Shown here one piece after another: positions 1-41,792 of a stretch of 41,792 nt of DNA. The notes beneath the pieces were generated by a model. That model was not told where the DNA came from. It was given only the letters and a program-made list of their open reading frames with translations, and searched no databases. The DNA is from Alistipes sp. (lineage in GTDB: Bacteria; Bacteroidota; Bacteroidia; Bacteroidales; Rikenellaceae), in the NCBI GenBank assembly GCA_017629035.1, contig JAGBXX010000031.1, forward strand, positions 1-41,792, written 5' to 3'. Position 1 is the stretch's first letter; every line of letters begins with the position of its first letter. The position numbers and the translations under genes were made by a program.

Positions 1-470
1 CCCTTGAAAGGAATCTCGAGCTGAGTATCCTTAGCTGCGTCGATAGTGCAGTCCAAAGCTACAGCCTTACGGAACTCGATGTGACCCTTAGTAGTGTCGA
101 AGTGTGAGTTACCTGGGATGATATCGCCAGCCTTAACGAGGTGTGAGAAGAGTACGTTCTCAGCAGCACGACCCTGGTGAGTAGGGATAACATACTCGAA
201 ACCAGTGATAGCGCCGATAGTATCCTTAAGCTGGAAGAATGACTTTGAACCAGCGTAAGCCTCGTCACCAGTCATCATAGCAGCCCACTGACGGTCGCTC
301 ATAGCACCAGTACCTGAGTCAGTCAAGCAGTCGATGTATACCTGCTCTGACTTCAAACCGAAGAGGTTGTAGTGTGCCTCCTTGAGCCACTGCTCACGCT
401 CTGCACGTGTGCTCTTCTTCAATGGCTCAACCATCTTAATTCGATACGCTTCTGCAAATGGGATTTCCAT
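1..470 (-). CDS. tnaA: Tryptophanase, N-terminal part (runs off the left edge)
   Basis: PLP-dependent beta-eliminating lyase that splits L-tryptophan to indole, pyruvate and ammonia in the cytoplasm. Only the first 156 codons are in the window; the gene continues past base 1. The N-terminus MEIPFAEAYRIKMVEP, then LTDSGTGAMSDRQW, GDEAYAGSKSFF, IPTHQGRAAENVLF and the segment around GNSHFDTTKGHIE follow the tryptophanase/tyrosine phenol-lyase family and resemble Bacteroides tryptophanases from memory. The active-site lysine lies outside the window, so tyrosine phenol-lyase cannot be fully excluded, but the overall pattern favours tryptophanase. The ATG at 468-470 is the first in frame. A good Bacteroidota promoter lies about 100 bases upstream. 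The roughly 90-base leader has no convincing TnaC-like leader peptide. Confidence 0.88.
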   Translation of the reverse strand, partial: MEIPFAEAYRIKMVEPLKKSTRAEREQWLKEAHYNLFGLKSEQVYIDCLTDSGTGAMSDRQWAAMMTGDEAYAGSKSFFQLKDTIGAITGFEYVIPTHQGRAAENVLFSHLVKAGDIIPGNSHFDTTKGHIEFRKAVALDCTIDAAKDTQLEIPFK

Positions 471-567
471 AATTCTGAATTGTTTTAAGGTTATTATTAG
501 TTTAAAAATATATTCTTTTTCTGTTGCAATTATATATATAATATCCTATATTATATGCATAACTGCA

Positions 568-598
568 CAAAGATAGGCAAAAATATAGTCAATTGCAA
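568..598 (-). promoter_or_regulatory. Bacteroidota promoter of tnaA
   Basis: Read on the minus strand, TTG at 596-598 is followed after 20 bases by TATCTTTG at 568-575, matching the Bacteroidota -33/-7 consensus TTTG-N19/21-TAnnTTTG. Transcription should start near 560, giving an A/T-rich leader of about 90 bases. The region 471-644 holds no other gene that I can support. Confidence 0.72.
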
Positions 599-644
599 CC
601 CCCGAACAAAATATTTTTATTCTTTAATTTTTCAAAAAACCATA

Positions 645-1649
645 TTACTCCTTATTAGCAATAAGAAGCTCAAGTATCTGAACAGCATTCAGGGCTGCTC
701 CCTTGCGGATTTGGTCGGCTACGCACCAGAATGTTATACCATTCTCGTTGCACAGATCCTTACGCACACGACCTACATATACTGGGTCCTGGCCCTGAGT
801 AAAGAGTGGCATAGGGTAGCGCTTCTCGGCTGGCTCGTCGATAAGCACGATGCCCTTGGTCTGGGCAAATGCTTCACGTACCTGCTCCACGCTGAGCTCC
901 TCCTCGGTCTCCACCCAGATGGCCTCAGAGTGCGCACGCATAACGGGTACACGCACACATGTAGCCGATGTGCGGATGTCGGAGTGCATGATCTTGCGTG
1001 TCTCGAAGAACATCTTCATCTCCTCCTTGGTATAGTCGTTGTCCTGGAACATGTCGATATGAGGGATGAGGTTGTAGGCGAGCTGGTATGCAAACTTCTC
1101 GATCTTTGGATCCTCGCCCTCAACGATTGAGCGCTGCTGCTCCTGGAGCTCCTGCATGCCTGTAGCACCTGCGCCACTTGCCGACTGATATGTAGCAACG
1201 TGTACACGTGTGATGTGCGAGAGTCGCTCGATAGCACCGAGCGCCACAACCATCTGGATAGTTGTGCAGTTAGGGTTTGCGATGATTCGGCGTGGTGCGT
1301 TGAATGCATCCTCGCCATTGACCTCGGGAACAACAAGAGGCACATCGTCCTCCATGCGAAATGCCGACGAGTTGTCGATCATAAAGGCACCATGCTTGGT
1401 GATAGTCTCGGCAAACTCGATAGATGTCGAGCCACCAGCCGAGCAGAGTGCAACGTCTATATCCTTGAAATCGTCGTTATGCTGAAGCTCTCGCACGGTG
1501 ATATCCTCGCCACGGAAGCGGTAGGTTGTGCCTGTGCTACGCTTTGAGCCGAACAATCTGAGCTCGTCGATATGCATCGGGTGGTTCTCCAAAATAGCGA
1601 GAAACTCCTGTCCTACGGCGCCACTTGCGCCAACGATAGCAATCTTCAT
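645..1649 (-). CDS. asd: Aspartate-semialdehyde dehydrogenase
   Basis: Reduces aspartyl phosphate to aspartate semialdehyde with NADPH, the branch point to lysine/diaminopimelate, threonine and methionine. The 334-residue protein has the normal length. It opens with the Rossmann motif [11 protein letters not shown] (residues 6-16). The catalytic cysteine is C128 in NPNCTT, and the RxH substrate/acid-base motif is R238-H240 in [14 protein letters not shown] near residue 91 is typical of the bacterial family. It lies 57 bases downstream of the penicillin-binding protein gene on the same strand with no clear promoter or terminator between, so the two may be co-transcribed; both serve the cell wall, since diaminopimelate is a peptidoglycan precursor. 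Confidence 0.96.
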
Positions 1650-1706
1650 AGTGTTAGTGTTATATTAGTTAATACTTTCGACCTGGGGAGCCGATGACCC
1701 CTTCGA

Positions 1707-4193
1707 TTAGAAGAAGTCACCCTCCTGGTCGATAAACTTATCTGGTACAACATCAGAGTTCTGGAAGCTCTCCTCTGTAACCTTGTGAGTTGTGGTCATA
1801 GCACTCTCAGCAGGCATCTTACAGTTGAACTTAGGCTTTGGTGTTGTGAACTTAAACTTGTCCTCTCGGTTAACGCCAAGGGTACCATCCTCGTAGACCT
1901 TCTTGAGGAATCTACCAGTGATAGGGAGTGCGATACGTGAACCGTCGGCACTGCGCAAGAAACGGATGGTGTTCTCCTCACCACCTACCCATGTGCCGAT
2001 CACAAGGTTAGGTGTGGCGCACATAAACCATGCGTCGACATTCTTGTTTGTTGTACCAGTCTTGGCTGCGATATCCATGCTTGAACCACCAGGACCAAGG
2101 TAGTTCAACATTCTACGACCTGTACCGCCGGTGATTACCTTCTTCATCATCTCGATTACGGTGTGTGCCACACGCTCAGGAAGCACGTCGTTGGCCTTAG
2201 GTGTGAAGGTTGCAAGCACGTTGCCCTGCTTATCCTCGATGCGGGTAACGTAGATAGGGTCGATGCGCACACCCTGGTTGACGAATGTGCTATATGCTCC
2301 TGCCATCTCGAATGGGTTACTATCGTACGAACCCAAGCAGAGTGATGGTACAGGCTCGATCCAGCTGCGGATACCAATCTCGTGGATATACTTAGCCACC
2401 TTCTCAGGATTCTTAGCATTCTTCATGATGAATGCCGAGTAGTTGTTGCGGCTCTTCATCAAACCCCAGTAGAGAGGGTGGTGGGTGCCATCATAACCGC
2501 CGCCACCTGCCTCCTTAGGCGACCAGCTGCGACCATGGTACTTGATTGTAACACGCTCGTTGCGCACAGCCTTACATGGGTTCATGCCGAGCACCTCGAT
2601 AGCGTATGAGTAGATGAATGGCTTGGCTGTAGAACCAATCTGACGCTTGGTCTGTGTCGCTGCATCGTACTTGAAGAATCGGTAGCTTGGACCGCCGACA
2701 TAGGCACGCACGTGGCCATTGTTAGGATCTACTGCAACCATCGCTGGGCGCATGATCGACTTGTGGTGGATGATAGAGTCACGTGGAGTCATCATCGTAT
2801 CACGCACGCCGTTGTATGTGAAGACATCCATGCGTACCTTGGTGTTGAATACGTTGAGTATCTGCTCCTCGGTATATCCATCCTTGGTCATGTGACGCCA
2901 ACGGTCTGTCTGACGCATTGCCGAGAGAATCTTCTGCTCGGTTTTCTCTTTGCCCACACGCAAGTAGAGCTGACCTGTGGCCTTAATCTGGTTATTCATC
3001 TGTGGCTGTACCACCTCACGCATGTGCTCGTGTGCAGCCTCCTCGGCGAGCACCTGCATCTGTGCATCGAGTGTGGTGTAGATGCGAAGACCATCACGAT
3101 AGATATCATAAGGCTCGCCATTGCTCTTGAGGTTCTTCTTGCACCAGCCCATCACTGGATCCTCCTCGTACTGCTTCTTAGCCTGCTCGTAGTCCCACTC
3201 TGTGAGGAACTGGTTGCGCTTAGGCTCTGAGGCTGTGAGGTTACGACGAACCATCTCACGGAAATATGTCGCCATACCCTCGTTGTGCGAGTCTGCAGAG
3301 CGGTGGAAGCGTGATAGGTCGATAGGGAGCTGCATGAGCGAGTCGGCTGTCGAGCGGCTGATAGCGCCCGCTACAACCATACGCTCGAGTACGAGGTTAC
3401 GACGCTCCACGGCCTTAGGATTAGGCTTGCCAGCACGCATAGGGGCGTATGTGCCTGGCGCCTTCACCTGGCCTGCGATAACCGCCGCCTCGTCGATGGT
3501 AAGGTCGTATGGCTCCTTGCCGAAGAAGTTGTTGGCAGCCGAGCGGATACCGAAGTTAGAGCTTGAGAACTCCACGGTGTTGAGATACATCGCCACGATC
3601 TCCTCCTTGGTATAGTTGTGCTCGAGCTGTGTTGCGATGACATACTCCTGAGCCTTGGCTGTCACAGTACCAGCCTTACCCTCAAGACCCTTATCACGGC
3701 GACGTGTCTTGTAGAGGTTCTTGGCCAGCTGCTGGGTGATGGTACTACCACCTCCCTGCTCCTTCTGTCCGAGTATCACGGTCTTGATACCCGCACGTGC
3801 TGTTGCCTGGAAGTCGATACCCGAGTGCTCGAAGAATCGAAGGTCCTCGGTGGCAATCAATGCTGCAACGATAGGTGGAAGCTCATGGCCATCAATCGTG
3901 AGCCACTTGTCACGGTTGAGTGGGAAGAGGTCCTCGAACGTGAGGTGAGAACGGTTCTCAACGAAGTAGGTTCCCAGCAATGCACCATCGGCCGAGTAGA
4001 TCTCGGTGGCGAGGTTTGTCTGCGGATTCTCCAGCTCGTCGAAGGTAGGCATTGGGCCCAACACCTCAAATCGCGCGAGGGTGAAGAGTAGTGTGAGTCC
4101 CAGTACTCCTGTGAGCGTCACGGCCCACATAGCGATAACGAGCCATCGTTTCAGGCTACGTTTGTTGCTCTTTGGTTGTTCCTTCTTTGTCAT
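1707..4193 (-). CDS. mrcA: Class A penicillin-binding protein (PBP1A type)
   Basis: Bifunctional inner-membrane enzyme that polymerises lipid II (transglycosylase) and cross-links peptide stems (transpeptidase) in the periplasm. The 828-residue protein has a basic cytoplasmic tail, one membrane segment at about 17-40, a GT51 domain with catalytic E116 in TEDLRFFEHSG and the GGGSTITQQLAKN motif (147-159), then a transpeptidase domain with STAK (521-524, nucleophile S521), SRN (581-583) and KTGTT (711-715). All key motifs are intact. The start is the first ATG, before a Lys/Arg-rich tail. It lies 77 bases behind the large outer-membrane protein gene. The symbol mrcA is used loosely, since Bacteroidota usually carry more than one class A PBP. 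Confidence 0.95.
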   Translation of the reverse strand: MTKKEQPKSNKRSLKRWLVIAMWAVTLTGVLGLTLLFTLARFEVLGPMPTFDELENPQTNLATEIYSADGALLGTYFVENRSHLTFEDLFPLNRDKWLTIDGHELPPIVAALIATEDLRFFEHSGIDFQATARAGIKTVILGQKEQGGGSTITQQLAKNLYKTRRRDKGLEGKAGTVTAKAQEYVIATQLEHNYTKEEIVAMYLNTVEFSSSNFGIRSAANNFFGKEPYDLTIDEAAVIAGQVKAPGTYAPMRAGKPNPKAVERRNLVLERMVVAGAISRSTADSLMQLPIDLSRFHRSADSHNEGMATYFREMVRRNLTASEPKRNQFLTEWDYEQAKKQYEEDPVMGWCKKNLKSNGEPYDIYRDGLRIYTTLDAQMQVLAEEAAHEHMREVVQPQMNNQIKATGQLYLRVGKEKTEQKILSAMRQTDRWRHMTKDGYTEEQILNVFNTKVRMDVFTYNGVRDTMMTPRDSIIHHKSIMRPAMVAVDPNNGHVRAYVGGPSYRFFKYDAATQTKRQIGSTAKPFIYSYAIEVLGMNPCKAVRNERVTIKYHGRSWSPKEAGGGGYDGTHHPLYWGLMKSRNNYSAFIMKNAKNPEKVAKYIHEIGIRSWIEPVPSLCLGSYDSNPFEMAGAYSTFVNQGVRIDPIYVTRIEDKQGNVLATFTPKANDVLPERVAHTVIEMMKKVITGGTGRRMLNYLGPGGSSMDIAAKTGTTNKNVDAWFMCATPNLVIGTWVGGEENTIRFLRSADGSRIALPITGRFLKKVYEDGTLGVNREDKFKFTTPKPKFNCKMPAESAMTTTHKVTEESFQNSDVVPDKFIDQEGDFF

Positions 4194-4215
4194 ATTTGTT
4201 AGGTTTTATATTTTA

Positions 4216-4239
4216 TCCTATGTTGTTTCCTATGTTGTT
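4216..4239. repeat. Perfect 12-bp tandem duplication
   Basis: TCCTATGTTGTT occurs twice head to tail (4216-4227 and 4228-4239) in the 77-base gap between the outer-membrane protein gene and the penicillin-binding protein gene. It lies in the leader of the latter, 23 bases from the start codon. Confidence 0.9.
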
Positions 4240-4270
4240 CTCCTTTTTTGTTCCGTTCTCTTCTACTCGG

Positions 4271-7249
4271 TTAGAATGGGAGTCCTAAGCCGAAGTTTAT
4301 ATAAAATCTCTTACCCTTGCCCAGTGGGCTGTTCGACCCCTTGCCATAGAGCGAGAGTGTTGCCGTTGCTGTTGCTGAGTGGGGTAGGCTGAAGATGTTG
4401 AAATCTACGATGATATCACCACCATAGGCCCATAGCTCACGGCGCAGGTTTACGATGTCGCCACTCTCGTTGAAGGCTGGCTTGCTAAACGAGGCGTAGT
4501 CGCCACCAAGGTTCAGGCGCAGTCGCTTGAAGTATATCACGCCACCCCAGCCACCATCGGGATACCACACGGGGAGCTGGTAGTTGAGCGATGTTGCCAT
4601 GTAGTTTTTGTTGTGTATGTCGTACGACGAGAATCCTCGTGGCAGGAGTCGTGTAGACTTAAATGCAAGACCCGAGAGTATGTAGTCCGACTGGAAGCCA
4701 CCTATCGAGGTCTGGTACGATGCCGCTATGGAGAGCGAGTGGTGCTTGGCAAAGCCTGGAGTGTAGAGCTTGCCGTAGAGCACTGCCAGATGACCGAAGT
4801 TGTCGGTTGTAGGGTTGAGCGTATAGCTTGCCGAGAGCACCACACCCCATGGGGGCAGGAAGTCACGGTGTGCCATGCGCACCTGGTCGCTAAAGCCGAG
4901 GCCCAAGCTCAGCTGATGAACGCCCTCGCTATATCCGATAGTCTTGATATTGCTAATCTTGCCACCACCAAGCTCTATCTTGTCGACATTTGCCGTCATG
5001 CCATTCGAGAAGTTCCACGACGTAGACACAGAGAGCTGCGAGGTGTGGTATCCTCGCTGAAAGAGCAGCGGCAGGGTAGCACCCACGCTCACCGAGTAGT
5101 AGCGATCCTTGGCTGGAGCATCGGGGAACTCAATCTCCTGCGTGTCGGGGTTGTAGAAGTAGATGGTGTGCATATTCTGCTGACCACCATACGTGCCACT
5201 TGCCCAGAGGTTGATGCCAAGGCCATAGTATCGTAGTGTGCCTTTGAATACTGATCCCTCGTCGTGATTCCATCCCCAGGTGACAAAGCCCTCGGTTGTC
5301 GAGAGTAGGTTCTGCGATATGAGCGTTGCACCGAGGTTGAAGGCGATCTTCGACTCCTCGACAATCTCGTATGGGTTGTACGACGCAGGGGCCCAGCTAT
5401 GTACATTTATGGCGTGGCCTATGCGGCTGAAGCGTCGCTTGGGGTGTTTTACGGCTATGCTGTCGGCAGCCACGCTATCAAATCGCACGGTGTCGAGGTT
5501 GATGACGCCCCATGGCTTGCTCTCGGGCAGCAGCATCGCCTCGGGGTGTGGACGATACTCCACCTCGTTATCTGTTGTTATGCGCTGCAACACGGGTAGG
5601 TAACCACGTTTGTCGTAGCTCGTTGCCACAACATGCTCCTTGTCGTAGGGGGCAGGGCTGAATGAGCCATACTGCGAGCTCGAGAGCTGATACTCCTTGC
5701 CTGTGCTAAGGTCGAGGGAGTGTAGCTCATCACGTCCCGAGGCTATGGAGCCAAAGTATAGCTTGCCGTTCGAGGCTCTCAGGTTGCTCAGTGTGGTATA
5801 TGCTGCACGTGTCACACTCTCGGTGCCACTCTCCGTGTGGCGAGCTATGTGCATGCCCTCATCGTCGGTGATAATGGCGTAGAGGGCCTCGGTGGTGTTG
5901 TCGTACGCCAGGCCATGTATCTCCACACCCTGAGGGAGTGTCGTGCGGCGGCTATGCTCCGTGCCTGCATCGACAATGATGTGGTATCTGCCGTCGATGG
6001 TATACTCCACCCATGCCATATTACCCTTATGGGTAGGTGTGGGGTAGAGAATGTTAGCCTTGCTACGATATTTCGTTGTGCGGCCGCTTTGTATGTTGTG
6101 GTAGTAGAGCTTCGATGTCACCTTCTGCTCAAAGAGTGTGCTTCGTTGGTACTCTGTCCACCAAAGTCTGCCGAAGTTGTCAAGCGCAGGGCGTGTCGAC
6201 AATGGTCCTGTGCGCAGCAGCTCACGCTCACTACCCAGGCTGTCGATAAGCACAAAGGCTGCAGGGGTGTCGAAATCCTCCTTGAGGGCTATTATCGAGC
6301 CATCGTTTGTGGCAACGGGGTGTGAGTATGTGGTGTAGCTCTTAGGCTCGGGTATTGCAATATGCTCGGTTGTCTGCGTCACGCTCGGCAGGCTCTGCCA
6401 GTGGTTGTGGAGTGTGGTGAATGTATCCTTGAAGAGTCGTGGCTGCGTAGTGCCGTAGAGCTTTTTGAAGACCCACGAGTTCGATACCACCATCCATGGA
6501 CGGCGTGATGTGAGCTCAGCCATGTCGTTGCCGAGTATCACACCATAGGCGTTGTAGCCATGGCGGCAGAGGAAATATCCGAGGTTGTAGTGGTTGGGTA
6601 TGTAGTCCTTGAACGAGCCGCAGAACCACTTGTCACGGCTACGAAACTCCGAGGTTATATCGCCATAGGCACGATAGGCCATAGAGAAGGATGGTTGCAA
6701 GCCACGTCCAAATGTCGACATCTCGGTCTCGGACATCACAGCATCGCCCTCCATCATCCATAGAGGCATGAAGAGTAGTCCTATGGTCGAGCTCTGCTGG
6801 CCGATGATGTAGCTCAGGGCCTTGACAATGCCTCGGTTGAGGTTGTTGTACTGCACGGCGTGGCGATACTCGTGGGCTACGAGCTGCTTGGTCCAGGGCA
6901 TGGAGTAGCCGTTAATATCGGGTGTAGAGAGAAACTCCACACGTTTAGGTAGCCACATCACAAGACCGTTGGATAGCATATTCGAGGGGTGCACCACAAA
7001 TGGAATAGACATCTGCGGATGCTTGTAGCCGTAGGCTATATCGCTCTGCACGGCGTCGAGATATAGAGCCATCTCGGAGGCTATGTGGCGTGCCGTGTCG
7101 GGGTATACTATGCGATATTTCTCGCCACGCATCTGTCGCCACTTGAACGATGTGGGGTCAGCACCCCAGCTATAATACTGCGCACTAGATCTCTCTACGG
7201 CGAGTAAGCCGCAGAGTATCAAGACGATATGTAGAATAAATCTCTTCAT
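4271..7249 (-). CDS. Exported propeller/outer-membrane protein with HExxH metallopeptidase-like domain
   Basis: A 992-residue exported protein of no function known to me. Counting from the ATG at 7247-7249, residues 1-23 form a signal peptide ending in SSAQ. An N-terminal domain carries HEYRH (126-130), an HExxH zinc signature, and WMMEGDA (164-170), a possible third zinc ligand E167, as in gluzincin (peptidase MA-like) domains. The middle, about 300-600, has repeated beta-strand units like TolB/WD40 propellers. The C-terminal third alternates aromatic and polar strands and ends in NFGLGLPF, as outer-membrane barrels do. An upstream in-frame ATG at 7291 overlaps the promoter -7 box, so I reject it. 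Peptidase activity is inferred from the motif only; the protein could instead be a structural outer-membrane component. Confidence 0.8.
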   Translation of the reverse strand: MKRFILHIVLILCGLLAVERSSAQYYSWGADPTSFKWRQMRGEKYRIVYPDTARHIASEMALYLDAVQSDIAYGYKHPQMSIPFVVHPSNMLSNGLVMWLPKRVEFLSTPDINGYSMPWTKQLVAHEYRHAVQYNNLNRGIVKALSYIIGQQSSTIGLLFMPLWMMEGDAVMSETEMSTFGRGLQPSFSMAYRAYGDITSEFRSRDKWFCGSFKDYIPNHYNLGYFLCRHGYNAYGVILGNDMAELTSRRPWMVVSNSWVFKKLYGTTQPRLFKDTFTTLHNHWQSLPSVTQTTEHIAIPEPKSYTTYSHPVATNDGSIIALKEDFDTPAAFVLIDSLGSERELLRTGPLSTRPALDNFGRLWWTEYQRSTLFEQKVTSKLYYHNIQSGRTTKYRSKANILYPTPTHKGNMAWVEYTIDGRYHIIVDAGTEHSRRTTLPQGVEIHGLAYDNTTEALYAIITDDEGMHIARHTESGTESVTRAAYTTLSNLRASNGKLYFGSIASGRDELHSLDLSTGKEYQLSSSQYGSFSPAPYDKEHVVATSYDKRGYLPVLQRITTDNEVEYRPHPEAMLLPESKPWGVINLDTVRFDSVAADSIAVKHPKRRFSRIGHAINVHSWAPASYNPYEIVEESKIAFNLGATLISQNLLSTTEGFVTWGWNHDEGSVFKGTLRYYGLGINLWASGTYGGQQNMHTIYFYNPDTQEIEFPDAPAKDRYYSVSVGATLPLLFQRGYHTSQLSVSTSWNFSNGMTANVDKIELGGGKISNIKTIGYSEGVHQLSLGLGFSDQVRMAHRDFLPPWGVVLSASYTLNPTTDNFGHLAVLYGKLYTPGFAKHHSLSIAASYQTSIGGFQSDYILSGLAFKSTRLLPRGFSSYDIHNKNYMATSLNYQLPVWYPDGGWGGVIYFKRLRLNLGGDYASFSKPAFNESGDIVNLRRELWAYGGDIIVDFNIFSLPHSATATATLSLYGKGSNSPLGKGKRFYINFGLGLPF

Positions 7250-7288
7250 GTGTGCGTGTGCGCAAATCGTATGCATATATTTAGCGCC

Positions 7289-7296
7289 CAAAGATA
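7289..7296 (-). promoter_or_regulatory. Promoter -7 box of the 992-residue outer-membrane protein gene
   Basis: TATCTTTG on the minus strand matches TAnnTTTG. The -33 region about 20 bases upstream is only TTTC, so the match is partial. It places transcription start near 7280 and rules out the ATG at 7291 as the start codon. The rest of 7250-7430 is divergent promoter DNA shared with cstA. Confidence 0.55.
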
Positions 7297-7430
7297 CGAA
7301 AAAAAACTCAATTTCGAAAGCCTTCGCGCTATTCGTTTTTGAGGGTGCGGGGCGTAATTATTTTGTGTATGAAGGTGCACGGAACGCAAATTTTTACTAA
7401 TTTCGCATCGTAACCCAAAAAAATCAGAGT

Positions 7431-8864
7431 ATGATAACCTTTGTTGTTTGTCTTGTAGTATTGATATCGTCCTACTTCCTATATGGTAGAGTTTTGGAGC
7501 GTGTGGTGGGTATCGATGCCTCGGCCAGTGTCCCCTCGCAGACACACTACGATGGTGTTGATTTTATACCACTTCCTCGTTGGCGAATATTTCTAATTCA
7601 GCTACTTAACATCGCTGGTACTGGCCCTATATTTGGTGCTATACTTGGTGCTTGCTATGGTCCTGTGGCATTTCTGTGGATTACTATCGGAGGTATTTTT
7701 ATGGGTGCCATGCACGACTTCATGTCGGGTGTTATCTCGTTGCGCCATGATGGAGAGAGTCTGCCCGAGATCATCGGCCGATATTTGGGTCGTGGTATGC
7801 ATCGATTTACCCTTGTGGTGATACCTGTTTTGATGATTTTGGTGGGTGCTGTGTTTATTGTTACCCCTTCGCAGATTTTGGCCGATAAGACCGATATTCC
7901 CTACCTTGTGTGGGTTGGAATAGTCATTGTTTACTACCTTGTGGCTACGGTGTTGCCTATTGATAAGATTATTGGTAAGATATACCCACTATTTGGTGCG
8001 GCGTTGATATTTATGGCAGTAGCTCTGCTCGTTGTTTTGTTCGTTGGTGACTACACTATTCCTGAGTTGGTAGATGTTGATAATCATCACTTTAACGCCG
8101 AAAAGCTCCCTATTGTGCCAACACTATTTATTAGCATTGCCTGTGGTGCTATCTCGGGATTTCATGCCACGCAGTCGCCACTTATGGCACGCTGCATGAC
8201 AAACGAGAAGCAGGCAAAGCCTGTGTTGTTTGGAGCCATGATTTCGGAGTCGATAATAGCTCTTATTTGGGCAGCTATGGCCATGGCATTCTTTGCTGGT
8301 GTCGAGGGTCTTAACACCTTTATGCAGGAGAATGGTAGCAATGCAGGTGTTGCGGTGTCGCTCATCTGCGATACCACGCTTGGTCGTGTGGGAAGTATCC
8401 TTGCAATTCTCGGTGTTGTTATTGCCCCTATCACCTCGGGCGATACCGCCTTTCGCTCGGCACGCCTTATCATTGCCGATATGATGAAGTACGACCAGAA
8501 GCCTATATATAAGAGGTTGGTTGTGAGCCTTCCGCTATTTGCCATAGGTGTATTTATCGCCTTTATAGATTTTGATATCATCTGGCGATACTTCGCCTGG
8601 TCAAATCAGGCCCTCTCGGTGCTCACGCTCTGGATGATTACCGCATGGCTTGTGCGCCGTGGTAGCCGAGCTACACTGCTTGCCCTCGTGCCAGCGATTA
8701 TTATGACCTATATATGCTCCTCGTTTATCTTTGTCTCAAATCAGTTTGTGGGACTGGGAGCTACTACCGAGGCCTATATCTATGGTGCTGCACTTGCGGC
8801 AGTGATTTCAGGATTACTAATGTTAAATATATACAAAAATGGCAAACAACGAGCTCAGATTTAA
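7431..8864 (+). CDS. cstA: Carbon starvation protein CstA family transporter (short form)
   Basis: Inner-membrane transporter of the CstA/BtsT family, whose characterised members take up pyruvate or peptides under carbon limitation. The 477-residue protein is almost entirely hydrophobic with about a dozen membrane segments. Family-like stretches include LNIAGTGPIFGAILGACYGP near residue 61, GAMHDFMSGVISLRHDGES near 96, ISGFHATQSPLMARC near 241 and APITSGDTAFRSARL near 331. It is much shorter than the roughly 700-residue E. coli protein, lacking its C-terminal extension, which is usual for this class in Bacteroidota. The start is the first ATG. A weak -7-like TAATTTCG lies at 7398-7405 without a good -33 partner. 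The stop overlaps the next gene by 26 bases, so they are probably translated together. Confidence 0.92.
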   Translation: MITFVVCLVVLISSYFLYGRVLERVVGIDASASVPSQTHYDGVDFIPLPRWRIFLIQLLNIAGTGPIFGAILGACYGPVAFLWITIGGIFMGAMHDFMSGVISLRHDGESLPEIIGRYLGRGMHRFTLVVIPVLMILVGAVFIVTPSQILADKTDIPYLVWVGIVIVYYLVATVLPIDKIIGKIYPLFGAALIFMAVALLVVLFVGDYTIPELVDVDNHHFNAEKLPIVPTLFISIACGAISGFHATQSPLMARCMTNEKQAKPVLFGAMISESIIALIWAAMAMAFFAGVEGLNTFMQENGSNAGVAVSLICDTTLGRVGSILAILGVVIAPITSGDTAFRSARLIIADMMKYDQKPIYKRLVVSLPLFAIGVFIAFIDFDIIWRYFAWSNQALSVLTLWMITAWLVRRGSRATLLALVPAIIMTYICSSFIFVSNQFVGLGATTEAYIYGAALAAVISGLLMLNIYKNGKQRAQI

Positions 8865-9534
8865 CCCAACTACCGACCAGGAGTTTGAACTCGAGGGTGG
8901 AGGAAAATATAATTTTGTGCATCACAAGGAGCGAGTTGATAGACTCGTTGCGGAGTCTCGCTACGACGAGGCTTGCGAGGCTCGTTACGAGGCCTTTCAG
9001 CTGCTTGCCGATATTCTTCCCGAGGATGAGCCTATGCCTCTGAGCTGGGGTCATGGCAATAGCCGTGCTGCGCTGACTATTCTCTATGGCTCGGCCGTGG
9101 ATCACTTCCGTATTGGTGACTTGGAGATGGCTATGGCACAGTTGGAGTTGCTCTTGGATTGCGATCCTGAGGATCATTTTGAGGGTGTTAATCTCTTGGC
9201 TTTGTGTTATATAGCCATGGAGGAGTGGGATGCCTTCGAGGATCTGCTTATCGACCTTACGGATAAGTCTGCCGAGGCTGTGGTAGCACGCCTGTGGGCT
9301 CGATATAGAGAGGAGGGTGTGGTTGATAAGTCGCTCGTGAAGTTGCTTGTGTCACGACACAAGGCATACTACGAGGAGCTGCTCGCCGCTGAGCACCCCG
9401 ACGACGAGGCCTTTCGCCGTGATATCGCCTCGGAGCGACCCTCGCAGCGTGCTGAGGCCCGTGAGTGGTGGTTGCTCACAGAGCCTTTGTGGCGTGAGTT
9501 CCCCGAGTTTATCGACTCTCTAAGACTACTTTGA
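8839..9534 (+). CDS. Tetratricopeptide-like helical repeat protein
   Basis: A 231-residue, acidic, soluble, mainly helical protein. Segments such as AVDHFRIGDLEMAMAQLELL followed by VNLLALCYIAMEEWDAFEDL have the spacing and small/large residue pattern of TPR helices (about residues 90-150), which usually mediate protein-protein contacts. No catalytic motif or signal peptide is visible. It starts 26 bases inside the end of cstA in another frame, so it is translationally coupled to that transporter and may act with it; that is inference from position. Its last 9 bases overlap the 3' end of the convergent AraC-type gene. I do not recognise a named family. Confidence 0.8.
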   Translation: MANNELRFNPTTDQEFELEGGGKYNFVHHKERVDRLVAESRYDEACEARYEAFQLLADILPEDEPMPLSWGHGNSRAALTILYGSAVDHFRIGDLEMAMAQLELLLDCDPEDHFEGVNLLALCYIAMEEWDAFEDLLIDLTDKSAEAVVARLWARYREEGVVDKSLVKLLVSRHKAYYEELLAAEHPDDEAFRRDIASERPSQRAEAREWWLLTEPLWREFPEFIDSLRLL

Positions 9535-10404
9535 TCTACTCTCCCTATACTGCTTGGGCGATAGTCCTGTGGCACGCTTGAAGTACTTGCCAAAGAATGA
9601 TTGATTTGGGAAGTTGAGTGCCGCTGCTATCTGCTGAATTGTCATGTCCGAGGATTGGAGCATGGCACGTGCATCGAGTATCACGTGGCGCTCGATCCAG
9701 TCGCTTGCCGCAAGTCCGGTGTTCTCCTTTACCAGCTTTGAGAGGTACTTGGGCGTGATACATAGCTTGTCGGCATAGAAGCTTATAAGACGCTCTGTGG
9801 TGTAGTGCTCCTGCACAAGTTCGGTAAATCGCTGCACCACGGGGTTCTTGCTCATTGTGCTCTCTTTTGAGTGTGGCAGCGTGCTCACGCCTCCATAGTA
9901 GAATACACGCAACAAATTCTCGATGACCTGAAGTCGGAAAGGGTTCTCGGTGTTGGCTGCAGCGCCGTAAAGCATTGTGTAGAAGATATATAGTCCACGT
10001 AGCTCCTGATCCGAGAGGTGGTGAATAGGGTTCTTGTATATGGCCATATACTGCTGCTGCCAGCCAGGGATGTTGACCATGTCGATAAAGCGCTTGGAGA
10101 GGGCTATGGTGTATATCTCTATCTGGTCGGTTATGTCCAGAGGCTCGATAATCTGACCAGGCATGATTGTCACAAGCGCAGGCGATTTTACGTTGTGAAC
10201 CTCGAGGTTTATCTTTAGGTTCAGTTCGCCCTTTAAGCAGAGCACGATGATTGCAAAATCGAGCTTCTTGGGCTCCATCTGTGCGCTCTCCTTGCTGTTG
10301 AACGATATCATTGCCAAGTCCTCGCCAATGATAATATTGTCGTTGGGTAGCGAGCTATCGTGTGGATCTATGCTCTCGAAAAAGCGCTGAAAACGTCCCT
10401 TCAT
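9526..10404 (-). CDS. AraC/XylS-family transcriptional regulator
   Basis: A 292-residue transcription factor. The N-terminal part (about 1-170) looks like a cupin-type sensing domain, with SPALVTIMPGQIIEPL resembling the ligand-binding arm region of AraC proteins. The C-terminal 100 residues form the double helix-turn-helix domain: LISFYADKLCITPKYLSKLVKENTG, then DMTIQQIAAALNFPNQSFFGKYFKRATGLSPKQYR (quoted in parts of the domain near residues 192-288). The open frame extends to 10491, but the promoter at 10446-10477 sits inside that extension, so the ATG at 10402-10404 (MKGRFQRFF) is preferred. The target is unknown; cstA and its partner are the nearest convergent genes, murA the divergent one. 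Confidence 0.93.
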   Translation of the reverse strand: MKGRFQRFFESIDPHDSSLPNDNIIIGEDLAMISFNSKESAQMEPKKLDFAIIVLCLKGELNLKINLEVHNVKSPALVTIMPGQIIEPLDITDQIEIYTIALSKRFIDMVNIPGWQQQYMAIYKNPIHHLSDQELRGLYIFYTMLYGAAANTENPFRLQVIENLLRVFYYGGVSTLPHSKESTMSKNPVVQRFTELVQEHYTTERLISFYADKLCITPKYLSKLVKENTGLAASDWIERHVILDARAMLQSSDMTIQQIAAALNFPNQSFFGKYFKRATGLSPKQYRESRSK

Positions 10405-10445
10405 ATCTTCGGTTAAAATCTTTATCACTATTTGCGTTTGCAGTG

Positions 10446-10477
10446 CAAAGTAATAAACATAAATCCTGAAAACCAAA
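10446..10477 (-). promoter_or_regulatory. Promoter of the AraC-type regulator
   Basis: Minus strand TTTG (10474-10477), 20 bases, then TTACTTTG (10446-10453), one mismatch from TAnnTTTG. It predicts transcription start near 10439, about 35 bases before the ATG at 10404, and decides the start of that gene. The stretch 10478-10620 is A/T-rich and contains no gene that I can support. Confidence 0.55.
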
Positions 10478-10622
10478 CGCCATGCGACCAATGGGCCAAT
10501 AAATGTGGTCTAAATAACTCATTTTTGGGCAAAAATCAACAAAACGAACAATATATAGGCTCGATCGATTAATTTCGAAAACTTGAAAAACGAGCGATTG
10601 TTGATAACTTAGTGGGCTAAAG

Positions 10623-10655
10623 TTTGCTCATGTTCCACAATTTTTTGTACCTTTG
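10623..10655 (+). promoter_or_regulatory. Promoter of the murA operon
   Basis: TTTG at 10623-10626, 21 bases, then TACCTTTG at 10648-10655. Transcription should begin about 10661-10663, leaving only about ten bases before the murA ATG at 10672: a nearly leaderless message. Confidence 0.75.
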
Positions 10656-10671
10656 GTAAAAATTTGTGATT

Positions 10672-11982
10672 ATGGCAAAATTTAGAGTAGAAGGTGGTCA
10701 TCGTCTTAGTGGCGAGATCGTTCCACAAGGTGCCAAAAATGAGGCACTTCAAATTATATGCGCAACACTTCTTACACCCGAGCGTGTTGTTCTCAAGAAT
10801 GTACCTATCATTGCCGATGTGATGCAGCTCATCGAGCTTATGGCGGCCATGGGTGTCAAGGTTGAGCGCCTTGGCGAGGATAGCTTCTCGTTCCAGGCCG
10901 ACGATATCAACCTCGACTACTTGCGCACGGCCGACTATCACAAGCGTTGCCGCCGTCTGCGTGGCTCGGTGATGATGATTGGTCCACTCCTTACCCGCTT
11001 TGGCGTAGGTTTCATGCCTAAGCCTGGTGGCGATAAGATTGGCCGCAGACGTCTTGATACCCACTTCCTCGGCTTCCAGAAGCTTGGCGCAGAGTTTAAC
11101 TTTGATATTAGCGACGAGTTCTATACTGTTGAGGCAAAGCGCCTTAAGGGTACATATATGTTGCTCGACGAGGCGTCGGTTACGGGTACTGCCAATATCG
11201 TTATGGCGGCAGTCTTAGCCGAGGGTAAGACCACAATCTATAACGCTGCCTGCGAGCCATACTTGCAGCAGCTCTGCAAGATGCTTAACCGCATGGGTGC
11301 CAAGATTTCGGGTATCGCCTCTAATCTGCTCACTATCGAGGGTGTCGAGTCGCTCGGTGGTACTGAGCACACTATGCTCCCAGATATGATCGAGGTGGGT
11401 AGCTTCATCGGTATGGCTGCCATGAACCGCTCGGAGCTTACAATCAAGGATGTGTCGTACGAGAACCTCGGTATCATTCCTGCTCAGTTTGCCCGCATGG
11501 GTATTAAGTTCGAGCAGCGTGGCGACGATATCTACATCCCTCAGCAGGATCACTACAGCATTGAGAGCTTTATCGATGGTTCGATTATGACCATTGCCGA
11601 TGCTCCATGGCCAGGCCTCACACCCGATTTGTTGTCTATCTTCCTTGTTGTGGCGACCCAGGCTAAGGGCTCAGTGCTCATCCACCAGAAGATGTTTGAG
11701 AGCCGTCTGTTCTTCGTCGACAAGCTTATCGATATGGGTGCGCAGATCATCCTTTGCGACCCTCACCGTGCAACAGTTATTGGCCACGACCACCGCATGC
11801 CGCTGCGTGCAGCTAATATGTCGTCGCCCGATATTCGTGCCGGCGTAGCACTCCTTATTGCTGCGATGAGCGCTGAGGGTGTGAGCACAATTCAGAATAT
11901 CGAGCAGATTGACCGTGGCTACCGTGATATCGAGACACGTCTTAATGCCCTCGGTGCACGCATCACACGTATTGACGAATAA
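10672..11982 (+). CDS. murA: UDP-N-acetylglucosamine 1-carboxyvinyltransferase (Asp variant)
   Basis: Transfers enolpyruvate from phosphoenolpyruvate to UDP-GlcNAc, the first committed step of peptidoglycan synthesis in the cytoplasm. The 436-residue protein has the family length. K22-N23 in PQGAKNEAL are the conserved substrate-binding pair. The active-site loop reads KPGGDKIGRRRLDTH, so the residue equivalent to E. coli Cys115 (in PGGCTIGARP) is D121. Asp at this place is known from naturally fosfomycin-insensitive MurA enzymes such as those of mycobacteria and chlamydiae. A GTG six bases upstream (10666) is possible, but ATG at 10672 gives the usual MAKF start. First gene of an operon with tdk, tsaC, a thioesterase gene and queA, with gaps of 2-15 bases. 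Confidence 0.96.
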   Translation: MAKFRVEGGHRLSGEIVPQGAKNEALQIICATLLTPERVVLKNVPIIADVMQLIELMAAMGVKVERLGEDSFSFQADDINLDYLRTADYHKRCRRLRGSVMMIGPLLTRFGVGFMPKPGGDKIGRRRLDTHFLGFQKLGAEFNFDISDEFYTVEAKRLKGTYMLLDEASVTGTANIVMAAVLAEGKTTIYNAACEPYLQQLCKMLNRMGAKISGIASNLLTIEGVESLGGTEHTMLPDMIEVGSFIGMAAMNRSELTIKDVSYENLGIIPAQFARMGIKFEQRGDDIYIPQQDHYSIESFIDGSIMTIADAPWPGLTPDLLSIFLVVATQAKGSVLIHQKMFESRLFFVDKLIDMGAQIILCDPHRATVIGHDHRMPLRAANMSSPDIRAGVALLIAAMSAEGVSTIQNIEQIDRGYRDIETRLNALGARITRIDE

Positions 11983-11997
11983 TCCCCCTTCGGTACG

Positions 11998-12564
11998 ATG
12001 TTTTTAGAGAATAACAAACACAAGGGCTGGATTGAGGTCATCTGCGGCTCGATGTTCTCGGGTAAGACCGAGGAGCTTATACGCCGCATGAAGCGAGCAC
12101 AGTTTGCCAACCTCAAGGTAGAGATTTTCAAGCCCTCGATCGACGTGCGCTACTCCGAGGAGGAGGTGGTGTCGCATGATGCCAATGCTATTCAGTCTAC
12201 CCCCGTGGAGTCGGCGCAGAACATCCTGCTCATGACCTCGGATGTCGATGTTGTGGGTATCGACGAGGCTCAGTTTTTCGACGATGGTATTGTCGATGTG
12301 TGCCGCCAGTTGGCAAATAGCGGTATTCGAGTGATCGTTGCAGGTCTTGATATGGACTATATGGGTGTCCCCTTTGGCCCTATGCCAGCGCTTATGGCCA
12401 CGGCAGAGTATGTCACTAAGGTGCACGCTATCTGTGTGCGCTGTGGCGACCTTGCTCACCACTCACATCGCCTCACGGAGGACGATAAGCAGGTGGTGTT
12501 GGGTGCTAAGGAGACCTATCAGCCCATCTGTCGTCACTGCTTCAATGAACTAAAAAACAAGTAG
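11998..12564 (+). CDS. tdk: Thymidine kinase
   Basis: ATP-dependent salvage kinase making dTMP from thymidine. The 188-residue protein is a type II (TK1-like) enzyme: P-loop GSMFSGKT (17-24), Walker B/catalytic DEAQFF (89-94, catalytic E90), lasso region after [13 protein letters not shown], and a structural zinc site formed by C146/C149 (CVRC) and C178/C181 (CRHC). It starts 15 bases behind murA in the same operon. Nothing is missing or unusual. Confidence 0.97.
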
Positions 12565-12571
12565 ATAAGCT

Positions 12572-13135
12572 ATGCTCAAGGCTGTTGAAAAATGTGTTGA
12601 GGTGCTCCGTGACGGAGGCCTTATACTATATCCCACCGATACGGTGTGGGGCATTGGTTGCGATGCAACTCAGGAGGAGGCCGTAAAGAAGATTTACGCC
12701 CTCAAGCGCAGCGAGGATAAGACCTCGATGCTCTGCCTCATGCGCGACGCAGATATGATTGTGCGCTATGTTAACAAGGCTCCAGGTATCGCCTTCGAGG
12801 TTATGGAGCTCTCAGACAAGCCTCTCACGGCTATCCTTCCAGGCGCTGTGGGCGTTGCTCCAAGCCTTATTCCCGAGACTCAGACCCTTGGCGTGCGTGT
12901 GCCTCAGCACGACTTCTGCCAGGCACTGCTCCGCAAGTTTGGTAAGCCTATCGTCTCAACCTCGGCAAATATCTCGGGCGAGCCTGCGGCAAAGCGCCTC
13001 AAGGATGTCGACGAGGAGATTCTCAAGGGTGTGGACCATGTTGTTCATCCACGTTTCGAGGGTAAGCCAACGCTCAAGCCAAGTGCGATTATTGCCTTTG
13101 GCGAGGGTGGTGAGGTAGAGATTATTCGTAGCTAA
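12572..13135 (+). CDS. tsaC: L-threonylcarbamoyladenylate synthase (Sua5/YrdC family)
   Basis: Family enzyme that makes threonylcarbamoyl-AMP from threonine, bicarbonate and ATP for the universal t6A modification at position 37 of ANN-decoding tRNAs. The 187-residue single-domain protein has the N-terminal YPTDTVWGIGCDA motif, the KRSEDK nucleotide-binding segment and VSTSANISGEPA near residue 130. It lacks the C-terminal Sua5 domain, so it is the short TsaC/YrdC-like form; the related YciO subfamily is the main alternative. It starts 7 bases after tdk. Confidence 0.88.
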   Translation: MLKAVEKCVEVLRDGGLILYPTDTVWGIGCDATQEEAVKKIYALKRSEDKTSMLCLMRDADMIVRYVNKAPGIAFEVMELSDKPLTAILPGAVGVAPSLIPETQTLGVRVPQHDFCQALLRKFGKPIVSTSANISGEPAAKRLKDVDEEILKGVDHVVHPRFEGKPTLKPSAIIAFGEGGEVEIIRS

Positions 13136-13141
13136 GATATT

Positions 13142-13549
13142 ATGGCAAAGTCACTTATAACTCCTGTGCAGAAGCGATTCTCGGATGTCGACTCGTTTAT
13201 GCACGTGAACAATATCTGGCAGCAGAGCTACTTCGATATGGGCAAGACCCACTTCTATCGTACGGTTCTTGGCACTACAGGCGTATTCGATAAATTGCGT
13301 ATCATCACCGCCTCGACACATACCGACTACTATGGTCAGGTGCGTCTTGAGGACGATATCGTGGTGCGCACCGATATATCACGCATCGGTAGCAAGAGCA
13401 TGACCCTGCACCAGTGCATCATGCTCGGCGATAAGGTGCTCACGGAGAGCTCGTCGGTGATGGTTGCCTTCGATTTCGAGGAGCAGCGAAGTGTCGAGAT
13501 GCCCGAGGATTGGAAGCAGAAGTTGAGCGAGTATCTAATCACTGAGTAA
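13142..13549 (+). CDS. Acyl-CoA thioesterase, 4HBT hotdog fold (YbgC-like)
   Basis: A 135-residue hotdog-fold protein. The motif FSDVDSFMHVNN matches the family active-site signature (D-x-D-x-x-G-H-V-N-N) with Met where Gly is usual. The family hydrolyses acyl-CoA or acyl-ACP thioesters; the substrate here cannot be read from the sequence. It starts 6 bases after tsaC and ends 2 bases before queA, so it is inside the operon although its function is unrelated to tRNA modification. Confidence 0.85.
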   Translation: MAKSLITPVQKRFSDVDSFMHVNNIWQQSYFDMGKTHFYRTVLGTTGVFDKLRIITASTHTDYYGQVRLEDDIVVRTDISRIGSKSMTLHQCIMLGDKVLTESSSVMVAFDFEEQRSVEMPEDWKQKLSEYLITE

Positions 13550-13551
13550 CT

Positions 13552-14775
13552 ATGCAACAGGCTGATCGTCATATAGATATAAATAGTTTTAACTACGACC
13601 TTCCTAACGAGCGAATTGCAAAGTTCCCTCTCTCGGAGCGTTCGGGGTCAAAGCTTCTTGTTTACGACAATGGCACTATCTTGGAGAGCCGTTTTGCCTC
13701 TGTTGCCGACCATCTTCCCCAGGGTGCTATGCTTGTCTTCAACAACACCCGTGTGGTGCGTGCTCGTATCGTTATGCACAAGGCTTCGGGTGCCCGCATA
13801 GAGGTATTCTGCCTCGAGCCGCACAAGCCAGCCGACTATGAGCGTGCCTTTGCCATGCGTGGCGAGGGGGAGTGGAGCTGCGTGGTGGGCAACCTCAAGA
13901 AGTGGAAGGAGGGCGAGATAGCTATCGACTTTGAACTCGAGGGCGAGGCCTATAGACTCACTGCCGAGATTGTTGAGCGTGGCACACGTGAGCATATCGT
14001 GCGCTTCAGGTGGAGTGCAGACCTCAGCTTTGGCGAGATGTTGGAGCTCCTGGGTCGTATCCCTATTCCGCCATATTTGAACCGTGATAGCGAGGAGATT
14101 GACAATAGTCGCTACCAGACCGTATATGCTAAGTATGAGGGCTCGGTTGCAGCGCCTACTGCGGGTCTTCACTTTACACCCGAGCTTATCGCCTCGATGC
14201 GAGATAAGGGCTTTGGTTTTGAGGAGGTTACGCTCCATGTTGGTGCTGGTACGTTCCTCCCTGTTAAGGACGAGAATGCCGCTGAGCACCCTATGCATAC
14301 TGAGCACTTTACTGTGACTCGTGCTACCGTAGCCGAACTTCGCAAAAATATTGGTCGCATCGTGTCGGTAGGTACTACCTCGGTGCGTACGCTCGAGTCG
14401 CTCTCGGCCCTTGCGTGGCGTATAAAGAGCGGTGGCGAGCCTGAGTGTGAGAGAGTTGTGGGTCAGTGGGAGCTATACTCTATACCCGAGGATTTCACTG
14501 GCGAGGAGGCTCTAAGTACGTTAGAGGAGTATATGACAAGCCATGGTCTTGAGCAGCTCAAGGCGGCTACGCAGATTATGATTACACCTCTTGGATATCG
14601 CTTCCGCATAGTGAAGTATATCATCACGAACTTCCACCAGCCAAAGTCTACGTTGCTGCTGCTTGTGAGTGCATACGTTGGCGAGGATTGGCACAAGATA
14701 TACGACTATGCTCTCTCGAACGACTTTAGATTTTTGAGCTATGGCGACTCGTCGCTCTTGAAGGTAGATAGATAG
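13552..14775 (+). CDS. queA: S-adenosylmethionine:tRNA ribosyltransferase-isomerase
   Basis: Transfers and isomerises the ribosyl part of S-adenosylmethionine onto preQ1 in tRNA, giving epoxyqueuosine in the queuosine pathway. The 407-residue protein carries the recognisable stretches FNYDLPNERIAKFPL (residues 13-27), LVFNNTRVVRARI near 62, GRIPIPPYLNR near 169, AAPTAGLHFTPEL near 201, LHVGAGTFLPV near 224 and ITNFHQPKSTLLLLVSA near 359. It is longer than the roughly 350-residue E. coli enzyme. Last gene of the murA operon, followed by a strong bidirectional terminator. Confidence 0.96.
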   Translation: MQQADRHIDINSFNYDLPNERIAKFPLSERSGSKLLVYDNGTILESRFASVADHLPQGAMLVFNNTRVVRARIVMHKASGARIEVFCLEPHKPADYERAFAMRGEGEWSCVVGNLKKWKEGEIAIDFELEGEAYRLTAEIVERGTREHIVRFRWSADLSFGEMLELLGRIPIPPYLNRDSEEIDNSRYQTVYAKYEGSVAAPTAGLHFTPELIASMRDKGFGFEEVTLHVGAGTFLPVKDENAAEHPMHTEHFTVTRATVAELRKNIGRIVSVGTTSVRTLESLSALAWRIKSGGEPECERVVGQWELYSIPEDFTGEEALSTLEEYMTSHGLEQLKAATQIMITPLGYRFRIVKYIITNFHQPKSTLLLLVSAYVGEDWHKIYDYALSNDFRFLSYGDSSLLKVDR

Positions 14776-14804
14776 CTCTGGCAGTAGCTGCAAGTTATAA
14801 TAAA

Positions 14805-14838
14805 ATGGGGGTGTCCACACTATGTTGGACACCCCCAT
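14805..14838. terminator. Bidirectional hairpin terminator between queA and the lipoprotein gene
   Basis: Perfect 12-bp stem: ATGGGGGTGTCC (14805-14816) pairs with GGACACCCCCAT (14827-14838) around a 10-base loop. It lies between the convergent 3' ends of queA and the lipoprotein gene and can serve both, although the flanking U-tracts are weak. Confidence 0.8.
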
Positions 14839-14857
14839 ATCTTTGATGTCGTGGGCG

Positions 14858-15454
14858 TTAGCTCTTAAATGAGATTGTTCCCTCCCACTCGAGCGATATG
14901 CTCTCGCCGTTCTCCATGTCGAAGTATGCACGGATCTTGTGATAAGGGTAGCCCGATGAGTGCTCAGTGTCGGCAATAACCTCGACCCAACCCTCCTTGA
15001 AACGAATCAAGTCGCCATTTACCACAGGCACAAAGTAGCTCCACTCACGGTATGTGGCGTTGTCGGTGTGGTCCGCAAGAGGGTAGCGGCCAGTCTCGAG
15101 TGTGGCGTTGCTCTCTGCGGTGTAGATGTCGAGATATATGGCATAGCCGGTATATTCGTCGAAGAATGTCATGTAGTCGTTGCGCTTGCCATCGGCAATA
15201 GTCACGAGCGATGATGCAGCGATGCGCTCACCCAGAGCGTATGTAGCCTCGGGAAGTGGCTGAGGATTATCAATCCACGAGTTATCCTCGTCACCCTTGT
15301 TCTCCTCATCTCCCTTGTTCTCATCCCCATTGTTCTCGTCGTCGTTTGGCTGCTCGGTATTATCATCGGGAGGAGTTGGGGTATCTGGGTTGGTAGGCTC
15401 GCAAGCAACGATAGCTACTGCGAGTAGTGCTAGAAATAGTTTTGCAATCTTCAT
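14858..15454 (-). CDS. Hypothetical lipoprotein with acidic low-complexity linker
   Basis: A 198-residue exported lipoprotein of unknown function. The signal peptide MKIAKLFLALLAVAIVAC ends in a lipobox with acceptor C18. Residues about 20-62 are a Pro/Asp/Glu/Asn-rich linker with DEN and KGDE repeats, which would hold the folded part away from the membrane. The C-terminal domain (about 70-198) is predicted to be mostly beta strand, with YALGERIAASSLVTI and YTGYAIYLDIY; I recognise no family. The acidic residues just after the cysteine agree loosely with Bacteroidota surface-export signals. Just upstream are a hairpin overlapping the AGGAG and the plsX terminator. Confidence 0.82.
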   Translation of the reverse strand: MKIAKLFLALLAVAIVACEPTNPDTPTPPDDNTEQPNDDENNGDENKGDEENKGDEDNSWIDNPQPLPEATYALGERIAASSLVTIADGKRNDYMTFFDEYTGYAIYLDIYTAESNATLETGRYPLADHTDNATYREWSYFVPVVNGDLIRFKEGWVEVIADTEHSSGYPYHKIRAYFDMENGESISLEWEGTISFKS

Positions 15455-15460
15455 AGTTCT

Positions 15461-15477
15461 CCTATTTGTTAAATAGG
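15461..15477 (-). promoter_or_regulatory. Hairpin overlapping the ribosome-binding site of the lipoprotein gene
   Basis: CCTATTT (15461-15467) and AAATAGG (15471-15477) form a perfect 7-bp inverted repeat around three bases. On the minus-strand message the downstream arm supplies the start of AGGAG, which lies a few bases before the ATG at 15454. The hairpin would therefore partly hide a Shine-Dalgarno sequence, itself unusual in Bacteroidota. Confidence 0.45.
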
Positions 15478-15496
15478 GTCGTCATAGCGACGACCC
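15476..15496 (-). terminator. Hairpin downstream of plsX
   Basis: GGGTCGTC (15476-15483) and GACGACCC (15489-15496) pair perfectly around five bases, directly behind the plsX stop. There is no long U-tract, so termination may be partial and the lipoprotein gene may be read from the plsX operon. Confidence 0.6.
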
Positions 15497-15506
15497 CAAA
15501 TTATAT

Positions 15507-16556
15507 CTATGCCTCAGCCTCGGTTGCTGCGCTCTCCTTGAGAGCCTCGCGCAACTTAGCGGGGAAGTTACTCTTGATATCACGCTCCATAGAGAGGATC
15601 ATGCTGCAGATAGCACGTGCCGATGAGCTACCGTGGCCAATCATCACAGGTGCGTTTACACCCATAACCTGAAGACCACCAATGCTCTCTGCATTCATGT
15701 TATCCCAGAAGTCGTACTGCCAGTAGAGCTTTGGAACGATGCGGCCAAGCAACCAGCGCCACATGAGCTTGAAGCGTGGTTTGCCACCACCAAGGCGGAA
15801 GTTGATGCGATACAACGCCTCGGCCATCTTGAGAAGGCTGTTACCCACGAAGGCGTCGGCAACAACAACATCGCCAATCTTGCCAGTGAAGATGTACGAA
15901 GCCTCGACATTGCCCACGAAGTTGTAGCGCTTGTCCTCCTTCATGAGGTCGTATGTAGCCTTAGCCTGGGCATTACCCTTGCCCTCCTCCTCACCAATGT
16001 TGAGCAGCGCAACACGAGGGTTCTCCATGCCAAGAGCCGACTTAGCGTAGATTGAGCCAAGAAGACCGTACTGAGCCAATACCTCGGGCTTAGCGTCGAC
16101 ATTCAGACCCACGTCCATGAGTACAGCACGCTGGATACCCTTCTCAGGAGAGATTGTTGGGATGAGTGTTGCGAGCACAGGGCGGATAACACCCTCAATA
16201 GGCTTCACAACCTGCATTGAGCCCACCATCATAGCTCCTGTAGAGCCAGCACTTGCAAAGCCGTCGATCTTGCCCTCCACCAGGTGGCGGAAGCCTACGC
16301 TGATGCTCGAGTCCTTCTTCGATACGAATGCCTTGGCAGGATGGTCGCCCATCTCGATGACTTCGCTTGTAGGTACGATGTCAAAATTTGATGCGTTTGA
16401 GCCATGCTTAGCAATGAGCTCCAAGATGCGCTTCTGGTCGCCAAAGAGCACGATGCGGCTATCTTTGTCGATAAATTTCAGAGCAGCGATTGCGCCTTCG
16501 ATTGCTACTTCGGGAGCAAAGTCGCCACCCATGGCGTCGATACCTATCTTAATCAT
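15507..16556 (-). CDS. plsX: Phosphate acyltransferase PlsX
   Basis: Converts acyl-ACP to acyl-phosphate for phospholipid synthesis at the inner membrane face. The 349-residue protein shows IGIDAMGGDFAP at residues 4-15, FASAGSTGAMM near 99 and NIGEEEGKGN near 196, all typical of PlsX. It lies behind rpmF in the usual yceD-rpmF-plsX order, but the fabH often found next is replaced here by the lipoprotein gene. A strong hairpin (16593-16628) separates it from rpmF, so expression could come from read-through or a promoter close to its start. Confidence 0.95.
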   Translation of the reverse strand: MIKIGIDAMGGDFAPEVAIEGAIAALKFIDKDSRIVLFGDQKRILELIAKHGSNASNFDIVPTSEVIEMGDHPAKAFVSKKDSSISVGFRHLVEGKIDGFASAGSTGAMMVGSMQVVKPIEGVIRPVLATLIPTISPEKGIQRAVLMDVGLNVDAKPEVLAQYGLLGSIYAKSALGMENPRVALLNIGEEEGKGNAQAKATYDLMKEDKRYNFVGNVEASYIFTGKIGDVVVADAFVGNSLLKMAEALYRINFRLGGGKPRFKLMWRWLLGRIVPKLYWQYDFWDNMNAESIGGLQVMGVNAPVMIGHGSSSARAICSMILSMERDIKSNFPAKLREALKESAATEAEA

Positions 16557-16592
16557 TATTTGAAGTTGTTGGGTTTACAAAAGGAATAACAA

Positions 16593-16628
16593 AAAAGAGC
16601 ACTACCGCATGATGCGGTGTGCTCTTTT
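16593..16628 (-). terminator. Long hairpin between rpmF and plsX
   Basis: AAAAGAGCAC (16593-16602) pairs with GTGCTCTTTT (16619-16628), and inside it ACCGCAT (16604-16610) pairs with ATGCGGT (16612-16618) with one unpaired base on each side of the arms. Read on the minus strand it ends in a U-tract, so it should terminate or attenuate transcription behind rpmF. Confidence 0.8.
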
Positions 16629-16642
16629 ACCATTTGTGAAGA

Positions 16643-16828
16643 CTACTCAGCAGCCTTCTTCTCGATTGCGAGCTTACCGCGGTAGAAGCCACACTCTGGG
16701 CATACGCGGTGGTAGAGTACTGCTGAACCACAGTTCGAGCAAGTTACTACAGTAGGAACTACAGCCTTGTAGTGAGTTCTTCTCTTGTCACGTCGTGTAG
16801 ACGAAACTTTGTGTTTTGGATGTGCCAT
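16643..16828 (-). CDS. rpmF: 50S ribosomal protein L32
   Basis: Small large-subunit ribosomal protein of 61 residues. MAHPKHKVSSTRRDKRRTHY is the typical basic L32 start, and a four-cysteine zinc site is present: C30/C33 (CSNC) and C43/C46 (CPEC). It lies between yceD and plsX on the minus strand, the conserved order in many bacteria. The 87-base leader to yceD contains a small inverted repeat (16867-16903). Confidence 0.97.
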   Translation of the reverse strand: MAHPKHKVSSTRRDKRRTHYKAVVPTVVTCSNCGSAVLYHRVCPECGFYRGKLAIEKKAAE

Positions 16829-16866
16829 CTTACAATATAATTTTTAAGTTTTATGTTTCGTTTTGC

Positions 16867-16903
16867 TTGCACCCTCCGCTTGACGGATAAGCCGATTGTG
16901 CAA
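16867..16903 (-). promoter_or_regulatory. Inverted repeat in the rpmF leader
   Basis: TTGCAC (16867-16872) and GTGCAA (16898-16903) can form an outer stem enclosing a TCCG/CGGA stem in the gap between yceD and rpmF. It could be a leader structure for L32 control or an mRNA-processing site; no direct support beyond the complementarity. Confidence 0.3.
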
Positions 16904-16915
16904 ACCTCAATCTCT

Positions 16916-17482
16916 CTATTTTGTGCTCTTCTCCATCTGCTTCTTGAGCTGCTCGAGAAGCTCGCGGTTGTGATCGTCGAGGGCTACAACCTCATCCTCA
17001 TCAGCCTCGGCCTCGATACGCTCGAACTCCTCCTCCGAGAGCTCGGTGAAGGCTGCCAACATCTCTGGATTGCAACCGCCCTCCTCGTGCACACGGCGAT
17101 AGGGTAGTGAGAGCACTATGCTCTCGTAGATATACTGTGTGAGGTCGAGCATATCCTCCGAGGGTGACATCCACAACACCTCGCCATCGTAGTCGTTGAT
17201 CTCGTCTGAGAATTTAACAACAAGCTCGCCACTGTAATCTACGGCTATGGGGCAGTCCTCCAGGCAGCGATCGCACTCACAAATTACCTCGCCAGTGATA
17301 TCGACTGAGAGCTCAAGCATAGTTTCGCTACGCTTAAGGTCAACATGAGCCTGGCAGCTACCCGACTTAATCTCAATGCGATCGTACGCCTCGAAGAGTG
17401 CGTCATCTACCTGAAAATCAAAGTCGTAGCTTCCGTTTTTTAGCCCTTTATAGGCTATTGTATATAGTCTAATCTGCTCCAT
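16916..17482 (-). CDS. yceD: YceD/DUF177 family protein
   Basis: A 188-residue acidic protein of the DUF177 family, which is nearly always encoded beside rpmF; in other organisms it has been linked to rRNA (23S) metabolism, the exact role being unsettled. The CECDRCLEDC stretch (about 68-77) matches the family's C-x-R-C-L signature. The C-terminus is a charged coiled-coil-like tail, with a Glu/Asp run around 145-165. The frame is open to 17503, but that ATG overlaps the -7 box, so the ATG at 17480-17482 (MEQIRLYT) is taken. First gene of the operon with rpmF and perhaps plsX. Confidence 0.88.
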   Translation of the reverse strand: MEQIRLYTIAYKGLKNGSYDFDFQVDDALFEAYDRIEIKSGSCQAHVDLKRSETMLELSVDITGEVICECDRCLEDCPIAVDYSGELVVKFSDEINDYDGEVLWMSPSEDMLDLTQYIYESIVLSLPYRRVHEEGGCNPEMLAAFTELSEEEFERIEAEADEDEVVALDDHNRELLEQLKKQMEKSTK

Positions 17483-17500
17483 TTCAGCATAAATAGCCTG

Positions 17501-17532
17501 CAAATTTACGATAAAAAACTAAAATCTGCAAA
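17501..17532 (-). promoter_or_regulatory. Promoter of the yceD-rpmF operon
   Basis: Minus strand TTTG (17529-17532), exactly 20 bases, then TAAATTTG (17501-17508): a full match to the Bacteroidota consensus. Start of transcription is expected near 17494, about 12 bases before the ATG. Confidence 0.82.
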
Positions 17533-17588
17533 TTATTACTATTTTTGTGTCGAAGTTTTTGTACAAAAGATAAATAATTTTTACCCTT

Positions 17589-17972
17589 ATGGCACCCTAT
17601 ACTATCACTCTTGAGTCCGATTTTTCGGAGTTTTGGCGCTTCAATCTCCACGTTCAGGGCGAGGTTTTGGCCTCGGGTGAGCGCTGTGATATGGTCGATT
17701 TTGTTGCCGAGGTAGCCTCGGTGGGCAGCGACCTTGACGCCCCTCCCATCGGTTATAAGCCTCACGATCGTGTGCAGCTCAGCACGCACAAGGGTGATGG
17801 ACTTCGACTATACATATATATAATGCCACACACCATGCCTCGCACGCTCAAGATCAGCGATACTCCCGATTTTGAGTTTTGTGTGACTGTGGAACATGAG
17901 GGCAAGAGGGTTTATCATCGCCGTCATGTTGTGAGCCAGTGGTCGGGTGCTAATATCGAGGTGTCGTTATAG
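17589..17972 (+). CDS. Conserved-looking hypothetical protein, 127 residues
   Basis: A soluble 127-residue protein without signal peptide or membrane segment. It reads as a small beta-rich domain (ITLESDFSEFWRFNLHVQGEV, LYIYIMPHTMPRTLKI, FEFCVTVEHEGKRVYHRRHV). Codon use is like that of its neighbours and it is followed by its own terminator, which supports a real gene. I do not recognise the family and propose no function. It is divergent from yceD; no clean promoter could be assigned in the short gap. Confidence 0.72.
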   Translation: MAPYTITLESDFSEFWRFNLHVQGEVLASGERCDMVDFVAEVASVGSDLDAPPIGYKPHDRVQLSTHKGDGLRLYIYIMPHTMPRTLKISDTPDFEFCVTVEHEGKRVYHRRHVVSQWSGANIEVSL

Positions 17973-18049
17973 CCTTCGCATCTAACTGTGGGCCGACACC
18001 CATTAAACTGCTAGTATTAAATTTTTCCCCCCCCCTCTGGTATATGGAT

Positions 18050-18087
18050 TTGGGGCTTGTGCGTAGTGCGCAAGCCCCAATTTTTTT
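18050..18087. terminator. Bidirectional terminator between the 127-residue gene and greA
   Basis: TTGGGGCTTG (18050-18059) pairs with CAAGCCCCAA (18071-18080) around an 11-base loop, followed on the plus strand by seven T. It reaches the greA stop codon from the other side. Just upstream lies a run of nine C (18027-18035). Confidence 0.85.
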
Positions 18088-18562
18088 AGATTGAGATGTT
18101 CAAGATTTCGAGCTTGAGCATGCCTGCTGGCACCTGTACCTCTACGATCTCACCCACCTTCTTGCCGAGCAAAGCCTTGGCGATAGGTGTACCGATAGCG
18201 AGCTTACCCTCACGCAAGTTAGCCTCGTTCTCCGATACGATGGTGTACTCCACCTCACGCTTTACGTTGTGGTTGAGGAGCTTAACACGGCTGAGAATCT
18301 GCACCTTTGAGGTGTCGATCTTTGTCTCGTCGATGATGCGAGCCTTTGACAATGTGTGCTCGAGCTGTGCAATTCGCATCTCGAGAAGACCCTGTGCCTC
18401 ACGTGCTGCGTCGTACTCGGCATTCTCGGACAAGTCGCCCTTGTCACGTGCCTCGGCGATAGCGGCAGCAGCTGCTGGGCGCTCAACAGAGAGCATGTGG
18501 TTAAGCTCCTCTTTGAGCTTATTCATACCCTCGGCTGTTAGATAGATAATTTCGTTGCTCAT
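18086..18562 (-). CDS. greA: Transcription elongation factor GreA
   Basis: Binds the secondary channel of RNA polymerase and stimulates cleavage of backtracked RNA. From the ATG at 18560-18562 the protein has 158 residues: an N-terminal coiled coil with the acidic tip GDLSENAEYDAAREAQ (about residues 42-57) and a C-terminal FKBP-like domain with LAIGTPIAKALLGKKVGE. The open frame continues upstream to 18754, but the extension has no family similarity and covers the promoter, so it is rejected. Confidence 0.96.
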   Translation of the reverse strand: MSNEIIYLTAEGMNKLKEELNHMLSVERPAAAAAIAEARDKGDLSENAEYDAAREAQGLLEMRIAQLEHTLSKARIIDETKIDTSKVQILSRVKLLNHNVKREVEYTIVSENEANLREGKLAIGTPIAKALLGKKVGEIVEVQVPAGMLKLEILNISI

Positions 18563-18656
18563 AGTTCTATATTTTTTATTTATTTTCGTTTTCGGTAAAC
18601 ATAAAAAAATAATGAATTCCAATCCTTGTGAGATCAGAACCCTTACAAATAGACCA

Positions 18657-18689
18657 CAAAGGTAGACTATTTTTTTTGAATAAACAAAA
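18657..18689 (-). promoter_or_regulatory. Promoter of greA
   Basis: Minus strand TTTTG (18685-18689), 20 bases, then TACCTTTG (18657-18664). Expected start of transcription near 18650, giving a leader of about 88 bases. Confidence 0.8.
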
Positions 18690-18816
18690 TTTTTAGACAC
18701 AAAGTGTCCCAGAGCTCTCCAAACGGTTGTTGGTGCTCCATGAGTAGCAAACAACGGGCCAAATATAGCGTTGCAAACTGCTATATTTTCAGCACTATAG
18801 CTCGGCGTGGCTGGTG

Positions 18817-19413
18817 TTAGAAGAGCTCGAGCTGCTCGGGCGAGGAGTTGAACGTGAGGCGATGGTAGGGTGTTAGTCCATAGTCACGAATTGCCACTCG
18901 GTGCTCACGTGTGGGGTAGCCCTTGTTCTTTGCCCAGCCGTACATCGGATACTCCTCTGCCAGGCGCATCATATACTCGTCACGATGGGTCTTGGCTAGC
19001 ACCGACGCTGCGGCGATGTTGGCATACTTGCCATCGCCCTTGACTATGGTGCGATAGGGAATTTCGAGGTCTGTTTTGAAGCGGTTGCCGTCCACCACGA
19101 TAAACTCAGGGCGTATGCTGAGAGCCTTGAGCGCAAGGTTCATGCCCTCAATCGAGGCGTTGAGTATGTTTATCTGGTCTATGCGCTCTGCTGTAACCTC
19201 CTGCACTGACCAGGCGAGTGCCTCACGCTCAATGATTTGGCGTAGCTCGTTGCGACGACGCTCGGTCATCTGCTTCGAGTCGTTGAGCAGTGGGTGGTGA
19301 AAGTCGGGAGGGAGAATAACTGCTGCGGCAAATACCGAGCCGGCAAGACATCCACGTCCTGCCTCGTCGCATCCCGCCTCGATGAGTTTTTGTTGGAATG
19401 TTGTCTCAAGCAT
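18817..19413 (-). CDS. rnhB: Ribonuclease HII
   Basis: Cleaves RNA in RNA:DNA hybrids and removes misincorporated ribonucleotides from DNA. The 198-residue protein has the diagnostic DEAGRG motif (D16, E17), D108 in VVDGN, and KGYPTREHRVAIRDYG with the downstream LTPYHRLTF tail. It begins 3 bases after the stop of the nucleotidase-like gene on the same strand, so the two are co-transcribed and probably coupled. Confidence 0.96.
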   Translation of the reverse strand: MLETTFQQKLIEAGCDEAGRGCLAGSVFAAAVILPPDFHHPLLNDSKQMTERRRNELRQIIEREALAWSVQEVTAERIDQINILNASIEGMNLALKALSIRPEFIVVDGNRFKTDLEIPYRTIVKGDGKYANIAAASVLAKTHRDEYMMRLAEEYPMYGWAKNKGYPTREHRVAIRDYGLTPYHRLTFNSSPEQLELF

Positions 19414-19416
19414 ACT

Positions 19417-20868
19417 CTATAACTCTGTCTGGTACAATGTGTTGTCGGGTGTGTAGCCACTCTCCTTGAGGCTCTCCATGTGACTGAGGAGTGCATCACG
19501 AACAGCTATCTCGGTGTCGTGAAGCTGGCTCTCGACAATCTCCTTGTTGATATAGCTCTCGGCAATATAGTTACACATGGCCACTCGGTATTTACGTTGT
19601 GGCTCCAAGTCGAGCTCTATGGCCGTAGCGTCGGGCTTGGGCTGAGGCTCGCTGCCAAGTATGATCTTGTAGGGGATATTCGAGCGGAAGTAGGGGTAGT
19701 GCGACTCCTTGTCGGGGTTCTCAGGAGTTCCGCTGTTGTACTTCTCGAGGATGAACTCCGCCATCTGCTCTCTTGTCATCTCGCCGATGTAGATTGTCGA
19801 GAGAAATGGGTCGTTGTTGAGAATATCGACACGGCGAATGTCGCCAGCATCTATCTCCGTAAGTCGTACGCCACCAAAGTGGTAGAATACCACCTCGGGA
19901 ACAAAGCCGTCGGGGTATTGATACTCTCCGAGGGCCTTGATGGTGAGGTTGGCCACGCCGTCGTGTGTCGCCGAGGCATTAGCTCGTGCAACTACCTCGT
20001 TGAGTGTTGGGTCGGAGCTCTTTATGCTCTCAACAAGCTCTCGCATTGCTGCATCCTCCTCGATTTTCGACATATCGACCTGCTCGTACTCCACACCGAT
20101 AATCTCGCCATTTGCCACACTGAGGCAGGCAACAGTTGCGTAGCGTATATTCTTGTTGTTCTGCGATATATGAGTATTGTTTACGGCCTCGCACTTGAGG
20201 TCGTGGCTATGTCCTCCCGCTACCCAGTCGCAGTGCTCTGTGGTGTTGGCAAAGCGTAGATCTCGGTCGTGGCCCATGTGTGATAGGAGTACCACGAAAT
20301 CGCACTCGCTGCTCACATTTTTGCACTCCTCGAGGGCAGTCTCAATATCGGCAGTAAATGTCACACCCTCGTACGAGGAGCGTTTGCCAAGGGGGTAGCC
20401 ATTGTTGTCGGTCGACACAACACCCACAAAGCCAAGCCTAATGCCCGCAACATCTACTATCTTTGAGCGCTCGAAGCGTAGCCCCTCGATCTCGGTGGTT
20501 GCATTGGCACATAGCCACTCGAACTCCGAGCCACGAATCATCGTAGCCAGGGCCGCCGTTCCCTTGTCAAACTCGTGATTACCAAGGGTTACAAGGTCGT
20601 AGCCCACGGCGTTCATAAGCTCGATAATGGGCATTCCACTCTCTGTGGCGTCGTCGACATAGGCATTGCCCGACACTCGGTCGCCAGAGTCTACAATAAG
20701 CACCTCGCCCTGTGCCTCGTAGCTCTTGACGAGTGTTGCGAGCTCGGGCATGCTCTCTATTGTGGCATGGATGTCGTTGGTCGAGATGATATATATTCTC
20801 TCCTGAGTTTTGTTGCATGCAACAAGCCATAGTAGGGATATTAGTGGCAAAAAGAGAATTTTTCGCAT
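19417..20868 (-). CDS. 5'-nucleotidase/UshA-type metallophosphoesterase lipoprotein
   Basis: Exported lipoprotein of 483 residues, acceptor C18 in LLWLVAC. The N-terminal calcineurin-like phosphoesterase domain has the metal motifs NDIH (31-34), DSGDRVSG (60-67), GNHEFD (96-101), LLSHMGHDRD and AGGHSHD; a C-terminal 5'-nucleotidase domain with FYHFGGVR follows. Characterised relatives release nucleosides and phosphate from nucleotides or hydrolyse nucleotide sugars at the cell surface; the substrate here is not evident. It heads an operon with rnhB. A -7 box lies 23 bases upstream of the start. Confidence 0.9.
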   Translation of the reverse strand: MRKILFLPLISLLWLVACNKTQERIYIISTNDIHATIESMPELATLVKSYEAQGEVLIVDSGDRVSGNAYVDDATESGMPIIELMNAVGYDLVTLGNHEFDKGTAALATMIRGSEFEWLCANATTEIEGLRFERSKIVDVAGIRLGFVGVVSTDNNGYPLGKRSSYEGVTFTADIETALEECKNVSSECDFVVLLSHMGHDRDLRFANTTEHCDWVAGGHSHDLKCEAVNNTHISQNNKNIRYATVACLSVANGEIIGVEYEQVDMSKIEEDAAMRELVESIKSSDPTLNEVVARANASATHDGVANLTIKALGEYQYPDGFVPEVVFYHFGGVRLTEIDAGDIRRVDILNNDPFLSTIYIGEMTREQMAEFILEKYNSGTPENPDKESHYPYFRSNIPYKIILGSEPQPKPDATAIELDLEPQRKYRVAMCNYIAESYINKEIVESQLHDTEIAVRDALLSHMESLKESGYTPDNTLYQTEL

Positions 20869-20890
20869 AACTTCTTGGTTTTAGATGCAA

Positions 20891-20898
20891 CAAAATTA
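20891..20898 (-). promoter_or_regulatory. -7 box of the nucleotidase-rnhB operon
   Basis: TAATTTTG on the minus strand matches TAnnTTTG; the expected -33 position reads GTG, so that half is weak. It predicts a leader of roughly 15 bases. In the same 70-base divergent gap TATCTTTA (20911-20918, plus strand) may serve the nucleoside kinase gene. Confidence 0.5.
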
Positions 20899-20938
20899 CA
20901 AAAAAATCATTATCTTTACACACCAGTTTATAAAATAT

Positions 20939-22618
20939 ATGAGCAAAAGAGAGCAAAACATAGATGTCTACTGTCTCAACACCAAGCAGAGCCTTAGTGT
21001 AGAGTTTGGCACCTCGCTCAGTGAGTTGCTACAGCAGTTACAGTTCGAGCAGCCCTATCCTATTCTTGCTGCCAGCGTGAATAATAGCTACAAAGATCTT
21101 AGCTATGCTATCTATAAACCTATCAACGTAGAGTTCTTCGATATCCGCCACTTCGAGGGTTATCGTGTCTATCAGCGCACACTCTCGTTTGTGATGCAGA
21201 TGGCCACGTTGCAGCTCTTCCCCGATGATAAGCTGCGCATACGCCACTCGTTGGGTAGCGGCTTCTATGCCGAGTTTGATAGCAAGAGGTTGCTCGGCGA
21301 GGAGCAGATCGAGGCTCTCAAGAGTAAGATGAGCGAGATTGTCAAGAGTGCACTACTCATCACCCGCTCGAAGTGTCCTACGCAGCAGGTTGTTCAGGCC
21401 TATGAGCGCTACGACTTCGACGACCGTATCGAGTTGCTCGAGACACGTCCTCATCTATATAGCACCGTGAACTACCTGGGCGATATGCCTGGATATTTCT
21501 ACGGCCCACTTGCTCCCGACTCGTCGTACGTGGAGCGTTTCGACGTTGTGCGCTACTACAATGGTCTTTATGTAGCACTCCCTTTGCGCACCAACCCTGA
21601 GCAGGTCGATGCCAATATCAAGCTCGACAAGATGTTCGACATCTTCCACGAGTATCAGGAGTGGATAGATATCATGGGTGTGCCCACGGTGGGTGACCTC
21701 AATCGCAGAGTTATGGATGGCGATGCTTCGGAGCTTATCAAGATTGCCGAGGCGTTCCACGAGATTAAGATATCGAACATCGCAAATGCTATTACTCAGG
21801 CTAACCAGGAGCGTGGCGTGAAGCTGGCTCTTATCTCAGGCCCCTCGTCGAGTGGTAAGACTACATTCTCCAAGCGTCTTGGCGTGCAGCTGCGTGTGCG
21901 TGGCTACGACCCTGTGCTCATAGCCCTCGATGACTACTTTGTTGACCGTGACAAGACACCTCTGGGCCCAGATGGCAAGCCCGACTTCGAGGCTCTGGAG
22001 GCTATCGACCTTGCTACGCTCAACGACCACCTCAGCCGTCTATCCCAGGGCGAGAGTGTAGAGATACCTCGCTACGACTTTATCTCGGGCAAGCGTCAGT
22101 GGCACGAGAAGCCTCTCAAGCTCACCGACCGCTCGATACTTATACTCGAGGGTATTCATGCCCTTAACCCCAACCTTACACCTGGAATATCTGATGGTCT
22201 GAAGTTCAAGATCTATATCTCGTGCTTCACGTCGGTAGCCATGGACAACTTCTCACGTATCCCAACTACGGACAACCGTATGTTGCGCCGCACGATACGT
22301 GATAATGCCACACGAGGCAATAACGCCCTACGCACGTTGCAGATGTGGCCCTCGGTGCGTCATGGCGAGGAGAAGCATATCTTCCCCTACCAGGAGAATG
22401 CCGATGTGATGTTCAACTCATCGCTCTTCTACGAGATATCGGTGCTCCGTGCCCTTGCCGAGCCACTCCTGCGTGAGGTCTCTGACAGCGCACCCGAGTA
22501 TGCCGAGGCTAAGCGCATGCTTAAGTTCCTTGATAATTTTGTCCCTATCTCGCCCGAGGAGATACCACCAACATCGCTGCTGAGAGAGTTTATCGGCGGC
22601 AGCTCATTTAAGTATTAA
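20939..22618 (+). CDS. TGS-domain nucleoside (uridine) kinase family protein
   Basis: A 559-residue fusion protein. Residues about 8-70 look like a TGS domain, about 70-240 like the second additional domain of threonyl/alanyl-tRNA synthetases, and about 290-480 is a P-loop kinase of the phosphoribulokinase/uridine kinase family, with GPSSSGKT (301-308), LIALDDYFVDRDKTP and the Walker-B-like ILILEGIHAL. The same arrangement is known from Bacteroidota and Thermotogae proteins annotated as uridine or nucleoside kinases; the role of the tRNA-synthetase-like part is unclear. The frame opens at 20885, but MSKREQN at 20939 is the better start because the upstream part overlaps the promoters. Confidence 0.88.
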   Translation: MSKREQNIDVYCLNTKQSLSVEFGTSLSELLQQLQFEQPYPILAASVNNSYKDLSYAIYKPINVEFFDIRHFEGYRVYQRTLSFVMQMATLQLFPDDKLRIRHSLGSGFYAEFDSKRLLGEEQIEALKSKMSEIVKSALLITRSKCPTQQVVQAYERYDFDDRIELLETRPHLYSTVNYLGDMPGYFYGPLAPDSSYVERFDVVRYYNGLYVALPLRTNPEQVDANIKLDKMFDIFHEYQEWIDIMGVPTVGDLNRRVMDGDASELIKIAEAFHEIKISNIANAITQANQERGVKLALISGPSSSGKTTFSKRLGVQLRVRGYDPVLIALDDYFVDRDKTPLGPDGKPDFEALEAIDLATLNDHLSRLSQGESVEIPRYDFISGKRQWHEKPLKLTDRSILILEGIHALNPNLTPGISDGLKFKIYISCFTSVAMDNFSRIPTTDNRMLRRTIRDNATRGNNALRTLQMWPSVRHGEEKHIFPYQENADVMFNSSLFYEISVLRALAEPLLREVSDSAPEYAEAKRMLKFLDNFVPISPEEIPPTSLLREFIGGSSFKY

Positions 22619-22648
22619 CCAAAAAACAACAATAAAACAAAACGTAAA

Positions 22649-25483
22649 ATGAAAACCTTTGACAGCTTTGTAGACCGCCATGTCGGTCTAAACTCTAAGC
22701 AGGACCTCGAGCAGATGCTCGCAACAATCGGTGTAAACTCTGTTGAGGAGCTCTTGCAGCAGGTCATCCCACAGAATATTCGCCTTAAGAAGGCTCTCGA
22801 CCTCCCTGAGGCAATGAGCGAGTACGAGTATGCAGCACACATCGCTGAGCTTGCAGCCAAGAACCGCACCTTCCGCTCATTTATCGGTATGGGTTACTAT
22901 CCTAACGTTGTCCCAGCAGTCGTTTCTCGCAACGTATTCGAGAACCCAGCATGGTACACATCTTACACCCCATATCAGGCTGAGATTTCGCAGGGCCGTT
23001 TGGAGGCATTGCTTAACTTCCAGACAGCTATCCTCTCGCTCACAGGCATGGAGGTGGCAAACTGCTCGTTGCTCGACGAGGCAACAGCTGCTGCCGAGGC
23101 TATGCTCATGATGTACGCTTTGCGCTCACGTGAGGCTGTTAAGCAGGGTCGCAACCAGATCTTTGTTGACGAGAATATCTTCCCACAGACCTTCGACGTG
23201 CTTATCACACGTGCCGAGCCATTTGGTATCGAGATCATCCGTGACGACTTTGCCGAGTATGAGTTCTCGGGCAAGGAGTTCGGTGCAATTTTGCAGTACC
23301 CAGCAGCTAATGGCGAGGTGCGCAACTATGCTGACTTTGCAGCTAAGGCTCACGAGGCAGGTATTACAGTTACTGCTGTTGCCGACCTGCTCTCGCTCGC
23401 TCTCTTGAAGTCACCAGCAGAGTGGGGTGCCGACATCGTCGTAGGTACTACTCAGCGTCTTGGTTGCCCTATGGGCTTCGGTGGTCCAAGCGCAGGTTAT
23501 ATGGCTACACGTGATGCTTACAAGCGTCAGATGCCTGGCCGTATCATCGGCGTATCTGTTGACCGTCTTGGCAACAAGGCATTGCGTATGTCGCTCCAGA
23601 TGCGTGAGCAGCATATCAAGCGTGAGAAGGCTACATCGAACATCTGTACTGCTCAGGCATTGATGGCTTCGATGGTAGGTTTCTACTGTATCTATAATGG
23701 TAAGGAGGGATTGCAGCGTGCAGCGCTCAACGCTCACACCGCAGCACTCACCGTGAAGGCTGCCCTCGAGTCTATGGGCTATGTTGTTCGCACCAAGGCT
23801 CTGTTCGACACCTTGGAGGTTGAGGCCGAGGCTTCAGTAATCCAGGATGCAGCGCTTGCTCGTGAGATCAACTTCTACTATCCTGCTGACGACTGCGTGC
23901 GCATGTCATTCGACGAGGTTACTACCGATGCAGAGCTCCAGACTGTTGTCGAGATCTTTGCTGAGGCTCGTGGCAAGAAGGCTAAGGCTGTAAAGCGTGT
24001 TGAGGCAGCAGCTATCGCTGAGGATGTTAAGCGTGAGAGCGACTTCTTCACCGAGGCAGTATTCAACTCATACCGCACCGAGACCGAGATGATGCGCTAT
24101 ATCAAGAAGCTTGAGTTGCGTGATATCTCGTTGATGAACTCTATGATCTCGCTCGGCTCTTGCACCATGAAGCTCAACGCTGCGCAGCTTATGCAGCCAC
24201 TCTCATTGGCAGGCTTCCAGAATGTTCACCCATTTGCTCCTGCTGACCAGTCGGAGGGCTATCGTGAGCTTATCACTAACCTCGAGAGCTACCTTGCAAC
24301 AATCACTGGCTTTGCAGGTTGTACTTTGCAGCCTAACTCAGGTGCTGCGGGCGAGTATGCAGGTCTTATGATGATCCGTGCATACCACCAGAGCCGTGGT
24401 CAGGGCTATCGTAACATCATCCTCATCCCATCATCTGCACACGGTACTAACCCAGCTTCAGCAGCTATGGCGGGCATGAAGATTGTGATTGTGGCATGCG
24501 ACCAGAATGGTAACATCGACGTTGAGGACTTGAAGAAGAAGGCCGAGGAGCACGCATCAGAGCTCTGTGGTTTGATGGTAACATACCCATCTACTCACGG
24601 TGTATTCGAGAGCCGTATTCGTGATATCGTTGACGCCGTACACGATGCTGGCGGTCAGGTATATATGGATGGTGCTAACATGAACGCTCAGGTGGGCCTC
24701 ACTAACCCTGGCTACATCGGCGCTGATGTCTGCCACCTTAACCTCCACAAGACCTTTGCAATGCCTCACGGCGGTGGTGGTCCTGGCGTAGGTCCTGTAT
24801 GTGTTGCTGAGCACCTTGTTAAGTTCTTGCCAACGCACTCTTTGATGGAGACTGGTGGCGAGGAGGGTATCACAGCTGTATCTTCATCACCATGGGGCTC
24901 GGCTATGTTGCTCCCTATCACCTACGGTTATATCCGTATGCTCGGCTTCGAGGGCTTGCGTCGCTCTACAGAGCTTGCTATCGTGAATGCTAACTACATG
25001 TCATCAGCCCTCAAGGATGAGTATCGCACATACTACTCTGGCGAGACTGGCCGTGTAGGTCACGAGATGATCCTCGACCTCACTCGTTTCAAGCACGACT
25101 ATAATATCGATTGCGGCGATATCGCTCACCGTCTTATGGACTACGGCTACCACGCTCCAACCCTCTCATTCCCAGTACACGAGACATTGATGGTTGAGCC
25201 TACTGAGAGTGAGTCTAAGGCCGAGATGGATCGCTTCATCCAGTCGCTCATTCAGATTAAGCGTGAGTGCGAGGCGGCAGCTGCTGCGGGCAACGCTGAT
25301 AACGTTGTTGTCAACGCTCCACACACTGCTCTCGAGCTCGCTGGCGAGTGGAACCACCCATACTCACGTGAGGAGGCTGCATTCCCACTTGCTTGGGTTG
25401 CAGAGAACAAGTTCTTCCCTTATGTGACTAAGATCGACAATGGTTATGGTGATCGTAATCTTGTTTGTCGCTGCACAGAGTAA
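22649..25483 (+). CDS. gcvP: Glycine dehydrogenase (decarboxylating), glycine cleavage P protein
   Basis: PLP enzyme that decarboxylates glycine and passes the aminomethyl group to the lipoyl H protein. The 944-residue single chain fuses both halves of the P protein. The N-terminal half has FIGMGYYPNVVPAVV, the C-terminal half SMISLGSCTMKLNA, the active-site lysine K701 in LNLHKTFAMPHGGGGPG, and GTNPASAAMAG. It follows the kinase gene by 30 bases. Codon use favours CCA, TCA and ACT more than the surrounding genes, as for other highly expressed genes here. No glycine riboswitch is visible. Its stop codon is the first three bases of a tandem palindromic element. Confidence 0.97.
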   Translation: MKTFDSFVDRHVGLNSKQDLEQMLATIGVNSVEELLQQVIPQNIRLKKALDLPEAMSEYEYAAHIAELAAKNRTFRSFIGMGYYPNVVPAVVSRNVFENPAWYTSYTPYQAEISQGRLEALLNFQTAILSLTGMEVANCSLLDEATAAAEAMLMMYALRSREAVKQGRNQIFVDENIFPQTFDVLITRAEPFGIEIIRDDFAEYEFSGKEFGAILQYPAANGEVRNYADFAAKAHEAGITVTAVADLLSLALLKSPAEWGADIVVGTTQRLGCPMGFGGPSAGYMATRDAYKRQMPGRIIGVSVDRLGNKALRMSLQMREQHIKREKATSNICTAQALMASMVGFYCIYNGKEGLQRAALNAHTAALTVKAALESMGYVVRTKALFDTLEVEAEASVIQDAALAREINFYYPADDCVRMSFDEVTTDAELQTVVEIFAEARGKKAKAVKRVEAAAIAEDVKRESDFFTEAVFNSYRTETEMMRYIKKLELRDISLMNSMISLGSCTMKLNAAQLMQPLSLAGFQNVHPFAPADQSEGYRELITNLESYLATITGFAGCTLQPNSGAAGEYAGLMMIRAYHQSRGQGYRNIILIPSSAHGTNPASAAMAGMKIVIVACDQNGNIDVEDLKKKAEEHASELCGLMVTYPSTHGVFESRIRDIVDAVHDAGGQVYMDGANMNAQVGLTNPGYIGADVCHLNLHKTFAMPHGGGGPGVGPVCVAEHLVKFLPTHSLMETGGEEGITAVSSSPWGSAMLLPITYGYIRMLGFEGLRRSTELAIVNANYMSSALKDEYRTYYSGETGRVGHEMILDLTRFKHDYNIDCGDIAHRLMDYGYHAPTLSFPVHETLMVEPTESESKAEMDRFIQSLIQIKRECEAAAAAGNADNVVVNAPHTALELAGEWNHPYSREEAAFPLAWVAENKFFPYVTKIDNGYGDRNLVCRCTE

Positions 25484-25895
25484 TTTATCGTTATAAGGGG
25501 TCATCTGCGACCTCTCAATCATTACCCCGAATGGGACGTACGCCAAGTACTACCCATCCGGGGTAATCTCTTTATCGAGTCCACATCTAACCCCTTCTAA
25601 CGATAAATCAAGTTTCTTGTAGCAATGGCCCATCTGCGGCCTCTCAATCATTACCCCGAATGGGACGTACATCAAAGTACTACCCATCCGGGGTAATCTC
25701 TTTATCGAGTCCACATCTAACTCCTTCTAACGATAAATCAAGTTTCTCTAGCTATGGGGTCATCTGCGGCCTCTCAATCATTACCCCGAATGGGACGTAC
25801 GCCAAGTACTACCCATCCGGGGTATCTCTTTATCGAGGGCATATCCAACCCCTTCTCAAATATCATAGGAGGCGAATATGACCCCTTCTCAAACA
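25481..25895 (+). repeat. Tandem array of three 130-bp palindromic units
   Basis: Three nearly identical units with spacings of 129 and 130 bases fill the 445-base gap behind gcvP. Each contains ATTACCCCG, a single A, ATGGG, then two GTAC tetranucleotides 5-6 bases apart, then CCCAT, a single C and CGGGGTAAT, forming a long hairpin with one A-C mismatch. Centres are at about 25544, 25673 and 25803. Unit 1 is also framed by 20-base imperfect terminal inverted repeats: 25481-25500 and 25591-25610 agree at 18 of 20 positions. Unit 3 has lost one A in its right arm and its right terminus has drifted. No open frame of likely coding value lies in the array. Confidence 0.93.
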
Positions 25896-25896
25896 A

Positions 25897-25925
25897 AAAA
25901 GGCTGTTCAATTCGAACAGCCTTTT
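25897..25925. terminator. Bidirectional terminator behind gcvP and the four-helix membrane protein gene
   Basis: GGCTGTTC (25901-25908) and GAACAGCC (25914-25921) pair perfectly around AATTC, with A4/T4 flanks extending the stem. It ends three bases before the stop of the minus-strand gene. Confidence 0.85.
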
Positions 25926-25928
25926 GCT

Positions 25929-26279
25929 TTAGATATTCTCCTGTTTGTACAGGCTTCGGTATATCAGCAAGTAGACCAGCAGGATGATGCCATTGGTAAT
26001 GATGTAGGCAGGAGTGCTGAACTCGCAGAATGCGAAGACAACGTTTGTGCCAATCATCACCAGCGCAACGACCCACGATGTTATGCTCAGAAGCACCGAG
26101 CCACGAGGGTTGCTTGTTGTGGCGCCGAGGGCCAGGAACAGTGGCACGCCTATGGCGATAAATGCACCTGCGGTGACTAACCAGCGAAGCGAGTCGTAGT
26201 CGCAAATAGTGTAGCAGGCATAAGCAATAAGTGCACTGAGTGCTACGGCAACGAGTGCCTTAACGAAATCTATCTTCAT
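25929..26279 (-). CDS. Small four-helix membrane protein
   Basis: A 116-residue integral membrane protein with four hydrophobic segments at about 6-28, 33-53, 61-84 and 90-110 and a short charged C-terminal tail. It has no enzyme motif and I do not recognise a family. It is the last gene of a cassette with the zinc-ribbon, SPFH and GYF_2 genes (5-base gap to the preceding gene), so it may be the membrane anchor or partner of that system; this is inferred from position only. Confidence 0.8.
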   Translation of the reverse strand: MKIDFVKALVAVALSALIAYACYTICDYDSLRWLVTAGAFIAIGVPLFLALGATTSNPRGSVLLSITSWVVALVMIGTNVVFAFCEFSTPAYIITNGIILLVYLLIYRSLYKQENI

Positions 26280-26284
26280 GACTA

Positions 26285-26617
26285 TTACTTATTTACGTTA
26301 GACAATAGCACTAGCTTAAGTGCCTCAGGTACATCGCCCACACGCTTCCATGCCGTGAGGCCACGATACCAGATGAGCGTATCCTTATTGACACGACCAG
26401 CCGCGATAAGCTGGCTGAGCTCCGCCTCGCTTAAGGGGCCTGCTTGAGCACCATCCACGGCAACGAAATATTCACGCTGCTGAGCTATGGGTGCTCCTGC
26501 GCCAGGAACGGCCATGTTGCCAATGGCGTGATTCATAGTCTCGACCATCTGCTGAGCCACAGCGAGGCTCATACCAAATTCCATGAGTCGCTCAATAGAG
26601 CTAAAGTCGTTGTTCAT
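26285..26617 (-). CDS. GYF_2-domain protein
   Basis: A 110-residue protein. The C-terminal half, EYFVAVDGAQAGPLSEAEL through DTLIWYRGLTAWKRVGDV, is a GYF_2 (DUF4339) domain, a small module thought to bind proline-rich peptides. The same domain ends the SPFH protein encoded just upstream, so the two share an interaction module, probably by duplication. The first 40 residues form amphipathic helix. It sits 17 bases behind the SPFH gene and 5 bases before the membrane protein gene. Confidence 0.85.
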   Translation of the reverse strand: MNNDFSSIERLMEFGMSLAVAQQMVETMNHAIGNMAVPGAGAPIAQQREYFVAVDGAQAGPLSEAELSQLIAAGRVNKDTLIWYRGLTAWKRVGDVPEALKLVLLSNVNK

Positions 26618-26634
26618 AGTTTACACGTTTTAGG

Positions 26635-27996
26635 TTAAAGTGCTGGAGGTGTAGGTGGCACTGGTGGTACTGGAGGCATAGGTGGCATTACGGGTGCAAA
26701 GAGCTGTGCGAGCTCTGCCACGTTGCCTGCAGCCTCCCAGCCAGCCATGCCCTGCTTCCAGACGAGAGTCTGCGCAGTGAACTGTCCCATCTGAGCAAAC
26801 TGCTGGAGCTGAGGGATGGTGAAAGGACCACTCTGCTGACCATTCACAGCGACAAAGTATTGTGTTGTAGGCATAGGTGGTGGGGTGTTCATAGTCTGCT
26901 GCATATTGCCACCCATCTGGTTCATCATGCCGGCCATCTGGTTGCCAAGAGCGCCACCCATCATCATGCCTGTCATCATACCTGCAGGGTTCATATTGCC
27001 ACCGCCACCCATGTTCGACATATTGCCAAGGCTCTGCATACCTGCGCGCATAACCTCGGTCTGCTGGTCGAGGGCGTGAGCACCCATGAAGTTGGTCTCG
27101 GTCTGTAGACGCTGTGCACGCTGCATCTCCTCACGCTGGATGCGCAGGCTCTCTTCCATATTCTGGGCATTGATGCGCTGTGTATCCTGAAGGTTCTGGA
27201 TGTTTACATCGGTCTGGGCAGTGATTGTCTTCTCCTGCTGTGCTGCGGTAACACGACGAAGCTCAAGGTAGCCCTCGCTCTCCTTGTCTACATCGATAGT
27301 GCCCACATCGAAGCGCTTGACTGTGACGCCGAAATCGTCGGCAAGGTCTGCCTTAATCTTCTCCTGGATGATGTCGCTGATGTCTGCAATGCGACGCTCA
27401 ATCTGGAGCACAGGGATCTGGTAGTCGCAAGGAGCATTTGCCACAATGCTCTTAACACGCTTAATAACAGCGCTCTTAATCTGCTGCTCGAGCTCCTCGA
27501 TGTCGAAGTTTATGAGTCGGTGCTTCTTGATGAAGTCCTGGTAGTCGGTGATGTTAAACGTAAGAGTACCACGTACGGCCATAGGCACGCCAAAGTCCAT
27601 GAAGCGTGGGTCGTAGACGTCGAAATATGGTACGCCAAACTTAATCTGAACAACGCCTGCAAGGTTGATGAAGTATACCTCTGCCTGGAATGGGGTGTCG
27701 CCATTGTATGCCAAACCGATAATACCCGAGAGCACAGGGAAGTTTGCTGTCTTGATAATATCGTCGTGTGGGCCCATGATGAAGTCCTGGCAGGTGCCAT
27801 CCTTCTGCGTGTATACGAATACTGCAACCTCACCATCCTTAACACGCAGTGAGCTGCCCCAGCGAATAGCATTCTCACGCTTTGTTGAGTTAGCCTCGCC
27901 TGAAGGACGCCATTTCCATACCAAATATTCAGGCTCGTCGCAGCGGATGACATCCATCATTCCGCTATTCTCTTTTCTGTTGCCAAAGAGTCCCAT
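26635..27996 (-). CDS. SPFH-domain protein with C-terminal GYF_2 domain
   Basis: A 453-residue protein. Residues about 20-250 form an SPFH/Band-7 domain of the type often labelled virion core protein (YdjI-like). A coiled coil rich in Gln and Glu follows (about 245-310), then a Met/Gly/Asn-rich flexible stretch (about 320-375), a GYF_2 domain (QYFVAVNGQQSGPFT to TLVWKQGMAGWEAAG, about 382-430) and a Pro-rich tail (PPMPPVPPVPPTPP). The tail is a plausible ligand for the protein's own or its neighbour's GYF_2 domain. B. subtilis YdjI is encoded with the membrane-stress protein PspA, which suggests an envelope scaffold role here; that is analogy only. Confidence 0.88.
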   Translation of the reverse strand: MGLFGNRKENSGMMDVIRCDEPEYLVWKWRPSGEANSTKRENAIRWGSSLRVKDGEVAVFVYTQKDGTCQDFIMGPHDDIIKTANFPVLSGIIGLAYNGDTPFQAEVYFINLAGVVQIKFGVPYFDVYDPRFMDFGVPMAVRGTLTFNITDYQDFIKKHRLINFDIEELEQQIKSAVIKRVKSIVANAPCDYQIPVLQIERRIADISDIIQEKIKADLADDFGVTVKRFDVGTIDVDKESEGYLELRRVTAAQQEKTITAQTDVNIQNLQDTQRINAQNMEESLRIQREEMQRAQRLQTETNFMGAHALDQQTEVMRAGMQSLGNMSNMGGGGNMNPAGMMTGMMMGGALGNQMAGMMNQMGGNMQQTMNTPPPMPTTQYFVAVNGQQSGPFTIPQLQQFAQMGQFTAQTLVWKQGMAGWEAAGNVAELAQLFAPVMPPMPPVPPVPPTPPAL

Positions 27997-28008
27997 ATCG
28001 TTGCTTTA

Positions 28009-28815
28009 TTACTTCTTAAACATTGAGAATAGACCGCCGCCACCTTTAACCTCACCAGCCTTCTGCTCGTAGAATGCGTAGTATGGGGCAAATGTCTTGT
28101 CTGATGCAAAACTCATCTTTGCCTTGTTGATACAGTTGGTGAATAGAATCCAGTAGCCGTAGCCGAGGTTCTCCAAATCGTAACCAAACTTGTTCATACC
28201 ATTCTTTGGGCCTTTAGGGTCTACGATTGGCTGAAGCGATGATAGAAGGCCGAGAAGCTCTGCTCGTGTATTGGGTACGTTGAATACCGTGATAGCATTA
28301 ATCTTCTCCTTAGCCTTATCTAATTGTGGATTAGCGCCAGTGAACATGCCGAAGAATTTCTCTCCGTTTGACATCTTCTGATACTTCTCCTCGATAGCCG
28401 AGAGGCGCTCATAGAGCTTGTCGATAGCGCAGGTGCTTATATCCTCGGTGTAGGCGTAGCCACACTCTGCACACGATGCCGAGCCAGCTGCCACAATAGC
28501 TCCACATGCTGGACACTTGCGAATATCGCCAAATTTTGTTGACTTGGGGGCTGCCTGCTGTGCACTCTGTGCTTGTGACTGAGCCTGAGCCTGAGCCTGA
28601 GCCAGGGCAAGAGCCTGTGCCTGAGCAGCTGCTGCATCACGATCCTGCTTCTGCTTCTCATATAGGCGTGACTCGAGGACCATCTCGAACTCGTCGAGGT
28701 CGATACCCTCAGCCTGGGCATTTCTAAACAATATCTGCTTCTCCTTCTCGGTTAGTTCGCCATCGGCAAGAGCAGCATTTATAAGGTGCTCCATGCGGTC
28801 ATTGTACATGCTCAT
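28009..28815 (-). CDS. Zinc-ribbon protein with TerB-like N-terminus
   Basis: A 268-residue cytoplasmic protein. Residues 1-50 (MEHLINAALADGELTEKEKQ and the following helix) resemble a short TerB/SHOCT-like helical module. Residues about 60-90 are an Ala/Gln repeat that should form a long helix. A zinc ribbon with CPAC and CAEC follows at about 100-120. The rest is helical and ends in a Gly-rich segment before FSMFKK. It is the first gene of the cassette, 12 bases before the SPFH gene. The overall layout recalls the zinc-ribbon partners of YdjI-type SPFH proteins. Function unknown. Confidence 0.82.
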   Translation of the reverse strand: MSMYNDRMEHLINAALADGELTEKEKQILFRNAQAEGIDLDEFEMVLESRLYEKQKQDRDAAAAQAQALALAQAQAQAQSQAQSAQQAAPKSTKFGDIRKCPACGAIVAAGSASCAECGYAYTEDISTCAIDKLYERLSAIEEKYQKMSNGEKFFGMFTGANPQLDKAKEKINAITVFNVPNTRAELLGLLSSLQPIVDPKGPKNGMNKFGYDLENLGYGYWILFTNCINKAKMSFASDKTFAPYYAFYEQKAGEVKGGGGLFSMFKK

Positions 28816-28857
28816 AGTTATAATCTTCGTTTGAGGTTAGTTAATTTTGTCTAAACA

Positions 28858-28865
28858 CAAAGTTA
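28858..28865 (-). promoter_or_regulatory. -7 box of the SPFH/GYF_2 cassette
   Basis: TAACTTTG on the minus strand fits TAnnTTTG, about 43 bases before the first start codon; no TTTG is found at the -33 position. The rest of 28816-29005 contains only this and a terminator. Confidence 0.5.
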
Positions 28866-28946
28866 GTAAAATATTCTCGAATTATCCCCTATTTGTGGAG
28901 AAAAAAGGAGTAAAAAATGTGGTTATTGTGCTGAACGTATAAATAG

Positions 28947-28985
28947 AAAGAGGGTGTACAACAAAACTCGTTGTACACCCTCTTT
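28947..28985. terminator. Strong terminator behind the GH57 gene
   Basis: A perfect 16-bp stem: 28947-28962 (AAAGAGGGTGTACAAC) pairs with 28970-28985 around seven bases. It lies behind the glycogen operon and upstream of the SPFH cassette, insulating the two. Confidence 0.85.
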
Positions 28986-29005
28986 ATCCGAGTAGATTGG
29001 CTCTA

Positions 29006-30184
29006 CTATAGCTTGTTGAGCTCGATCTCGAAGTCAGACAATACGTTCATATAGTTCATAAATGCCTCATAAGCCGAACCGTATGGGTTGAAATATGAGT
29101 GAACGTCGCCATCCGAGAACCACTTTGTAGCCATGTAGTAGAAGTGGTCTGAGTTCTGCATGAAGTGCCATACATACTCAAAGTCCTTGTTCTTAGCCTT
29201 CTTAACCTTTGGAGCCAAGGCATACAACTTAGCAAATGCCTCGTTCTGCAAGTCGTTGCCAAGCCATGCAGTCACGTCACGCTCCTCGTCTGCCCATGAC
29301 ATTGCATAAGGGCAGTGCAAAACGGCTACTGGCTGCAACTTCTTAGCAGCCTCGCTTGCTGTGGCAAACTCCAACTCGCCAGTTGCGAAGATAGCCTCAG
29401 GCAGAGCCTTCATAAAGTCGAAGATGCCAGTCGAAGCCTTCTGGTGCTCGCCGAATGTCTCGTAGTCCATGAAGAGGTTAACCACGTCGCCAGTCTCGCC
29501 AGCAACCTTAGCTGCAAACTTATCGGCTGTAAGTGGCCACTCTGGCCATCCCTCGTTAGAGAAACGGAAGGCGATATCGTCCGAAAGACGGTAGTTGCGC
29601 AACAACAGACGGAGCTTGTTGTCGTTAGCGTCGGTATATACAAAGTTAGGCGACTTCCAACCCAAGATGTGCTTAGCACCCTCGGCCAACATAGTCTTGA
29701 AGCCCATGCCCTCGACAGCCTTAGCGATGTCGTCAGAGTAGATGAGCTCGGTGTTGCGGAAGGCTGTTGGCTTAACGCCGAACTCCTCCTTAAGCATCTG
29801 AGAGTGGAGCTTTACCTCCTGCTTGAACTCCTCGGGTGAGGCGAGCGAAGCCAATGAGTGAGAGTAAGTCTCGCCGAGGAACTCTACGTGGCCTGTTGCT
29901 GCAAGACGCTTGAACGAGTCGAGCACCTCGGGAGCGTAGGCCTTGAACTGCTCTACAGCCGAGCCGGTGATCGAGAATGTGCACTTGAAGGCACCGTTAT
30001 ACTGCTTGATAAGGCTCTCGAGAAGTGCATTCATCGGAAGATAGCACTCACGGGCAATCTTCTGCATGATTGAACGATTAGTAAAGTCGTCCAAGTAGTT
30101 GTGATCCTTGCCCATGTTGAAGAAACGATAGGTCTTCAAACGCCATGGCTGGTGTACCTGAAAGTAGAAACAAACTGTCTTCAT
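29006..30184 (-). CDS. Glycoside hydrolase family 57 alpha-glucanase
   Basis: Family 57 enzyme acting on alpha-1,4-glucans (alpha-amylase or glucanotransferase type), without a signal peptide and so cytoplasmic. The 392-residue protein shows the family regions in order: HQPWR (11-15), GHVEFLGETYSHS (98-110), FRNTELIYSD with probable nucleophile E146, and FMDYETFGEH with probable acid/base D240. It is the last gene of an operon with the debranching enzyme and a glycosyltransferase, pointing to turnover of intracellular glycogen. Exact specificity cannot be read from the motifs. Confidence 0.93.
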   Translation of the reverse strand: MKTVCFYFQVHQPWRLKTYRFFNMGKDHNYLDDFTNRSIMQKIARECYLPMNALLESLIKQYNGAFKCTFSITGSAVEQFKAYAPEVLDSFKRLAATGHVEFLGETYSHSLASLASPEEFKQEVKLHSQMLKEEFGVKPTAFRNTELIYSDDIAKAVEGMGFKTMLAEGAKHILGWKSPNFVYTDANDNKLRLLLRNYRLSDDIAFRFSNEGWPEWPLTADKFAAKVAGETGDVVNLFMDYETFGEHQKASTGIFDFMKALPEAIFATGELEFATASEAAKKLQPVAVLHCPYAMSWADEERDVTAWLGNDLQNEAFAKLYALAPKVKKAKNKDFEYVWHFMQNSDHFYYMATKWFSDGDVHSYFNPYGSAYEAFMNYMNVLSDFEIELNKL

Positions 30185-30202
30185 ATATGTTACCTTATAT
30201 TA

Positions 30203-31519
30203 TTATTTACACTTGTCGATAGCTGCCTGGTAGACATCCTTGATCTTGATAGCAGCGTTGAACCACTTGAGGTTGTTAACCTCCTCCATACCCTTCTCAG
30301 AGAACATCTTGGCAAGGGCAGGGTAGGTGATAAGACCGTAGATCGAGTCGGCCATAGCATCAACATCCCAGTAGTCAACCTTGATTGCATAGTCGAGGAC
30401 CTCGGCAACACCACTCTGCTTAGAGATGATTGTAGGCACGTTCGAACGCATAGCCTCGAGTGGCGAGATACCGAATGGCTCAGATACCGAAGGCATGATA
30501 TATACATCCGAGAGCTGGAACATCTTCTGCACGTCGTCGCCCTTGAGGAAGCCCGTGAAGTGGAATCTATCCGAGATACCGAGCTGTGCGGCACGACGGA
30601 TACAGTGGTTCATCATATCGCCCGAGCCCGCCATAACGAAGCGCACGTTAGGCACTCGCTTGAGTACCTTGGCAGCAGCCTCGATAAAGTAGTCAGGACC
30701 CTTCTGGAATGTGATACGACCAAGGAACGTAACGATCTTATCCGATACGCCACGCTCAGGAAGTGGATTGTCGTTCTCGGCAAACTGCACAGCATTGTGC
30801 ACGGCAACAACCTTGTTTGGGTCGATGTGATACTTGTCGATGACGATGTTGCGTGTGAGGTTCGACACGGCGATAACCATATCGGCAGCCTCCATACCCG
30901 AACGCTCAATCTCGTAGACACGAGTATCGATATTGTCGCTCGACGAGCGGTCGAACGATGTTGCGTGCATGTGTACCACGAGTGGCTTGCCCGACACCTG
31001 CTTAGCAGCTACGCCGGCAAAGTATGTCAACCAGTCGTGTGCGTGGATAACGTCGAACTGACCCTCGAGCTGGCGTGCTACCTCGGCAGCAACAACAGCA
31101 TAGCGAGCAACCTCCTCCATGATGTTGGCGCCATACTTACCCGAGAAGGTGTAGCGCTGAGTCCAGCTATCACCCTTGCGCTCCCAGAACTTCTTGCCTG
31201 TCTTCTCGTATCCCTCACGATATGTTGCCCACTCCTCTGGCGAGATGTATGGCACCATATTCGAGTCGATATGGATAAACGAAATCTTGCGCATTATATC
31301 CTCGGCACCCTCGATGCTTGAGTCGCAGTAGTGTGCTTCGATGTCGCTGGCATTGACAACCTTAACAAAGCTCTCATCCTCGTCGCCCGACGCCTTAGGC
31401 ATCACAAAGATAACCTCCACATCGTTGCGAGCCAGACCCTGAGTCATACCATAGCAGGCGGTACCCAAGCCACCAGCGATATGGGGAGGAAACTCCCAAC
31501 CGAACATTAAGACTCTCAT
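30203..31519 (-). CDS. Glycogen-synthase-like glycosyltransferase (GT-B fold)
   Basis: A 438-residue GT-B glycosyltransferase, probably elongating alpha-glucan from a nucleotide sugar. The N-terminal domain has MFGWEFPPHIAGGLGTACYG, with the glycine-rich donor/acceptor loop, and DVIHAHDWLTYFAG; the C-terminal GT1 domain has VTFLGRITFQKGPDYFIEA and the E-x7-E motif SEPFGISPLEAM. These features match the glycogen/starch synthase-like proteins found with GH57 and debranching enzymes in Bacteroidales, but trehalose- or other GT4-type activity cannot be excluded. It starts 21 bases behind the debranching gene and ends 18 bases before the GH57 gene. Confidence 0.9.
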   Translation of the reverse strand: MRVLMFGWEFPPHIAGGLGTACYGMTQGLARNDVEVIFVMPKASGDEDESFVKVVNASDIEAHYCDSSIEGAEDIMRKISFIHIDSNMVPYISPEEWATYREGYEKTGKKFWERKGDSWTQRYTFSGKYGANIMEEVARYAVVAAEVARQLEGQFDVIHAHDWLTYFAGVAAKQVSGKPLVVHMHATSFDRSSSDNIDTRVYEIERSGMEAADMVIAVSNLTRNIVIDKYHIDPNKVVAVHNAVQFAENDNPLPERGVSDKIVTFLGRITFQKGPDYFIEAAAKVLKRVPNVRFVMAGSGDMMNHCIRRAAQLGISDRFHFTGFLKGDDVQKMFQLSDVYIMPSVSEPFGISPLEAMRSNVPTIISKQSGVAEVLDYAIKVDYWDVDAMADSIYGLITYPALAKMFSEKGMEEVNNLKWFNAAIKIKDVYQAAIDKCK

Positions 31520-31540
31520 ATTCTATCTATTTTTACGTTT

Positions 31541-33574
31541 TTACTTTTTTACGCTCTTACGTACGCACTTGCGCTTAGGCTTCTCTTCGGCTGCGGCCTC
31601 GGCTGCAGGTGCTGCCTTTTTGCAACTCTTGCGTGCAGGCTTCTTAGGTGCATACTTCTCGATGAGTGAGTTGATGTAGAGCAGACCACCTACAGATGTG
31701 GCATGTGACACCGAGCCACGTGGGTTGTATGGAGGATCGCCCTCGAAACGCTCCGAAATCGAGCCTACGCACTTTGCCTGAAGCTCATCGTCAAAGGCCT
31801 CGAGAATTGTGCGTGCCTCGTTAAGGTAGTTTGCACCACCAAGCTCAAGACATGCCTTAACATAGAACATGAGTGGCCAGATCCAAGCCGAGCCGTTGCG
31901 TGATGCCAAGTCCTGCGAGCGCTGATCCTCGTTGTAGTTCGACTTGTAGAGCATGTTGCGTGGTGAGAGTGTGCGCACACCACGAGGTGTAATGAGGTGC
32001 TGGTGTACGGTCTGGAGTGTAGCTACGAGCTGCTCGTCGTTGAGCATCTTGAAGTCAAGACCGCAGGCTACAACCATGTTGCAGCGGATAAACTTGTTCA
32101 CCTCGTCGTTGTTCACGTAGTCGGCAAGGTAGCCCTCCTCCTCTAACCAGAACTTTGAGATGAATGACTCACGAGTTCGCTTAGGCATATCCTTCCACTG
32201 GTCAACAAACTCCTTGTCGCCCTGCTTCTTGGCTACTGCCAAAGTGTATGATACGGCGTTGTACCAGAGTGCCTGAAGCTCTACTGGGTAGCCACGACGT
32301 GGTGTGAGTGGCTGGCCATCAACGATGGTACCCATCCATGTCAATGGGCGCTCTGCTGCCGCCCAGATAAGGCCGTTGTTGTGCAGAACGATCTCATTGT
32401 TAAAGCCACGGCGGTATGCCTCGAGTATGCCCTTCATCGCCTCACCATACTTAGTCCAAATCTCCTTCTGGCCGAGGTGTGCCTCGAGCTGCTGAAGTGT
32501 GAAGTAGAACCATAGTGGAGCGTCGGCAGTTGCTGGTGAGAGCTTGCTGTCGAGAAGACCGCTACTCTTCATATCGTTAATGGCTGTGTCGATAACGTCG
32601 ATACAATCCTGTGTACGGTTCTGCGAGAGTGTGAGTCCTGGTAGTGCCATGAATGTATCCTCCATGAATGGGCCAAACCATGGGTAGCCAGCGATAAGCT
32701 CTGTGCGGTTGTTAGGACGACGGATGACAAACTGACGTGCAGAGTGCTCCAAGCAGCTGAGGAAGTCGATCTTGTGTGTGCGCTCGGCGAGTGCTGCCTC
32801 GAATACTGCTGAGATAGTCTCAGGCGTTGCCATGAGGTCGGTTGCTGCCGAGAAGATTACGCTCTCGCCCTTCTTGATGTTGAACTCGAAGTAGCCAGTT
32901 GAGAGCAGGTCCTCGTGACCCTCGTAGCCACGGCGAAGCTCCTTCTGATACTCGAAGTTGTAGTACCAGTCGGGTGCTGCCACAAACTCGGCATCCTCTC
33001 TGTTGGTCTGCATGTGCAACCATGGGAAGCCGTCGTACAAGCGGCACTTAACACCGTAAGGGATAGGGTAGGCACGACCATCGGCCTCCATATTTGCCTT
33101 CGAGAGTGAGTGCTTGTCGCGATATGCCAACATAGGACGAAGACGAAGCGTAGTATCTGAGTGAGCATCTACCAACGTGTAGCGAATCATGAGCTGTGTG
33201 CGGTTGTGAATCCAGAGTAGCTCCTTGCGTAACACTACGCCACCCACACGATAGGTGATTGTAGGTGTTGGTGTATACTCAAAGTCGGTGATGTACTTGT
33301 GGCCTCGTGGCTCGTAGGTGCCATCAAAACGGTGCAGAGCGAGGTTGAACGACTGGTCGTGCTGAATCACTGTCTCGTCGAGCGATGATAGCAGTACATA
33401 AGTGCGATCGCTCTGGTCGATGGGTGCTACCATCAAGCCGTGGTATTTACGTGTGTTGCAGCATACTATGGTGGTGCTCATATAGCCGCCACGACGATCC
33501 GTAGCAAGCATCTCTCTGTCGAGTGAGTACTCCAAGTTGCCCAATTCACGCTTGTCGAATTTAAGTCCTGACAT
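31541..33574 (-). CDS. Glycogen debranching enzyme (amylo-alpha-1,6-glucosidase family)
   Basis: Removes alpha-1,6 branches from glycogen. The 677-residue cytoplasmic protein has an N-terminal beta domain with ATDRRGGYMSTTIVCCNTRKYHGLM (about 24-48, a family hallmark) and a C-terminal alpha/alpha-barrel with GYPWFGPFMEDTFMALPGL (about 296-314) and RNGSAWIWPLMFY. The barrel motif more often reads WGRDT in the family as I recall it; here Met-Glu replaces Gly-Arg before Asp-Thr. The last about 35 residues are Lys/Ala-rich (AAPAAEAAAEEKPKRKC), an odd basic tail. First gene of the glycogen operon, preceded by a long structured leader. Confidence 0.9.
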   Translation of the reverse strand: MSGLKFDKRELGNLEYSLDREMLATDRRGGYMSTTIVCCNTRKYHGLMVAPIDQSDRTYVLLSSLDETVIQHDQSFNLALHRFDGTYEPRGHKYITDFEYTPTPTITYRVGGVVLRKELLWIHNRTQLMIRYTLVDAHSDTTLRLRPMLAYRDKHSLSKANMEADGRAYPIPYGVKCRLYDGFPWLHMQTNREDAEFVAAPDWYYNFEYQKELRRGYEGHEDLLSTGYFEFNIKKGESVIFSAATDLMATPETISAVFEAALAERTHKIDFLSCLEHSARQFVIRRPNNRTELIAGYPWFGPFMEDTFMALPGLTLSQNRTQDCIDVIDTAINDMKSSGLLDSKLSPATADAPLWFYFTLQQLEAHLGQKEIWTKYGEAMKGILEAYRRGFNNEIVLHNNGLIWAAAERPLTWMGTIVDGQPLTPRRGYPVELQALWYNAVSYTLAVAKKQGDKEFVDQWKDMPKRTRESFISKFWLEEEGYLADYVNNDEVNKFIRCNMVVACGLDFKMLNDEQLVATLQTVHQHLITPRGVRTLSPRNMLYKSNYNEDQRSQDLASRNGSAWIWPLMFYVKACLELGGANYLNEARTILEAFDDELQAKCVGSISERFEGDPPYNPRGSVSHATSVGGLLYINSLIEKYAPKKPARKSCKKAAPAAEAAAEEKPKRKCVRKSVKK

Positions 33575-33628
33575 AGTTGGAATATTTTTGTTAGTTACTT
33601 TTTTCGAGCTTATACGACGAATTACACA

Positions 33629-33667
33629 ATATAATGTTTTGATATCCAGGGGGATGGAACATTATAT
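33629..33667 (-). promoter_or_regulatory. Inverted repeat in the leader of the glycogen operon
   Basis: ATATAATGTT (33629-33638) and AACATTATAT (33658-33667) are perfectly complementary around 19 bases that contain a further ATCC/GGAT pairing. It lies between the promoter and the start of the debranching gene and could be an operator or an RNA leader structure. Confidence 0.5.
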
Positions 33668-33703
33668 CGAGTAGACGAATAAAAATGTTTATGCTTTGGA
33701 TAG

Positions 33704-33735
33704 TAAAATTACAACAAAATTTTGAATTATCCAAA
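33704..33735 (-). promoter_or_regulatory. Promoter of the glycogen operon
   Basis: Minus strand TTTG (33732-33735), 20 bases, then TAATTTTA (33704-33711), one base off TAnnTTTG. It begins directly behind the hemW stop codon and gives a leader of about 120 bases. Confidence 0.6.
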
Positions 33736-33737
33736 TT

Positions 33738-34850
33738 TTAAGCGAAAAGTGACTCGATTACAGCATCGGAAATGAGGAACTTATCTGCTGGTATTCGAGC
33801 TATGCTGCCCTCTCTGACCACAGCGCCACTGCTGATCCATGCGCCAAGTGATTGTGCTATGCGCTCTTGGTGCTCTATGCCGTAGTTCTGGGCTATGTAA
33901 TTGAGGTCTATGCCACGCTCTGTGCGTAGCGACACCATGACATACTCGTTGAGGTGGTCGATGGGTGTTAGATGCTCATCCTCGTAGCGGAACTTACCCT
34001 CGGAGTACTCCTTGGCCGACGATATGCACCATGTGCGGTTGTCACGACTGAAGGAGTGGGCACCAGCGCCTATGCCCAGATACTCCACTCCACGCCAATA
34101 TGCCGAGTTGTGCACTGCTTGATGACCAGGGCGGGCGAAGTTCGATACTTCGTAGTGGTCGTAGCCTGCCTGGGTGAGTACATGATGTACACGCAAAAAC
34201 TCCTGCTCGGACTCCTCGTCGCTAAGTGGTGTGTACTCGCCCTTGCGTGTCAAGAGTCCGAGGCGTGTGCGCTCCTCGATGGTGAGGTGGTAGGCCGAGA
34301 TATGCTCCACGCCAAGCTGTGTAGCCTCGCTGAGTGACTCCCCAAGGTGGTCGCCCTCGAAGCCCGAAACACCAAATATAAGGTCGATGGATATGTTGTT
34401 GATGCCGCCCTTGCGCAGACGCTCCACAGCCTTAATGGCCTCCTCGGCCGTGTGGCGGCGATTCATGAACTTCAGGACTCTATCGTCGAAGGATTGTATG
34501 CCGAGGCTCACTCGGTTGATAGGTGTATGGCTGAGTGCTTGGACATACTCCTGTGTAAGGTCGTCGGGGTTGGCCTCGAGGGTTATCTCCCTAACGCCGC
34601 TAATATCGAAGAGGCTCGCAGCGCTCTGAATGAGCGACTCTATATCCTCGGGTCGTAGTAGCGATGGTGTGCCACCGCCAAAATATATCGAGCTGAGCTC
34701 TCTATGCTCTAAATAGTCGGCACGCTCCGCCATCTCACGGTGCATCATGCTTACGACCTTGGGCAGTAGCTCTATGGCACCTACTTTGTAGAAGTCGCAG
34801 TAGGAGCATATACGCTTGCAGAAGGGTACATGGAGGTAGAGTGTTGCCAT
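33738..34850 (-). CDS. hemW: Heme chaperone HemW (radical SAM, formerly coproporphyrinogen oxidase-like)
   Basis: Radical SAM family protein that binds heme and delivers it to target enzymes. The 370-residue protein opens MATLYLHVPFC and has the iron-sulfur motif CKRICSYC (C11, C15, C18). It also has IYFGGGTPSLL, the SAM-site region LEANPDD, and the HNSAYW motif that separates HemW from true HemN oxidases. The frame opens eight codons earlier (34874), but that start lies on the -7 box, so ATG at 34848-34850 is chosen. Confidence 0.93.
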   Translation of the reverse strand: MATLYLHVPFCKRICSYCDFYKVGAIELLPKVVSMMHREMAERADYLEHRELSSIYFGGGTPSLLRPEDIESLIQSAASLFDISGVREITLEANPDDLTQEYVQALSHTPINRVSLGIQSFDDRVLKFMNRRHTAEEAIKAVERLRKGGINNISIDLIFGVSGFEGDHLGESLSEATQLGVEHISAYHLTIEERTRLGLLTRKGEYTPLSDEESEQEFLRVHHVLTQAGYDHYEVSNFARPGHQAVHNSAYWRGVEYLGIGAGAHSFSRDNRTWCISSAKEYSEGKFRYEDEHLTPIDHLNEYVMVSLRTERGIDLNYIAQNYGIEHQERIAQSLGAWISSGAVVREGSIARIPADKFLISDAVIESLFA

Positions 34851-34871
34851 GATAGAGTCTTTTGTGAGCCA

Positions 34872-34879
34872 CAAAGTTA
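34872..34879 (-). promoter_or_regulatory. -7 box of hemW
   Basis: TAACTTTG on the minus strand, about 22 bases upstream of the chosen hemW start; the -33 half is weak. Confidence 0.5.
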
Positions 34880-34921
34880 CAAAAAAGTCAACAAAGAGGG
34901 TCGAATTACTCGCAAAAATAT

Positions 34922-34929
34922 TACCTTTG
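34922..34929 (+). promoter_or_regulatory. -7 box of sdaA
   Basis: TACCTTTG, 31 bases upstream of the sdaA ATG; no clear TTTG at the -33 position. hemW and sdaA are divergent from this 110-base gap. Confidence 0.55.
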
Positions 34930-34960
34930 TGGGTAGTAAAACGACTGAACAGTGTAAACT

Positions 34961-36160
34961 ATGAAGAGTATTAGAGAGTTGTATCGCATCGGCACAGGTC
35001 CTTCGAGTAGCCATACCATGGCTCCACGCCGTGCTGCCGAGATTTTTCAGCGCCGAAATATCGACTGTACAAGGTTTCGTGTCACGCTCTATGGTAGCCT
35101 TGCGCTAACGGGCAAGGGTCACTTAACCGATGTTGCTATCCTCGACACGCTCAAGCCTCATGGCGAGGTGGAGCTCGTGTGGGAGTCTACGGTATTTTTG
35201 CCCTTCCACCCCAATGGAATGCGCTTCCAGGCGCTCGACGAGAGTGGTAATATCGTTGATGACTGGACTGTGTATAGCGTGGGTGGTGGTGCTCTTGCCG
35301 AGGAGAATAGTGTGCCTATCGAGAGTGCCGATGTATATCCAGATACGAAGCTTACCGATATCCTGATCTGGTGTCGAGATAATGGACGTACATTCTGGGA
35401 GTATGTCGAGTTGCACGAGGGTAAGGAGATATGGATATTCCTTGCCAAGGTGTGGCGTGTTATGCGTGAGGCTGTGGAGCGAGGTATCGAGACCGATGGC
35501 GTCATCCCTGGCCCACTAAATCTTGCCCGCCGTGCTATGCGCTACAATGTGCGTGCCTCGGGCTACAAGCAGAGTCTACAATCACGAGGCCTTATCTTCT
35601 CATACGCTCTTGCCGTGAGCGAGGAGAATGCCTGTGGCGGACGTATTGTTACGGCTCCAACATGTGGCTCGTCGGGTGTTATCCCTGCGGTGTTGTACCA
35701 CTTGTGGAAGACACGTGAGTTTAGCGAGGCTCGTATCTTGAGGGCTCTAGCCACTGCGGGTCTTATCGGAAATATCGTGAAGCACAACGCCTCAATCTCG
35801 GGTGCCGAGGTGGGCTGTCAGGGCGAGGTGGGTGTTGCTTGTGCTATGGCGGCAGCTGCTGCTAATCAGCTCTTTGGCGGCAGTCCTGCGCAGATTGAGT
35901 ATGCTGCTGAGATGGGTCTTGAGCACCACCTCGGTATGACCTGCGACCCTATTTGCGGTCTTGTGCAGATTCCATGTATCGAGCGTAATGCCTACGCTGC
36001 AGCACGTGCCCTCGATGCCAATCTCTACTCGATGTACACCGATGGCCACCACCGTGTGTCGTTCGACCGTGTTGTAGAGGTTATGAAGCAGACAGGTCAC
36101 GACCTCCCTTCGATCTACAAGGAGACGGGCGAGGGTGGTCTTGCTAAAGACTTCTTCTAG
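34961..36160 (+). CDS. sdaA: L-serine ammonia-lyase, iron-sulfur type
   Basis: Deaminates L-serine to pyruvate using a [4Fe-4S] cluster. The 399-residue protein fuses the two domains found as separate alpha and beta chains in some Firmicutes. The beta-type domain comes first (IGTGPSSSHTMAP, residues 11-23); the alpha-type catalytic domain follows with TAPTCGSSGVIPAVL near 231, GCQGEVGVACAMAAAA near 285 and the cysteine-rich TCDPICGLVQIPCIERN near 327. The cluster cysteines appear intact. Immediately behind the stop codon lies a structured palindromic element. With gcvP it links glycine and serine breakdown, although the two genes are far apart. Confidence 0.95.
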   Translation: MKSIRELYRIGTGPSSSHTMAPRRAAEIFQRRNIDCTRFRVTLYGSLALTGKGHLTDVAILDTLKPHGEVELVWESTVFLPFHPNGMRFQALDESGNIVDDWTVYSVGGGALAEENSVPIESADVYPDTKLTDILIWCRDNGRTFWEYVELHEGKEIWIFLAKVWRVMREAVERGIETDGVIPGPLNLARRAMRYNVRASGYKQSLQSRGLIFSYALAVSEENACGGRIVTAPTCGSSGVIPAVLYHLWKTREFSEARILRALATAGLIGNIVKHNASISGAEVGCQGEVGVACAMAAAAANQLFGGSPAQIEYAAEMGLEHHLGMTCDPICGLVQIPCIERNAYAAARALDANLYSMYTDGHHRVSFDRVVEVMKQTGHDLPSIYKETGEGGLAKDFF

Positions 36161-36289
36161 GATTTGTTGTGATAACAGCGCATCTACTTCCGCTAGCGAA
36201 CTATCTCGTCAATGGGCAGTACGCATAAGTACAGCCCATCGACTCGAACTTCGCCGAGCGTTGTATCTGCACTATTCTGACAACAAATC
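36161..36289 (+). repeat. Palindromic GTAC-apex element behind sdaA
   Basis: A 129-base element begins on the base after the sdaA stop. Outer terminal repeats GATTTGTTGT (36161-36170) and ACAACAAATC (36280-36289) are perfect. Further in, CGCT/AGCG, GCGAA/TTCGC and GTC/GAC pair, then ATGGGC (36212-36217) with GCCCAT (36234-36239). The apex has two GTAC (36219-36222, 36229-36232) six bases apart. The core, including the A-C mismatch just outside ATGGG, is like the units behind gcvP although the arms differ. Confidence 0.88.
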
Positions 36290-36310
36290 ACCAACCCTTA
36301 TCGCATATCT

Positions 36311-36339
36311 GGGCTATCCGTGTGGATAGCCCATTTTTT
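36311..36339 (+). terminator. Rho-independent terminator of sdaA
   Basis: GGGCTATCC (36311-36319) and GGATAGCCC (36324-36332) pair around four bases and are followed by A and seven T. This classical terminator lies beyond the palindromic element, so the element is transcribed as part of the sdaA message. The remaining stretch 36340-36430 holds no feature I can support. Confidence 0.9.
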
Positions 36340-36430
36340 TATGCGTTGTCGTTGCATAGCTCTGATGGAAATTAATACGACTGATAGGCGTGTAAAAAAG
36401 GGTGGTTTTATGCCCCTATAGAGCACATTT

Positions 36431-36461
36431 TTTGCTTTTTAAGAAATTATTCTTAACTTTG
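36431..36461 (+). promoter_or_regulatory. Promoter of the cdd operon
   Basis: TTTG (36431-36434), 19 bases, then TAACTTTG (36454-36461). Start of transcription near 36468, leader of about 15 bases. Confidence 0.78.
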
Positions 36462-36482
36462 TAGAACAATCCCGTTGAAATT

Positions 36483-36938
36483 ATGAAGCGAATACTGGAA
36501 TTAAACTATGAGCACTACGACAATATCAGCGAGCTCGATGTTGCCGACCAGGTGCTCGTGAGCGAGGCTCAGGCCGCCGTCGAGCATGCCCACGCCCCAT
36601 ACTCTCACTTCAACGTAGGTGCCGCAGTGCGTCTGCATAGTGGTCGTACGTACCACGCTGCAAACTTCGAGAGCGAAGTATATCCTGCGGGCCTTTGTGC
36701 CGAGCGCTCGTTGCTCTTCTTCATCGAGTCAAACTATGCCGACGACCCTATCGTGGCCCTTGCCATTGCTTCGAATCCCTCGGAGCGTGAGTGCTACCCC
36801 TGTGGCCAGTGCCGCCAGGTGATTGTCGACGTGGAGCGCCGTCAGGGAACCCCTATACGTGTAATCATGAGTGGCGCAACGTCGGCGACAGTTGTCGACT
36901 CAGCAGAGAAGCTACTACCATTTACTTTTAAGTTGTAA
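36483..36938 (+). CDS. cdd: Cytidine deaminase
   Basis: Pyrimidine salvage enzyme converting (deoxy)cytidine to (deoxy)uridine with a catalytic zinc. The 151-residue protein has APYSHFNVGAAV, the zinc/catalytic motif CAER (C72, E74) and PCGQC (C107, C110), the pattern of the small tetrameric class. First gene of the operon cdd-rluA-dtd-nuclease-DUF4924; the next start codon follows its stop by one base. Confidence 0.95.
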   Translation: MKRILELNYEHYDNISELDVADQVLVSEAQAAVEHAHAPYSHFNVGAAVRLHSGRTYHAANFESEVYPAGLCAERSLLFFIESNYADDPIVALAIASNPSERECYPCGQCRQVIVDVERRQGTPIRVIMSGATSATVVDSAEKLLPFTFKL

Positions 36939-36939
36939 T

Positions 36940-37632
36940 ATGTTCACAATTAATGATATACTCTACGAGGATAATCACATCCTCGTGGTCAATAAGCACG
37001 CAGGCGACCTCGTGCAGAGCGATCCTGATGGCACCGAGGCTATCGAGGATCAGATCAAGGCGATGATTAAGATTCGTGACCACAAGCCCGGAGCAGTATT
37101 CCTCGGCGTGGTGCACCGCATAGACCGCCCAGTGAGTGGTGCGGTGATCTTTGCCAAGACATCTAAGGCGCTAGCTCGTCTTAACGAGATGATTCGCAAC
37201 GGACAGATCAAGAAGAGCTACTGGGCAGTCACCGAGAGCCGCCCAGCGGAGGAGGAGGGCGAGTTGCGCCACTGGATTGTGCGCAACCCCAAGACCAACC
37301 GCTCACATGCCCACCAGCGTCCAAAGGGTGATGGTAAGGAGGCGTTGCTTAACTATCGTGTGCTCGGTGCTTCGACAAACTATACCCTCATCGAGGTTGA
37401 CCTCAAGACGGGTCGTCACCACCAGATTCGTGCCCAGCTCTCAGCCATCGGCTGCTCGATCAAGGGCGACTTGAAGTATGGTGCAAAGCGCTCGAACAAG
37501 GATGGTGGTATCTCGCTCCACTCACGCCGTGTGGAGTTTGCTCACCCCGTAGGTGGCAAGCGCATCGAGATTATTGCCCCAGTGCCTAAGGGCGATGGCC
37601 TATGGTCGTTCTTTGAAGAGGCGATGTCATGA
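36940..37632 (+). CDS. RluA-family RNA pseudouridine synthase
   Basis: Isomerises a uridine to pseudouridine in rRNA or tRNA. From the ATG at 36940 the protein has 230 residues, with catalytic D62 in HRIDRPVSG, LKTGRHHQIRAQLS near 149 and LHSRRVEFAHPVGG near 198. The N-terminal S4 domain of RluD-type enzymes is absent, so it is a short RluA/RluC-like form whose target cannot be named. The frame opens earlier, inside cdd, but the start after the cdd stop fits the family. It overlaps dtd by the four bases ATGA. Confidence 0.92.
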   Translation: MFTINDILYEDNHILVVNKHAGDLVQSDPDGTEAIEDQIKAMIKIRDHKPGAVFLGVVHRIDRPVSGAVIFAKTSKALARLNEMIRNGQIKKSYWAVTESRPAEEEGELRHWIVRNPKTNRSHAHQRPKGDGKEALLNYRVLGASTNYTLIEVDLKTGRHHQIRAQLSAIGCSIKGDLKYGAKRSNKDGGISLHSRRVEFAHPVGGKRIEIIAPVPKGDGLWSFFEEAMS

Positions 37633-38081
37633 GATTGCTAATTCAACGTGTTACACAGGCTCGTTGCCATATCGCGGGGGAGGTGTTCTCCGAGATTGGC
37701 AAAGGCCTCGTTGTGCTCGTAGGCGTAGGTTGCGACGAGACGCAGGAGGATATCGACTGGCTGGCCAAGAAGCTGGTGCAGATGCGTATATTCGACGACT
37801 CGGAGGGTGTCATGAACCTCTCGGTACAGGATGTCGAGGGCCAGGTGATGGTCGTGAGCCAGTTTACGCTCCATACCATGACCAAAAAGGGTAACCGCCC
37901 TTCGTGGATCAAGGCGGCCCCAGAGGCTATATCTAAGCCCCTCTACGAGCAGTTTGTGGCAAAGGTCGAGGAGCTTTTGGGTAAGAGCGTTGCAACGGGA
38001 AGCTTTGGTGCAGATATGCAGATAGAGCTCACGAACGACGGCCCTGTGACAATATGGATAGATTCTAAAAATCGAGAATAG
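37629..38081 (+). CDS. dtd: D-aminoacyl-tRNA deacylase
   Basis: Removes D-amino acids (and glycine from mischarged tRNA-Ala) from tRNA. The 150-residue protein has MRLLIQRVTQARC, the catalytic SQFTL motif near residue 78 and the cross-subunit NDGPVT motif near 137, where the family has N-x-G-P-V-T. Length and motifs are normal. It starts in an ATGA overlap with the pseudouridine synthase gene and ends directly at the start of the nuclease gene. Confidence 0.95.
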   Translation: MRLLIQRVTQARCHIAGEVFSEIGKGLVVLVGVGCDETQEDIDWLAKKLVQMRIFDDSEGVMNLSVQDVEGQVMVVSQFTLHTMTKKGNRPSWIKAAPEAISKPLYEQFVAKVEELLGKSVATGSFGADMQIELTNDGPVTIWIDSKNRE

Positions 38082-39344
38082 ATGAAGCGATTGCTTGGTA
38101 TACTTATCGCCGTGGTGCTATGCGCTGTGGCGTGTGAGAAGGTTATTGAGTTTAGCTGCAGCGTTGTTGAGAGCGAGGCTACGAATATAACAACAAATGG
38201 CGTTACGCTTGAGGCTACGGTCAATGCTTCGGATTATGAGGCGATAGAGCGCATGGGTTTCCTTGTTGCAGTATCGGGATCGGATAACTACGATATGTAC
38301 CCTGTGAACAAGGGTAGAATAATAGAGCTCGAGATTGATGACCTGAAGCCTAAGACGAGCTACACCTACCGCATCTTTGTGATGGCCGCAGGCGAGAATT
38401 GGAATCTCGAGGGTGGTACGTTCCGAACACTCGAGGTGGGAGGCACTCCAGAGCCTGAACCAGAGCCCGAACCTGAACCAGAGCCAGAGCCAGAGCCATC
38501 CCAGGGTTATACCTATCGTTCGCACTGGTATGAGTTGCCAATCGAGATAGATGCCAACAAGGATGGCCGTGACGACAACAACTCGGACTACTACTATGCT
38601 CACCACCTCTGTGCTGGTGGCGAGAAGAATGCGCAGCGCAACGGATCAGCGCGTAATTTCTCGGTATGTTTCTCGGCAACGCACCACTGCCCTGTGTGGG
38701 TAGCGGCGCCACGCCACTCGTGCTATGAGTCGGGTGCAAGTCGCACGGATGCATACTCGCAGGATCCTAAGATCCCATCTAACATTCAGTACTCGAGCAA
38801 GAGCACTGGCGGTGGTTGTAATAAGGGTCACATGCTTGGCTCAGCAGAGCGTCTTTCGACTACGGCAACAAACAAGCAGGTGTTCTACTACTCGAACATT
38901 GCGCCTCAGTACTCATCGACATTCAACACTGGAGGTGGTGCGTGGAACAATCTCGAGGATCATATAGACGGCCTTGTATGTGCCGATACGCTCTATACTG
39001 TCATCGGCTGCTACTTCGATACCTATACTGATAAGTATGGCAACACAGGCCGCCCTGCAAAGATTGAGTTTGGCGGTCGCTCGGACGTGTCACGCCCAAC
39101 GATGTTCTACTACGCTCTGTTGCGTACCAAGTCGGGTAACACGGGCAAGAGCGTGAAGGATTGTTCGGCCTCGGAGTTGCAGTGTGCAGCCTTTGTAATC
39201 TGCCACGAGCAGGCCAAGGGCCACAAGCCACAGGTCAAGGATATGATATCAATCAAGGAGCTTGAGGAGCTCACGGGATTTACCTATTTCGAGAATGTGC
39301 CAAATGCCCCTAAGAGCACCTTTAACTCGAGTGATTGGCTATAA
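38082..39344 (+). CDS. Secreted lipoprotein DNA/RNA non-specific endonuclease
   Basis: A 420-residue exported lipoprotein (acceptor C18 in VLCAVAC). Residues about 25-120 resemble a fibronectin type III-like beta domain. A PE dipeptide repeat (about 123-140) links it to a C-terminal nuclease of the His-Me finger NUC family: KGHMLGSAER with catalytic H250 (the usual DRGH motif reads NKGH here), SNIAPQ, probable metal ligand N282 and E292 in the NTGGGAWNNLED segment. Several cysteines suggest disulfides, as expected outside the cytoplasm. It could scavenge extracellular DNA or RNA for the nucleotides used by cdd and the 5'-nucleotidase; that link is inferred. Confidence 0.92.
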   Translation: MKRLLGILIAVVLCAVACEKVIEFSCSVVESEATNITTNGVTLEATVNASDYEAIERMGFLVAVSGSDNYDMYPVNKGRIIELEIDDLKPKTSYTYRIFVMAAGENWNLEGGTFRTLEVGGTPEPEPEPEPEPEPEPEPSQGYTYRSHWYELPIEIDANKDGRDDNNSDYYYAHHLCAGGEKNAQRNGSARNFSVCFSATHHCPVWVAAPRHSCYESGASRTDAYSQDPKIPSNIQYSSKSTGGGCNKGHMLGSAERLSTTATNKQVFYYSNIAPQYSSTFNTGGGAWNNLEDHIDGLVCADTLYTVIGCYFDTYTDKYGNTGRPAKIEFGGRSDVSRPTMFYYALLRTKSGNTGKSVKDCSASELQCAAFVICHEQAKGHKPQVKDMISIKELEELTGFTYFENVPNAPKSTFNSSDWL

Positions 39345-39359
39345 TTTTAAGATAGATAT

Positions 39360-39920
39360 ATGTTAATAGCACTACAAAAACGTAAGGAGAATATCGCTGA
39401 GTATATCCTCTACCTCTGGCAGGTCGAGGATCTGCTACGTGCTCTGCAGTTTAGCCCCGAGGCTATATATACAACCCTCGTGGCAAAGACTGAGGGCCTG
39501 GATGAGCAGCAGAAGGAGAATGTCTTTAACTGGTATATGCAGATTGTCGAGCTGCTGCAAAAGGAGGGCAAGGAGAGCAAGGGACATATTGAGCATACGC
39601 TTCACCTCATTGCCGATATGCACAACCTCCACCTTCAGCTCATGAAGCTTCCCGTGGGTGAGCACTACCGCATGACATATCGTGCCCTCGAGGCTGAGTT
39701 GCCACGCCTGCGCATGGTGCTTGGCGATAGCGATATGCGTGATATCAGCGACACGGAGCTATGCTTCAGAGCGCTCTATGCCACGCTGCTGTATCGTATC
39801 AAGGGTGGTGGCGAGAGTGTTATCAGCGACACACTCGCAGTGATATCGCCCGCAATAGGCGAGCTTGCGGCCATGTATGGCAAGGTGGAACGTGGTGAGA
39901 TAAACCTTTTTGACGATTGA
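39360..39920 (+). CDS. DUF4924 family protein
   Basis: A 186-residue, wholly helical cytoplasmic protein. The N-terminus MLIALQKRKENIAEYILYLWQVEDLLRA (residues 1-28, quoted as a family landmark) and the later helices match, from memory, the Bacteroidota-specific DUF4924 family; no function is known to me. It starts 15 bases behind the nuclease gene and is the last gene of the cdd operon. No catalytic motif, signal peptide or membrane segment is seen. Confidence 0.8.
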   Translation: MLIALQKRKENIAEYILYLWQVEDLLRALQFSPEAIYTTLVAKTEGLDEQQKENVFNWYMQIVELLQKEGKESKGHIEHTLHLIADMHNLHLQLMKLPVGEHYRMTYRALEAELPRLRMVLGDSDMRDISDTELCFRALYATLLYRIKGGGESVISDTLAVISPAIGELAAMYGKVERGEINLFDD

Positions 39921-39965
39921 TTTAGCACTTTATCGAAGAAAAAAACAAAATAATTTGCTGAATTG

Positions 39966-39996
39966 TTTGTAATTAAAAAAAAACATTGTACCTTTG
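39966..39996 (+). promoter_or_regulatory. Promoter of rpmH
   Basis: TTTG (39966-39969), 19 bases, then TACCTTTG (39989-39996). Start of transcription near 40003, leaving a leader of about 70 bases. Confidence 0.8.
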
Positions 39997-40073
39997 CACC
40001 TCGCAAAAGAAGCGTTAAGGGGTATTTAATACAGAACAAAACGGAACAAAAACAATAAAAAACAGATACAACT

Positions 40074-40241
40074 ATGGCAATGAAAAGAACTTATCAGCCT
40101 TCTCGTCGCAAGAGAATTAACAAGCACGGTTTCCGTCAGAGAATGGCTACCGCTAATGGCCGTAAGGTATTGGCAGCACGTCGCGCTAAAGGTCGTAAGA
40201 AGTTGACTGTATCAGACGAGGCAACATTCAAGTACAACTAG
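40074..40241 (+). CDS. rpmH: 50S ribosomal protein L34
   Basis: Ribosomal protein of 55 residues, very basic: [20 protein letters not shown], then [22 protein letters not shown], with an acidic extension SDEATFKYN beyond the usual length of about 45. Monocistronic here, with its own promoter and terminator; the rnpA gene that follows rpmH in many bacteria is absent. Confidence 0.97.
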
Positions 40242-40277
40242 TAGCGTGTGCCACTTGTGTGGCGTCGTGAAGAGATT

Positions 40278-40318
40278 GAGAGAGAGGAGCACAGTGTGCA
40301 TCCTCTCTCTCTGTTTTT
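40278..40318 (+). terminator. Terminator of rpmH
   Basis: A GA-rich arm (40278-40288) pairs with the CT-rich arm (40301-40311), with an inner GCAC/GTGC stem, followed by TTTTT at 40314-40318. Confidence 0.8.
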
Positions 40319-40348
40319 GTGCCTCTGTGTGGCCAGTAAGCAAAAAAA

Positions 40349-40380
40349 ATAGAGGGACTATCGAATGATAGCCCCTCTAT
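40349..40380 (-). terminator. Terminator of efp
   Basis: ATAGAGGGACTATC (40349-40362) and GATAGCCCCTCTAT (40367-40380) pair with one mismatch around GAAT; on the minus strand eight T follow. It faces the rpmH terminator. Confidence 0.85.
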
Positions 40381-40399
40381 AATTATGCTCAAGATCAAA

Positions 40400-40972
40400 T
40401 TACTTGATACGCTCGTAGTACTCACGAGTACGAGTGTCAACACGGATCTTGTCGCCAGTGTTGATGAACAAAGGTACCTTAACAGTAGCACCAGTGTTTA
40501 CAGTAGCTGCCTTGAGTGAGTTTGTTGAAGCGGTATCGCCACGAACACCTGGCTCGGTGTAAGTAACCTCCATGTCAACGATTGGAGGAAGCTCGGCTGA
40601 GAGAACAGTCTCCTTCTCAGTGTGGAACATAACCTCGACAATCTGGCCGTCAGCCATGAGGTCTGCGTTGTTGATGAGCTTCTTGTCGATGTTGATCTCC
40701 TCGAAAGTCTCAGTGTGCATGAAGTGTGCACCGAGGTCATCCTCGTATGTGAACTGGTAAGGACGGCGCTCTACACGTACCTGCTCAATCTTCTGTGATA
40801 CTGAAGAGAAAGTCTTGTCGAGAACGTTACCATTCTCGAGGTTCTTGAGCTTTGAACGTACGAAAGCAGGACCCTTACCGGGCTTGCAGTGCTGGAAGTC
40901 AACAACGATAAATGTCTTGCCATCCATCTCAACGCACATGCCAATCTTGATGTCAGATGCTGTAATTGTCAT
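40400..40972 (-). CDS. efp: Translation elongation factor P
   Basis: Relieves ribosome stalling at polyproline. The 190-residue protein has three beta domains; the loop CKPGKGPAFVR carries K33, the position equivalent to modified Lys34 of E. coli. Because this is PGKG with a Lys, post-translational extension is possible, but no epmA, epmB or other modification gene lies in the window. Its codon use favours CCA and ACT as in gcvP and gdhA. The leader contains a short hairpin (41014-41034). Confidence 0.96.
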   Translation of the reverse strand: MTITASDIKIGMCVEMDGKTFIVVDFQHCKPGKGPAFVRSKLKNLENGNVLDKTFSSVSQKIEQVRVERRPYQFTYEDDLGAHFMHTETFEEINIDKKLINNADLMADGQIVEVMFHTEKETVLSAELPPIVDMEVTYTEPGVRGDTASTNSLKAATVNTGATVKVPLFINTGDKIRVDTRTREYYERIK

Positions 40973-41013
40973 AGTTTTATCTTATTATAATTAGAATTAT
41001 TTGTCGCCTTAGA

Positions 41014-41034
41014 CTCATCTATATGTAGATTGAG
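41014..41034 (-). promoter_or_regulatory. Hairpin in the efp leader
   Basis: CTCATCTA (41014-41021) pairs with TAGA and TGAG (41026-41034) with one bulged base and a four-base loop, directly at the predicted 5' end of the efp message. It may stabilise the transcript. Confidence 0.4.
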
Positions 41035-41039
41035 GCTCG

Positions 41040-41069
41040 CAAAGATACAAAAAAAAACTTAAATCGCAA
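41040..41069 (-). promoter_or_regulatory. Promoter of efp
   Basis: Minus strand TTG (41067-41069), 19 bases, then TATCTTTG (41040-41047). Start of transcription near 41033, leader of about 60 bases. Confidence 0.8.
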
Positions 41070-41147
41070 TAATCTTCAGTCTAAATGGTTTATAATGGCT
41101 CGATTAGGAAGGCTCACTATGCGTTCAAGTGAGTTTAGATGGATTAT

Positions 41148-41225
41148 CCACTACTTTTATGTGAGAGCGGCGTAGTAGTGGTGCTGACATGAGAAAGCCC
41201 CGGATGGGGTAGTACTCCTCGGAGC
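41148..41225 (-). repeat. Decayed half-copy of the GTAC element plus adjacent inverted repeat
   Basis: Read on the minus strand, 41197-41225 contains AGTACTACCCC then CATCCGGGG, the right half of the gcvP-type core with one extra C; the left half is replaced by GCTCCGAGG. Next to it CCACTACT (41148-41155) and AGTAGTGG (41174-41181) form an inverted repeat around 18 bases. It lies downstream of the intact gdhA element in the same orientation. Confidence 0.65.
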
Positions 41226-41238
41226 GTGATAGATTTTT

Positions 41239-41351
41239 GATTTTAGTGGAACAGATTTGGTTTTTCGCAATAAAGAATCCCCACGGGATAGTACTCGTCG
41301 TACAGCCCGTGGGGATTTGTTTGCGAAGGGACAAAGGTGTCCTCTAAAATC
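41239..41351 (-). repeat. Palindromic GTAC-apex element behind gdhA
   Basis: A 113-base element starting 9 bases behind the gdhA stop. Outer repeats GATTTTAG (41239-41246) and CTAAAATC (41344-41351); middle pair TTCGCAA (41264-41270) and TTGCGAA (41321-41327); inner perfect 12-bp stem 41276-41287 with 41306-41317 (AATCCCCACGGG and its complement); apex with two GTAC (41290-41293 and 41299-41302 region) five bases apart. On the sense strand of gdhA the apex reads GTACGACGAGTACTA, close to GTACGCCAAGTACTA behind gcvP. Confidence 0.88.
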
Positions 41352-41360
41352 GGAAAGAAA

Positions 41361-41792
41361 TTAGATGATACCCTGCTCAAGCATTGCCTGTGCAACCTTC
41401 ATGAAACCAGCGATGTTAGCACCCTTAACGTAGTTAACTGTGCCGTCAGCCTGAGTACCGAACTCAACGCAAGCCTCGTGGATAGACTTCATGATGAAGT
41501 GGAGCTTCTCATCAACCTCCTCACCTGCCCATGAGATGTGCATACAGTTCTGAGTCATCTCGAGACCAGAAGTTGCTACACCACCAGCGTTAACTGCCTT
41601 ACCTGGAGCGAAGAGAATGCCTGCATCCTGGAATGCCTTGATAGCCTCAGGAGTACAACCCATGTTAGAAACCTCAGCGCAGCACCATGTACCGTTAGCC
41701 AAAAGCTCCTTAGCGTCAGCCTCGTTCAACTCGTTCTGGAATGCACATGGCAAAGCGATGTCACACTTTACAGACCAAGCCTTCTTACCAGC
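41361..41792 (-). CDS. gdhA: NADP-type glutamate dehydrogenase, C-terminal part (runs off the right edge)
   Basis: Reversible amination of 2-oxoglutarate to glutamate, a main ammonium-assimilating or glutamate-degrading step. The window holds the last 143 codons; the frame stays open to base 41792. Motifs CDIALPCAFQNELN, PGKAVNAGGVATSGLEM and NYVKGANIAGFMKVA match hexameric bacterial glutamate dehydrogenases, and the AGGVATSGLEM stretch fits the NADP-dependent type. Codon use is of the highly expressed kind seen in gcvP and efp. No terminator of the simple type lies directly behind it; the palindromic element does. Confidence 0.93.
   Translation of the reverse strand, partial: AGKKAWSVKCDIALPCAFQNELNEADAKELLANGTWCCAEVSNMGCTPEAIKAFQDAGILFAPGKAVNAGGVATSGLEMTQNCMHISWAGEEVDEKLHFIMKSIHEACVEFGTQADGTVNYVKGANIAGFMKVAQAMLEQGII

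Follow-up and report, generated by a model that had tools for sequence, protein, structure and literature searches.

What lies directly behind the glycine dehydrogenase gene gcvP on contig JAGBXX010000031.1 of this Alistipes sp. genome, and how does it come to begin on the stop codon itself? We analysed a stretch of 41,792 nucleotides (the window) around the gene. The initial annotation had described three head-to-tail units of about 130 bp that start at the gcvP stop, and TRF, folding and, for gcvP, Pfam confirmed this. The units occupy 25481-25856, the TAA stop (25481-25483) overlaps the left end of unit 1, and TRF reported a single array at 25502-25856 (period 130, 2.8 copies, 91% matches). 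The limits first given for the array, 25481..25895, are right at the start only; the repeat identity of unit 3 stops near 25856 and the remainder, 25857-25895, is a linker holding a short partial repeat. Terminal inverted repeats had been claimed for unit 1 with 18 of 20 positions matching; the arms are present, with a measured match of 17 of 18. The ordinary terminator announced past the array was also found. The units had been said to differ by a few bases, mostly in loops or linkers, with the stem kept. This is true of the inner core; in units 2 and 3 the outer stem is not kept, its arms having decayed. Since the changes are concentrated in these arms, identities among the three whole units are only 0.87-0.89 (Table 1). 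Compared with 200 shuffles, the hairpin of unit 1 had z scores of -9.55 on the forward and -10.51 on the reverse strand, and a half-apex pattern matched five times in the window against 0 expected from shuffles. Downstream, on the reverse strand at 26285-27996, there are two adjacent genes with a GYF_2 domain, one of them also with a Band 7/SPFH domain.

Table 1. Features of the gcvP locus and of the repeat array behind it (positions in the window; CM, covariance model).
Feature	Position	Strand	Evidence or remark
gcvP (glycine dehydrogenase)	22649..25483	+	Pfam PF02347, PF21478; ORF list
Unit 1, complete element TAATTT...AAAT	25481..25608	+	CM match 25481-25608 on - strand, E 2.8e-32, unit 1 having belonged to the model's own training set
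Unit 1 outer arms	25483-25500 / 25591-25608		17/18 positions matched
Unit 1 core hairpin, apex GGGAC-GTAC-GCCAA-GTAC-TACCC	25521..25567	.	
Unit 2, core kept (95% identity to unit 1), left arm decayed	25609..25738	+	CM match 25610-25738, E 5.1e-22
Unit 3, core kept (93% identity to unit 1), both arms decayed	25739..25866	+	CM match 25740-25861, E 4.7e-21
Ordinary terminator-like hairpin, past the array and ahead of a convergent ORF	25897..25925	.	

The array had been considered too regular for a plain terminator and, actually, it belongs to a dispersed family of palindromic repeats. Its comparison to a MITE was also appropriate, given that the copies are short, numerous and dispersed and have inverted repeats at their ends. 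In its own genome unit 1 had 29 blastn matches (E <= 0.001), two of them being the opposite strand of window units, and among 41 genomes (25 of the genus and 16 others of the order) 12 had matches, the own genome included, every one within the genus. A covariance model (R1) was built on the antisense strand of 22 own-genome units, drawn from 25 of the 29 blastn loci (the other four overlap or adjoin those). The 26 apex matches found there were reduced to 22 in the alignment by dropping one partial copy (C1_2034), window units 2 and 3, and C25_17056, which starts without TAATTT and has instead a TAG stop followed by GT and then ATTT. At E <= 0.001, with at most 57 candidates scored per genome and match counts that may include both strands of one palindrome, R1 found copies in 40 of 61 genus genomes, the own genome included. 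With stricter filters (E <= 1e-6, 23 candidates scored per genome) in a sample of 149 genomes of the order, the own genome matched and none of the 148 others did. The exact apex pattern matched 106 stretches in 84,980 species genomes; among the matches listed (80 of 106) all records were named Alistipes sp. or Rikenellaceae bacterium, and nearly all carried ruminant-gut sample names. These 80 named loci were selected through the exact type-A apex. Named records have copies at coordinates that recur in the genus genomes (for example L191 and G067:C148, 2012-2138), from which the genus is taken to be Alistipes. In these searches the family was found only in Alistipes. Carriage by phages or plasmids was considered and set aside, as blastn of unit 1 had no match in phages or plasmids and the exact patterns had none in viral contigs. 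No Rfam family matched the array units, and the four matches obtained with a permissive threshold all fell at 25878-25960, on the ordinary terminator. Other core types were seen within the same outer arms (GGGCTGTAC..GTACTATCCC, CTAACAAAAAATGCCGTC..GACGGCATTTTTGCCGAG and TGTCTGAAAAATGCTCATTTAC..GTAAACTCCGC, in L057 of genome G017, L060 of G024 and orthologous-site loci). Cores appear exchangeable between arms, and one own-genome copy (C4_6431) is mosaic-like.

A complete copy is about 127 bp long and forms one long imperfect hairpin, built of outer arms (AATTT-NNN-GTGATAAGG / CCTTCTRAC-NNN-AAATT), then a middle stem, then an inner stem whose apex is conserved. The stems stay paired through compensatory changes and, on the antisense strand, G.U pairs. 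From the antisense alignment RNAalifold predicted 40 pairs (-54.5 kcal/mol), 27 of them with double changes, against 16 pairs (-27.2 kcal/mol) from the sense alignment. In the antisense structure 96.6% of the cells are paired, and covariation scored 0.493, compared with 0.175 in shuffled alignments (0 of 500 shuffles reached it), a comparison that favours the structure since it came from the same alignment and kinship among copies can exceed shuffles. A hand-drawn sense structure of 39 pairs has 87.4% of its cells paired and a covariation of 0.343 against 0.108 (again 0 of 500), with further pair types not above shuffles. The sense-strand stems contain 66 A.C cells, 22 of them from one invariant column, against 9 G.T cells. 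Over 158 copies there were 692 G.T pairs on the antisense and 107 on the sense strand, and the antisense strand folded better in 147. The variable triplet of the outer arms has 20 forms and was exactly complementary in 82 of the 105 copies that could be parsed out of 140 (35 were unparseable), the shuffled mean being 23.5 and the maximum 34. Furthermore, elements on a TAG stop end in C (3/3) and those on a TAA stop mostly in T (88/93), and because this last base covaries with the type of stop, the stop codon itself seems to take part in the stem.

To describe placement, 220 aligned matches were reduced to 148 non-overlapping copies, a set resting in part on the best 150 of 197 matches, and the 22 own-genome units were added; ten copies too near a locus edge were removed, and stops were scored for copies other than the 25 array followers. 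This left 135 array-leading copies (20 from the own genome, 26 from G055 and 89 from the named loci). In 122 of them a long open frame, defined as at least 80 codons with no start codon needed, stops no more than 13 bases from one and the same end of the element. In 80 the stop codon coincides with bases 1-3 of the element (77 TAA and 3 TAG), in nine the frame enters the element and stops at its TGA, and ten have no such frame. In 8 of 135 a long frame ends at the opposite side of the leading unit, the side that adjoins the next unit in arrays. Exact TAA stops were found in 18 of 20 own-genome copies (slightly favourable, as it is 18 of 21 with C25_17056 counted), in 17 of 26 from G055 and in 42 of 89 named loci. 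For comparison, in the same 400 kb of G055, stretches picked because matches were listed there, 384 of 10,426 TAA words end an open frame of this length. This anchoring in one orientation had been overlooked in the initial annotation, together with the covarying arms and the better-folding antisense strand. At L154, L191, L158 and the gcvP gene of G017 about ten bases resembling an older left end (TAATTTCTTG and similar) separate the stop codon from a complete element; they look like the footprint of a lost or overwritten copy.

Several comparisons indicate that copies move and turn over. Among ten copies fetched from G074 four were identical and had different preceding sequences, and one identical pair at different genes was found in each of G056 (7 copies fetched) and G055 (23); the G074 and G056 copies came from the top of the R1 match list, some for equal scores. 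At gcvP, G000, G017 and G024 carry elements with different cores. In G011, G021 and G004, where the C-terminal 316 aa are 95-96% identical, gcvP ends in TAG without an element, and by eye the site is empty too in the other genus relatives compared. Five other sites (the first 5 of 20 joined gene ends searched) were looked for in seven genomes, and 29 of the 35 places were found; by eye eight held a clear and two a degenerate element, the rest being empty and several of them having an ordinary hairpin. Divergence of the flanks prevented a base-by-base alignment of exact empty sites. The 140 copies with usable upstream frames include 31 gene groups with an element in at least two genomes, and for 49 of 67 copies a copy beside a different gene in the same genome was more similar than any of those at the orthologous gene (4 further copies had no such comparison). 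Orthologous pairs had a mean identity of 0.773, same-genome pairs 0.765 and other pairs 0.734, and 8 of 55 orthologous pairs reached at least 85%; orthologous pairs are thus slightly more alike than other pairs, although the three means lie close together, so part of the pattern reflects inheritance. At site C26 G017 has a single element, and the flank behind it recurs in G000 behind a second, partial unit, suggesting the addition of a new unit beside the stop codon.

Other repeats were seen past some of the arrays. At L136 2122, L145 5679 and others there are long hairpins with arms made of imperfect tandem repeats (TTTAGGGAG / CTCCCTAAA, GGGGATTAT / CCCCAGTCT); in a rough test such purine hairpins occurred in 10 of 122 element flanks and in 1 of 256 element-free ORF ends. 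At many loci the last unit is succeeded by a recurrent linker like TTGGGTCGTGGTGCTAATTA, often ahead of more repeats; the linker may belong to some larger modular unit.

The family therefore combines dispersal, recent copying, one-sided anchoring, paired arms and a bias to fold on the antisense strand. We consider it probable that these palindromes of about 127 bp are non-autonomous mobile elements, anchored at stop codons and copied in trans by some enzyme encoded elsewhere. This enzyme would copy the element perhaps through the folded antisense strand and place it so that its left end completes or abuts a stop codon. New units would be added beside the stop codon, ahead of the older unit, as one site (C26) suggests. 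In the mRNA the hairpin would be the 3' end region and may help to end or protect the transcript.

The main competitor, which we regard as possible but clearly less likely, is that they are cis-acting 3'-UTR elements, terminators or protectors of mRNA ends, kept by selection and spread by recombination of gene ends without being mobile themselves. The copies are indeed mostly downstream of a gene in sense orientation, and in G055 the ORF next to the leading copy is convergent in 15 of 25 cases, against a background of 84 of 284. At least six T in the ten bases after the core were found in 54 of 120 cases in sense and 24 of 94 in antisense, a modest bias; a stricter count gave 36 of 158 and 3 of 158. 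A consensus scan of the array found a terminator-like site on the forward strand of each unit, albeit with a short alternative stem, and one on the reverse strand of unit 2, a total for the region of five with the ordinary terminator against 0.4 expected. Several element-free relatives have, by eye, an ordinary hairpin and T-run right behind the stop. However, the strand that folds better is the wrong one for an mRNA hairpin, function alone does not need zero distance to the stop codon, and identical copies at different genes do not fit this explanation.

The strength of the antisense fold, in pairs, energy and G.T content, would also be expected of a family of RNA genes, in which a structured antisense RNA from the element acts on the convergent transcript or in trans. 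We find this improbable, as no Rfam family matches the units, no promoter-like site appeared at 25400-26000 with a simple consensus, and the next ORF is co-directional in 10 of the 25 G055 cases, which therefore have no obvious source of an antisense transcript.

Domain searches for a mobiliser covered 27 genus genomes, several of them incomplete, of which 15 bear copies and 12 had no R1 match. The Y1 transposase domain PF01797 was found in none of the 27, nor in the own genome (85% complete), and it was detected in 5 of 14 known genomes used as positive controls. The proposed link to REP/BIME sequences with a RAYT transposase is accordingly not upheld, and derivation from REP/RAYT or IS200/IS605 systems is now very improbable. 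Small palindromes behind genes would suit it, and GTAG REPs often give the TAG stop to flanking ORFs (PMC3733652, in the part available), but the units here measure about 127 bp, have long terminal arms and lack GTAG at either end, these letters being confined to the antisense apex. The least credible alternative is that of integron attC-like recombination sites, which also lie right behind an ORF with covarying stems and fold on the bottom strand; no integron integrase (TIGR02249) was above the cut-off in the 27 genomes, and gcvP is a core gene found in 24 of 24 genus relatives searched and not a cassette. Weaker TIGR02249 matches were present in all 27 genomes and all 14 controls, as expected for ordinary tyrosine recombinases. 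The other upstream genes we take, from their C-termini, to be housekeeping genes as well, and no attC R-box consensus is apparent by eye in the elements.

Other candidates had no support in the 27 genomes either. The IS110/IS1111 DEDD transposase domain PF01548 was found in none, IS630 DDE_3 had two weak matches and none above the cut-off, and the reverse transcriptase domain RVT_1 was in 10 of 27 without relation to the copies (5 of 15 copy-bearing genomes against 5 of 12 without match). IS110, IS630, Y1/RAYT, integron integrase and reverse transcriptase were all set aside as mobilisers on this basis. No target-site duplication was seen: the 117 last-in-array copies have varied right flanks (TGG 23, TAG 12, TAT 12), beginning with TG in 29, TA in 29, TT in 20 and others in 39, and a duplication of TA or of the stop codon at the right end is unsupported by them. 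A longer element with the same ends was not found in 400 kb of G055, where 33 of 64 left arms were unpaired; by eye these looked degenerate or chance-like.

The interpretation as mobile elements, which we still prefer, has against it that no mobiliser was found among the domains searched, no target duplication in the right flanks and no longer element with the same ends in the 400 kb of G055, that ordinary insertion does not explain the exact placement on the stop codon, and that some orthologous copies are alike, so that part of the pattern is inherited. A broader proposal, which we put forward as speculative, is that they represent a new class of mobile DNA aimed at stop codons, perhaps through translation termination or the 3' end of the mRNA, and mobilised in the form of a folded single antisense strand by an enzyme outside the transposase families tested. 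If true, such a class would make the 3' ends of core genes interchangeable between species; nothing found accounts for how the elements reach stop codons and yet spare the remaining genome. Since natural insertions are numerous and known genes offer both empty and refilled sites, targeting, strand use and the effect on transcript ends are directly testable. The turnover suggests a rapid replacement of gene 3' ends in Alistipes, which bears on the evolution of terminators and operon ends.

In the literature searched, mostly outside subscription journals, no paper on these Alistipes repeats was found. Like intrinsic terminators they have a hairpin behind genes with, in part of the copies, a T-rich stretch; unlike them they occur as identical dispersed copies of about 127 bp, with outer arms including the stop codon and an antisense strand that folds better. 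A 2026 survey of perfect inverted repeats describes, in the part available, that in bacteria these repeats peak 50-80 bp past the stop codon (PMC13155455), a looser association than that of the Alistipes elements. ERIC/RU-1, Correia/NEMIS and RUP are also short, intergenic, non-autonomous, dispersed and folded, near genes and with terminal inverted repeats. According to the available portion of PMC2229807, ERIC affects upstream transcripts depending on its orientation, and most MITE-like repeats of this kind have TA ends and yield target-site duplications; compared by description, the Alistipes elements differ in having no TA duplication, one prevailing orientation and the left end on the stop codon. 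YPAL/RU-2 of Yersinia (168 bp, with internal inverted repeats and target duplications of 3-26 bp) shares the palindromic form and the filled and empty sites, and is said to be co-translated with upstream genes, but stop-codon anchoring does not appear in its published description as far as that same portion goes. GTAG REPs are mostly downstream of coding regions and their ends often supply the stop codon, so this supply is itself already known; they are, however, 20-40 bp long with a GTAG tag at one end and Y1 transposases, none of which is true of the Alistipes elements (PMC3733652, same part). ERIC, YPAL and GTAG REPs are thus the nearest described systems, and anchoring in one orientation with covarying arms and no Y1 enzyme lies outside their descriptions as given in these partial sources.
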